Shown here: positions 1 through 46,079 of the stretch, piece after piece
Position numbering within the stretch: position 1 is the first letter of the stretch
Layout of the letters: each line of letters begins with the position of its first letter
Assembly: GCA_003139995.1 (NCBI GenBank)
Contig: PLIC01000216.1
Span: 137-46,215, forward strand
Length of the DNA stretch: 46,079 nucleotides
DNA from: Candidatus Acidiflorens stordalenmirensis
GTDB taxonomy: Bacteria > Acidobacteriota > Terriglobia > Terriglobales > Acidobacteriaceae
Reading direction: 5' to 3'
Program-made: the position numbers and the translations under genes
The notes under the pieces: model-generated
What the model saw: the letters and a program-made list of their open reading frames with translations, nothing else
Database searches by the model: none
What the model was told of the DNA's origin: nothing

Positions 1-284
1 GTCGTCCCGTTGGCCAGCAGATACTTGTAGCGCTTGTTCGACTCCTCGGCGTCGCCCATGCCCGCGTATTGCCGCATGGTCCACAAGCGGCCACGGTACA
101 TGGTGGCTTGCACGCCGCGCGTGAAGGGAAATTCACCCGGATACCCCACATCGCGGTCATAGTCCCACGCCGCAAGATCCACGGGAGTGTAGAGGGGACG
201 CACGGCGATGTGAGAAGACGTTTCCTGGCTTGGGAGGCGGGCTTCCCGCTTGGTTGCGGATTCGGCCGCCTTGAGTTCCGTCAT
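1..284 (-). CDS. Methylmalonyl-CoA mutase, N-terminal part (cut by window edge)
   Basis: The first 94 residues of the large subunit of the B12-dependent methylmalonyl-CoA mutase family are present; the gene runs off the left edge. This enzyme interconverts methylmalonyl-CoA and succinyl-CoA, and related mutases use isobutyryl- or ethylmalonyl-CoA. The family signature near the start is clear: residues 27-33 read AVRPLYT, followed by [26 protein letters not shown] and [12 protein letters not shown]. The ATG at 284 is preceded by AGAAGG about 7 bases upstream. A small membrane-protein gene ends 29 bases upstream on the same strand, so the two are probably co-transcribed. Which acyl-CoA is used cannot be told from the N-terminus alone. 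Confidence 0.93.
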
Positions 285-313
285 GTTTTGTTGCCCTTCT
301 TCGCTGTTCGCTG

Positions 314-682
314 TTAGCTCTTTGCCCTTCTCTTTACCCGCCAGAACGAGCTCAGCCCGAACCAGGTAAACGAAACCGTGAAGCATATCGCGAGCACCAG
401 CCGACCCGGTCCTGCTGCGTGGCCAGCATGGTACCTTCCATATTCGCGCATGCCGGCCATGGCCCCGACTCCGGCCATCGCCAAGAACGTGAATCCGGTC
501 ACTTCCAGCCAGAGTTGGTGTAGCACCCGACCGAAGGAACGCGCGGTCGTGCGGATCCCCGCCAGCACCGCCGCACCCGTCCGGCTGCGCTTCACTATGT
601 TGACGACCGCACGGAGAATCAGTTTGATTTTTTTCGCCGCTTGGCCGCCGGTCACCAGGAGGTCGGTTGGTCGGTCGATCAT
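314..682 (-). CDS. Small membrane protein of unknown function
   Basis: A 122-residue basic protein that I do not assign to a named family. It has two hydrophobic segments, roughly residues 61-77 ([17 protein letters not shown]) and 93-110 ([18 protein letters not shown]), and ends in a positively charged tail (RVKRRAKS). The N-terminal half is Arg/Lys-rich and probably cytoplasmic. It lies 29 bases upstream of the mutase gene and is likely its operon partner. A competing plus-strand frame over the same bases reads as low-complexity Arg/Ser/Pro and is rejected. Confidence 0.6.
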
Positions 683-779
683 CAGTCGATTTTAGCAGCG
701 GCCGAGCGTACAATGACCGTGGGCCTCATCACAAACAATCGTGATGCCCCGTCAGCGGCGTCCGATTCGAGGGGGACTC

Positions 780-1067
780 GTGGATCAGCAACTGAAGCAG
801 CTCATGAAGGAACTTGGAGAAGCGATCAACGAGTCTCTGTCCGACTCCGAACAGATCGCCGAAGTGGTTGCCCGCATCAAGGAAGGCGGCTACGACATTT
901 TCCTCGTCCTCGAAGCCACCATCGGCGTCAGCAAGCAAGGCGAACACACCACCGACAAGACTTCCCTGGTCTCCACCCTCAGCACCAATGCCGAACTCAA
1001 GATCAGCGATCAGGATATGAAGTTCCTCAAGTCCCTCCGCATCAAGCTTGACGACGAAGACGACTAG
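780..1067 (+). CDS. Small conserved protein of unknown function
   Basis: A 95-residue acidic soluble protein (VDQQLKQLMKELGEAI...). The N-terminal half looks helical, and the C-terminus is very acidic (KLDDEDD). The GTG at 780 is chosen over the ATG at 741 because GAGGGGG sits about 5 bases before it and the extra N-terminus has an Arg-rich, non-protein-like composition. No catalytic motif is visible. It is transcribed divergently from the small membrane protein and mutase genes. I do not recognise a function, though the clean codon structure supports a real gene. Confidence 0.75.
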   Translation: MDQQLKQLMKELGEAINESLSDSEQIAEVVARIKEGGYDIFLVLEATIGVSKQGEHTTDKTSLVSTLSTNAELKISDQDMKFLKSLRIKLDDEDD

Positions 1068-1508
1068 CCGTGCGGGTGGGGCGGACACTCTTTTCCGCCG
1101 GTTCTGGCGCTTATTCACCGGTCCAGCGCTGTCCTGGCTTGCGGCGCTTGACGATGGACATGCTCGACTGGACAGCCGGGGGCGGCTGTCCCCACGTGGT
1201 TTGTTCCGAGACCAGGCATTCTTGGCAAAATCTTCCGATTTCTCATAAAGTTTTCCCTTTCCGAAATAGGAAAAATCTTGCATGTTAGGTCTTTCGGTCT
1301 GTTAAAATAAAAATTCCCCCGTGTAAGTAGCCGCTTAGCAGCATCTTAAGGGTGGAGAGCCTCCGTCGAAAATGGCCTTCGGCGTGCACTTCACCAATAG
1401 AAGTGTCGTCGTTCGGCCCACCTCCCGCGGTCTTTAAAATGCTAGTTCGCGGGATTGACCACTGCTTTTGGCGAGCGCTAAGCAGGTAGCGACATTGAGG
1501 TGCAGGAC
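1068..1508. other. Non-coding gap with two hairpins and a long TonB-gene leader
   Basis: About 440 bases without a convincing gene. The left part holds two compact hairpins (1080-1099 and 1170-1191), listed separately. The middle part, 1210-1320, is AT-rich and contains a possible promoter: TTGCAT at 1278-1283 and a TAAAAT-like box at 1303-1308, with a spacer of 19, which is longer than ideal. From there to the ATG at 1509 is a leader of roughly 190 bases. It contains no riboswitch class that I recognise. Confidence 0.45.
1080..1191. repeat. Pair of REP-like hairpins downstream of the small conserved gene
   Basis: Two short inverted repeats lie 70 bases apart. The first pairs GGCGGA with TCCGCC at 1080-1099. 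The second is a perfect 8-bp stem, GGACAGCC at 1170-1177 and GGCTGTCC at 1184-1191, with a G-rich 6-base loop. Neither is followed by a T-run, so a classical terminator is not supported. The form is that of dispersed intergenic palindromes. Confidence 0.55.
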
Positions 1509-2552
1509 ATGGACTCCCAGGCTTCACAATTGACTCTAGGCCTTCTTCCCGAGCCTCGAACGCGTTGGGGGAGGTTCGTTCTCGGTTATGGCGTGCAGTC
1601 GCTGGTGCTGGCGTTCTTCGTGATTACTGCCATCGTGTATCCGGAAGTTCTTGTGTTACCGGTGCACGACTACCACTTCATCAACCTGGTCAGCACTCCG
1701 CCGCCGGTTCCACAGACTCCGGCGCCAGTCAAGCACTTTCCTGTTCCAAAAATCGACGAAGTGGTAACGCCGCGGCCCGAAGCTCTGCGCGTTCCCTCCG
1801 AATTGGTCCACGCGAAGAAGCCCGTTCCCGAGGACCAAGCGCCCAAGGTGACGCTCACTGCCAAAAAGGAACTTTTGCCGGACATGAAGCCGCTGATCCC
1901 CAGGCCGCCGGTCAACACGAATGTGTTCTCCACGGGAAGCTCGGCGACTCCCACCATGGCGGCCGCGCCGCAGAGAGTGCAAACGGGTGGCTTCGGCGAT
2001 CCCAACGGCGTGCCCGCAGCGGAGAGTCACGGCCGCCCAATTACGATCGCGCAGGCGGGCTCGTTTGATATGCCCTCCGGCCCAGGCTATGGCAATGGCA
2101 CCGGCGGATCGCGTGGCGCGCGCGGGGTGGTCGCGAGCGCCGGGTTTGGCAGCGGCGTCGCTACCGGCGACAGTTCCGGCGTTTCTGCTTCGCGCAGTAC
2201 GGTTCGCCAGGGCGGCTTCGGAGACGCCGACATTGTGACCGCTTCTCAGCCCAAGCCCAAGTCCGCCGAACCCGCCGTAAAAACCGTGCCGGCTGAGATC
2301 ACATTCAAGCCCCGCCCGGTTTACACTGATGAAGGGCGGCAGCTTAAGATTGAGGGCGAAGTGCTGCTCGATGTTGTCTTTTCAGCAACCGGCCAGATTC
2401 GCATCGTGAAAGTGATGCACGGCCTCGGTCATGGGCTGGACGAATCCGCGGTTCGCGCCGCCGAAAAAATTCAGTTCAAGCCCGCCCTGAGGGACGGCCA
2501 ACCCGCAGATTCTGAGGCGGTATTGCACATTGTTTTTCAACTTGCATCGTAG
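1509..2552 (+). CDS. TonB-family energy transducer
   Basis: A 347-residue TonB-like protein. It has a short cytoplasmic N-terminus, one membrane segment at about residues 24-46 (GVQSLVLAFFVITAIVYPEV), and a long Pro-rich periplasmic spacer. A Gly-rich stretch carries two QGGFGD/TGGFGD-type motifs. The C-terminal 85 residues form a TonB_C domain (EITFKPRPVYTDEGR, then IEGEVLLDVVF and a final KIQFKPA...VLHIVFQLA). Such proteins pass proton-motive energy to outer-membrane receptors. The ATG at 1509 is preferred to the GTG at 1500 because GAGG at 1497-1500 gives normal spacing. No exbB or exbD is visible nearby. The M48 peptidase gene starts 19 bases downstream, so the two are probably one transcript. 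Confidence 0.88.
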   Translation: MDSQASQLTLGLLPEPRTRWGRFVLGYGVQSLVLAFFVITAIVYPEVLVLPVHDYHFINLVSTPPPVPQTPAPVKHFPVPKIDEVVTPRPEALRVPSELVHAKKPVPEDQAPKVTLTAKKELLPDMKPLIPRPPVNTNVFSTGSSATPTMAAAPQRVQTGGFGDPNGVPAAESHGRPITIAQAGSFDMPSGPGYGNGTGGSRGARGVVASAGFGSGVATGDSSGVSASRSTVRQGGFGDADIVTASQPKPKSAEPAVKTVPAEITFKPRPVYTDEGRQLKIEGEVLLDVVFSATGQIRIVKVMHGLGHGLDESAVRAAEKIQFKPALRDGQPADSEAVLHIVFQLAS

Positions 2553-2571
2553 GTCACGCATCGTAGGTGAA

Positions 2572-4335
2572 ATGAAACAGACAAAAATGTTGCGCTCCGT
2601 ATTCGCACTCCTTACGCTCTCCCTGGTCTGCGGCGCCACGTCCCTGTTCGCCCAGACTGCGCCCGACCAGACTACGCAGAAACCCCAGGTTTCGACCCGC
2701 GACGCCGCCACTCAACCGGCGAACGCCGCCGGCAGCTTCGACCAGGTTGTCGATCGAGCGGTGGAGCGTGAGCATTTTTTCATGGCCCAGATGAAACAAC
2801 TTCATCCCCTGGTGGAAACTTATCTCCAGAATCTGAAGGAAGACAAAGACCTCGGCGCTCCCGTCCCCACCAGCGACGTGTACTTCCTTGGCCGATTGGA
2901 TATGAGCGAGGGTACCGATGACCGCACTTTCGCGTCGCCCACTACGTCCGGCCTCGGCAAACGCATGCTCGGCAAACTGAGCAACGTTTATTCCATGAAG
3001 TTTCTGCCCCTGGGCTTTGCCCAGATGGTGATCCTCGATCAGGATTTTCAGCGCAAGTATTACGACTTCACTTTCGTCCGCCGCGAGTTCCTCGGCGAAG
3101 TACGCTGCATCGTCGTGGACGTCGCGCCCAAGAAAGATGCCGGCAAGGGCCGGTTCCTCGGCCGCATCTGGATCGAAGACCAGGACTACAACATCGTCCG
3201 CTTCAACGGCACTTACTATCCTCATCCGCGAGCCGGTTATTACCTGCATTTTGACAGTTGGCGGCAGAACCTCCGCCCCGGCGTCTGGCTGCCTTCGCTG
3301 ATTTATTCCGAGGAGTCCGATCTCAAGTATCGTCTGGGCCAGACGCTTAATTACAAGGCGCAGACGCGGCTCTGGGGATATAACCTGAAGGATCTCCGCC
3401 GCAACTCTGAGTTCACTGAGATCACCGTCGATCCCCTCCAGGCAGTCCAGGACCAGAGTCAGAAAGCCCAGGACGCCAGCCCCATCGAAGCGCAGCGTGC
3501 CTGGGAACGTCAGGCGGAAACCAACGTACTTGACCGCCTGCAGCAGATCGGCCTGCTCGCGCCGGAAGGCGAAATCGACAAGGTGCTACTGACCGTCGTC
3601 AACAACGTCATGGTCACCAATAACCTCGACATTCAACCCGAGATCAGGTGCCGCGTGCTGATGACCACACCGCTGGAGTCCTTTACCATTGGACATACCA
3701 TCGTCGTGAGCCGCGGCATGATTGACGTGCTGCCAGACGAAGCATCCCTGGCCATGATCCTGACCCACGAACTGGCGCACATCGTGCTCGGCCACCACCT
3801 CAACACCAAGCTCGCCTTCAACGACCGCATGTTCTTTCCCGATGAGCGCACCTTCGAACGCATGGATTTCGCCCGCGATCGCGGCGAAGAAGAGGCCGCT
3901 GACAAGAAAGCCATGGAACTGCTCAACAACTCCCCCTACAAGGACAAGCTCAGCAACGCCGGCTTGTTCCTCAAAGCGGTCCAGGCCCGCGCTCCGGAGC
4001 TGAAGAACCTGATCCGTGCGCACCTGGGCGACAGCCTTCTCAATGGCAATGCCACCAGGATGTCGTCATTGATGACCGCCTCGCCGCAATTCGACCCAAA
4101 GAAGGCCGACCAGGTCGCGGCGCTTCCTCTCGGCGGCCGGGTCAAGGTCGATCCGTGGAACAATCAGCTCGAATTGGTCAAGACCAAGCCCGTCGCCATC
4201 ACTAACCCAGCCGACAAGATGCCCTTTGAAGTCACGCCCTTCTTCCCGTTCCTCACCAGGCTCGGCACCGCCTCCGCTCCAGAAAAAGCGGCTCCGGTCC
4301 CGGAGAAAACAGCGGCAACTCCGACCGGTCAGTAA
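2572..4335 (+). CDS. Exported M48-family metallopeptidase
   Basis: A 587-residue secreted protein with a signal peptide ending near residues 24-28 (LVCGATSLFAQ). The middle region (about 60-330) is not assigned but resembles an outer-membrane-lipoprotein-carrier-like or sensor fold (IVVDVAPKKDAGKGRFLGRIW, DYNIVRF). The peptidase domain carries HELAH at residues 399-403, followed by the GHH of the same helix. A downstream Glu cluster, about 439-441 (GEEEAADKKA), supplies the third zinc ligand. The gene begins just after the TonB-family gene; the ATG at 2572 is chosen because AGGTGA is close before it, and the ATG at 2587 is an alternative. The likely role is periplasmic protein quality control. 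The C-terminal 25 residues are Pro/Ala/Lys-rich and probably disordered. Confidence 0.87.
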   Translation: MKQTKMLRSVFALLTLSLVCGATSLFAQTAPDQTTQKPQVSTRDAATQPANAAGSFDQVVDRAVEREHFFMAQMKQLHPLVETYLQNLKEDKDLGAPVPTSDVYFLGRLDMSEGTDDRTFASPTTSGLGKRMLGKLSNVYSMKFLPLGFAQMVILDQDFQRKYYDFTFVRREFLGEVRCIVVDVAPKKDAGKGRFLGRIWIEDQDYNIVRFNGTYYPHPRAGYYLHFDSWRQNLRPGVWLPSLIYSEESDLKYRLGQTLNYKAQTRLWGYNLKDLRRNSEFTEITVDPLQAVQDQSQKAQDASPIEAQRAWERQAETNVLDRLQQIGLLAPEGEIDKVLLTVVNNVMVTNNLDIQPEIRCRVLMTTPLESFTIGHTIVVSRGMIDVLPDEASLAMILTHELAHIVLGHHLNTKLAFNDRMFFPDERTFERMDFARDRGEEEAADKKAMELLNNSPYKDKLSNAGLFLKAVQARAPELKNLIRAHLGDSLLNGNATRMSSLMTASPQFDPKKADQVAALPLGGRVKVDPWNNQLELVKTKPVAITNPADKMPFEVTPFFPFLTRLGTASAPEKAAPVPEKTAATPTGQ

Positions 4336-4344
4336 GACAGGCCA

Positions 4345-4392
4345 AAGGTTTCAAGGTTTCAAGGTTGAAAAGTTTCAAGGTTTCAAGGTCTG
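4345..4392. repeat. Octamer tandem array, arm 1
   Basis: Six 8-bp units close to AAGGTTTC follow the M48 stop codon by about 10 bases. Together with the opposite-polarity arm at 4442-4481 they could form a long imperfect hairpin. This is the only array in the window with period 8; the others have period 7. Confidence 0.85.
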
Positions 4393-4441
4393 AACCGCAC
4401 GGAGCGCACACTCCTGGCAACCGACACCCAAGAGCCTTACG

Positions 4442-4481
4442 TTGAAACTCTGAAACCTTGCAACTTTGAAACCTTGCCTTC
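4442..4481. repeat. Octamer tandem array, arm 2 (inverted)
   Basis: Five 8-bp units close to TTGAAACC, the reverse complement of the arm-1 unit class. They sit 50 bases after arm 1, in the convergent gap between the M48 peptidase and the Flp pilin gene. Confidence 0.83.
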
Positions 4482-4549
4482 GGGAAAGAAACTACAGAAA
4501 AAATCAGGGTAAGCCCTCTGCCAGACGGCAGCGGGACTGTTCGAGCGGG

Positions 4550-4717
4550 CTAGTTTGCCAACTGGCTTCCGACTTGCGAGAACACGTTATTGGCGCTGCC
4601 GCCGATCAGTCGGACCGTGCCAATCACGATCACCAGGATTACTGCGAGCATCACCGCGTACTCGGCAACGTCTTGACCGCTCTCCTCAGCCCAAAGTTGA
4701 CGGATTGATTGGATCAC
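4550..4717 (-). CDS. Flp/Fap-type pilin subunit
   Basis: A 55-residue Flp-type pilin, the usual size for the family. After a short basic leader (VIQSIRQLWAEESG) comes the processing region SGQDVAEY, with Glu at position +5 after the presumed cleavage at Gly14. A single hydrophobic helix follows (AVMLAVILVIVIGTVRLI). The GTG at 4717 is chosen over a longer frame starting at 4846 because it gives the standard Flp leader and a purine-rich GGGGGC lies just upstream. No tad assembly genes are in the window, so the gene is either an orphan copy or supplied in trans. Its upstream region carries a striking palindrome, listed separately. Confidence 0.85.
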   Translation of the reverse strand: MIQSIRQLWAEESGQDVAEYAVMLAVILVIVIGTVRLIGGSANNVFSQVGSQLAN

Positions 4718-4894
4718 TGTTTGCCCCCATCGACGACGCGCCCTGGCCTCACTTATTCCTCGGGACAGTAGTTCACCGTCGTGTAATTGTAAAATACCCC
4801 CAACCCGGCTCTCTACCCAATAGCACACCAGTGCCTGGGATGGCACTATCGTGCTATGGCCCAGAGATTTCTCTTAGAAATAGCCTGCCTCCGC
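4718..4894. other. Upstream region of the Flp pilin gene
   Basis: About 180 bases without a gene. It contains a paired palindrome (4821-4856) and a small one, ATTTC-N5-GAAAT, at 4867-4881. Both lie 100-165 bases upstream of the pilin start, in promoter territory. Confidence 0.5.
4821..4856. promoter_or_regulatory. Nested palindrome, candidate operator of the Flp pilin gene
   Basis: The left half-site TAGCAC-N4-GTGCC (4821-4835) is mirrored by GGCAC-N4-GTGCTA (4842-4856). Each half is itself nearly palindromic, and the two are reverse complements except in their 4-base centres. This arrangement suggests two adjacent dimer sites or a strong cruciform. It is 105-140 bases upstream of the pilin start codon. 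Confidence 0.4.
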
Positions 4895-5024
4895 CAGACT
4901 GCCGAGAAACTCAGGTTTCGTATTAGGTATCGCCTTATCTTCCCCTGTAGAGACGGCGCTTGCCGCGTTTCTACAGGAAATCAGACGCCCCTTTAGGGTT
5001 GGACATCGGTTTTTCCGCAGCCTG
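4895..5024. mobile_element. MITE-like element, copy A
   Basis: A 130-bp element. Its right end GGTTTTTCCGCAGCCTG is the inverse of the left-end type CAGGCTGCGGAAAAAC, and its left end CAGACTGCCGAGAAACTC matches that type with 3 mismatches. Internally it has a hairpin core beginning CTGTAGAGACGG and ending TTTCTACAG, followed by GAAATCAGACGCCCC. It shares ends, core and tail with the element at 7684-7842. It has no coding capacity and ends 6 bases from the response-regulator stop codon. Confidence 0.6.
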
Positions 5025-5029
5025 CTGGA

Positions 5030-5749
5030 TTACACAATCGTTTTCAGCGGAAGCCCCTGGTTCACCGCGAACAGCGCCAGTTCCAGGCGGGTGGAAACCC
5101 CAAGTTTGTCGAAGATGTTGCTCAGGTGGTGCTTCACCGTATCCTCGCTGATTTTGAAGTACTCGGCGATTTCCCGATTGGCATAGCCCGCGACCACCGC
5201 GGAGACAATCTCCAGTTCCCGCGGCGTCAGCCCGAATTTCCTCTGTTTTGTCTCTTCGTTCGTGCTCTGCATGAGGTTGCGCAGGTACTGCACCAGATTC
5301 GAAACGCTGTCCCGCCCCACCCAGTACTCCCCGGCCATCACCGCATGAATGCTCTTGAGCAGCAGTTGCGTGGCGGAATCCTTCAGCACCACGCCACGCG
5401 CTCCCAACTGCAACGCCTCCACCATCTGTTTCTTTTCCACCGCCGCCGTCAGCAGGATGATGCGCACCACCCCGGCCGCGCCGCCGCTCGCATTCAGGTC
5501 GCGCAGCGCATCCAGCCCAGTGTGGTGCGGCATGGCCAAATCGAGCAGAAGAATGTCGGGCTTGGTCTCCGTCGCCAACTTCACCGCCTCGTGGCCGTCG
5601 CAGGCTTCGCCCACCACTTTCATATCGGCTTCCGATTCCAGCAAGCGCCGCAGCCCGTCGCGGAAAATGGGATGATCGTCGGCAATCACAATGCGTATGG
5701 GATGGCTTCGTTTATCCATGATCGGCATGCCAGTGGTTGGCCTATCCAT
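5030..5749 (-). CDS. NarL/FixJ-family response regulator
   Basis: A 239-residue regulator. The receiver domain spans about residues 17-135, with acidic pocket D24-D25, phospho-acceptor D70 (LLLDLAMP), the switch Thr in LLTA and the conserved Lys in VLKDS. The C-terminal LuxR-type helix-turn-helix, about 171-227, reads LTPRELEIV...NREIAEYFKISEDTVKHHLSNIFDKL. The start codon overlaps the end of the kinase gene by 8 bases, indicating translational coupling. It is the cognate output of the kinase encoded immediately upstream on the same strand. ATG codons at 5728 and 5719 are alternative starts; the first is kept because AAAGG precedes it. Targets are unknown; the pilin gene downstream is a candidate only by proximity. 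Confidence 0.93.
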   Translation of the reverse strand: MDRPTTGMPIMDKRSHPIRIVIADDHPIFRDGLRRLLESEADMKVVGEACDGHEAVKLATETKPDILLLDLAMPHHTGLDALRDLNASGGAAGVVRIILLTAAVEKKQMVEALQLGARGVVLKDSATQLLLKSIHAVMAGEYWVGRDSVSNLVQYLRNLMQSTNEETKQRKFGLTPRELEIVSAVVAGYANREIAEYFKISEDTVKHHLSNIFDKLGVSTRLELALFAVNQGLPLKTIV

Positions 5750-7565
5750 GATTGGCCTTTCTCGCCGGCGGAATTCGTACTTCCAGCCGCGCGCCGTGCC
5801 CCGGAGTCGATTCTACCGCGAGTTCGCCCGCCAGCAGGCGTACTCTTTCCCGGATCACTGCCGGCCCCCTCCCTGTCGTCTCCAGTTCGGCATCCGACAG
5901 CTTTCCGGAAAAAGAAAATCCCTTACCGTCGTCCTCGACGGTCAATTGCAGATTACCCGCCCGCAGCGCCAGCCGCACCAGCACATTGTGCGCTCCGCTG
6001 TGCTTGCGCACGTTCACCAGACTCTCCTGCACAATGCGCGCCAGTTCCCGGCACACTCTCGGCGCCAAATCCACCCGCTCCAGTTCGCTGACGAACTCCG
6101 CCGCGATTCCCGTCTCCCGCCGGAAGCGCTCCACCGTATCGGAAATGAAACCTAGAAGCCGGTCGGCATCGACTTCGAACGATTTCATCGCCTGCATCAG
6201 TTCGCGCAACTTCAGAACTTCTTCGCGCAGCAGTTTCTGGATTCGCCCCAGCTCCGCGTTCACCACCGGAGCCTGCGTTCCCGACTGGCGCCGCAGCACG
6301 TCCAACTGCATTTCCACGGCGATCAGCGATTGAATCGCTCCATCGTGAAGTTCGCGCGCGAACCGCGCCCGCTCCAGCGCCCCCGCCCGCTCGCGCAGCC
6401 GCCGCATCAAGTACACGTTGTAGATCGCCGGACCCACTTGCTGCGCGAACTCCTGCAGAAACCGCAATTCCTCTTCCGGCTCCCCCATCACCTCCGGGTC
6501 GAACAAGAACACCCGCCCCGACCACTCGGTCCCGAACACCAACCCCACTGAAACCACCGCGTCAAACTTCTCCACTCGCGCCAGCGCATCCACAAATTCC
6601 GTGCTCACATCGCGCAGCCGCCCTCCGTCGCGATCGAGCAGCACGGTGTGAAAACCCTTGGCGCTTCGCGACGCGTAAACCGCATCCGCCCGCGACTCGA
6701 ACAGATACACCTTCTCGCTTTCCGGCAAAGCTTCCCGCCAGCGCAGCGCTCCGATGCCCTCGGCGCCACGCCTCACCTCGGCCAGAAATACCCGGTAACT
6801 GTGCGCTTCCTGCGACGCGCTCAGCACCCGCGACGCGCCGTAAATGCCCGTCACCTCCCCAAGAATCTGCTGCATGGTCCCGGTCAGTCCCGCCTCCACC
6901 CGCGTCGAACTGAGAACGCGCGTGATCACGGCGCGCTCCGCCCGCACTTTCTTCTGGTTCTCCGACATATAGCCCAGCAAAAATCCGAGCACAATCAGAT
7001 ACACCGAACTCATGAACAGCTGTTGCGGATCCAGTTCGCGCACGCTTACACCCAGCCGCGGCAAATGCGCCACGCGCAGCCACCGATCCGCCGCCGGTTC
7101 CAGTCCAGCTCTCACCGCGAACGCTTCCGCCCACAGCAGTGCCACCGCCGTGCACGCTGTGCCCACCGTCTCCCACAGCCCCCAGCGATACGCCGCGGCC
7201 GCCATCACGAACACGAAGAATAGGAAAAATGGTCCACGCTGCGCCGTCGCGAACATCGAGATCAGCACCGGCCACACGATGTCCACTGCGTGCACCACCA
7301 GACGAAAAGCCCTTGTCGATTGCGGCCGGAAGCGCAACAGCAACATCACCACCACCGCATGCACGAAGTACACGATGAGCAGCCAGTACAGCCAGGGCGA
7401 ATACGCAAACCCGCGCACCGGCTCCATCCAAAGAGTAAGCACCGCCACAATCGTCAGCGCCACCCGCGCCGACGCGAGCCAGCGCTCTGTGCGCCGGATT
7501 TCGCCCGCACTGAGTGGCGCCCGGAAGCGCCATAGATCACGGTATCGCGGGATTATCGAGGACAA
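5742..7565 (-). CDS. Membrane sensor histidine kinase (NarX/DesK-type)
   Basis: A 607-residue kinase. The N-terminal region has about five or six membrane segments between residues 30 and 200. A GAF-like sensor region follows (about 215-385). The HisKA_3 dimerisation helix has H407 in ARFARELHDGAIQSL. The HATPase domain, about 505-603, has an intact N-box (ESLVNVRKHS) and G1 box (DDGKGF). Translation appears to start at a TTG (7565): the frame is closed by TAG 30 bases upstream, and AAGAGAG lies 4 bases before the TTG. It overlaps the regulator gene by 8 bases and forms a complete two-component pair. The ligand is unknown. Confidence 0.93.
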   Translation of the reverse strand: MSSIIPRYRDLWRFRAPLSAGEIRRTERWLASARVALTIVAVLTLWMEPVRGFAYSPWLYWLLIVYFVHAVVVMLLLRFRPQSTRAFRLVVHAVDIVWPVLISMFATAQRGPFFLFFVFVMAAAAYRWGLWETVGTACTAVALLWAEAFAVRAGLEPAADRWLRVAHLPRLGVSVRELDPQQLFMSSVYLIVLGFLLGYMSENQKKVRAERAVITRVLSSTRVEAGLTGTMQQILGEVTGIYGASRVLSASQEAHSYRVFLAEVRRGAEGIGALRWREALPESEKVYLFESRADAVYASRSAKGFHTVLLDRDGGRLRDVSTEFVDALARVEKFDAVVSVGLVFGTEWSGRVFLFDPEVMGEPEEELRFLQEFAQQVGPAIYNVYLMRRLRERAGALERARFARELHDGAIQSLIAVEMQLDVLRRQSGTQAPVVNAELGRIQKLLREEVLKLRELMQAMKSFEVDADRLLGFISDTVERFRRETGIAAEFVSELERVDLAPRVCRELARIVQESLVNVRKHSGAHNVLVRLALRAGNLQLTVEDDGKGFSFSGKLSDAELETTGRGPAVIRERVRLLAGELAVESTPGHGARLEVRIPPARKANHG

Positions 7566-7643
7566 GAGACTCTCTTCGTTGAGCGATTCATTCTAACGTT
7601 AAACGCTTAATCTTAAAGGCAATCGCAGCTAAACTCCATGAGC

Positions 7644-7678
7644 TTCTTACTTCTGCGATCCTCACTTCTGACTTCCGC
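7644..7678. repeat. Degenerate heptamer array
   Basis: Five 7-bp units of the CTTCTGA/TTCTTAC class run head to tail and end 5 bases before the MITE-like element. The units are more divergent than in the other arrays; the constant 7-bp register is the main evidence. Confidence 0.6.
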
Positions 7679-7683
7679 CCCAA

Positions 7684-7842
7684 CAGGCTGCGGAAAAACT
7701 CCGCCTTCGTGGCAGGCTTCCGCCTGTAAAGACGCGGCTTGCCCCGTCTCCGGAGATGCCGGAAGCCGCGTCTCTACAGGAAATCAAACGCCCCCTTTAG
7801 GGGCTGGCAGGAGCATCGAATATCGACTTTTTCGACAGCCTG
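7684..7842. mobile_element. MITE-like element, copy B
   Basis: A 159-bp element bounded by inverted ends: CAGGCTGCGGAAAAACTC on the left, and on the right GACTTTTTCGACAGCCTG, whose reverse complement starts CAGGCTGTCGAAAAA. The centre is a hairpin core (CTGTAAAGACGCGG ... CGCGTCTCTACAG) followed by GAAATCAAACGCCCCC. It is longer than copy A because the hairpin core is extended. No open frame lies inside, so it is non-autonomous. Confidence 0.65.
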
Positions 7843-7911
7843 CCGCGGGTTACTCTAGTAACCCCCTCAACCCCACATCACCCTCTAGAATGGAGTTCGG
7901 AAAAGTTTGCC

Positions 7912-9693
7912 TTGGCCGCACTCACCAAACTCTGGGTCTCGCTGCTGGTCGCCCTGGTTTTCGCCCAGACGGCAGCTTCCCTCCTCATGCCAAGAGGCGC
8001 CGCCCTCACCATTGCCAGCGATCTCATCCAGTGCACTCTTCTGCTGGTTGCCACCGCCGCCTTCCTGTCCAATACCTCGCGCTCGCGCTGCCCTACTTTC
8101 CACATCCGGCTCTTTTGGATCCTGATGAGCGTGGGCATGCTCTTCTGGCTTACTTACCAGGGAATGTGGAGCTACTTTGAAGTCCTAAAGCGTCAGGACG
8201 TGCCCGAACCCTTCCTGGGCGAGATCGTTCTGTTCCTGCATCTGGTACCCATGATCGCCGCTCTCGCCGTGCTTCCTCATCTCCGGGAAGACGAGCGCGA
8301 TGAACGCATCCGCATGCTCGACTTTGCCCTCCTGCTCGCCTGGTGGCTGTTCATTTATGTATACGCCGTCCTCCCATGGCAATTCGTGCAGGTCGATGAA
8401 GCGGCTTACAGCGCCAATTTCAACTTCGCGTATCTGACCGAAAAACTCGCGCTCCTGGTCGCGCTTGCCATCCTCGCCCACACCGCTGATGGCGGCTGGC
8501 GGCAGCTTTACGGACAGTTGCTCGGCGCCAGCGCGCTCTACGCCTCCAGTTCCTATGTCGCCAACTGGGCCATCAATCAGAAGCTCTACTACAGTGGCAG
8601 TATCTTCGACATCCCGCTGACCGTTTCCATCGCCTGGATGGCCGCGGCTCCCTTGCTCGCGCTCCGTCTCGACCTGTCCGACTCCAAGCCGTCGCAGCCT
8701 TTGCTCAGCGTTTGGATCACACGCCTGAGCATGATCGCTCTATTCAGCCTCGTCTGGACAGCCATGCAATCCGAACTCGATCCGGCGCTTTCGCCTTCGG
8801 TCAAGGCCTTCCGCATTACCGTGAGCCTTTTGACCATGACGGTGATGGGCATCGTGGTTTTCTGGCGGCAACGCTTGCTCCGCGTCGAGCTTTCGCTGTT
8901 TCTCGAAAGGTCCCACCGCTCTTTCGACGACCTCAAGGCCTTGCAGGATAAGCTCATTCAATCCGAGAAGCTGGCCTCGCTCGGCCAGTTGGTCGGCGGA
9001 GCCGCCCACGAGATCAACAACCCGCTCACCGCCATGCTGGGATACTCCGACCTGCTCAGCACCTCCAACTTGCCACCCCAGGAACGGCTCGAGACCGCGC
9101 AAATCGGCGAGCAGGTCCGCCGCACCACCACCCTGGTTGCGAGCCTGCTCACTTTTGCCCGTCAGGCCCCGTCCCGGATGGCCGCCGTCGACATCAACTC
9201 CGTGCTGCAAACCGCCGCGCGCCTGCTTGCTCCCCAACTGGAGGCCGAAGCCAGTTCGATCCGACTCGAACTCGCTCCTTCCCTTCCGCCCGTGCTCGCC
9301 GACTCCAACCAGATTCTTCACGTCTGCATGCACCTTGCGGGACAGATCGGCGCCGATCTCAATCGCGAAACAAACTCCGCCCTGTTCGTTCGCACTCACA
9401 GCCAAGGCAACTTTGTCCTGGTTGATTTCTCCTCTTACGATCCCTCTTCGCACGATCCTTCTTCGCATTCACTCTCGTACCCGTCGTTGATCAACTCCAA
9501 AGGCGCTAACAAGCCTTCTACCCTTTCGTTGAGCGCCTGCTGCCGCATCGTCGAAGAACACGGCGGCCATCTCTTGCAGCCTTTGGCTCCCGGCAAATCC
9601 GCTTTCCGGATGGAACTGCGCGTCGCGCCAAATTCCGCAAGCCGCTCCTCGCTCGCCGAGCCCAGCCAGGCCGCAGCCCACGGCAGTTCCTAG
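7912..9693 (+). CDS. Membrane histidine-kinase-like protein with degenerate ATP-binding domain
   Basis: A 593-residue protein. About eight to ten hydrophobic segments occupy residues 5-320. A short coiled linker is followed by a HisKA domain with a canonical H-box (GGAAHEINNPLTAMLGY, H366). The ATPase region (about 425-580) is degenerate. The N-box reads QILHVCMHLAGQIGAD without the usual Asn pattern. Where the G1 box (DxGxG) should be there is a 15-bp tandem duplication encoding DPSSH twice. The G2 position reads PSTLSLS instead of GTGLGLS. The following IVEEHGGHL is preserved, which fixes the alignment. It starts at a TTG with GGAAAAG upstream. It may act as a phospho-relay or scaffold partner rather than an autokinase. 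Confidence 0.82.
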   Translation: MAALTKLWVSLLVALVFAQTAASLLMPRGAALTIASDLIQCTLLLVATAAFLSNTSRSRCPTFHIRLFWILMSVGMLFWLTYQGMWSYFEVLKRQDVPEPFLGEIVLFLHLVPMIAALAVLPHLREDERDERIRMLDFALLLAWWLFIYVYAVLPWQFVQVDEAAYSANFNFAYLTEKLALLVALAILAHTADGGWRQLYGQLLGASALYASSSYVANWAINQKLYYSGSIFDIPLTVSIAWMAAAPLLALRLDLSDSKPSQPLLSVWITRLSMIALFSLVWTAMQSELDPALSPSVKAFRITVSLLTMTVMGIVVFWRQRLLRVELSLFLERSHRSFDDLKALQDKLIQSEKLASLGQLVGGAAHEINNPLTAMLGYSDLLSTSNLPPQERLETAQIGEQVRRTTTLVASLLTFARQAPSRMAAVDINSVLQTAARLLAPQLEAEASSIRLELAPSLPPVLADSNQILHVCMHLAGQIGADLNRETNSALFVRTHSQGNFVLVDFSSYDPSSHDPSSHSLSYPSLINSKGANKPSTLSLSACCRIVEEHGGHLLQPLAPGKSAFRMELRVAPNSASRSSLAEPSQAAAHGSS

Positions 9694-9777
9694 CGGCCCG
9701 TGGTGCAAGTGCGATTTGTATCGGGGCACGCCTCGGCAGCCTGCGGAGCCGTAGGCAGACTTACGCTTTACAGCGCC

Positions 9778-9938
9778 ATGGCCAAACACGCTGAAGCGGG
9801 CGACATCCGCCTCGTGATCAATCCCGTCACCCTGATCGTTGCGGTCCCATCCTCACCGCCGTCGGACTGATCAGCGGCATGGTCCCTGCCATCCGCGCCT
9901 TACGCCTCGACCCGATCGAAGCTCTGCGCTACGAATAG
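9778..9938 (+). pseudogene. Remnant of FtsX/MacB-type ABC permease C-terminus
   Basis: Only the last 50 or so codons survive, with a frame break near 9855. Before the break one frame reads [12 protein letters not shown]. After it the next frame reads [20 protein letters not shown] and then DPIEALRYE and a stop, the classic C-terminal end of FtsX-like permeases. The rest of the gene is gone. No ATPase or membrane-fusion gene is nearby. Confidence 0.75.
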
Positions 9939-9954
9939 AAGGGTACTTCTCCCG

Positions 9955-9985
9955 CCTGTAGAGACGGGGCTTGTCGCGTTTCTGC
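9955..9985. repeat. Partial MITE core (copy C)
   Basis: Begins with CCTGTAGAGACGGGGCTTG and continues to GCGTTTCTGC, matching the hairpin core of copies A and B. Terminal inverted repeats are not found here, so this is a fragment or a solo core. Confidence 0.5.
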
Positions 9986-10073
9986 TTTTACGCTGCCCGG
10001 AATCCTGGAGAATCCACCGGAACATCTAAACCGGAGTTGTGTTATTAAGTATTTGGAGGGTGGTGACGACAAA

Positions 10074-10613
10074 ATGAAAAAGCTGATTGGATTGCTCGCG
10101 ATATGTTTTGTGTTTTCTCTCTCAGCCCTGGCACAACACGAAGGACATCCAGGTGGCGCCGCCCGGCCCGAGGTCGGTGGCGGCCATCAAAACATCCCGA
10201 AGCACGGTCCAGCAAAAGTAACCACTCCGCATCCGGCCGAGGAAAACCGCAAATTCAACGACAAGGCAGGACATCCCGAAGCTCCCCACGTACATGCCAA
10301 TGGACAATGGGTAGGCCATGACACCGGCCCCAACGACCCTCATTATCATCTGGATCATCCGTGGGAGCATGGCCGCTTCACCGGCGGTATTGGTCGCGGC
10401 CATATCTGGCGCCTCGGAGGCGGTGGTCCCAGCCGCTTCTGGTTCGGCGGTTTCTACTTCTCCGTAGCTCCCTACGATTTTGGTTTCTGTAACGACTGGT
10501 TCTGGGATTCGGACGAGATCGTCATCTACGAGGATCCCGATCACATCGGCTGGTACCTCGCCTATAACGTCAGGCTCGGAACCTGCGTCCACGTGATGTA
10601 TCTGGGAATGTAG
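10074..10613 (+). CDS. Secreted His/Gly-rich protein of unknown function
   Basis: A 179-residue exported protein. Its signal peptide ([20 protein letters not shown]) is followed by a His-, Pro- and Gly-rich stretch (about residues 22-115, with many H, HE, HG and HPH pairs). An aromatic C-terminal half follows ([32 protein letters not shown]) with two Cys residues that could form a disulfide. The His-rich part suggests metal binding, but no family is recognised. The ATG at 10074 is chosen over a TTG at 10053 because GGAGGG at 10055-10060 would lie inside that longer reading and gives a usable ribosome site for the ATG. It is convergent with the FKBP gene. Confidence 0.78.
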
Positions 10614-10695
10614 AGCGGTAAAATTTTTGTAACGCGGCACTGCGATGGAGCGACGGGCGTCCCCGCACGTCGCTTCACCGGACAGCGGCGTTCTG

Positions 10696-11598
10696 TTACT
10701 TCTTTTCTTCGGGCTTGTCGCTCTTGAGCTCCTTGCTCTTATCGTCCTTATTCTTCTCTTCTTTCGTCTTATCGTCCTTATTTTTATCCTGGATCGACAG
10801 CAGTTCGACCTCAAAGATCAGGGTCGCATTGGGCCCAATTCCGCCGCGCGGCTCCCCGCCCTCGCCATAGGCCAGGCTCGAAGGTATGAAGAGCTGCCAT
10901 TTCGATCCCACCGGCATGAGTTGCAGCGCTTCCGTCCAACCTTTGATAACTTGACCGACTCCAAACGTCACCGGTTTTCCGCGCTTGTAGGAGTTGTCAA
11001 ATTCCGTGCCATCCATGAGAGTACCGCGGTAGTTACACACAACCGAGTCGCTCGCGGTGGGCTTTGGCCCGGTGCCCGCTGTCAGAATCTTGTACTGCAA
11101 ACCGCTGGGCAACGTGACGACGCCTTCTTTCTCTTTGTTGGCCGCTAAGAATGCCTCGCCTTCGGCGGCGGCCTGTTGCATCTGCTGTTTGCGAACTTCG
11201 TTCTGCACCTGGGTGAGCACGGCCTTCGCTTCGTCCTCCGTCAGGCGCGTCTTACCGCCGGACATGGCGTCCTTCAATCCCTGGGCTACGAGATTCGGGT
11301 CAAACTCCACCGACTGTTTTTTCAGGTTGGCCCCGAGTCCTGCCCCGTAGTTCATTCCCAGGGCGTAGCTGAACTTTTCTTTTCGCGTTGTAAGCGCCGG
11401 AGCCGCGGCTTTTGCCGCCGTTCCCGTCTTCTTCACCGGAGCATTTGCCGTTGTGGCCGCTTTCGGAGTTGTGGCTGCGGGAGCCGCTGGATTCGTTGCC
11501 GCCGGAGTCTGTGCTGCTGGAGTCTGCTGGGCATAGCCCGCTCCGGCCAGCATCATCCCTGCGGCCAATAGAAGGGTTGTAGTAAGAGATCTTTGCAT
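10696..11598 (-). CDS. Exported FKBP-type peptidyl-prolyl isomerase (Mip/FkpA-like)
   Basis: A 300-residue periplasmic isomerase. A signal peptide ends at about residue 23 (GAGYAQQ). An Ala/Pro/Thr linker (24-70) leads to the FKBP N-terminal dimerisation domain (about 73-155, FSYALGMNYGAGLGANLK, then the long helix ending EAFLAANKEKEGV). The FKBP catalytic domain follows (about 160-270: GLQYKIL, VCNYRGTLMDGTEFDNSY, GWTEALQLMPVGSKWQLFIP, LAYGEGG, TLIFEVELLSI). The C-terminal tail is a Lys/Asp/Glu repeat (NKDDK twice) unusual for Mip proteins. It lies 70 bases after the VKOR-like gene on the same strand, consistent with a role in folding exported proteins. Confidence 0.92.
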   Translation of the reverse strand: MQRSLTTTLLLAAGMMLAGAGYAQQTPAAQTPAATNPAAPAATTPKAATTANAPVKKTGTAAKAAAPALTTRKEKFSYALGMNYGAGLGANLKKQSVEFDPNLVAQGLKDAMSGGKTRLTEDEAKAVLTQVQNEVRKQQMQQAAAEGEAFLAANKEKEGVVTLPSGLQYKILTAGTGPKPTASDSVVCNYRGTLMDGTEFDNSYKRGKPVTFGVGQVIKGWTEALQLMPVGSKWQLFIPSSLAYGEGGEPRGGIGPNATLIFEVELLSIQDKNKDDKTKEEKNKDDKSKELKSDKPEEKK

Positions 11599-11670
11599 TT
11601 ACCTATTGTCACATTGCTCCGCGTTCCGCGCCACACCGGGAATCGAGCTCTCAGCTTTCCGGAAAAATAT

Positions 11671-12120
11671 TCAGCCAGCATCTGGGTGCTGGCTACTTCC
11701 TTTCCACCAGATCACCGCCGCCAACAGCGTGGCCATCGCAATCAGCGCCAGCGAACTCAAACATAAAATGCACCAGACTCCCAGCACGCGCGCTTCAATG
11801 TAGGTCAGGTACAAAGCAAACGCCAAGCCCGCGGCGGCAGCGCCAAAAAGCATTGCTGGAGTTTCGCGCCGCTCGCGATAGACCGTGGCGAGGCCCGCCA
11901 GCGCGGCGTACCCGAGCATCCCAATCAGCGCGACCGGTATTCCAAAGATCGACGAATATTCGCTCCTGTTCACGATGTCGCAATTGAAAGTTTCCCCGAT
12001 ATCGCAGTATGCCGTCTTTGAGGTCGCGTAATGATGCTGCAGCGATACCGACGATACCACGATTCCGCACACCGCCAAAATGGCGACCAGTGTCATCAGA
12101 CGCTTCGTCAAACTGGTCAT
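11671..12120 (-). CDS. VKOR-family disulfide-generating membrane protein
   Basis: A 149-residue four-helix membrane protein of the vitamin K epoxide reductase family, which passes electrons from a thiol oxidoreductase to quinone. The hallmarks are present: the loop cysteine pair C39 and C47 (AYCDIGETFNCDIV), the conserved Ser near 57 (EYSSIFGIPVA), and the redox centre C117-x-x-C120 (GVWCILCL). The ATG at 12120 overlaps the end of the thioredoxin-like gene as ATGA, so the two are translationally coupled. Longer readings from further upstream run through the neighbour in another frame and are rejected. Confidence 0.9.
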   Translation of the reverse strand: MTSLTKRLMTLVAILAVCGIVVSSVSLQHHYATSKTAYCDIGETFNCDIVNRSEYSSIFGIPVALIGMLGYAALAGLATVYRERRETPAMLFGAAAAGLAFALYLTYIEARVLGVWCILCLSSLALIAMATLLAAVIWWKGSSQHPDAG

Positions 12121-12548
12121 GGCAGCGCGCACCCCGTCCGGTCGCTTAGTTCTTGCAAAGTGAAGACACGCTCCACTCGTTCGCCCGTGGGCGGAAACTG
12201 CCAGGTGGGAAAATGCTTGACGTTTTCGTCCTTGCAAACCTGCGCCTGGCCGCGCAGGTCGCCTTTGATGCCGCACTCCACGTATGGAACGTACTCGAAC
12301 GACGCCCCGAACTTTTCCTTTTGCTCCACGCAATGCGGACACCAATATGCCCCGTACATCTTCACGCCGCGCTCGCTCAGACAGCGCGCGAAAGCATCGT
12401 GCTTGTGCTGGGCGCGGTTGTTGAGATAGTAGGCCAGCCCGAACGCGGCCACGATCAGCACGGCATAGATCGCGATGCGCCGCCACTTCCGGCTCGAAGC
12501 TTTAGTCCCCAGTCTTTCCTTTTGCCGTTCTCTGCGCTCTTGCGACAT
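12117..12548 (-). CDS. Membrane-anchored thioredoxin-like protein, VKOR partner
   Basis: A 143-residue protein with a basic N-terminus, one membrane anchor (about residues 24-41, IAIYAVLIVAAFGLAYYL) and an extracytoplasmic thioredoxin-like domain. The active site is C70-P-H-C73 (YGAYWCPHCVEQKEKF), preceded by C56. Further cysteines at VECGIKGD and QVCKDE, and HFPTWQFPPTG supplying the cis-Pro region, match the Trx domain of plant and cyanobacterial VKOR-Trx fusions. Here the domain is a separate protein encoded directly before the VKOR gene, with a 4-base overlap. The pair should form disulfides in exported proteins. Confidence 0.88.
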   Translation of the reverse strand: MSQERRERQKERLGTKASSRKWRRIAIYAVLIVAAFGLAYYLNNRAQHKHDAFARCLSERGVKMYGAYWCPHCVEQKEKFGASFEYVPYVECGIKGDLRGQAQVCKDENVKHFPTWQFPPTGERVERVFTLQELSDRTGCALP

Positions 12549-12586
12549 GGATTTTTTATATCACGATTGTTTGGGACCGCGATTCC

Positions 12587-13549
12587 TCAAACCACCACGC
12601 GGAGCGCCGAGGGCAGCACTTCGATCGTCCGGCACTCCAGCGTCAGTACCTCGCCGTCCACCATCACATCCACCGGTCCGTCGAGTTGAAACTCGACGCG
12701 GCTCGCCGCCTGCCGCTCCGCCAGCGGATGCCGCGTGTGCGTGCCGTCATAAAGCGTTGCCAGGTTCCGGATCAGTCCCAGCCGCCCAATCGGCCCCCAC
12801 CGCACAAATTCAATCAATCCGTCATCAATGACCGCGTCGGGCGCAATCATCATTGTGCCGCCCGTGAACTTACTGTTGTTAAACGTCAGAAACAAACAGC
12901 GCCGCGCGTCAAACTCTTCCTGACCTTCCATCCGCACCGGAAACGGGCGCCGATCGAGCCGCGCCAGACAAAGAAAAATAGACAGCAGATACCCGAACCT
13001 TCCCAGCCCCAGAAACCGCCGATGCCGCAGCGCCGCCACGTCCGCGGTAAACCCCAAGCTCAGCAGATTCGTGTAGTAGATCGCTCCGTCTTTATGCGTC
13101 AGTCGCAGAACGTCACAAGCCCGCGAACGCCGCGCCTCAAGCGCCCGCATCGCGTGTTCCAAACTGCCCTTGCTGGAAGTTCCATCCGCGAAATCCCGCA
13201 GGAACGAATTGCCGGTGCCCAGCGGAAGAAATCCGAGCGTAGGAATCTGATCCTCCGCACCACCCGAAACTCCCTGAGACCTGACACCTAAGACCTGAGA
13301 CCAGCTCTCCGGAAACAGCCCGTTGACGATCTCATAGGTGGTGCCATCCCCACCGACCGCGAGAAACTTCCGATAGCCGCGCGCATAGGCCTCGCGCGCA
13401 ATCTGCGTGGCGTGTCCCACCGCGCGCGTCTCTGCTGTCTCCAGCGCAATCCCCGCGCGCCGCAGGCGGTCCAGCGCCGCTCCCACGCGCCGGCCGCACC
13501 GCCCGCCACCCGCCGCCGGATTGATAATGGCCAAAAACGTTTCGTTCAC
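12587..13549 (-). CDS. Diacylglycerol/sphingosine-kinase-like lipid kinase
   Basis: A 320-residue member of the DAGK_cat/LCB5 (YegS/BmrU-like) family, which phosphorylates the hydroxyl of a lipid using ATP. Motifs are INPAAGGGRCG at 9-19, the nucleotide loop AVGGDGTTYEIVNGL at 64-78, and FLPLGTGNSFLRDF at 107-120. The C-terminal domain has TGGTMMIAPDAVIDDGLIEF. Residues 82-98 (SWSQVLGVRSQGVSGGA) are an insertion encoded by five heptamer repeats. The start is GTG. The gap upstream is a heptamer array and no Shine-Dalgarno sequence is visible. It closes the lipid locus. Confidence 0.87.
   Translation of the reverse strand: MNETFLAIINPAAGGGRCGRRVGAALDRLRRAGIALETAETRAVGHATQIAREAYARGYRKFLAVGGDGTTYEIVNGLFPESWSQVLGVRSQGVSGGAEDQIPTLGFLPLGTGNSFLRDFADGTSSKGSLEHAMRALEARRSRACDVLRLTHKDGAIYYTNLLSLGFTADVAALRHRRFLGLGRFGYLLSIFLCLARLDRRPFPVRMEGQEEFDARRCLFLTFNNSKFTGGTMMIAPDAVIDDGLIEFVRWGPIGRLGLIRNLATLYDGTHTRHPLAERQAASRVEFQLDGPVDVMVDGEVLTLECRTIEVLPSALRVVV
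13273..13307. repeat. Heptamer array inside the lipid-kinase reading frame
   Basis: Five 7-bp units, written on the plus strand as CCTGAGA, CCTGACA and variants. They are translated as part of residues 82-92 of the kinase. It is the same period-7 architecture as the intergenic arrays, but within a coding sequence. Confidence 0.8.
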
Positions 13550-13553
13550 GGTT

Positions 13554-13649
13554 TAGCTGTCAGTGTTCACCTTTAGCTTTTGGCTCTTAGCTTGGTGCGA
13601 TTCTTCCGGATGACTGAAAGCTGATAGCTGAGAGCTGACAGCTAACAGC
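13554..13649. repeat. Two-armed heptamer array between lipid kinase and acyl ligase genes
   Basis: The left arm (13554-13595) has six units of the TAGCTTT/TTAGCTG class. The right arm (13611-13649) has five or six units of the opposite polarity (ATAGCTG, AGAGCTG). The arms can pair imperfectly across a 15-base centre. The array fills almost the whole 99-base gap. Confidence 0.85.
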
Positions 13650-15364
13650 TAAATCTCCACGATAGATTTCCGCGCCGCACCTGCGCCAATCTCCGCCGCC
13701 AATTCTTCGCGCTTGATCTTCAGCGACGTCGTTCGCGGAAAATCCTTCTCCCATAACAGGTACCCACCCACGCGCTTGAAGTCGGCCAGACGCCGGTTCC
13801 GCGCCACCATCTCTTCGCGCAAGCGATCGTCGAACTGCTGGTTCTGTTCCAGACGCAGCACCAGCACCAGAATCTCGTTTCCGAGCGTCTTCTGCGGCCA
13901 CAAATAATTCGCCGCATACACGCAGAATTCCTTCACCGGCAGATCTTCGAAGACCGCCTCAATGTCCTCGGGATAAATATTCTTTCCGCCCTCGGTGACG
14001 ATCATATTTTTCTTGCGCCCGACGAGCTGCAGGTGGCCGCGCCCGTCAACATCGAAGCGCCCCAGATCGCCCGTCAGCAACCAGCCTTCGACGATCGTCC
14101 GCGCCGTCTGCTCGGAGTCGTCCAGATAATGCGACATGACCGCGCGGCTCCGCACCGCAACTTCGCCGATCCCGTCGGCGTCCGGATTCAGCACGCGCAC
14201 TTCGGTCCCGGGCAGCGGCTTGCCCACCGTATCGGCGCGAAACGGTTTCAGATCGTTGAGCGTCACTGCCGTGCAAGCTTCCGTCAGCCCGTACCCGCAC
14301 GTCGCCGGAATTCCCAGATCGTAGAAAAACTGCAACGTCGAAGGATCCGTAAATGCTCCGCCAACAATCAACGCTCGCAGTTCTCCGCCAAACGCCTTGT
14401 GTACTTGCGGCAGCAGACGCCGGCTGATCCCGACCCGCGGACGTCCCCGCGTCAGCATTTTGTTCATCCCAATCAATCGGTCCAGCATCCACCGCTTTCG
14501 AGGTTTTAGTTCATCGAACTTCGCGCGCAGTCCGCGCTCCAGATTCTTCAGCACCATCGGCACCAGGCCCACGTAGGTGATGCGATAGCGCACAAACGCA
14601 TCGCGCACAAACTCCGGACGCAGCGTCCGCAAATGGACCACGCAAGCTCCGCACACGAACGGCCCGATAAATCCCACCATGAAATCAATCGCGTGATTGG
14701 TGGGCAGAATGCTCAAATAGCGCACGCCCGGCCAAAATGGATACCACGCGGTCAGCGAAGCGCACTGCTCGAGATAACTGTCGTGCGTGAGCACGCATCC
14801 CTTCGGACGCCCGCCCGTCCCCGACGAATAGACGATGCACGCCGTGTCCTCGCGCTGTCGCGCCACCAACTGCGGCTCGCCTTTTCTCCGGAATTCCTCC
14901 CAGCGGTAAGCGCCCCGTAAGTCCGTCCCCGCCGGCGCCTCCGTCACCAGAACAATCTGAACGGTGAGTTTCGCGAACCCCCGTGACTGCGTGATCGCCC
15001 GCCACAAATAATATTCGACAACCAGAAATCGCGCTTTCGAATGCGCCAGCAGTTGCAGATGCTCGGCCGCGGTCAACTTGTAATCCAGCGGAACCAGCAC
15101 CCCGCCACAGAAGAAAATCGAGTAGGCCGAAATCAGCCACTTCGACTGATTTGTCATGATGATCGCCGCGCGGTCGCCCACCTTGAAGTCGGCGTCCTCA
15201 AGCGCGCGGCAAAGTGGACGTGCCATTTCTTTAAAGTCGGAGTAAGTAAGCCGCACTTTTTCGTGGTCGCGATCGGCTTCAATCAGGCAGGTTTCGTTCG
15301 GCCAGCGCTCCAGCGCGTCTTTGAGCGCTGCACCCAGGCTGGCATATTGGCGGAGATCAAGCAT
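13649..15364 (-). CDS. Acyl-AMP ligase (fatty-acid CoA/ACP ligase family)
   Basis: A 571-residue member of the ANL adenylate-forming superfamily, full length. The core A3 motif is [19 protein letters not shown]. The aromatic/Gly motif A5 is [11 protein letters not shown]7 is [14 protein letters not shown], and A8 is [21 protein letters not shown]. The C-terminal A10 region has [10 protein letters not shown], with the catalytic Lys. It activates a carboxylic acid as acyl-AMP and probably loads it onto the acyl carrier protein encoded 107 bases upstream. This is the second such ligase in the locus. The start is ATG with only a weak ribosome site. The gap before it is filled by a two-armed heptamer array. 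Confidence 0.9.
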
Positions 15365-15373
15365 AGAAAAGAA

Positions 15374-15467
15374 AGTGGTCAGTGGTCGGTGGTCAGTGGC
15401 CAGTTACTACCTGTCGCGGAGCAGTTACGATCGACAACTGCCCACTGACCACCGGCCACTGCCCGCT
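15374..15467. repeat. Two-armed heptamer array between ligase and ACP genes
   Basis: Arm 1 (15374-15408) has five units like AGTGGTC. Arm 2 (15433-15467) has five units like GACCACC/GCCCACT, of opposite polarity, so a fold-back of about 30 bp is possible. The array occupies most of the 107-base gap. Confidence 0.87.
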
Positions 15468-15471
15468 GCTT

Positions 15472-15714
15472 CTAGAGCCGTGCCTGGATCCGATTCGCCA
15501 GCGTCCGGAAATCCGACACGCCCTGCAGTTCATAGTCCGGCAACTCGATACGAAAGTGATGCTCCAATCGCGTCAGTAAATCGAGCGCCTGCAGGCTGTC
15601 GATGCCCAGCGTCTTGAAAAAATCGTCGTCGGGGGTGAGCTTTTCCCGCGGCACGTTAAAATGCGAAGCCGCAAGATTCAGGATTTCGTCGAGCGTGCGA
15701 TCGGTCGTCGGCAT
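15472..15714 (-). CDS. Acyl carrier protein
   Basis: An 80-residue acyl carrier protein. The phosphopantetheine attachment site is S40 in FKTLGIDSLQALDLLTRLE. Helix 1 (TLDEILNLAASHFN) and the acidic helix 2 region are typical. The ATG at 15714 is used rather than a TTG at 15732, because AAAGG then lies upstream at about 11 bases. It sits between the enoyl-CoA hydratase and the second acyl ligase. It is not next to fab genes, so it is a dedicated carrier for this pathway rather than the housekeeping AcpP. Confidence 0.93.
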   Translation of the reverse strand: MPTTDRTLDEILNLAASHFNVPREKLTPDDDFFKTLGIDSLQALDLLTRLEHHFRIELPDYELQGVSDFRTLANRIQARL

Positions 15715-15730
15715 GAATACTGCGCCTTTC

Positions 15731-15758
15731 AAATTACCAATTACAAATCAATTACAAA
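15731..15758. repeat. Short AT-rich heptamer-like array
   Basis: AAATTAC, CAATTAC, then an 11-base unit and AAATTCA. It lies in the 45-base gap between the enoyl-CoA hydratase and ACP genes. It resembles the other arrays but one unit is out of register. Confidence 0.5.
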
Positions 15759-15759
15759 T

Positions 15760-16563
15760 TCACGGCAAGTACGGCTGCGGCCCCTCGTTCTCCACAAACT
15801 TGCGCAGCCCTTCCTCGACAGCCGGACGCGAATACAGGTCGCAGAAAATATCGATCTCCCGCTTCAACTCCTTGTACGGAATCGGCTTCACGAACTCCTT
15901 CGCTGCCGCTGCCGTCCGCCGGTCAAACTTCCCTACCTGGCTGGCCGTGGCGCGAGCCACCCGCAGCGCCTCGCCTTCGGCTGCAATCTGGCTCACCAGT
16001 CCGATCTGCTGCGCCTTCATCACATTGAAGCTGCGCCCGGTGAGCAGCAGATCGCGCACCACCGCGTTGCCCAAATCCCGCTTCAGCCGCGGAATCCCGC
16101 CGAATCCCGGAATCAACCCCAGTCGCAATTCCGGAAAGCAGAATCGCGCCATGCGGTCCGCAATAATAATGTCGCAAACCAGCGCCAGCTCGAACCCGCC
16201 GCCAAACGTCACTCCGTGCACCGCCGCGATGGTCGTCAGCGGCGCCGTATCGAGCGCGTTCATCACGGCATGAATGCGCTCCAGAAATTCCCGCACCCCG
16301 CGCAGGGCTGCGGCCTTTTCTATCTCTTGCCCGCGCTGAAACAGCTCGCGTAAATCCGCTCCCGCCGAAAACCCGGCCTTCAACGTCGAATGGACAATCA
16401 ACGCATGCGCTTCATTCGTCAGCCCGGGCAGAGCTGCAGCAAATTTCTCCAACTCGTCCAGTGTGAGCGACCCGATCTCGTTGCAAGGATCGCGATGCAA
16501 TGCAAGCTCAATCGCTCCATTCACGATCTGCCACGAAAGCGTTTGCCCTTTGAAGTCGTTCAT
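15760..16563 (-). CDS. Enoyl-CoA hydratase/isomerase-family protein
   Basis: A 267-residue crotonase-fold protein. The oxyanion-hole segments are AGFSAGADLREL (about 65-76) and VHGVTFGGGFELALVCDIIIA (about 115-135). The second catalytic Glu lies in FCFPELRLGLIPGFGGIPRL. Members hydrate or isomerise enoyl thioesters; here the substrate may be carried on the adjacent ACP. The ATG overlaps the stop of the upstream acyl ligase by 4 bases (ATGA), showing tight coupling. The N-terminal third is somewhat divergent from housekeeping FadB-type enzymes, so it is probably pathway-specific. Confidence 0.88.
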   Translation of the reverse strand: MNDFKGQTLSWQIVNGAIELALHRDPCNEIGSLTLDELEKFAAALPGLTNEAHALIVHSTLKAGFSAGADLRELFQRGQEIEKAAALRGVREFLERIHAVMNALDTAPLTTIAAVHGVTFGGGFELALVCDIIIADRMARFCFPELRLGLIPGFGGIPRLKRDLGNAVVRDLLLTGRSFNVMKAQQIGLVSQIAAEGEALRVARATASQVGKFDRRTAAAAKEFVKPIPYKELKREIDIFCDLYSRPAVEEGLRKFVENEGPQPYLP

Positions 16564-18245
16564 GCCGTCTTCGCCGTCTGGTTCTTCGAGGCCTGATTCT
16601 TCGAGACTTCGTACATCGCGTCGATTTCGCTCCGATACCTCTCTGCAATCAAGTCGCGCTTCAGCTTTCCGTTCGCCGTCAGCAGCCCGCTCTCGATGGT
16701 GAACGGCTCCTCGATCAGATGAAAAGCCCGCACTTGCTTGTAATGCGGAAGGCCGGGATTCACAAGGTCTAACACCGCCTGCGTTTTCTCGCCGCTCACC
16801 TTGCCCGTGACCAGCGCCGCCAGATATCCGCGCGCATTACCCACGAGCACCACCTGACTCGCGCCTGGCAATACTTGCAGAATTTTATCCTCAATCGGCT
16901 CCGGCGCAATGTTATGCCCCGACCCAAGAATAATCAGGTTCTTGATGCGGCCGACAATCTTCCAGTTTCCGTTCGCGTCCACTTCGCCCTGATCGCCACT
17001 ATGAAACCAGCCGTCGCGCAGCACTTTCGCCGTCTCCTCCGGACGATTCCAGTATCCCGGAAAAATATTCGGCCCGCGCACCACGACCTCCGCATTCTCC
17101 GCGATCTTCATCTCCACGCCCGAAATCGCCGGACCCGCGCGCCCCGGAATTACCGGAGCATCCGGATCATCCATGGTGCAGATCGCCGTCGTCTCGGTCA
17201 GTCCGTATACCTGCAACACCGGGATGCCCAGCATCATAAAAAACAGTTGTGTCTCCACATTCAGCGGCGCCGAGCCGCAAATCATTGCACGCAGCTTGCC
17301 GCCGATCATCTTTTTGCGGATCGTAGGAAACACGAGCCGATTCGCCAGCCCCAGCCAGATCCCGTCCCCGGCGCGCCGTTTGCCCTCGTGCCGCCGCACC
17401 CACGCGCCCTTTGCCTTGGTATACACCTTCAACGGAAATCCACCCGTCTTCCACAGTTGCTCGTCGACAGCTTTGCGCATGCGTTCGAGAAGCGCGGGAA
17501 CATTCAGGAAATAATCCGGCGCCGCCAGTCGCATCTCCGTGGCAATCTTCCCCAGATCCGTATTCAACGTCAGCTTGCTGCCGCGCAGCAGGCAGGTCAG
17601 CATCATGATCCACGAGCCCGCAAAGCAAAGCGGCAGGTAATGAAACACGGCGTCCTGTCCCGCGCGCTTCTTCATAAGCCGATCCAGCCGCCCCGAAGTG
17701 CAGCCCAGCATGTAACCGACGTTGCCCGCGTTCAGCATCACGCCTTTCGCCTCGCCCGCCGTGCCCGAGGTGTAGATGATCGTCGCCACATCTTCTTCTG
17801 CGACCGCCAGCGCAGGATTCTCCGCCGGCCCGCGCCCTGGCGTGAAAACATTTTCGAAGCAAAAATACGGTGGCGCTTCCGGCCACGCTTCTACGATCGC
17901 ATCGGCCAGCGACTGCTCGCCGCAGGCAATCACCGACGGCCAGCAATCCTTCATCCTCTCGACCAGTTCGGCCGGCGTTAGCCGCGCATACAGCGGCACC
18001 ACGGTCAGCCCCTCCGCCATGATGGCCAGATCCATCGCCACCCACTGCATCGAGTTATGCGCCAGGAGCGCGCACCGGTCGCCCTTCTTCAGCCGCAATC
18101 GCCGCAGGTAAGCCCGCGCCACCTGCACCTGAGCCAGCAACTGCCGCGCGGTGAGCGGAACCGGCTGCCCGTCGCGCAGTTCCTGCAGTACGATGGCATC
18201 GCCGCTGCGCTCCAGGCTCGCAAAAATTTGGCCGAGAAATGACAT
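16560..18245 (-). CDS. Long-chain acyl-AMP ligase
   Basis: A 561-residue ANL-superfamily ligase. A3 is IIYTSGTAGEAKGVMLN, A5 is QVYGLTETTAICTMDD, A7 is GWFHSGDQGEVDANGNW, and A8 is GRIKNLIILGSGHNIAPEPIE. It ends with LLTANGKLKRDLI, containing the A10 Lys. The long form resembles FadD15-type bacterial long-chain acyl-CoA synthetases. The ATG at 18245 is chosen because an upstream extension to 18365 would overlap the preceding gene by 70 bases and has no protein-like composition. It is coupled by a 4-base overlap to the enoyl-CoA hydratase gene. Confidence 0.9.
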   Translation of the reverse strand: MSFLGQIFASLERSGDAIVLQELRDGQPVPLTARQLLAQVQVARAYLRRLRLKKGDRCALLAHNSMQWVAMDLAIMAEGLTVVPLYARLTPAELVERMKDCWPSVIACGEQSLADAIVEAWPEAPPYFCFENVFTPGRGPAENPALAVAEEDVATIIYTSGTAGEAKGVMLNAGNVGYMLGCTSGRLDRLMKKRAGQDAVFHYLPLCFAGSWIMMLTCLLRGSKLTLNTDLGKIATEMRLAAPDYFLNVPALLERMRKAVDEQLWKTGGFPLKVYTKAKGAWVRRHEGKRRAGDGIWLGLANRLVFPTIRKKMIGGKLRAMICGSAPLNVETQLFFMMLGIPVLQVYGLTETTAICTMDDPDAPVIPGRAGPAISGVEMKIAENAEVVVRGPNIFPGYWNRPEETAKVLRDGWFHSGDQGEVDANGNWKIVGRIKNLIILGSGHNIAPEPIEDKILQVLPGASQVVLVGNARGYLAALVTGKVSGEKTQAVLDLVNPGLPHYKQVRAFHLIEEPFTIESGLLTANGKLKRDLIAERYRSEIDAMYEVSKNQASKNQTAKTA

Positions 18246-18295
18246 GCGTTTGATATGAATTAGTTTGCGATGAAGTGGAGGTTTGAAAGGTGCGG

Positions 18296-19705
18296 CTACC
18301 CGTACGCCGCCACCAGTTGCTTCAACCCCTCGCTCATTGGCGGCAGATAATCTTCCCAGCTCCATTCTCCGCGCCGGGTGGGAAACTCCGGATACCGCCG
18401 CTGCACTTCTTCTTCGAAATACACGCCCATGTGCGCCATTAATTTCAAATTCCGCACCACACTCCGCGCGATGCCGTCGGCAATCCGTTCACCGTCGCGA
18501 TCCAGAATTTCGAGCGCCGCCAGAGTTCGCGCCTCCAGATCCGGATCGTCCACATTCATCAGCAACTCCTCATGGCCGCGCTCGTTCATCAGGTTCCGTA
18601 TGCGCTCATCCATTGTGATCCCCGCCGACGCCACCAGCGCCGGCATCGAAGTCACTATCCCGTGATAGCGCGAAGACACCATCATGCGGCACGCGCGGAG
18701 AATGCTAACCATTTGGTACATGTTGTAATCGTCCGAGGTCAGCACCGGAACTCCGCCCAACTTCTCCGAGATACGACGGCAAGGCCGGGCATCCATGCGC
18801 TCAGTCGCCGCCATGATCACGAACACATTTCTCTTCTGGCGGAACGCGGCCATCGCATTGGCAATCGAACTCAAGTAATGTTCGTAGGCGCGGTCCGCCT
18901 CTGGCCCAGCATTATGAAAGTAGGGCCCGCGGTAGTGGCTCTCTTTGTATGCGCCGGTCAGGCTGTGCAGCGCGGCCTTCGCCACCGACGCCTTCACCGG
19001 CCACTCAAACGGATTGATCGGACACACCACCAGCACCGGCGTCTTCCCATCCCAACCCACATCGCGCAGCGCTTTCTGCCCATACTCGGCGCCCAGCGGC
19101 TCAAACGTCCACGCCGTGTCCGTGCCCAATTCCGTCGGCACGCCCAGCTCGCGCAAAATTTTCCGCGATTCTTCATTGCGCGTGATCACCAGCGAATTTC
19201 TGCAATAGCGCCCGCACATCTTTGCGACCAGCGGATCCATCTGTCCCGCCTCGGCGCCGTAACCGACCGACAACTTGTTCTCCGCCGCCGCAATGCCCAG
19301 CGACCCGATCATCATCGTCGCCAATGCGTTCGCGAATTTCGATTTGAACATCGAACCTTCACACGCCACCACGCCGTGATGTTTTGGCACTTCATTCGCC
19401 AGGAAGGGCGGAAAAATATCCGGCAGCCGCACCTGCGATGTGCCTTCGAAATATCCGCGCGACCGGTCAAAATTAAACGTCATCATGCTGAGGTCAACGT
19501 TCTCCGGCCCAAGAATCCGCCGGATCTGCCGCAGCATCTCTTCCACTCGCACATCCGATCCCGTATTACGCGTCCCGTTGTAGCCCGCAAACAGCAGCCT
19601 CAGTTTTTCGCCCGGTTGCCACGGCTCCCGCTTGCCCATCATCCACTGAATTTTCTTGCCCTCGATAATGCTCGAGACCCATGCTTCGAGAACGAAGTCC
19701 ATCAT
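18296..19705 (-). CDS. Polysaccharide pyruvyl transferase family protein
   Basis: A 469-residue protein with the PS_pyruv_trans fold. The N-terminal [20 protein letters not shown] is the usual glycine-rich opening. It continues with [17 protein letters not shown] and [19 protein letters not shown]. The C-terminal signature is [15 protein letters not shown]. Family members move a pyruvyl ketal from phosphoenolpyruvate to a sugar; this one is embedded in a lipid locus, so the acceptor may be a glycolipid head group. The ATG overlaps the SDR stop (ATGA). It is longer than many relatives because of extra N- and C-terminal segments. Confidence 0.84.
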
Positions 19706-20841
19706 GCGGCAGACCCTCCCGCCTTTGTGCTCTCCGGCCAGGGGTGATAGGGGTATTCAAAATTGTGCTCGCGGCTGAACCGGAGCAGCGGAAAACTGTA
19801 TTGCGAAAACGGCACGGGCTTGCATCCCATTTCCGTTGTGACCCGCGTGTTGTCGAACACTGTGTTCCAGGTCAAATATGGCAGGAAGACCTTCATCAGC
19901 GCCGCGCCGTGCCCCACCGGCCCTTTGCGGTTCGCCACCGTGTTGATGATGGAAGCGAACGGCTTTTCGAGGATCGGCAAAAACAGCGGCCCGCGCCGGT
20001 TCTGCTCCGCCGCCAGCGCCCTGGTCAATTCCCGAAAAGTCTGCGCATCGTTGCCCGAAGAAAGATGATAGGTATCGTGCGCGGGGTTCGCCTTCATGTG
20101 CAAAGTCGAGATCGCATCCGCCACGAAGTCCACATTCACAATGTCGATCTTGTCATGCGGACGAAACGGCAGCACCGGCAATCCCGCCAAAAACACGAAC
20201 GACCGCACCATGTCAAACTGCGTCGTCTGCGGATAGCGGCTGTCACCCAACACGATGCTTGGCCGGAAAATCGTCAGCGGCACGTCCGGCAGCAACTCGC
20301 GCACCATGTGCTCGCAGAATTTTTTTGTGCGCGCGTACGGATCGTAATCCGAGCGCTCCCACTCAATCGACTGGTCTTCCAAAACAACTTCGTGACTACG
20401 CTTCCCCGCCACCGCCACTGTACTCACATTCGAAAACCGCCGCAACCCGTGATAGTACTGCGATTGCCGCGCCAACTGCAGCACTTCGAGCGTCCCGCGC
20501 AGGTTCACATTCAAACAACTTTTTTCCGACTTCCGATTCAGCGAGGCCGCGCAGTGGATCACCGAATCGGTGGTATGCACGAGCCGGTCGTAATCGCTCG
20601 CTTCGAGCCCGAACTGCGGCGACGTGAGATCGCCGCGAAAAATCCGTATCTTCGCCTGCAAGTATTCGTAGAATCTCGCGAACGGCATGTGCAACTGCAA
20701 GGCGTTCCAAAGCCGCAGCTCCGCGTCACGCGGATCGCGGCAGCGCACCAGCAGATTCAATGTCGCTTCATGCTGATCGAGCAGATTAGCGACGACATGC
20801 GCGCCGATGTACCCGGTCCCACCGGTCAGGAATATTGCCAC
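19702..20841 (-). CDS. NAD(P)-dependent thioester-reductase-like SDR
   Basis: A 379-residue extended SDR of the Male-sterility/NAD_binding_4 type. The dinucleotide loop is G7-G8-T9-G10-Y11-I12-G13, followed by [20 protein letters not shown] and the catalytic pair Y169 and K173 in [21 protein letters not shown] completes the family pattern. Such reductases release acyl thioesters as aldehydes or alcohols, the R-domain role in carboxylic acid reductases. It starts at a GTG with GGAG upstream, overlapping the end of the HAD-FAR gene by 16 bases. With an ACP and ligases in the same operon it fits a split reductase system. Confidence 0.87.
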
Positions 20842-23315
20842 GTTGCTCCGTTCGTCCCCGTCTTCATGGCATCGCCATTTTCGGTCATCGTCGCTGTCGG
20901 CGGCGGCATCTGCAGCACACGCGGCGTGCGCGCTTCCAGCGGCCGCCCTTCAATCAGCGGATACGTCCATCGCCGCAATGCCGGAATATGAATGTCGATC
21001 CAATACTCCCACCAGTCCAGCCCCGCCGTGTCATAGCCGAAAATTTCTTTCTCTTCGGGCGTCAGAGCCTGCGACAGCTTCTCCACATTATCCGCGACAA
21101 AGTCATGCTCGTTGTGCAAAATAAACGGCTCGAACAGGCCGACTAGTTTTTCCACGCGCTCGAGGTTGCGCTCGGTTTTCGCCAGCGGCTTCTTCATCGG
21201 CAGCGGAGACATCACACGCTGAATCGACTTGATGATCATCTTCTGCGCCGGCGCCGACATGCGGTTATAACGTTCTTTCGAAACAGGAATCGCATCCATA
21301 CGCAAGCGCAGCCAGTATTCCAGCCCTTCCTGCGCGCGATAGTGACGCCGGTGTCCGAGGCTCGTCAACTCAATCGACCGCCCCATGTCGCACGGATTCG
21401 TGACCGACGTCGCCAGTTGGTACAGCGGATCGTGCCGCCGCTCCACTAGCGCCGCGCCAATCAGCGTCATTCCGGCGCACACCGCGTCCACAGGAATGAT
21501 GTCGAGCCGCTTGCGTTCGTTCGAAGGCAGTTGCCGGAACGCCGTGCCCAGTAGATACGACAGCGACGCCGAAGTATTGATCCCTTCATTCCATCCGCGA
21601 AACGGCTTCGCCACCGAAGTCTCGACAATTGCCGGACGCACAATCGCAATCGGCAGTCCCGCGCCATGTTTCGCGATCAGCGATTCCGCCAGACTCTTGG
21701 TGAACGTGTAAGTATTCGGCCAGCCCAACTCCTTCGCGCGCCGGGTGGCTTCTTCCGTAAGATAATTTTTCAACCAGCGAACGCGATTCTTGCGGATCTG
21801 GTTTTCCAGCGCCTGCCCGCTCAGCCCTTTTGCCGCGTGCTCTTTCCCGAATGCCTGCTTCTTTAATTCCTCGGCGACTTCCGGCCCTTCCGCCCGCGCT
21901 TCCGCCGACTCCACCAGTTCATGCAGGCGATACCACTCTTTTTCCGCGTCGAAGTCTTTCAAGTGCGTCGGCGTGTAATTCGGGCGCACCCGCTCACTCA
22001 CCCGCCCATCGCGCTGCCCCGCTACATAGCAAGTCGAAAGATGCAGCAATGCGGCGTGATCCGACCCGCGAATGAATTCGATCAAGTGATACGTAGAATC
22101 CACATTCACTGCCAAAGCGTCCCGCAGATCCGGATTGAAATCCGTCAACCCCGAGCTGTTGATGATGAGATCCAGATCTTTGCGCAGCCGCGCTGCAGTC
22201 TCGGAATCCAGTCCCAAGCCGGGCTGCGAAACATCGCCTTCCACCACTTCAATCTTCTCGGCCAGCAGCGCGCCAAGCCGGTCGCCGTATTTCTCAAACA
22301 CGGGATCGAAAACCGGCGAGCCTTCGATCATCTTCTCGAAGCGCGTCTGCGCCGGACTCGACTTCTGCCGCCGGATCAGCAGATAAAGCTTCCCAATCTC
22401 GGGCAGAATCGGGGCCCCCAACGGGCCCGGTTTTGGCCCGTTGGGGCAGAGATCCATCAACGTGTTCGCCAACCACACCTTGCCGATAAATCCCGTAACG
22501 CCGATCAGCATTACGCGCTTCCCGCCCAGCGCCTTCCGCACCGAAAACGGCGCCGGATACCGCTTCTCGTCGAAGTACACAATCGGACGAACCCGCGGCG
22601 CCTCCACTCGCACCGCCGGCACAATCGCCGACGCCAGCGCCTTCGGACCGCGCAAGCCAAGCGCGCGCACCCATCGCGCCGGACTCTGCTGCCCGTCCGG
22701 ACCCGCTTCGCGAATCCGCGCAAACAATCCCCGCGGCCGGATCACCGGGCTCAACAGCCGTCCGGTCGCAACCCCATCGCGAAAATCGAGGCGGTTCGCA
22801 ATAATCCACCGCACTGCCAGATGTCGCGCCAGCGGCCGCATCATATGCTCCAACCCCTGGCTCACCAGCACCACGTCCACGCCCGTCGCCTGCAACGCCT
22901 TCAGGTGACGCAGTCCTTCTTCTTTGAGCAGCGGCTTCAGCTTGTATTCGAACTCTTCTTCGCCCAGAAGATCGAGCCGGTCGCGCGTAATCCCGCGCAG
23001 CACGGCGTGAACGATTCGAGTCGCAGCGACGCGGTTCGCCGCATACAAAAATGGCCGCAGCAGCGCCATCAAAAGCACCAGGCTGCGGCGCGCCGCCCGC
23101 GCGATAAACGTTTGGCTGTTCCAGGTAAAAAAAGCGATCGGTCGAACCGTGGTCAGCTCGAGCAGACTTCCCTCCACCCGCCAGTAGACCGGCGACGAAG
23201 GCCGCGGACGACGAGGCGGCGGAGCAATGGGCAGCCGCGACGACATGCCTGCTGGCGCATTGGCGTCAAGCGACGTCCGCGCCCGCGCTCCATCGAGATT
23301 GTTCACAGGCTCCAC
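20826..23315 (-). CDS. Fatty acyl reductase with N-terminal degenerate HAD domain
   Basis: An 829-residue two-domain protein. Residues 42-190 form a HAD-IB (SerB-like) domain: motif II is [19 protein letters not shown] and the later part reads [18 protein letters not shown]. Motif I, where catalytic DxDGT is expected, reads W45-R-V-E-G-S-L51, so both catalytic Asp are missing. Residues 265-600 form a fatty acyl-CoA reductase domain with GVTGFIG at 272-278, NSSGLTDF at 386-393, and Y536/K540 in YTFTK. The C-terminal region continues the family, with the expected HNEHDF. A 12-bp perfect hairpin is built into residues 291-300. The GTG at 23315 is kept; ATG 23246 is an alternative. It opens the lipid operon. 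Confidence 0.88.
22416..22446. repeat. Perfect 12-bp hairpin inside the acyl-reductase gene
   Basis: CCCCAACGGGCC at 22416-22427 is mirrored by GGCCCGTTGGGG at 22435-22446, with a 7-base loop. It encodes residues 291-300 of the reductase ([10 protein letters not shown]), just after the NAD-binding motif and before GKLYLLIR. The rest of the gene shows no such symmetry. Confidence 0.75.
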
Positions 23316-23340
23316 GAATCAATTCCGGCTCCGCCTTTTT

Positions 23341-23399
23341 CCGAGAGAACGTTCCGAGGCAACGTCCCGAGACAACGGTCCAAGATAACTTTCTCTCGG
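23341..23399. promoter_or_regulatory. Four 13-bp tandem repeats flanked by an 8-bp inverted repeat, upstream of the acyl-reductase gene
   Basis: Units begin at 23341, 23354, 23367 and 23380; the consensus is CCGAGACAACGTT with changes. The first eight bases, CCGAGAGA, are mirrored by TCTCTCGG at 23392-23399. The block lies 26-84 bases upstream of the reductase start codon, in promoter or leader position of the lipid operon. It may be an operator array. Confidence 0.55.
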
Positions 23400-23498
23400 C
23401 TCACAGTGCCCCCCGGGAGGCTAGGCCGCGATTATCCATTTTAACCTCTCCCTCACAAAGGACGAAGAATAACCGTTGGCCCTTCTCCGCGCGGCTTC

Positions 23499-23999
23499 TC
23501 ACCCCCACCGTTCCACCCAGCACACATCCCAATATTTCCCAAACTTCCGCCCATTTCCGCTGAACACGCCCACCACCTCGAATCCGAATCGCCGATGCAG
23601 CGCTTCGGTCGCGGCATTCGGCAATGCGTACCCCGCCACATAACGATGAATGTCCTCGCCCTTCAACATTTCAAACAACTCCGCATACAACCGGCTCCCA
23701 ATGCCCTTCCCCACCGCCTCTGGCGCACAATAAACCGTCGTCTCCACCGTCGTCTCGTACGCCGCCTTGGGACGAAACCGCGTCGTCCCCGCGTATCCCA
23801 TCACCACCCCATTTTCCTCGGCAACTATCAGCCGATGCCGTCCCGTTACGCCAAACTGCGCGAACCAGGGCTCCCGCCGCTCCACCGTGTAAGCCTCAAT
23901 GTCGAACGTCACTGGAGTATTCAGAATGTAGTAGTTGTAGATCTCGGTGATCCGCGCCAGGTCCCCGCGCTCCGCCGTCCGAATCCGCATCTCGCTCAT
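23499..23999 (-). CDS. GNAT-family N-acetyltransferase (phosphinothricin-acetyltransferase-like)
   Basis: A 166-residue acetyltransferase. The pattern TAERGDLARITEIYNYYI, then TPVTFD, matches the PAT/MnaT-like subgroup. The acetyl-CoA loop is PEAVGKGIGSRLYAEL, and ALHRRFGFEVVG and KYWDVCWVER complete the fold. Subgroup members acetylate small amines such as phosphinothricin or methionine sulfone; the real substrate is unknown. The ATG at 23999 is preferred because GGAG lies 7 bases before it; the earlier ATG at 24005 has a spacing of one base. It is transcribed ahead of the lipid operon, with a 183-base gap that contains the 13-bp repeat block. Confidence 0.9.
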   Translation of the reverse strand: MSEMRIRTAERGDLARITEIYNYYILNTPVTFDIEAYTVERREPWFAQFGVTGRHRLIVAEENGVVMGYAGTTRFRPKAAYETTVETTVYCAPEAVGKGIGSRLYAELFEMLKGEDIHRYVAGYALPNAATEALHRRFGFEVVGVFSGNGRKFGKYWDVCWVERWG

Positions 24000-24039
24000 T
24001 GCCATTCTCCAAACAAAAAAAGAGCCGCTCCAACGCGCT

Positions 24040-24063
24040 CCCTTCGGCTTCGTTCAGGGCAGG
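24040..24063. repeat. Dispersed TTCGGCTTCG/CAGGG element, copy 1
   Basis: CCCTTCGGCTTCGTTCAGGG: the CCCT and AGGG ends pair to make a short hairpin. Related copies are at 27586-27610 and 34705-34727. It lies between the YkgJ-like and GNAT genes. Confidence 0.5.
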
Positions 24064-24073
24064 CGCATGTTCC

Positions 24074-24730
24074 TCATTTCACGCAGAACGCGACGATCGT
24101 TCGCCCACGGACCGTCCGCCCACGCGGACCCTTAGTCTTCTCCAGTTTTCTCAGCAGCTTCGATTCCAGGTCACCCGGGTCAACCACCATCTCGCAGGCG
24201 GCAATCTGTTCGTCGGTCGCGCCATGAAAACACAGTTCGCAGACTCCCAGCCCGCCTTCTGCTCGTACCGGAGGACCAAACGTGCGACACGTGATTGGCC
24301 GAGCCTCGTAAAGATCGCACAATTCCGTCTCCGGATCGAGCACTGGACACCGCTCATCGTTGGCAAATTCCGCGAAGCGCTCTTCCGCCTCCGAGCCTTC
24401 GTCGAACACTGCCGCGTCAAGGACGCCCGCCTTCGCATTCCCAGGAAACTCCGCCGACAACCGCTGAATCGAATCTTGCGCCCGCTCTCGAATCCGCCCC
24501 GCCCGTAGCGGGTCCGTCTTTTCGAGGTCAGAGAGCCCCTGCTGCAGCCGGACCGCGTCCAGTTGGTTGATGGCAAACACACCCACGCAGCACTGCGTGC
24601 ATCCCGGACGACACACCAGCCACTCGCCGCTGCGCCGCGTGGCATCGGCCAGAGCAGCGTTCACGATCTGGATCAGCGCGTCATCCGCAGCCGGCAATCG
24701 CCGTGACGACATGCCGGAAGCATACCGCAT
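24074..24730 (-). CDS. YkgJ-family cysteine-cluster protein
   Basis: A 218-residue protein of the zinc/iron-chelating CxxxCxxCC family. The N-terminal cysteine block is C40-RPG-C44-TQ-C47-C48. The downstream block CPVLDPETELCDLYEARPIT followed by CRTFGPPVR is the standard second half. These proteins bind a metal or Fe-S cluster; their biochemical role is poorly known. The start is uncertain: ATG 24730 is given, ATG 24712 is the alternative, and neither has a clear ribosome site. The GNAT gene follows 74 bases downstream on the same strand. Confidence 0.85.
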   Translation of the reverse strand: MRYASGMSSRRLPAADDALIQIVNAALADATRRSGEWLVCRPGCTQCCVGVFAINQLDAVRLQQGLSDLEKTDPLRAGRIRERAQDSIQRLSAEFPGNAKAGVLDAAVFDEGSEAEERFAEFANDERCPVLDPETELCDLYEARPITCRTFGPPVRAEGGLGVCELCFHGATDEQIAACEMVVDPGDLESKLLRKLEKTKGPRGRTVRGRTIVAFCVK

Positions 24731-24988
24731 AGGCAGAGCCGCGTGGAGCGGACGGAATCGCGAACAAGAATATGGAGGAGTAACCGAGAAAAAATTTGGA
24801 GGACAGACGGGTTCGACGATCCGAAGTCTTTGGCGAATCGGGCCGGGGCTCTTTGGTAAGGGTTACTGAACTTAGACCGGTGGTCGCGCAGCGGCGCGGT
24901 GTGCGGCCACTGCAGGCGCAGCCCCGGCCAGTAACTCACCTTCTAAGTGTTGAAGTCGCCGCTAGCTAGGGATATCAACCGCGCCCGT
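24731..24988. other. Gap with a widely spaced inverted repeat
   Basis: About 258 bases without a gene, between the 3' end of the membrane spermidine-synthase-like gene and the 5' end of the YkgJ-like gene. GGCCGGGGCT near 24841 is mirrored by AGCCCCGGCC near 24918, and AAGG-GTTACTG near 24856 by CAGTAAC near 24929. A long fold-back at the end of the upstream transcript is possible. Confidence 0.4.
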
Positions 24989-27154
24989 TCATTCCGTCGC
25001 TACATCCTGACCATAGAGCCTTCGCAGCAGGAAGAATTCATTAATCGGGCGGTCGTCCGTAAGCGCGGGAGTAGCCGGCGAGAGCGCGATGATGGCATCA
25101 GTGGACGACTGGTGGGAAAGAAGCAGATTCATCTGCTCTTCTGGCGACGGCGCGGGCCCCCATTCCATCATGTCGGAGACTGCGCCCGGCGGCATCCGTG
25201 CCAACAATTCCGCCGCGGTCCGGACTGGAATGGGGCGTTCACTCGCCAGGAAGTGCCAGCCCCACCCTCCCATCCCGCGAAACACGCGAACGTAAGGAAA
25301 GGAACTCTTGATCGCCCGCGCTACCGCCGCTTGCGTGGGATCGGACGCCACGGGTAGCCATTGCTGCAGGATCCCGCCCGGCTCCAATCGCTGTTTGGCA
25401 ACGGCGTAGAAGTCCTGCGAATATAGCAGGCTCGAACCCGCCGCCGGCACCGGCGGAGGAGGGTCCACGATAATGGCGTCATACTTGGCGGGGGAACGTT
25501 CCAGGAAGCGCCGACCGTCGTCGATGACCACATGCGCGAGCGGCGACGCCATCACCTCGGCTGCATCCGCGTGGTAATAACTGAAGAGCCGCGGCACGCT
25601 GGGCACAAGCTCGACCGCTGTAGTGGAAATATTCCAAGCAATGGCCGAGCGGAACGTAGTTCCCATACCGAAACAGATGATCAGGGCACTGTGGGGTGTG
25701 TGGTCGAGCGAGGCCAGCGTGATGTGTGCCATCATCTTAGTGATGGGGGTGAGGATGGTCATCCCCGTCCCATTCACCAGAAGCCGCCGCTTCATGCCTT
25801 CTCCTGCGGCAGTCACGGTTGCGGTCGAATCGCGCAGCACTCTTCGGCCATGGAACTGGGTTTCGAAATCTTTAGTCGTCAGCAAGACCGACAGCGCCAG
25901 CAGCAGAATGCCGTAGGCCGACGCGCGACTGAGTATCTGGAAGCCGGGTACGCGCCGGCTGGGAAACGCCATTGCGAACCACGGCAGGGCAAACAGAAGC
26001 ACGGACCAGTGCTCGCCTACCAGAGGCAGCAAGAGGAATCCGCAAACCAGCGGACCCATGATGCACCCCACCACGTTGACGGCATAGGCGCGACCGGCCC
26101 GGTCGGGATCGCCTCCAGACCACCGGTCCACCAGCATGGGCGTGAGGAATCCGATCATTCCCGCAAATGGCATGACGCCCAGAAAAACCCGGGCCAGCGG
26201 GTGCAAAGGAAGGCGCGCATCGCCGGTCAGCAGCGGCAGCATTCCCAGCAGCGCCAGTGAGATCCACGTGAGCCGGTTCTCCTGCGTTCGGCTGCGGCTC
26301 CAGTAGCGGTAAATCTGCGATCCCGCAAACGTGGCCGACAGGTACGCCACCAGGATCATGCCAAAGGAATAGACGACCGGGCCCATATAGGGCGTGAAGA
26401 GCCGAATCCATATCAACTCCATGCCCATAGTGGCCAGCCCGGTCGTGAACAGTAGGACCAACACGCTTTCGTGGCTGCCGGTGGCGCCATGGGCAGCGGC
26501 GGGAGGGCTTGAGGTGCGCGGCTGACCCGGGCGAGTGGCGAGTGAAACAACAAACGCAGAAGCCGCGATGACCACATTCAGAGCCGCCCCAATCCGCAGG
26601 GTCTTATGAAGGCCGTATGGCTCGATGAGGAGCAACGGCAGGAACGAACCCAGCACCGCGCCCAGCACATTCGCAAGATAGAGAAAACTGAAAGACCGGC
26701 GATCGCTTTCTTGCTGGCGGTTGCGGATCGCGAACATGGCCACTGGAATGGTCGCCCCCATGCACGCGCAAAACGGAACCATGGTCGCGGCCAGCCACAC
26801 TCCTGAGATCAAGTAGTAGGCGGCCGAAGACACCGCCGCGCGATCCGCCAGCCCCTCCAGCAGGCCATGCCCCCAAACCAGTTCCGCCGGAACCACCAGA
26901 GCGGACAACCCGATCATGAGCTCAAGCAGGGCGTACAGTCGCAGCGCAGGAAAGCTGATGCGGTCTCCATAGCGGCGCACCGCCGCGCCCGCGAACCATG
27001 ATCCCGCCCCCAGTCCCGCCATGAACACGGAAAGGACGATCGAGGTCAGGGCCGTGGTTACGCCAAACTGCGCCATCGACAGCCGCAACCATATGAGTTC
27101 GCACAGAACGCTACAGAATCCCGAGACAAAGAAAAACACAAAATACCACGCCAT
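24989..27154 (-). CDS. Fused membrane transporter-like/spermidine-synthase-like protein
   Basis: A 721-residue protein. The N-terminal 450 residues have about twelve to fourteen membrane segments in two MFS-like halves; SGFCSVLCELIWLR and its internal echo TGLATMGMELIWIRLF mark the two halves. The C-terminal part is a spermidine-synthase-like methyltransferase fold: LIICFGMGTTFRSAI, AVELVPSVPRLFSYYHAD, HVVIDDGRRFLE, YDAIIVDPPPPVPAAGSS and LYSQDFYAVAKQRLEPGGIL. The ATG at 27154 is used because AAAGG precedes it at normal spacing; the longer frame to 27292 is not protein-like. Classic polyamine-synthase residues are only partly kept, so true spermidine synthesis is doubtful. The substrate is unknown. 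Confidence 0.83.
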   Translation of the reverse strand: MAWYFVFFFVSGFCSVLCELIWLRLSMAQFGVTTALTSIVLSVFMAGLGAGSWFAGAAVRRYGDRISFPALRLYALLELMIGLSALVVPAELVWGHGLLEGLADRAAVSSAAYYLISGVWLAATMVPFCACMGATIPVAMFAIRNRQQESDRRSFSFLYLANVLGAVLGSFLPLLLIEPYGLHKTLRIGAALNVVIAASAFVVSLATRPGQPRTSSPPAAAHGATGSHESVLVLLFTTGLATMGMELIWIRLFTPYMGPVVYSFGMILVAYLSATFAGSQIYRYWSRSRTQENRLTWISLALLGMLPLLTGDARLPLHPLARVFLGVMPFAGMIGFLTPMLVDRWSGGDPDRAGRAYAVNVVGCIMGPLVCGFLLLPLVGEHWSVLLFALPWFAMAFPSRRVPGFQILSRASAYGILLLALSVLLTTKDFETQFHGRRVLRDSTATVTAAGEGMKRRLLVNGTGMTILTPITKMMAHITLASLDHTPHSALIICFGMGTTFRSAIAWNISTTAVELVPSVPRLFSYYHADAAEVMASPLAHVVIDDGRRFLERSPAKYDAIIVDPPPPVPAAGSSLLYSQDFYAVAKQRLEPGGILQQWLPVASDPTQAAVARAIKSSFPYVRVFRGMGGWGWHFLASERPIPVRTAAELLARMPPGAVSDMMEWGPAPSPEEQMNLLLSHQSSTDAIIALSPATPALTDDRPINEFFLLRRLYGQDVATE

Positions 27155-27585
27155 TCTTTTTGCCTTTCCGAACCGAACTTCGCGCTGTACGCAAAAATCG
27201 GAGACAGTGACTGCCTCCGGATGCGCTTTTCGCTTCACGGTGGAAGAGACGCCATGACACACCAAACATACCCACATCCTGTCCCGGGGCAATAGGGAGG
27301 ATGGCTAGGGTTGTCGGGCGTCAAATCACCGCAAGATTCACAAGACAGCACTATACACGCTCAGGACTGAACCAATTAGTTACTTTTGTAAGATCGCAGT
27401 CACCCATTAAGTGGTTCTTAGGCGATTCGGCGGTGGGTGCCCTGCTTCTCGCCCTTGTCGAGAAGCGGAACTTTTCGCCGCGATTACCTAGTGAGGTGTC
27501 CCGCGAGTTCGCGGCATAAATCCACACGGTCATCCGGAGCTAAGCAAAGGACCTATGGATTTGAATTCGCACTGCATGGGTCTTT

Positions 27586-27610
27586 CCCCTTCAGCTCCGC
27601 TCAGGGTCAG
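27586..27610. repeat. Dispersed TTCGGCTTCG/CAGGG element, copy 2 (divergent)
   Basis: CCCCTTCAGCTCCGCTCAGG followed by GTCAG: the same pattern as copies 1 and 3 with several substitutions. Confidence 0.45.
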
Positions 27611-27837
27611 GACGACGGTTCGAACTTATGTCGCGAATTTACGGGACACGACACGAGTTCGTTGTTCGATCCTTGTTTCGTCAGCATTGGACGCTATGCG
27701 CCGTCGCCGCGCCAACATCCAAGTGCCTCAACTCTGATCGTCATGCCGTGGAATCTGAAGCGCTACCCCGGCGCCGATGAAGATTCGATCACGGCGGCGT
27801 AAAACCAGGGCCCGCTCCGGTGCTGGCCGTCCGGCCG

Positions 27838-27867
27838 CCCACTTTTCGAAAAGCGCGAAAACTAGGG
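27838..27867. repeat. A-rich-loop hairpin, copy 1
   Basis: CCCACTTTTCG pairs with CGAAAACTAGGG across an AAAAGCG loop, followed by CACCCGC. It has the same plan as the hairpins at 30610 and 43752: stem, A-run loop starting after CG, then a conserved G-rich/CACCC 3' flank. Confidence 0.5.
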
Positions 27868-27991
27868 CACCCGCGTTTTCTTCTCTGCCAACAATAAGAA
27901 CAACCAACTCGTTCCGCTCAAGCTCGGCTTGGGCCGGGGGTTTTCGCCAGTCCGCGGATTCACGGTAACGGCCGTAAACCGGAGTCAAAAC

Positions 27992-28026
27992 AAAAGGCCG
28001 CTCTGTCGAGCAGCCTTTCTTATTTC
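27992..28026 (-). terminator. Rho-independent terminator of the radical SAM gene
   Basis: Read on the minus strand, AAGGCTGCTC-GACA-GAGCGGCCTT is a 10-bp stem with one mismatch and a 4-base loop, followed by TTGTTTTG. It sits 35-70 bases after the stop codon. Confidence 0.75.
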
Positions 28027-28028
28027 TT

Positions 28029-28063
28029 GAGCTAAGAGCTAAAAGCCAAGAGCTAGAAGTTAG
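28029..28063. repeat. Heptamer array at the 3' end of the radical SAM gene
   Basis: Five units, GAGCTAA and close variants, in exact 7-bp register. The array overlaps the stop codon of the radical SAM gene (28060-28062) by its last unit. Confidence 0.85.
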
Positions 28064-30213
28064 TCTCCCGCCACCGGCTCGCCAACTTCTTCACTCTCTT
28101 TCACCTCTTTCGCGGCGCCGTTTCCATTTGCCGGAGCGATCGCGCCCAGCGGGATGAATCCGCCTTCATTCGACGTTGCCGGTTTCTCTTTCAGGACAAC
28201 CTCCCGATAGAGCTGCGCCATGCGCGCGTCGTAGGCCGCGTCGTTCTTGATCTTGTTGTCTTTAGCCTTGTTGTCGCGGGCCCGCATCTTCTCTTCGCGC
28301 GCCGTCTTCGCAATGCCCAACCTGTCGAGATCGTGCTGCACTTCGCGCGTAACAATCTCTTCCCGCAGGTAGAGCGTGTGCTCTTTGTCTTCCATGTTGA
28401 CTTTCTTGCCGCCCGCGAATATCTCGTGACGCCCGTGCTCTTCATACCACTTAGTAAGAGTCGACGTCATGTGCATCTTCTCGATGATGTTGCGCCAGCC
28501 CACGCCCGTGTTGTAAGCGCAGAAGCTGATCTCGCCTTCCTGCGTCGCGTACGGAATGATGCACTGCTCGGTGCGCCGGAAGTCGTAGTTAAACAGATCC
28601 TGGAACCACATCCCGGCGATGAACAGAAAGTTCCACCGGTCTTGACGCCGCTTCATCACGTCGTCAATCGTCCGGTCCGGACCGACCTTGCCGTAGTTCC
28701 TGCCCGTGGCATTGAAATTCTTGTCGAACTTCTTGAGCAGGTCCATCATCTTGAAGTGCGTCGGCGACTGGAACGAGTCGTAGTTCTTCATCAGCGCCAG
28801 CGCCATTCCGAACACGGTCCAGAATTTGCTGCGGGCCGCATCGTTGATCTTGGCAATATCCTTGGCGAGTTGGTCGCCCTTAAGAAACGCCGTAACTGGT
28901 ACCGCTTCCTTAGTTTCTTTATCAATCATGACCGCCATCCCCGTTCCGCAATTGGGATGACAGCCGCAGGAGAGTTGGCCCCAGTCGTTGTTTGATTCCT
29001 GGGCGTGCATTACGTCGGCCCAGTCGGAGAAAGTGCTCATGAAACTGATGGGGAACCAGTCGCGGGCGGGTTCGCCGAGGCCGGTTTGACTTTTTACGTC
29101 GTGGGCTAAGTGCGCCAGCGTGTAACGCTGTGCGATCCGCCGTTCGTCGGTGATGGCTTCGTCGCGGCCGGTGAAAGAAACAGGCTGGAAGCTGAGGAAG
29201 CCGATCTTCTTCGGATTGTCGAGCGCGAACTGAATGATCCGTCCGACCTGCTCGTTGTTGATGCCGTTGATGATGGTGATGACGGGCACGATTTCGCAAC
29301 CGGCGCGATGCAGATTGTCGATCGCTTTCAGTTTTACGTCGAACAGGTTGCCGACGGCGCGATGATCATTGGCGGCGTTGCCGATGCCGTCAAACTGCAG
29401 GTAGGCGTAACGCACGCCGGCTTCAACCGCCTGTTGCGCGAATTCAAAACTCTTGGCGAACTCAATCCCGTTGGTTGCGGCCTGCACGCTGTTGAAGCCG
29501 ACTTTGCGGGCGTAACGAACCGCGTCGAGGAAATAGGGCGAAAGCGTGGGCTCGCCGCCGGAAAACTGCACCGACATCTGACGGCGCGGCTTGAGGGTGA
29601 TGGCGTTGTCGAGCACGGTCTTGATTTCTTCCCAGGTGAGTTCGTGGACGAAGCCGACCTGGTTGGCGTCCATGAAGCAGGGATCGCACATCATGTTGCA
29701 GCGGTTGGTGAGATCGACGGTGAGCACGGCGCCGCGTCCATACTTCAGGGTGGAAGAACCGTGGTGATGCAGCTTCTCGTCGCCATGGGCGCGGATATCG
29801 CGGCCGGGAAAAACCTCTTCGAGGTGACGCGAGAATTCGAGGTCGAAGGACATCAGGTCTTCGAAGTGCCCGTGCTTGGGGCAGTCCTTGACCATCCAGA
29901 GCTTGCCTTCGCGTTCGACGATCTGGGCCTTGATCTCGCCGACCTTTTCGTTCGTCAGAACGTCGACCGGCAAGTGGCCGTCGAGGATCTGCTGACGAAT
30001 TTCAGGCACGCACTTGGGACAAAGCGAATCGGTGGTGCGCGGCCAGCCGAGCGGCGGCTTTGACTTTTCCCAGGACTTGAGCAGGGGCTTGTCGGACCAC
30101 TTCGGAGTCGGCGACGCATTCGGAGCAACGCGGTTCAGGCGTTCAAACACTGCCCATGCGCCCGTGGCGGCAACGGTCACGGCCTTCTCGACATATTTAA
30201 TCGGCTTGTGCAT
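28060..30213 (-). CDS. Tes/MSS-like radical SAM protein (COG1964-type)
   Basis: A 717-residue radical SAM protein. The N-terminal metal-site candidate is C65-PK-C68 plus C111-PK-H114 (SLCPKC and KDCPKHGHFEDL). The SAM cluster motif is C172-NMM-C176-DP-C179 (DLTNRCNMMCDPCFMD), followed by the SGGEPTL motif at 218-224. Extra cysteines are C416-G-C418-HP-N-C422 and C551/C565 (CIIPYATQEGEISFCAYNTG). This N-terminal zinc-ribbon-like pair, CHPxC segment and C-terminal CxxxYATxxGxxxxC pattern matches the family that includes archaeal tetraether synthase (MJ0619). The last 80 residues are charged and variable. ATG 30213 is preferred to 30297 because the extension is not protein-like. Linking lipid tails is an inferred role. 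Confidence 0.85.
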   Translation of the reverse strand: MHKPIKYVEKAVTVAATGAWAVFERLNRVAPNASPTPKWSDKPLLKSWEKSKPPLGWPRTTDSLCPKCVPEIRQQILDGHLPVDVLTNEKVGEIKAQIVEREGKLWMVKDCPKHGHFEDLMSFDLEFSRHLEEVFPGRDIRAHGDEKLHHHGSSTLKYGRGAVLTVDLTNRCNMMCDPCFMDANQVGFVHELTWEEIKTVLDNAITLKPRRQMSVQFSGGEPTLSPYFLDAVRYARKVGFNSVQAATNGIEFAKSFEFAQQAVEAGVRYAYLQFDGIGNAANDHRAVGNLFDVKLKAIDNLHRAGCEIVPVITIINGINNEQVGRIIQFALDNPKKIGFLSFQPVSFTGRDEAITDERRIAQRYTLAHLAHDVKSQTGLGEPARDWFPISFMSTFSDWADVMHAQESNNDWGQLSCGCHPNCGTGMAVMIDKETKEAVPVTAFLKGDQLAKDIAKINDAARSKFWTVFGMALALMKNYDSFQSPTHFKMMDLLKKFDKNFNATGRNYGKVGPDRTIDDVMKRRQDRWNFLFIAGMWFQDLFNYDFRRTEQCIIPYATQEGEISFCAYNTGVGWRNIIEKMHMTSTLTKWYEEHGRHEIFAGGKKVNMEDKEHTLYLREEIVTREVQHDLDRLGIAKTAREEKMRARDNKAKDNKIKNDAAYDARMAQLYREVVLKEKPATSNEGGFIPLGAIAPANGNGAAKEVKESEEVGEPVAGD

Positions 30214-30466
30214 TCTGCTCTCGCTTTCCTCAGCTCGGGAGTTAGAAATGTCCCCGCGGTCCCGCGTACGGGAACCAGCGTGAATAGACTTGTCCACGAG
30301 GAAACCTACCTGTGAAAACCCAGAAGTTTCGATGCGTGGAATGGGTCACGGTGATCCTATTGAAAGCGCAGTCGTTACGCACGAAGAAGTCAATGAAGGG
30401 GAGAAAAACGGGGTTAAGCGGGGAATTGGGGGATTTTATGGGCGTAAGTTGTTGAAAAGGCAGGGG

Positions 30467-30536
30467 CAGCTCTCAGCTCTCAGCTTTCGGCTTTCAACTC
30501 TTAGCTGTTGGCTCTTAGCCGTTAGCTCTTGGCTTA
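30467..30536. repeat. Ten-unit heptamer array
   Basis: Exactly ten 7-bp units, starting CAGCTCT twice and drifting through TAGCTGT to TGGCTTA. It is the longest single-polarity array in the window. Its unit class is the reverse complement of that at 28029-28063, 2.4 kb away on the far side of the radical SAM gene. Confidence 0.9.
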
Positions 30537-30609
30537 TTCTCCGTGCGAGTTCGCTTGGTTCAACGCTCCGCAAACGGCGCGTTAGGACGGGGCAGCCCGC
30601 GTCGTCGCT

Positions 30610-30631
30610 CGTCTCGAAAAAACGCGAGACG
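30610..30631. repeat. A-rich-loop hairpin, copy 2
   Basis: CGTCTCG pairs perfectly with CGAGACG across the loop AAAAAACG, followed by TGGGGCGCCCGG. The loop and 3' flank match copies 1 and 3; the stem sequence is different but still pairs. Confidence 0.6.
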
Positions 30632-31020
30632 TGGGGCGCCCGGCTTTCACTCTTGGCTGCGATGGAACCTCTGCGGCTCTTCCCTTATTCTTCCTTGCCC
30701 TGGAGAAGACAGGATACGCCTTGGAGTATATTCAGCAGCTTGAATCAGATCAGCGTCGCTGAGGCTGGGATCCTGATCTCACAAGTTGGCACTAATAGGC
30801 CAGCATGACGAACACGGATGGGCCAATGTAAAGAAAACGATGTTCTGCTAGAATGTGCGCCGAGGTCCGAGGGTAGGTTCTGGACTCGGACAAGTTAGAC
30901 GGGCCCATCCTAAGAAGAGTTTCTCGAAGAGCCTCCGGGATTAAAATTGTGGCGGACCGCTGGAATCGATCTGGCCGATTATATTGGTAAGATTCCAAGC
31001 GGCTCGCGTAGGGGTGAGCC

Positions 31021-34000
31021 ATGGCATTGCACCCTGAACAGCGGAAGCACCATTTACCGGAAGAAGCGCCAGTCGTAGAAGACCCGATCCGATGGGACTT
31101 GGAAGAAAACGAAGACTGGCATCGCGATCTGGTTGAGCACAGCCAAGACCTGCTGTGCGCCCACGACCTCGAAGGCCGATTGCTGTCGGTCAATCCCGTT
31201 CCAGCGCGTCTGCTGGGTTACAGCGTAGAAGAAATGCTGCGCATGTGGCTGCAGGATGTTATCGATCCGCAATTCCGCGATCTGTGCGATGCCTATCTGG
31301 GCGAGATCGAGCGCACGGGAGAATCTCGCGGACTGATGGCGGTGATGACGCGATCGGGAGAACAGCGGATATTGGAGTATCACAGCACGCTGCGCACCGA
31401 GGGAGTGGCGACCCCCATTGTGCAAGGGATCGGGCGCGACGTCACGGAACGGGTGAGGGCGGAGCAGGCGTTGCGCGCGAGCAATGAAAAGCTGCTGGGT
31501 ACGGTGCGCGAACAGGAGCGGACGCTCCACGAGCTGACTCTGTTCCGGACGCTGCTGGACCAATCGAACGATGCCATTGAGGTAATCGATCCGGAGACCA
31601 TGCGCTTTCTCGATGTGAATGAGAGGGCATGCGCAGAGCTTGGATACAGCCGGGAAGAGCTTTTGTCGATGACCGTTTTTGACATCGACCCGAACATCGA
31701 CGAAGGTCGGCGCGCGTGGGTGCGTCAGCAGGTAAGGGAGTCGGGCTTCGCAATCGTAGAGAGAGTGCACCGGCGGAAAGATGGAACGACGTTTCCCGTG
31801 GAAGTCAATTTTCGGAGGGTGCAACTGGACCGGGAGTATGTCGTGGCCGTGACGCGCGACATCACGGCCCGGAAGCGGGCGGAGGAGGCGTTACGGGAGA
31901 CCAACGAAGAGCTGCTGAAGACGGCGCGCGAGCGGGAGCGAACGCTCCACGAGCTGACGCTGTTCCGGACGCTGCTGGACCAATCGAACGATGCCATTCA
32001 GGTAGTCGATCCGGAGACCCTGCGTTTTCTGGATGTGAATGAGAGGGCGTGCGTTGAACTCGGGTACAGCCGGGAAGAACTTTTGTCGATGACGGTTTTC
32101 GACATCGACCCGAACATCAACGAAGATTGGCGCGCGTTTATGCGGCAGCAGATGCAGGAGTCGGAATTCGCCATCATGGAAAGAGTGCACCGGCGGAAGG
32201 ATGGAACGACGTTCCCGGTGGAAGTGAATTCGCGAAGGGTGCGACTGGATAGGGATTATCGCGTGGGCGTGGTGCGCGACATCACGGAGCGCAAGCGGGC
32301 GGAGGAGGCGTTGCGGGAAAGCAAACTGCTATTCCGGACGGTGTACGAACGCTCTCCGATAGGCATTGCTATGGTGGATTCGCGCAGCGGGCAAATTCTG
32401 CAAGTCAATCCGAAGTCCTGCGAAATCGCCGGACGCAGCGAAGAAGAACTGCTGGGGATCGACGCAAGGAGCATTACCCACCCCGATGATGCTGGGCAAA
32501 CCAGCGAATACCTGCAGCAACTGGCCGAGGAAAAGGTGGCGAGTTACGGAACCGACAAAAGGTATGTTCACCCGGATGGATCGGTGCGCTGGGCGAGGGT
32601 TCTGGCGGTGCCGATGTGGGGTAAAGGCGAGACGCGCCGATGGCACATGGGTCTGATACAGGACATCACGGAACAAAAGCAGGCGGAGGAAGCGATCGCC
32701 ACCCTGGTGCAGGTGCGAGCCGACAGCAGCGAGAACTTTTTTCACTCGATGGCCGGTCAGCTCGCCAAGTGCCTGGAGGCCGACTATACGATGATTGGGG
32801 AACTCATCGAAGGCGAAGAATGCAAGGTGAGAACGATTGGTGTCTGTGATCATGGCGTGATCGCGGAGAACTTCACTTACGATTTGGCTCATACTCCCTC
32901 CGAAACAGTCATGCGGCAAGGCGCCTGCTCTCATGTTGCCGGCGTGTCAGGGATGTTCCCGAAAGACGTTTGGCTCAAACAAATGAAGATGGAGGGATAT
33001 GCCGGGACGCCTTTGCGCGATTCGCAAGGGCGTGTGATTGGCGTCATGGTGGCGCTCTACACGCGGCCGCTGGCGAATGCAAAATTCGCGGAAATAATTC
33101 TGCAACTGTTCTCGACGCGAACGGCGGCGGAGATCGAGCGCAAGCGCGCCGAGGAGGCCTTGCGGCAAAGCGAGGAACGGTTCCGGGTGGCAATAAGGAA
33201 TTCTCCGATTACGGTGTTCAACCTGGACCGGGATTTGCGTTACACCTGGATGTACAATCCTCAACTTCCGGGGCGGATGAGCGATCATTTGGGAAGGACG
33301 CAAGGCGAGTTCTACAGCCCTGAGGACGCTGAGCGCATCACTGAAATCCGGCGGCGGGTGCTCGAGACCGGGGTGGGAACGCGTCATGAAACACAGATCG
33401 TGGATAGCGGTCGAACGCACTACTTCGATACGACGATCGAACCGGTTTTGGACGCGGCGGGCAAGGTGATTGGAATCACCGGCGCCGCCACGGACGTCAC
33501 CGCGCTCCGCGAAGCAACCGAGGCGCTGCGCGAAGCCAAAAGAAAGCTCACCGAAGAAAAGCTTTATCTGGAGCAGGAAATCCATACGGAACTGGGGTTT
33601 GCGGAAATCATCGGGCAGAGCAAGGCCTTGCAAGCCGTCATGGAGCAGGTGGGGAAAGTGGCAGGCAGCGATGCCACCGTGCTGCTGCTGGGCGAAACGG
33701 GAACAGGGAAGGAACTGGTGGCGCGTGCGATCCACCGCTTGAGCCAGCGCGCCAACAATAGTTTCATCAAGATGAATTGTGCGGCGATTCCGTCGGGGCT
33801 GCTGGAGAGCGAGTTATTCGGCAATGAGAAGGGCGCGTTCACGGGAGCGGTGAGCAAGAAAATTGGTCGAATCGAACTGGCCGACAAGGGCACGCTGTTT
33901 CTGGACGAGATCGGGGAGATTTCGCTGGCGCTGCAACCGAAGCTGCTGCGGGTTTTGCAGGATCAGGAGTTCGAACGGCTGGGCGGAACCCATACCTTGA

Positions 34001-34551
34001 AGGTGGATTTTCGTTTGATCGCAGCGACGAACCGCAATTTGGCTGATGTCGTACGACAGCACGAGTTCCGGAGCGATTTGTATTACCGGCTGAACGTGTT
34101 TCCGATCCGCGTGCCGCCGTTACGGGAACGGCGCGACGACATCCGGTTGCTGGTGGAACACTTTGTGCAGAAGTGCGCGCGCCGGATGAACAAGTCGATC
34201 ACCAGCATTCCAAAGAGAACCATGGACGCGCTGATGGGGTGGGAGTGGCCGGGGAATGTGCGGGAGTTGGAGAATTTTATCGAGCGGTCGGTGATTCTGA
34301 CGCAAGGTTCGGTGCTGGTGTCGCCGTTAAGCGAACTGAAGCCGATTAGCACAACCGCGGAGGAGAAAGCCGTGGATGAGAGTCTGGAGGCGGCGGAACG
34401 CGAGCACATTCTGCGCGCTTTGCGGGAGAGCCACGGGCAGATTGGCGGGCTGAAAGGCGCAGCCATGCGGTTGGGATTGAAGCGGACAACGCTGCAATCG
34501 AAGCTGAAGCATTTTGGAATCGATCCGCGGTCAAAACCGCCGGAGCAGTAG
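31021..34551 (+). CDS. Sigma-54-dependent activator with five PAS domains and a GAF domain
   Basis: A 1176-residue regulator. PAS domains lie at about 33-150, 168-285, 308-425, 433-555 and 715-840, with a GAF domain at about 560-705. PAS 2 and 3 are a 140-residue tandem duplication. The AAA+ domain (about 868-1100) has Walker A GETGTGKE at 891-898, the sigma-54 contact loop GAFTGA at 938-943, LFLDEIGE for Walker B and the [13 protein letters not shown] segment. A Fis-type helix-turn-helix closes the protein ([19 protein letters not shown]). No receiver domain is present, so input comes from the PAS/GAF part. The ATG at 31021 has GGGGTGAG 4-11 bases upstream. Targets are unknown. Confidence 0.94.
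31500..32339 (+). repeat. 420-bp in-frame tandem duplication (PAS 2 and PAS 3)
   Basis: Sequence from about 31500 is repeated from about 31920 with long near-identical blocks, for example around 31528 and 31948 (CACGAGCTGAC then TGTTCCGGACGCTGCTGGAC). Several stretches differ only at single bases, so the duplication is recent or kept homogeneous. Confidence 0.85.
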
Positions 34552-34562
34552 TTCCCCGCGGA

Positions 34563-34597
34563 TTAGTGGATAGTGGTCGGTGGTCGGTGGTCAGCCC
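34563..34597. repeat. Heptamer array after the sigma-54 activator gene
   Basis: Five units, TTAGTGG, ATAGTGG, TCGGTGG (twice) and a degenerate TCAGCCC. It starts 11 bases after the stop codon. The unit class resembles that at 15374-15408. Confidence 0.8.
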
Positions 34598-34704
34598 GCC
34601 GGGGCGACGGTCGTTGCCGTACTTTTCTCTTTGTATATACTTACGTCCCAACTCGGTTGACCCGACCGAGATGACAGCCTACCATTACGCTTTTGCGTGC
34701 GGGC

Positions 34705-34727
34705 GAGTTCGGCTTCGCTCAGGGCAC
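34705..34727. repeat. Dispersed TTCGGCTTCG/CAGGG element, copy 3
   Basis: GAGTTCGGCTTCGCTCAGGG followed by CAC. It is nearly identical in its core to copy 1. Confidence 0.5.
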
Positions 34728-34784
34728 GTCCGCAGCCACACGAGCAGAATATACTTGCATTTTTCATTGGGGAAGATCCATCGG

Positions 34785-37577
34785 ATGGGCATGTTTGCGA
34801 TGCTGAAGAAGTTTGGATTTGTGGGCAACCGGCTGGCGGCTGCGATGTTGCTGGTTCTGCTGGCGGCTTCAACCGCATCATTCGCCCCATCTCAGACGGC
34901 GGAAAAGACCGCGGCCGGTCATAGCGTCGATCATTATTATGAACCGCTCCCGCAGGAAACCGGTGCGGCGGGGCTGAAGCTGATGCTGCGACGCTTGCAG
35001 ACGACGACCCGTCTGATGCAGGTCACGGCGCATCCCGATGACGAAGACGGCGGCATGTTGACGCTCGAATCGCGCGGGAAAGGCGTCTCGACATTGCTGA
35101 TGACGCTGACGCGCGGGGAAGGGGGACAGAACAAGCTGGGCAGCAATCTGTTCGACGCGCTGGGCGTGCTGCGGACGCTGGAGTTGCTGGCTTCCGACAG
35201 ATATTACGGCGTTGAGCAGCGATTCTCGCGCGTGGCGGATTTTGGATATTCGAAGACTCCCGAAGAAACATTTCAGAAGTGGCAAGGGCACGATATCGCG
35301 CTCGGCGACATGGTGCGGGTGATTCGAACCTTTCGTCCGGACGTGCTGGTGGCGCGGTTTTCGGGCACGGATCGCGATGGCCATGGGCATCATCAGGCAT
35401 CGGCGATCTTGACGAAAGAGGCGTTCCGCGCGGCGGCCGATCCGAAGCGGTTTCCGGGGCAAATCAAAGAAGGCCTCGAACCCTGGCAGCCGAAGAAGTT
35501 GTATATCGGCAATGTGTGCGGCTTTGGGGCAATGACGTGCGATGCCGCGAATTACACGCTGCGGCTCAACACGGGAGTCGTCGATCCGCTGCTGGGAGCG
35601 TCCTACATACAGTTTGCCATGCAAGGACTGCGTCACCAGCAGTCGCAAGGGGCGGCGAATTGGACGGTCGAACCGGGCGACCGGTTCACGTATTACAAGC
35701 TGGTGGATTCGGTGCCAGAGTCGTTGATGTCCTCGCCGAAAGATAGAGATAAAGACGGGCACGAGCAGGATTTCTTTGACGGGATTGATACGACGCTGCC
35801 GGGGCTGGCGGACCGATTATCCGCCGATCGCACCAGCGATAAAGAACGAAAGTGGCTGCGCAGCAAGTTGGAAGAGATTCAGAACAGAATTGATATTGCC
35901 GAGCGAGCGGGAAATGACCTCGTGACATTGGATGCGGCCCTTGCGGAGGCAGGGGAGTTCACGAGTAGGTTGCTAGTAGTTGGTGGACTGCCTGAACCCT
36001 GGTACGAACAGACAGCTCCTACGCTCGAGAGTTTACAAAATGAAATCGAAAGAGCTCGTGCTCTAATTGCGGGAGCAAAGCTCGATGTAGTAGTGGATGC
36101 GCCCGCGGGCACGGGTCCCGACGATGCGTTTATGGCGGTGCCGGGCGGAACGTTCGAGGTTACTGCGAAATTATCGGCTCCCGCCGGCATAGATAAGCGT
36201 GCAATTATTGCCCTTCGCTTCCCGGTAGTCCAATCCGCGTTAGGGCCGAGAACGTTATGGAAGTCTGAAGAACTCAACAAGAATGTTTCTAAGAATGAAT
36301 TGACGATACGTTTCCGCGTCCACGTTCCGCTGCAGGCAGAGATAACGCGCCCTTATTGGCATCGTCACGATCCTGAGCGCGATGCTCTGAACACAATTGA
36401 CGAACCGCAATACCAGACGCCCCCCTTTCCCCCGCCACCCGTGGGCGCCGTTGGCTATTTTGGAAAAGTTGACTATCTTGGAAAAGAAGAAGTCGTGAAT
36501 GCAATTTGCATGGTGCGTTACAGGAACGCATCCGGGGAAACTGCCGAGCGACCATTAGCAGTCGCTCCCGCTTTTTCTGTGGGACTATCGCCAGCAACCG
36601 AGGTGATTCCGTCCGATAAGCGTGGCAGCACGAGCGTAAAGACCACAGCGCGCAACCAGGGCAGTGGTTCCGAAGCGCGCGTTGCCTTGGATGTGCCGAA
36701 TGGGTGGCGGGCCGAGCCGACGCAGGAATCTGTCCACATTCCCAAAGATGAGTTGAAGGACGCCACATTCCAGGTATTCCCTTCCGAGTTGAAGGAAGGC
36801 CAGACTCATATCCGGGCGGAACTGACCAGCGACAAAAAGACCTACGGCGAAGGTTATACAGTCGTCACGCGCGAAGATCTCGGGACCTTTTATTACTATC
36901 AGCCAGCAGTGCAGCACGTTTCGATTGTCGACGTGAAGGTTCAAAAGGATCTGAAGATCGGCTACATCATGGGCGCGGGCGATGAGATTCCGACCGTACT
37001 CAAGCAGATCGGGATGGATGTAACGATGATTCCGGCGGAGAAGCTGGGCTCGGAAGATTTGAGCCGGTATCAGACGATTGTGCTCGGGATTCGCGCTTAC
37101 GACACGCAGAAAGATGTGATCGCGAATAACAAACGTCTGCTTGATTTTGTGCGGGCGGGCGGACGGCTGGTGGTGCAGTACAACACCCTCAACGCCGCGG
37201 CGGGCGATTTCAATTCGGGCAAGTTGACGCCGTATCCGGCAACGCTCGGGCGGACGCGGGTTTCGGTGGAAGAGGCTCCGGTTGCGATTCTCGATCCCGC
37301 GAACCCGATCTTTCATTCTCCAAACGAAATCACGCAGAAAGATTTCGAGGGCTGGGTGCAGGAACGTGGGCTGTACTTCATGAACCAGTGGGACAGCAAC
37401 TTTACCCCGCTGCTCGAATCGCACGATCCGGGCGAGGGCGAGCAGAAGGGCGGACTGCTGGTGGCACATTACGGCAAGGGGACGTATATCTATACGGGAT
37501 ATGCGTTCTTTCGGCAGTTACCAGCAGGAGTGCCGGGAGCGGTGCGGTTGTTTGTGAATCTGGTCGGTAGTCGTTAG
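34785..37577 (+). CDS. Exported PIG-L-family deacetylase with C-terminal ThuA-like domain
   Basis: A 930-residue exported protein. A hydrophobic signal (about residues 17-36) is followed by a PIG-L zinc deacetylase domain: metal ligands in AHPDDED (H83, D85, D86), TRGEGGQN and the GHGHH segment (H200, H202, H203). Family members remove N-acetyl groups from GlcNAc-type sugars. The middle (about 450-700) contains beta-rich NEW3-like repeats (VKTTARNQGSGSEARVALDV). The last 220 residues (KIGYIMGAGDEIPTVLKQIG, then LSRYQTIVLGIRAYD and GGRLVVQYNT) look like a ThuA/GATase-like fold. ATG 34785 has GGGGAAG upstream. The C-terminal residues and stop codon lie inside a heptamer array. Confidence 0.88.
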   Translation: MGMFAMLKKFGFVGNRLAAAMLLVLLAASTASFAPSQTAEKTAAGHSVDHYYEPLPQETGAAGLKLMLRRLQTTTRLMQVTAHPDDEDGGMLTLESRGKGVSTLLMTLTRGEGGQNKLGSNLFDALGVLRTLELLASDRYYGVEQRFSRVADFGYSKTPEETFQKWQGHDIALGDMVRVIRTFRPDVLVARFSGTDRDGHGHHQASAILTKEAFRAAADPKRFPGQIKEGLEPWQPKKLYIGNVCGFGAMTCDAANYTLRLNTGVVDPLLGASYIQFAMQGLRHQQSQGAANWTVEPGDRFTYYKLVDSVPESLMSSPKDRDKDGHEQDFFDGIDTTLPGLADRLSADRTSDKERKWLRSKLEEIQNRIDIAERAGNDLVTLDAALAEAGEFTSRLLVVGGLPEPWYEQTAPTLESLQNEIERARALIAGAKLDVVVDAPAGTGPDDAFMAVPGGTFEVTAKLSAPAGIDKRAIIALRFPVVQSALGPRTLWKSEELNKNVSKNELTIRFRVHVPLQAEITRPYWHRHDPERDALNTIDEPQYQTPPFPPPPVGAVGYFGKVDYLGKEEVVNAICMVRYRNASGETAERPLAVAPAFSVGLSPATEVIPSDKRGSTSVKTTARNQGSGSEARVALDVPNGWRAEPTQESVHIPKDELKDATFQVFPSELKEGQTHIRAELTSDKKTYGEGYTVVTREDLGTFYYYQPAVQHVSIVDVKVQKDLKIGYIMGAGDEIPTVLKQIGMDVTMIPAEKLGSEDLSRYQTIVLGIRAYDTQKDVIANNKRLLDFVRAGGRLVVQYNTLNAAAGDFNSGKLTPYPATLGRTRVSVEEAPVAILDPANPIFHSPNEITQKDFEGWVQERGLYFMNQWDSNFTPLLESHDPGEGEQKGGLLVAHYGKGTYIYTGYAFFRQLPAGVPGAVRLFVNLVGSR

Positions 37578-37693
37578 TAGTTGGGTGTTAGTCGTTAGTC
37601 GTTAGTCGTTCGGGGAATTGTTGCGAACGACGAATAGCGAACGACTAACGACGATCGGTTCGCCAACGACTAACGACTATCGGCCAACGACTT
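37566..37693. repeat. Two-armed heptamer array between PIG-L and APC permease genes
   Basis: Arm 1 (37566-37614) has seven units of the GTTAGTC class. Arm 2 (37624-37693) has ten units of the opposite polarity (CTAACGA, ACGACTA class). It includes the last codons and TAG stop of the PIG-L gene and ends 5 bases before the permease ATG. It is the longest two-armed array in the window. Confidence 0.92.
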
Positions 37694-37698
37694 ATTCC

Positions 37699-39177
37699 AT
37701 GGCAATTCCACTCGAAGGCGGGTCCGACACCAAGCCGCAACTCGTCCGCGGCATTGGCCTGGGTTCCGCTACTGCGCTGAACATGATTGACATGATCGGC
37801 GTGGGACCGTTTATTACGATCCCGCTGATCGTGACCGCGATGGGCGGTCCGCAGGCGATGCTGGGATGGGTAGTAGGCGCGGCGCTGGCCGTCTGTGACG
37901 GACTGGTGTGGGCGGAGCTGGGCGCGGCGATGCCGGGGTCGGGCGGCTCGTATCGTTACTTGAAAGAGATCTACGGGCCTCAGAAATTGGGGCGCGCGGT
38001 TTCCTTCCTTTTTGTCTGGCAACTTTCATTCAGCGCTCCGCTTTCGATTGCCACGGGAGCCGTAGGGCTCTCGCAATACGCCTCTTTCTTCTGGCCGGGG
38101 CTGGAGCGGGTTTGGGCGGCGCGCACGTTCAGCCTGAATCTGCCACTGCTGGGTCAACTGCAGTTGACCTGGGTCGCAATGCCCGCGACTCTGCTTGCCA
38201 TCGGAGTCTGCGTGTTCACCGCGTTTCTGCTTTACCGGCGGATCACGGCGATCTCATGGCTTTCAAAACTGCTTTGGGTGGGCGTGATGGGAACGATTGG
38301 GTGGATCATCTTCGCCGGCCTCACCCATTTCAATGCGCGGCAGGCTTTTGATTTTCCTCCTGGCGCGTTTTCGCTTTCGCGAGATTTCTTTCATGGCTTG
38401 GGCGGGGCGATGCTGATCATCACTTATGACTATTGGGGCTATTACAACGTGTGCTTCCTTGGGGGTGAGATCAAGAATCCGGGAAAAAACATTCCGCGGG
38501 CTTTGTTGCTATCGATTCTGGCAGTGGCTTGTCTGTATCTCTTGATGAACGTCAGCATTCTTGGCGTGGTGCCGTGGCGGGAGCTGGCGCAGTCGGGGGC
38601 GTCGAACGGCAAGCTGTACGTGGTTTCCGCTTTTATGCAGAGAATCTACGGGCATGGGGCGGGCGGAGTGGTGTCGGCGCTGGTGATGTGGACGGCGTTC
38701 TCGTCGGTGTTCTCGCTAACGCTGGGCTATTCGCGCGTGCCGTACGCGGCGGCGCTTGATGGGAATTATTTTCGGGCGTTTGCGCGAGTGCATCCGGTGT
38801 ATCAGTTTCCTTATGTTTCATTGCTGGCGCTGGCGGGCGTGGCGGCGCTGTTCTGTTTTCTGCGGCTGGCGGATTTGATTGCGGCGCTGGTGGTGATCCG
38901 GATCATCCTGCAATTCCTGGTGCAGAGCATTGGCGTGATTGTGCTGCGGATTCGGCGTCCGGAGATGGCGCGTCCGTTTCGTATGTGGCTTTATCCGGTG
39001 CCGGCGCTGGTGGCGGCGGGAAGCTTCGTTTTCATTTTGATTTCACGCGCGGGGTTTTTGCGGGAGATCCGGTATGCGGCGGTGATTCTGGCGGTGGGGA
39101 TTGTGGTTTATTGTGTGCGGGCGTGGCGGCGGCGGGAGTGGCCGTTTGGGAGTCCGTCGTTGGTCGTTGATCGGTAG
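37699..39177 (+). CDS. APC-superfamily amino acid/polyamine permease
   Basis: A 492-residue permease with about twelve membrane segments. The N-terminal GIGLGSATALNMIDMIGVGPF is the unwound first helix typical of the APC fold. AMPGSGGSYRYLKEIYGP and the conserved YDYWGYYNVCFLGGEIKNPGKNIPRA (split here across two segments) confirm the family. Substrate cannot be assigned. ATG 37699 is used, although no Shine-Dalgarno sequence is seen: the sequence before it is a heptamer array. The C-terminal residues SLVVDR and the stop are encoded by another heptamer array. Confidence 0.9.
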   Translation: MAIPLEGGSDTKPQLVRGIGLGSATALNMIDMIGVGPFITIPLIVTAMGGPQAMLGWVVGAALAVCDGLVWAELGAAMPGSGGSYRYLKEIYGPQKLGRAVSFLFVWQLSFSAPLSIATGAVGLSQYASFFWPGLERVWAARTFSLNLPLLGQLQLTWVAMPATLLAIGVCVFTAFLLYRRITAISWLSKLLWVGVMGTIGWIIFAGLTHFNARQAFDFPPGAFSLSRDFFHGLGGAMLIITYDYWGYYNVCFLGGEIKNPGKNIPRALLLSILAVACLYLLMNVSILGVVPWRELAQSGASNGKLYVVSAFMQRIYGHGAGGVVSALVMWTAFSSVFSLTLGYSRVPYAAALDGNYFRAFARVHPVYQFPYVSLLALAGVAALFCFLRLADLIAALVVIRIILQFLVQSIGVIVLRIRRPEMARPFRMWLYPVPALVAAGSFVFILISRAGFLREIRYAAVILAVGIVVYCVRAWRRREWPFGSPSLVVDR

Positions 39178-39204
39178 CCGTTCGCTGCTCGTGGGTCGCT
39201 GTTC
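39156..39204. repeat. Heptamer array at the 3' end of the APC permease gene
   Basis: Seven 7-bp units beginning GTCGTTG twice and drifting to GCTGTTC. It encodes the last codons and supplies the TAG stop (39175-39177) of the permease. Confidence 0.85.
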
Positions 39205-39223
39205 GCGGGAAAGTCAAAGGCTA

Positions 39224-39250
39224 ACCGCAGAGACCGCAAAGGACGCCGAG
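39224..39250. repeat. Three 9-bp tandem repeats
   Basis: ACCGCAGAG, ACCGCAAAG and GACGCCGAG. This is a different period and unit from the neighbouring heptamer array. It lies between the convergent permease and thrB genes. Confidence 0.6.
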
Positions 39251-39281
39251 AAGGTGCCGCGTGGGTCGGCTCGCGCCGGCC

Positions 39282-40247
39282 TTATTTTCTTGCGGAGCCA
39301 TGTTTCTTGCGCCAGTCCGCTCCGTCGCGTCCGCCGTGGAGCGCGATCTCGGTGAGGATGAGTTCGGCGGTAAGCCGGCGCTTGGTGAGATGGGCGGCGA
39401 TTCTCTGCTTCGCCGTTTTCGGTGAAACTTTCGGATCGAGGAATACCAGCACGGACGGGCCCGCTCCGCTGAGGGCGGCGCCGAGAATGCCGGAGTCTCC
39501 GGTGAGTTCTTTGAGGGCGGGAAGCAGCGGACAGAGGGGGGCGCGATAAGGCTGGTGAATGCGGTCTTCGAGCGCCGAGGAGAGCAGGTCGGGACGGTCC
39601 TGGGTGAAGGCGGCGAGCAGCAGCATCGAGTTCTGAATGTTGGTGACGGCATCGGCGCGCGAATACTGGAAGGGCAGCACGCGGCGGGCTTGCTCGGTCA
39701 GGAGCGGGGCATCGGGAACCGCCAGGAGCAGCGGCCACTTCCCTTTCGGCTTCACTTCGACCACCTGCGCCTGCACCTGATTGGCCATGCGAGCCACGGT
39801 GAGCGCGCCCATCCAGCAGGCAGAGGCGTTGTCGGGATGGTGCTCGCGCATGGAAGCCTCGCCGACGATGCGGTCGTCTTTCCAGCGCAGATGTCCGAAA
39901 TGCACGGCCAGCGCGATGCCGGCCAGGCGGGCGGCGGCGGACGATCCGCAACCTCTGCCGATGGGAATCTCGTTTTCGATGTGGATGCGCAAGGGCGCGA
40001 TTTTGCGGTTCTCCGATTCGAGGACCTCGCAATAGGTGGTGACGATGAGGTGGTTTTCTATCCGGGCGCAGATCTGCGCGTCGCGGCCTTCCGCTGTGAC
40101 GAAGAAGTCGGGCGCGCGCTCGGCACGCAAGCGCAGATGGAAATCCAGGGCAAGGGCGGCGGCGTCGAAGGCCGGGCCCAGATTGGCGGAGGTCGCCGGC
40201 AGCGCCAGGCGCAGCGAACGGTCTAAAGATGTAGGGCGTGAAGGCAT
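39282..40247 (-). CDS. thrB: Homoserine kinase
   Basis: A 321-residue GHMP kinase that phosphorylates homoserine in threonine synthesis. The N-terminal ALPATSANLGPAFDAAALAL is the ThrB substrate segment. The ATP-binding motif is PIGRGCGSSAAA at 95-106, and the GHMP C-terminal motif is ILGAALSGAGPSVLVF. Threonine synthase is encoded just upstream on the same strand, with one gene between, which supports the assignment over other GHMP kinases. The last 20 residues are Lys/Arg-rich. No ribosome site is evident before ATG 40247. Confidence 0.93.
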   Translation of the reverse strand: MPSRPTSLDRSLRLALPATSANLGPAFDAAALALDFHLRLRAERAPDFFVTAEGRDAQICARIENHLIVTTYCEVLESENRKIAPLRIHIENEIPIGRGCGSSAAARLAGIALAVHFGHLRWKDDRIVGEASMREHHPDNASACWMGALTVARMANQVQAQVVEVKPKGKWPLLLAVPDAPLLTEQARRVLPFQYSRADAVTNIQNSMLLLAAFTQDRPDLLSSALEDRIHQPYRAPLCPLLPALKELTGDSGILGAALSGAGPSVLVFLDPKVSPKTAKQRIAAHLTKRRLTAELILTEIALHGGRDGADWRKKHGSARK

Positions 40248-40407
40248 AAGTTAGAAAGCAAAATCCTCGGCAAAACCTAGCCGAAACGATAGAAATGGAA
40301 GGCTTTAGCCCGGTCCCGGCCTAAGCAGAATCCTTTACAATCGACACTGACGTTGAACTGATTTTTATACACGAGTTTGCGGCGAACTGCTACGAATTTC
40401 TGCGGGA

Positions 40408-40833
40408 TTATGCTTTTGGCAGACCCATATCCCACGATGCCTGGGCCGATTGATCGAGTTTGTACGTGATCTCGACGAGGAGGTATACCGAAACCGGCTT
40501 CCCATTTTTCGTTGCAGGGGTAAACTTCCATTGCGAAACGGCCTCGACGGCTCTCTTATCTAAAGCCTCGCACAAACCCCTCTTAATTCTCGGATCTTTC
40601 ACCAGCCCGTCTCTCGTCACAATGATTCGCAACACAACTGTCCCTTCAATTTTCGCTTTGCGAGACGCCTCATCATATCCGGGATCTGGCGAATACGTGG
40701 GACGTGGAGGTGCGATGCATTCTGCGGAATCGTTGGCATCTCCGCGACAAATTGGCCCCCAAAGCGGTTGTTGATCTCCGCTTTGAGCAAACGCTGCGAT
40801 AATCAACAGCATGAGCACTATTGCTAGGCGCAT
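40408..40833 (-). CDS. Small exported TonB-C-domain protein
   Basis: A 141-residue protein with a signal peptide or membrane anchor (MRLAIVLMLLIIAAFAQ). After a short Cys-containing region (CRGDANDSAECIAPPRPTY) comes a TonB_C domain: KIEGTVVLRIIVTRDGLVKD, then ALDKRAVEAVSQWKFTPATK and VSVYLLVEITY. It lacks the long Pro-rich spacer of true TonB, so it probably works as a periplasmic TonB-C protein rather than a full transducer. ATG 40833 has GAGG 7 bases upstream. It is wedged between thrC and thrB, in the same orientation. Confidence 0.88.
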   Translation of the reverse strand: MRLAIVLMLLIIAAFAQSGDQQPLWGPICRGDANDSAECIAPPRPTYSPDPGYDEASRKAKIEGTVVLRIIVTRDGLVKDPRIKRGLCEALDKRAVEAVSQWKFTPATKNGKPVSVYLLVEITYKLDQSAQASWDMGLPKA

Positions 40834-40894
40834 TAGCTTTCCTCTAAGAAAGACCATCTTTATTATCCTCAGTGTTCATGCGTCGCTGGGTTTG

Positions 40895-42298
40895 TCAAGA
40901 GCATAATTCCGAATTTCTCTCGGCCGCGTCGAGCGCGGCAATGACGGCCCCGAGATCGGCATCAAGCACAACCGGGGCACGCTGCAGATATTTTGCCTGG
41001 GCGGCCTCGGTCTCCTCGGGCGTTCCGGCGATGGACGTGCCGGCGACAGCCGTATCGGCGAACAGTTCCCCGCGATGGAACTTGATGGTGAAATCGGGAT
41101 CTTTGAGAGCATGGCCGGTCAGGATCAGGACGACGGCCTCGCCGGGCTTGACGAACCCGCTCCGGCGCAGCTTCTTGAGCCCAGCCAGCGTGACGGCGGA
41201 GGCGGGCTCGCAACCGATGCCATCGGCGCCGATTTCGGCTTTGGCCGTGGCGATCTCGATCTCTGTGACCTCTTCGACCTCACCGCCGGTCGCCTGAAGC
41301 ACGCGCAGGGCTTTCTTCCACGATGCCGGGTTGCCGATGCGTATGGCGGTCGCGAGCGTGTCGGCAGTCATCGCTTCGAGCTTCCTGCCTCCGAACTCGC
41401 GCACGCTGCGGTAGAACGGATTCGCGCCGTGCGCCTGGATGATGGAAAGTTTCGGCAGGCGCGAGATCAGTTTAAGATCGCGCATTTCGATCAGCGCCTT
41501 GCCAATCGCCGAGCTGTTTCCGAGATTGCCGCCGGGGACGATGATGTGGTCCGGCGGCTCCCACGCGAGTTGCTCCATGAGTTCGATGGCGGCGGTTTTC
41601 TGGCCTTCGATGCGATAAGGATTCACCGAATTCAGCAGACAGACCGGTTTCTGGCGGACAAGGTCGTTGAGGATGCGGACGCATCCATCGAAATCGGTGC
41701 GGAGCTGGCAGGTGAGGGCGCCGTAGTCGAGCGATTGCGAAAGTTTGCCCCAGGAAATCTTGCCTTCCGGAATCAGCACCAGGCTGCGCATGTTGCCGCG
41801 CGCCGCATAGGCGGCCATGGAGGCCGAAGTGTTGCCAGTGGAAGCGCAGGCAACCCAGGCGAATCTTCCCTGGTGCGCAAACGAAGCTGCGAACGTCATG
41901 CCCGTGTCTTTAAACGATGCGGTCGGGTTCATGCCCTGGTGCTTGGCGCGAAGATTCTCGACCCCAGCCGCGCGCGCGCACCGTGGCAAGCGGTAGAGTG
42001 GCGTGTTTCCTTCGCGCAGGGTGATGGCGTGCTCTTCCGGAATGTGGGGAAGGAGTTCGCGGAAGCGCCAGACTCCGCTCTGGTCGAGCGCATCGCGTGA
42101 GGTGCAGCGGCTGAGCCAGAGGGCCTTCAGCGTCGCCGGGTCGAATGCAGGTGAATCGAAAGCCCATCCGGGAAAAAAGAATTCCAGCAGATCGCCGCAA
42201 GCGGTGCAGCGGAAGTCCCGGCTGGCGGAATCGGGCGTAGCGCCGCAAGCGATGCAGCGCAGGCGGGAGATGGATTCGAAGGTTTGAGTAGTCGACAA
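40895..42298 (-). CDS. thrC: Threonine synthase
   Basis: A 467-residue PLP enzyme converting O-phosphohomoserine to threonine. An N-terminal zinc-ribbon (C15, C18, C31, C34) is typical of the archaeal/plant-like class. The PLP lysine is K130 in NPTASFKDTGM. Phosphate-binding GNLGNSSA and ACASTGNTSAS are present. The start is TTG 42298: TAG closes the frame 6 bases upstream and the first internal Met is at 123. It is transcribed ahead of a TonB-domain gene and thrB. The C-terminal 60 residues are a family-typical extension. Confidence 0.93.
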   Translation of the reverse strand: MSTTQTFESISRLRCIACGATPDSASRDFRCTACGDLLEFFFPGWAFDSPAFDPATLKALWLSRCTSRDALDQSGVWRFRELLPHIPEEHAITLREGNTPLYRLPRCARAAGVENLRAKHQGMNPTASFKDTGMTFAASFAHQGRFAWVACASTGNTSASMAAYAARGNMRSLVLIPEGKISWGKLSQSLDYGALTCQLRTDFDGCVRILNDLVRQKPVCLLNSVNPYRIEGQKTAAIELMEQLAWEPPDHIIVPGGNLGNSSAIGKALIEMRDLKLISRLPKLSIIQAHGANPFYRSVREFGGRKLEAMTADTLATAIRIGNPASWKKALRVLQATGGEVEEVTEIEIATAKAEIGADGIGCEPASAVTLAGLKKLRRSGFVKPGEAVVLILTGHALKDPDFTIKFHRGELFADTAVAGTSIAGTPEETEAAQAKYLQRAPVVLDADLGAVIAALDAAERNSELCS

Positions 42299-42519
42299 GG
42301 GCTATGATTCCGTTGAACGGCGGCCGCTAATTGCGCTCGCCCATAGACATGATACGGCACGCCTGCGCCAGCGAGGCCCGGATACGCAATTGAATTTTCA
42401 GGCGCAGCGGGCGCGGACAAGAGTGCCCGCGCCGCACATGCTGTGGCTTAGAACCTTGCTGCGACCTGTCAGCGCGGGTAATCTTAAGAGATTCCAGCTT
42501 TATTAAGGGAGCTTTGGAA
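42299..42519. other. Divergent gap between thrC and the cystathionine gamma-synthase-like gene
   Basis: About 220 bases between divergent amino-acid genes. The 95 bases before the right-hand gene can fold (42426-42493, listed separately). A ribosome site AAGGGAG is at 42505-42511. Confidence 0.5.
42426..42493 (+). promoter_or_regulatory. Structured leader of the cystathionine gamma-synthase-like gene
   Basis: CCCGCGC (42426-42432) pairs with GCGCGGG (42472-42478), enclosing about 40 bases. It is followed directly by a small hairpin, AATCT-TAAG-AGATT (42480-42493), and then the ribosome site. The position suits a cis-acting RNA for methionine or cysteine control, but it does not match a SAM riboswitch class that I can verify. 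Confidence 0.35.
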
Positions 42520-43725
42520 ATGAAAAAGCACGAGTTCCGTCAGGAAACCGAGGCGGTACGCGGGGGCGCCAGCCTCGCTAAAAAGAACGGTCCGCTCACC
42601 GCGCCCATCTATCAGACTTCGACCTTCGAAGTCGCCGACATGCAGGAGCAGGTGCGCGCCACTCCTACCGACCGCTTCTACACGCGCTACGGCAATCCCA
42701 CGCATACGGTCGCCGAGAATGCCATCGCCGAACTCGAGGGCACGGATGCGGCGCTGCTGTTCTCTTCCGGTATGGCCGCAATCACGACTTCAATTCTGGC
42801 GCTGGTAAAGGCGGGCGACCATATTGTGGCGCAGCGCGATATTTATGGCGGCGTGATCAAGTTCCTTTCGCAGTGGCTGCCGAAGCTGGGGATCGAAACG
42901 ACGTTCGTCGACACCAACGACATCGAGCAGCATGATCGCGCCATCCGGCCCAACACAAAGCTCTTGCACATCGAGTCTCCGACGAATCCAAACATCCGGG
43001 TCGTCGATCTGGAAAAGATTGCGGCGCTGGCGCGCAAGCGCGGCCTGATCTCGACCATTGATTCGACCTTTGCCACGCCGATCAATTGCCGTCCGGCGGA
43101 GTGGGGCATCGATCTGGTGCTGCATTCGGGGACGAAATATTTTGGCGGACATTCCGACCTGATCTGCGGCATCGCGACCGGACGACGCGATTTGATCGAG
43201 CAGATCCATCACACGCGCACCACGCTCGGCGGCTGCATGGATCCGCACGCGGCGTTTCTGCTGCTGCGCGGAATCAAGACGCTGGCCGTCCGGGTCGAGC
43301 GCCAGAACGAAAGCGCGCTGCGGATCGCCGAGTTCCTGAGCCGGCATCCCAAGGTGGCGCGGGTGCACTATCCGCTGCTGAAGGAGCATCCGGACTACGC
43401 GATCGCGAAGAAGCAAATGGCGGGCGCGGGCGGCGTCCTGAGCTTCGAGGTGGAAGGCAGCGGCGCCGACGCCTGCCGCGTGGCCGAGGCGCTGAACCTG
43501 TTTACCCTGGCGCCGAGTCTCGGCGGAGTGGATTCGCTGGTGACCATCCCGGTGCTGACCTCGCACGCCATGATCGCTCCCGACCTGAGGAAGAAGATGG
43601 GCGTAACCGAGCAGATGATCCGCCTGTCGGTGGGCCTTGAGCACGTCGAGGACCTGATCGCCGATCTGGAAAAAGGGTTAGCCGTACTGAGCCGGGAACG
43701 TGTGCGCGCGGGCGTTGCGGATTGA
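42520..43725 (+). CDS. Cystathionine gamma-synthase-like PLP enzyme
   Basis: A 401-residue Cys/Met-metabolism PLP enzyme. Features are YTRYGNPT near 54-61 (the Tyr and Arg that bind phosphate), LFSSGMAAI at 80-88, and the PLP lysine K206 in LHSGTKYFGGHSD. SLGGVDSLVTIP and RLSVGLEHVEDL near the C-terminus complete the family. The enzyme could be cystathionine gamma-synthase (metB), cystathionine gamma-lyase or O-acylhomoserine sulfhydrylase; the nearby homoserine genes favour a homoserine-derived substrate. The ATG at 42520 is chosen because AAGGGAG lies 8 bases before it. Confidence 0.9.
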   Translation: MKKHEFRQETEAVRGGASLAKKNGPLTAPIYQTSTFEVADMQEQVRATPTDRFYTRYGNPTHTVAENAIAELEGTDAALLFSSGMAAITTSILALVKAGDHIVAQRDIYGGVIKFLSQWLPKLGIETTFVDTNDIEQHDRAIRPNTKLLHIESPTNPNIRVVDLEKIAALARKRGLISTIDSTFATPINCRPAEWGIDLVLHSGTKYFGGHSDLICGIATGRRDLIEQIHHTRTTLGGCMDPHAAFLLLRGIKTLAVRVERQNESALRIAEFLSRHPKVARVHYPLLKEHPDYAIAKKQMAGAGGVLSFEVEGSGADACRVAEALNLFTLAPSLGGVDSLVTIPVLTSHAMIAPDLRKKMGVTEQMIRLSVGLEHVEDLIADLEKGLAVLSRERVRAGVAD

Positions 43726-43751
43726 CGATTGGTTGAATACTCGCGGCAAAT

Positions 43752-43782
43752 CCCACTCATCGCAAAAAACGCGATGAGTGGG
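43752..43782. repeat. A-rich-loop hairpin, copy 3
   Basis: CCCACTCATCGC pairs perfectly with GCGATGAGTGGG (12 bp) across AAAAAAC, followed by GCACCCGCC. It sits in the 70-base convergent gap between the PLP enzyme and the receptor genes and could serve both as a terminator, although a T-run is lacking. An outer pair, CGATTGG (43726-43732) and CCAATCG (43790-43796), extends the symmetry. Confidence 0.7.
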
Positions 43783-43797
43783 GCACCCGCCAATCGG

Positions 43798-46079
43798 TCA
43801 GAATGTAAACCGCGCTCCGAACTGGAACTGGCGCGGAGTATTGACGTTGTTGCTGATCACCCCGAACGATTGGCCTTCGCTAGCCACGCCGACTACGCTG
43901 TTCACACTCGGGTATCCGTACTGCGCGTAGTTGCTCATGTTATAGGCGGAAACATCGAAGCGGAGCGCCTTCGTTTCCGTAAATTTGATCGTCTTGTAAA
44001 TGGAGAGGTCGAGATTGCGCGCCCCCCGGGTGCGAACATTGTCGAGATAGGACGGAGCAGTTCCCGGAATGTAAGGATTCGGATTGCCCCCGTTTTCGGT
44101 GCCAGGCTGCACGAAGCAATTTATGTTGAACCAGTCATTAACCATGTGCGGAGCCCCTTTCGAGGGATCGCAGATCATATCGGACCGCTGATTGAAGGGG
44201 GTCAGCGGATTTCCCGAGCCGGGAGAGTGGATTGGAACCCCTGTACTGAGATAGAGAATGGCGTTCACAGTCCAGCCGCCCGCAACGGCGTTGGCTACTC
44301 CATGCAGATTGACTGCCTGACCCTTGCCAATGGGTAGGTCGTAAGATGCCTGCCCGGTGAACGAGTACTTGACGTCTTGCGGGCTGATGGCGTGTTCATA
44401 GCCCAGATTTCTCCAGTCTTGTACCGATCCATTGTGGCTGCCCACGAAACCCAGGGGAGGATTGCCGTCGTCAGTAATCAGCTTAGCCCAGGTAAAAGTA
44501 GCCAGCGTGGTGAAATGGCCCGTCAGGCGCTTCTGCACTTTCGTCTGCAGCGAGTTGTATTCAGAGTCTCCCGCAGGATACCCCCAGGTGACGACGCCGC
44601 TTCCGAAGCCGCCGCTGCCGAACTGAGGATATTTTTCGAGCGCCATCCACTGCGGCACAGTCGATTGACCGTACCAGGCATTCGTCGAGGGCTGAATTGC
44701 CTCCCATGCATTAGGTACCGCGCAGCTCGGGTTGAATATGTAGCACAACGAATCGCCGTAGTGTGCAATTGTGCCGAGATCGAGCATGTTCTGATCCACG
44801 GAGCTGAAAGGCATAAAGAGTCCGCGGCTGCCCACATATCCAGCGCTCACCACTATCTGATGCGGGAGTTCATATTCCAGACCAAAGTTGTAGTTGTAGG
44901 TGGTGGGCGTGCGCTGAGCATGCTGCACGGTGTTGATGGTGATTCCCAGGTTATTGGTCAAGCCGGCGGGTGCTGTTGTGAAAATGGGGATAAGCCCATT
45001 GGGATAGGGATTGCTTAGCGAATACGGCACGGTGAAATTATCGGCGGGGAGTACAGGGCCCCCTGAGATGGTACACGCCGACGAACCGTAAAAAACCCAA
45101 TTGGTATCGAGGTTTGGGCAGTTGGAGTTCTGAAAGGTGCTGGAAGAGAATCCGTCGGTATTGATGAAGGCGCCGGCCGTCATCTCGGTGCTGGGCCCAT
45201 AGTAGAAGCCGACGCCGCCGCGGATTACAAAATGGGTGATGGGCTGGAAAGCAAAAGCCAACCGGGGCCCGAAGTCGTGCATGTTGGTTTTGAAAGGAGA
45301 ACGGTTGCCGCTGTTATTGAAGATTTCCGCGCCCGTATAGGAGACGCCGTTGTCGGTGTTGGTCGCGTTGGGATCAAAGTATTCCTGGCGGTTAAAACGC
45401 TCGTTGCGCCCACCGAAAATGTCCCAGCGCAGACCGGCCGTAATCGTCAACTTCGTCGTGGCGTGGTAAGTGTCTTCGACAAACGCCGCGTAGTAGGGGT
45501 TGGATTCGGCGGCGTATACGGGTCTGTCGAACTCGCCACCATCACCCATGCCGATGAGCATGGAAGCGTAGTCGCTGCCGCCGACTAGATTGCCCGAGGC
45601 GGGCGAGGTTTGTTGATCGGTACCACCATAACCAAAACTGTAGGTGCCGGCAGGGGCGTAGGGCTGGCCTACGTTGAAATAGCGTTTCATCCATTCGAAG
45701 CCGGTGGAGATTTGGTGTTTGCCGTAAATTTTCGTCAAGGTGACGTTGGCGTCACTATTCTCGCTGGCATCGACGAAGTTGTTGTAATCGGCGGTGCCGC
45801 CAACTCCGCCACCGTAGTCGTCGAAAAGCATGAACGGAAGCTGTTTGACGACCTGCTGCGCAGCCAGCGCGGCGGGAAAACCCACCGTAGTGCCATTTAC
45901 GGAGCCCAGGTTCGTGATATCGGTGTTCAAGTACGACGGCGGACCTCCTTGCTTTTCGTAGCGGCGGGAAAACGAGTAGCGCAAGATAAGGACGGTAGAA
46001 GAATTAAGGGTCAGGTCATCCGCCACAAAGGAGATGAGGACGTTCGTGGTGTTCAGGGCATAATCGGGGTCCCAGCCTG
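43798..46079 (-). CDS. Oar-like TonB-dependent receptor, C-terminal part (cut by window edge)
   Basis: The last 759 residues of a large outer-membrane beta-barrel protein of the CarboxypepD_reg/Oar type common in acidobacteria. The frame is open to the right edge. Repeated features include LRWDIFGGRNERFNR, PFKTNMHDFGPRLAFAFQ, YNFGLEYELPHQIVVSAGYV, GSRGLFMPF and the region QTKVQKRLTGHFTTLATFTW. The protein ends in FGARFTF, an aromatic C-terminal residue as expected for outer-membrane proteins. The cargo is unknown. The small TonB-C protein encoded 3 kb away is a possible partner. It is convergent with the PLP enzyme. Confidence 0.93.
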   Translation of the reverse strand, partial: GWDPDYALNTTNVLISFVADDLTLNSSTVLILRYSFSRRYEKQGGPPSYLNTDITNLGSVNGTTVGFPAALAAQQVVKQLPFMLFDDYGGGVGGTADYNNFVDASENSDANVTLTKIYGKHQISTGFEWMKRYFNVGQPYAPAGTYSFGYGGTDQQTSPASGNLVGGSDYASMLIGMGDGGEFDRPVYAAESNPYYAAFVEDTYHATTKLTITAGLRWDIFGGRNERFNRQEYFDPNATNTDNGVSYTGAEIFNNSGNRSPFKTNMHDFGPRLAFAFQPITHFVIRGGVGFYYGPSTEMTAGAFINTDGFSSSTFQNSNCPNLDTNWVFYGSSACTISGGPVLPADNFTVPYSLSNPYPNGLIPIFTTAPAGLTNNLGITINTVQHAQRTPTTYNYNFGLEYELPHQIVVSAGYVGSRGLFMPFSSVDQNMLDLGTIAHYGDSLCYIFNPSCAVPNAWEAIQPSTNAWYGQSTVPQWMALEKYPQFGSGGFGSGVVTWGYPAGDSEYNSLQTKVQKRLTGHFTTLATFTWAKLITDDGNPPLGFVGSHNGSVQDWRNLGYEHAISPQDVKYSFTGQASYDLPIGKGQAVNLHGVANAVAGGWTVNAILYLSTGVPIHSPGSGNPLTPFNQRSDMICDPSKGAPHMVNDWFNINCFVQPGTENGGNPNPYIPGTAPSYLDNVRTRGARNLDLSIYKTIKFTETKALRFDVSAYNMSNYAQYGYPSVNSVVGVASEGQSFGVISNNVNTPRQFQFGARFTF

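Follow-up and report, generated by a model that had tools for sequence, protein, structure and literature searches.

The window, a stretch of 46,079 nucleotides from Candidatus Acidiflorens stordalenmirensis, carries on its minus strand a gene for a putative radical SAM lipid synthase, P0001. Downstream of it and on the same strand lies a collinear lipid cluster (12587-23315) that resembles a split elb operon. The coordinates of both, and of the sites in P0001 discussed below, are collected in Table 1. The P0001 gene is real. Its open reading frame spans 28060-30297 (-), and reading from the ATG at 30213 yields 717 residues followed by a stop; this start is backed by the conserved N-termini of the orthologues and by GAGGAAAG upstream. 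The motifs listed in a preliminary description of the locus were all found in the protein, namely CPKC (65-68), CPKH (111-114), C172/C176/C179, CHPNC (418-422), and CIIPYAT...FC (551-565).

Table 1. Features of P0001 and of the linked lipid cluster, in window coordinates.
Feature	Position	Strand	Basis or comment
P0001, Tes/Mss-type radical SAM gene, 717 aa	28060..30213	minus	
N-terminal helix, residues 3-28, weakly amphipathic	30130..30207	minus	predicted helix; muH
Rubredoxin-like metal site, C65-X2-C68 ... C111-X2-H114	29872..30021	minus	aligned to MJ0619 C9/C12/C33/H36; Pfam PF23545, 50.4 bits
Position of the MJ0619 N-terminal auxiliary [4Fe-4S] cluster, without Cys; conserved H149/H151	29731..29787	minus	alignment, column counts
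Radical SAM cluster motif, C172-X3-C176-X2-C179	29677..29700	minus	translation, Pfam, alignment
QPVSFTGR (343-350), SAM-binding/closing loop, equivalent to MJ0619 Q268/S271/R275	29164..29187	minus	alignment
CGCHPNC (416-422); C422, equivalent to MJ0619 C338, putative ligand of the C-terminal auxiliary (catalytic) cluster	28948..28968	minus	alignment
M535 ... C551 ... C565, labile Met (equivalent to MJ0619 M439) and candidate Cys of the C-terminal auxiliary cluster	28519..28611	minus	alignment
C-terminal charged tail, residues 609-717	28063..28389	minus	mostly low model confidence; length differs among orthologues
HAD + fatty acyl-CoA reductase (FAR1-like) fusion	20826..23315	minus	linked lipid cluster, putative association from synteny
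NAD-dependent SDR/thioester-reductase-like protein	19702..20841	minus	linked cluster
Polysaccharide-pyruvyl-transferase-like protein	18296..19705	minus	linked cluster
AMP-forming acyl ligase	16560..18365	minus	linked cluster
Enoyl-CoA hydratase/isomerase	15760..16563	minus	linked cluster
Second AMP-forming acyl ligase	13649..15364	minus	linked cluster
Diacylglycerol/lipid kinase (YegS-like)	12587..13549	minus	linked cluster

P0001 is a radical SAM protein of the Tes/COG1964 type, and its best match in the PDB is the archaeal tetraether synthase Tes (GDGT-MAS) MJ0619 (7TOL/7TOM; phmmer, E=2.7e-59 over residues 93-589). The NCBIfam Tes equivalog model NF045702 scores P0001 at 311.7 bits, under its curated cut-off of 450, and Pfam identifies Radical_SAM together with an HMPTM N-terminal zinc ribbon. 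An AlphaFold2 model built from a shallow alignment of 50 close orthologues (74-95% identical) reached a mean pLDDT of 57 and a pTM of 0.65. With this model, Foldseek returned 7TOL/7TOM at the top (E 3.5e-19), and VIA-align against the same structures gave Z 16.0 with an rmsd of 4.2 over 410 residues, at the model's pLDDT of 57, compared with Z 10.1 for the next-best family, MoaA. In our trees the P0001-type proteins form a fully supported clade (100/100 in the careful tree of 31 rows) on a long stem of 1.5-2.2 changes per column, separate from MJ0619 as well as from the canonical Tes proteins of acidobacteria. The preliminary description had placed P0001 in the Tes/Mss-type lipid-coupling group and had proposed a structure overlay and a family phylogeny as checks. 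That placement is supported by sequence, conserved catalytic ligands, phylogeny, and fold, the overlay being closest to MJ0619.

A non-lipid function, as a TrsS-like seleno-pathway protein or a pterin methylase, would draw on a weaker match to the TrsS model NF045646 (199.4 bits) and on the HMPTM zinc ribbon assigned to the N-terminal domain. The curated TrsS cut-off of 490 is not reached, however, which rules out TrsS. The HMPTM label is inherited from an earlier annotation of MJ0619 that the structure paper discards (PMC9433317), ruling out the pterin methylase label as well. The ligands and fold of P0001 are nearest those of MJ0619, and no selenium or pterin genes were seen adjoining it, and we regard a non-lipid enzyme as very unlikely. 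Tes proper is itself ruled out by the sub-cut-off score and by a missing cluster described below. P0001 is most likely similar in function to Tes and Mss while standing outside the Tes equivalog as curated.

Metal sites were compared in a MAFFT alignment of homologues including MJ0619, with ligands taken from PMC9433317. In MJ0619 a rubredoxin-type iron is bound by C9, C12, C33, and H36, an N-terminal auxiliary cluster is bound by C73, C77, C80, and a histidine (H83), and a radical SAM cluster is present besides. The C-terminal auxiliary cluster has a labile Met439, and the substrate carbon is briefly bonded to a sulphur of this cluster (PMC9433317). P0001 keeps the rubredoxin-like site (C65/C68/C111/H114), the radical SAM cysteines, and the positions of the C-terminal auxiliary cluster (C422/C551/C565 with the labile methionine M535), where the cysteines presumed to bind this cluster in MJ0619 were themselves assigned from the alignment. 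Four of the five SAM contacts are also kept (F180, Q343, S346, and R350, for F106, Q268, S271, and R275 of MJ0619), and R210 of MJ0619 is an alanine in P0001.

At the aligned positions of the N-terminal auxiliary cluster P0001 has no cysteine and carries K147, H151, S154, and K157 instead. The preliminary description overlooked the absence of this third extra site of MJ0619. It had named a lack of the extra cluster sites as grounds for rejecting its own assignment; that lack holds for the N-terminal auxiliary cluster and not for the catalytic C-terminal one. The loss is common to all clade members read, including relatives at 50-58% identity, whereas in this phylum the canonical Tes-type proteins retain all four metal sites. 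Since two proteins that keep all of the sites (L198 and L199) are placed between the P0001 clade and the others in the trees, the loss is most simply explained as derived. Within the lost-cluster region, H149 is present in 51 of 52 clade sequences and H151 in all 52; that these residues form a replacement metal site is speculation. These observations suggest that the P0001 type can do without one of the metal sites found in the archaeal enzyme. In two divergent P0001-like paralogues, L129 (Acidicapsa dinghuensis) and L211, the auxiliary-C cysteines have been lost as well, while the rubredoxin and radical SAM sites persist.

Beyond these ligands, P0001 resembles MJ0619 in domain order and in the SAM loop. 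It differs in its lower identity (about 30%), in an N-terminal extension of about 55 residues that carries a helix, in about 22 added residues separating the two halves of the rubredoxin site, in the C-terminal tail, and in its presumed iso-acyl substrate. The N-terminal helix comprises 26 residues with a muH of 0.40, close to the mean of 0.38 among 49 orthologues, and residues 1-20 have a pLDDT of about 91 in the predicted model. The best 19-residue hydropathy of about 1.0 rules out a transmembrane anchor; a possible function is as a membrane-surface anchor or in membrane docking. The charged tail, previously given as 80 residues, is about 109 residues long, 41 of which are K, R, D, or E. Both the tail and the N-terminal hydrophobic segment had been called unusual. 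They occur throughout the orthologues, and so neither is an unusual addition.

The source genome (5.49 Mb, 92.8% complete; no 16S rRNA in the assembly's sequence) encodes three Tes-like proteins including P0001. The second (518 aa, contig C251) stands next to a VKOR-like small membrane protein and to a methyltransferase, and the third (523 aa, contig C143) adjoins an RND-type exporter, the neighbours on both contigs having been named by eye. A haloarchaeal plasmid carries a radical SAM and methyltransferase pair similar to the C251 row (L002). The closest named relatives are MAGs labelled Acidobacteriaceae and Terriglobia, at 92-95% protein identity, followed by Ca. Sulfotelmatobacter MAGs at 81-84%. 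Across the phylum, 141 of 247 genomes contain a P0001 relative at E <= 1e-20. Genome G302, 98% complete, gave no homologue above 65 bits. A match to the Tes profile at E <= 1e-40 was present in 374 of 399 class genomes and in 309 of the 317 of good quality, most of these 309 with a single full-length match of the P0001 type, while a match above the Tes cut-off, representing the canonical type, occurred in just 36 of the 399. The usual state is therefore a single P0001-type copy.

Canonical acidobacterial Tes proteins belong to the same superfamily, score above the NCBIfam cut-off, and are about 41-45% identical to MJ0619, compared with about 30% for the P0001 type. The Koribacter-type genome G281, which we take to be Koribacter versatilis, has a P0001-type protein, a canonical one, and a third Tes-family protein. 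In several acidobacterial families (L195, L196, L206, L209) the orthologue, at 65-69% identity, is accompanied by another paralogue of the P0001 type at about 51-53%. Viral contigs yielded no relative of P0001, and the only relatives on plasmids were distant haloarchaeal and Persicobacter proteins.

Iso-diabolic acid makes up a quarter to half of the fatty acids in many soil acidobacteria and probably serves as precursor to brGDGTs, the lipids on which palaeothermometers are based. To our knowledge, no acidobacterial enzyme that performs the iso-diabolic coupling has been demonstrated. The P0001 orthologue is the sole Tes-family protein in Terriglobus saanensis (G492) and in genome G295, which is presumably Acidobacterium capsulatum. 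The latter species makes iso-diabolic acid (PMC13274423). The orthologue, 73% identical to P0001, is likewise the sole Tes-family protein of Edaphobacter paludis JP48 (G217), with a score of 324 bits against 56.5 for the next match, and this strain contains 25.0% iso-diabolic acid with neither ethers nor ether-bound iso-diabolic acid detected (PMC11354219). Occallatibacter bavaricus JP12 (G633), with a published iso-diabolic acid content of 49.2%, has the P0001 orthologue and one distant homologue of the C251 type. In E. aggregans, which contains 26.4% iso-diabolic acid (PMC11354219), one Tes homologue was reported at 32% identity to the query of Zeng et al. (PMC8941075), a value that fits the P0001 type rather than the canonical type. 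Phenotype support for P0001 is co-occurrence with iso-diabolic acid in producing strains. The preliminary description had proposed a role in making this lipid, and comparative genomics supports it, as the P0001 orthologue is the sole Tes-family protein, or the sole one of its type, in complete genomes from strains rich in iso-diabolic acid.

These strains also bear on whether the clade, having lost its N-terminal cluster, performs a different reaction on lipid tails, such as desaturation, methylation, or cyclisation, instead of chain coupling. The clade-wide loss of the equivalents of MJ0619 C73/C77/C80/H83, the long stem, and the failure to conserve R210 would fit such a change. However, the auxiliary-C cluster, the presumed site of the C-S intermediate in MJ0619, is intact save in two divergent relatives, and the coupling product is abundant in strains whose sole Tes-type gene is the P0001 orthologue. 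We therefore consider a changed reaction very unlikely.

Gene order around P0001 is not conserved in general, most of 80 named loci around its orthologues sharing no common neighbour. In G073, G121, G271, G281, G294, G382, G426, and G657 the orthologue and a canonical Tes are separated by about 1-11 kb (the gene at L161:16567-18252 is an example of the canonical type). This proximity was found in 4 of 7 Tes-bearing genomes in an unselected family sample and in 2 of 20 further loci fetched irrespective of Tes, where position alone predicts some tenths of a percent in each case. The linkage is thus genuine, though not general. At L215:10315-11874, and in like places in L219, L221, and L223, canonical Tes is adjoined by a heme b synthase-like protein of the radical SAM/SPASM kind.

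The lipid cluster of the window resembles the myxobacterial ether-lipid operon elb (ElbA-E) in that it includes FAR, acyl ligase, and HAD functions and an NAD-dependent SDR. It differs in that the window has no single ElbD-type FAR-ACS-ACP-acyltransferase protein, FAR and ACS being separate proteins. The FAR part of the HAD-FAR fusion matches proteins of 1,470-1,520 aa in another acidobacterial family, and the one such protein read, L237, has the exact ElbD layout. The complete series directly follows the P0001 orthologue in G023 after a gap of about 0.2 kb, the HAD-FAR gene begins about 0.3 kb past the orthologue in L079 and L080, and in G132, which falls outside the class, the distance is 4 kb. 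Full-length HAD-FAR was found in just 7 of 247 phylum genomes, 3 of which have it on the P0001 contig. An additional radical SAM protein (L239:5136-6815) sits between a P0001 orthologue and the HAD-FAR cluster. Elsewhere in the source genome, contig C87 encodes a Ger/PlsA-like protein that combines two BcrAD_BadFG domains with a DUF2229 start and is cut off where the contig ends (L235:4016-6756). Together with the elb-like cluster, this gene points to possible ether formation in the source lineage.

These linkages raise the alternative that P0001 is a Tes-type coupler mainly of ether lipid, converting iso-C15 mono- and diethers to branched tetraethers, with most iso-diabolic acid made by another enzyme. 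Besides the elb-like cluster and the double-BcrAD gene, this would be consistent with Solibacter usitatus, which has two Tes homologues (type unspecified), no detectable free iso-diabolic acid, and makes brGDGTs (PMC10087280). Against it, the P0001 type is near-universal in the class and the elb-like HAD-FAR is rare. E. paludis, moreover, pairs the gene and its iso-diabolic acid with neither ether-bound product nor a double-BcrAD or HAD-FAR gene, and Mss and Tes are said not to discriminate between ester and ether linkage (PMC13274423). An enzyme dedicated mainly to ethers is accordingly unlikely. A broader proposal is that the P0001 clade comprises biochemically distinct tail couplers whose N-terminal [4Fe-4S] cluster was lost and gave way to a histidine site (H149/H151), and which in a few lineages, including the source, have been joined to an elb-like cluster for ether-linked membrane-spanning lipids, a route unlike Mss plus Ger. 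We consider this conceivable and rather doubtful.

Taken with the strain evidence, P0001 is probably an Mss-like acidobacterial membrane-spanning-lipid synthase that couples two iso-C15 acyl tails into iso-diabolic chains. Against this reading stand the sub-cut-off Tes score, the lost N-terminal cluster, the alanine in place of R210, and S. usitatus with its two Tes homologues and no detectable free iso-diabolic acid. Bacterial Mss, the membrane-spanning lipid synthase reportedly described by Sahonero-Canavesi et al. in 2022 and discussed in PMC13274423, is of the same superfamily, and tail-to-tail coupling of iso fatty chains would, by the description of Mss, be common to both. For P0001 we infer the substrate, product, and electron route, taking the mechanism over from MJ0619. 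In this scheme the radical SAM cluster would cleave SAM, and the 5'-deoxyadenosyl radical would take hydrogen from the methyl group that ends an iso-C15 acyl tail in a membrane phospholipid. A sulphide in the C-terminal auxiliary [4Fe-4S] cluster would catch the resulting carbon radical, after which a second SAM would generate a radical on the second tail, and the tails would be joined at their omega carbons to give 13,16-dimethyl-octacosanedioyl (iso-diabolic) membrane-spanning chains. The rubredoxin-like iron may relay electrons, and the lost N-terminal cluster may be unneeded or replaced.

Bacterial Tes homologues were earlier proposed for brGDGTs (PMC8941075) and Mss homologues have been reported in Acidobacteria (PMC11868695), so the role of P0001 is not itself new. 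Relative to the literature examined, four points are new: the loss of the cluster, the division of acidobacterial proteins into two types, the argument from single-copy strains rich in iso-diabolic acid, and the gene linkages. The candidate is narrowed to one near-universal gene per genome, distinguished from canonical Tes, which is rarer and with which the P0001 type was formerly pooled, and cultured strains that have the P0001 type as their sole homologue make a clean gene test possible.
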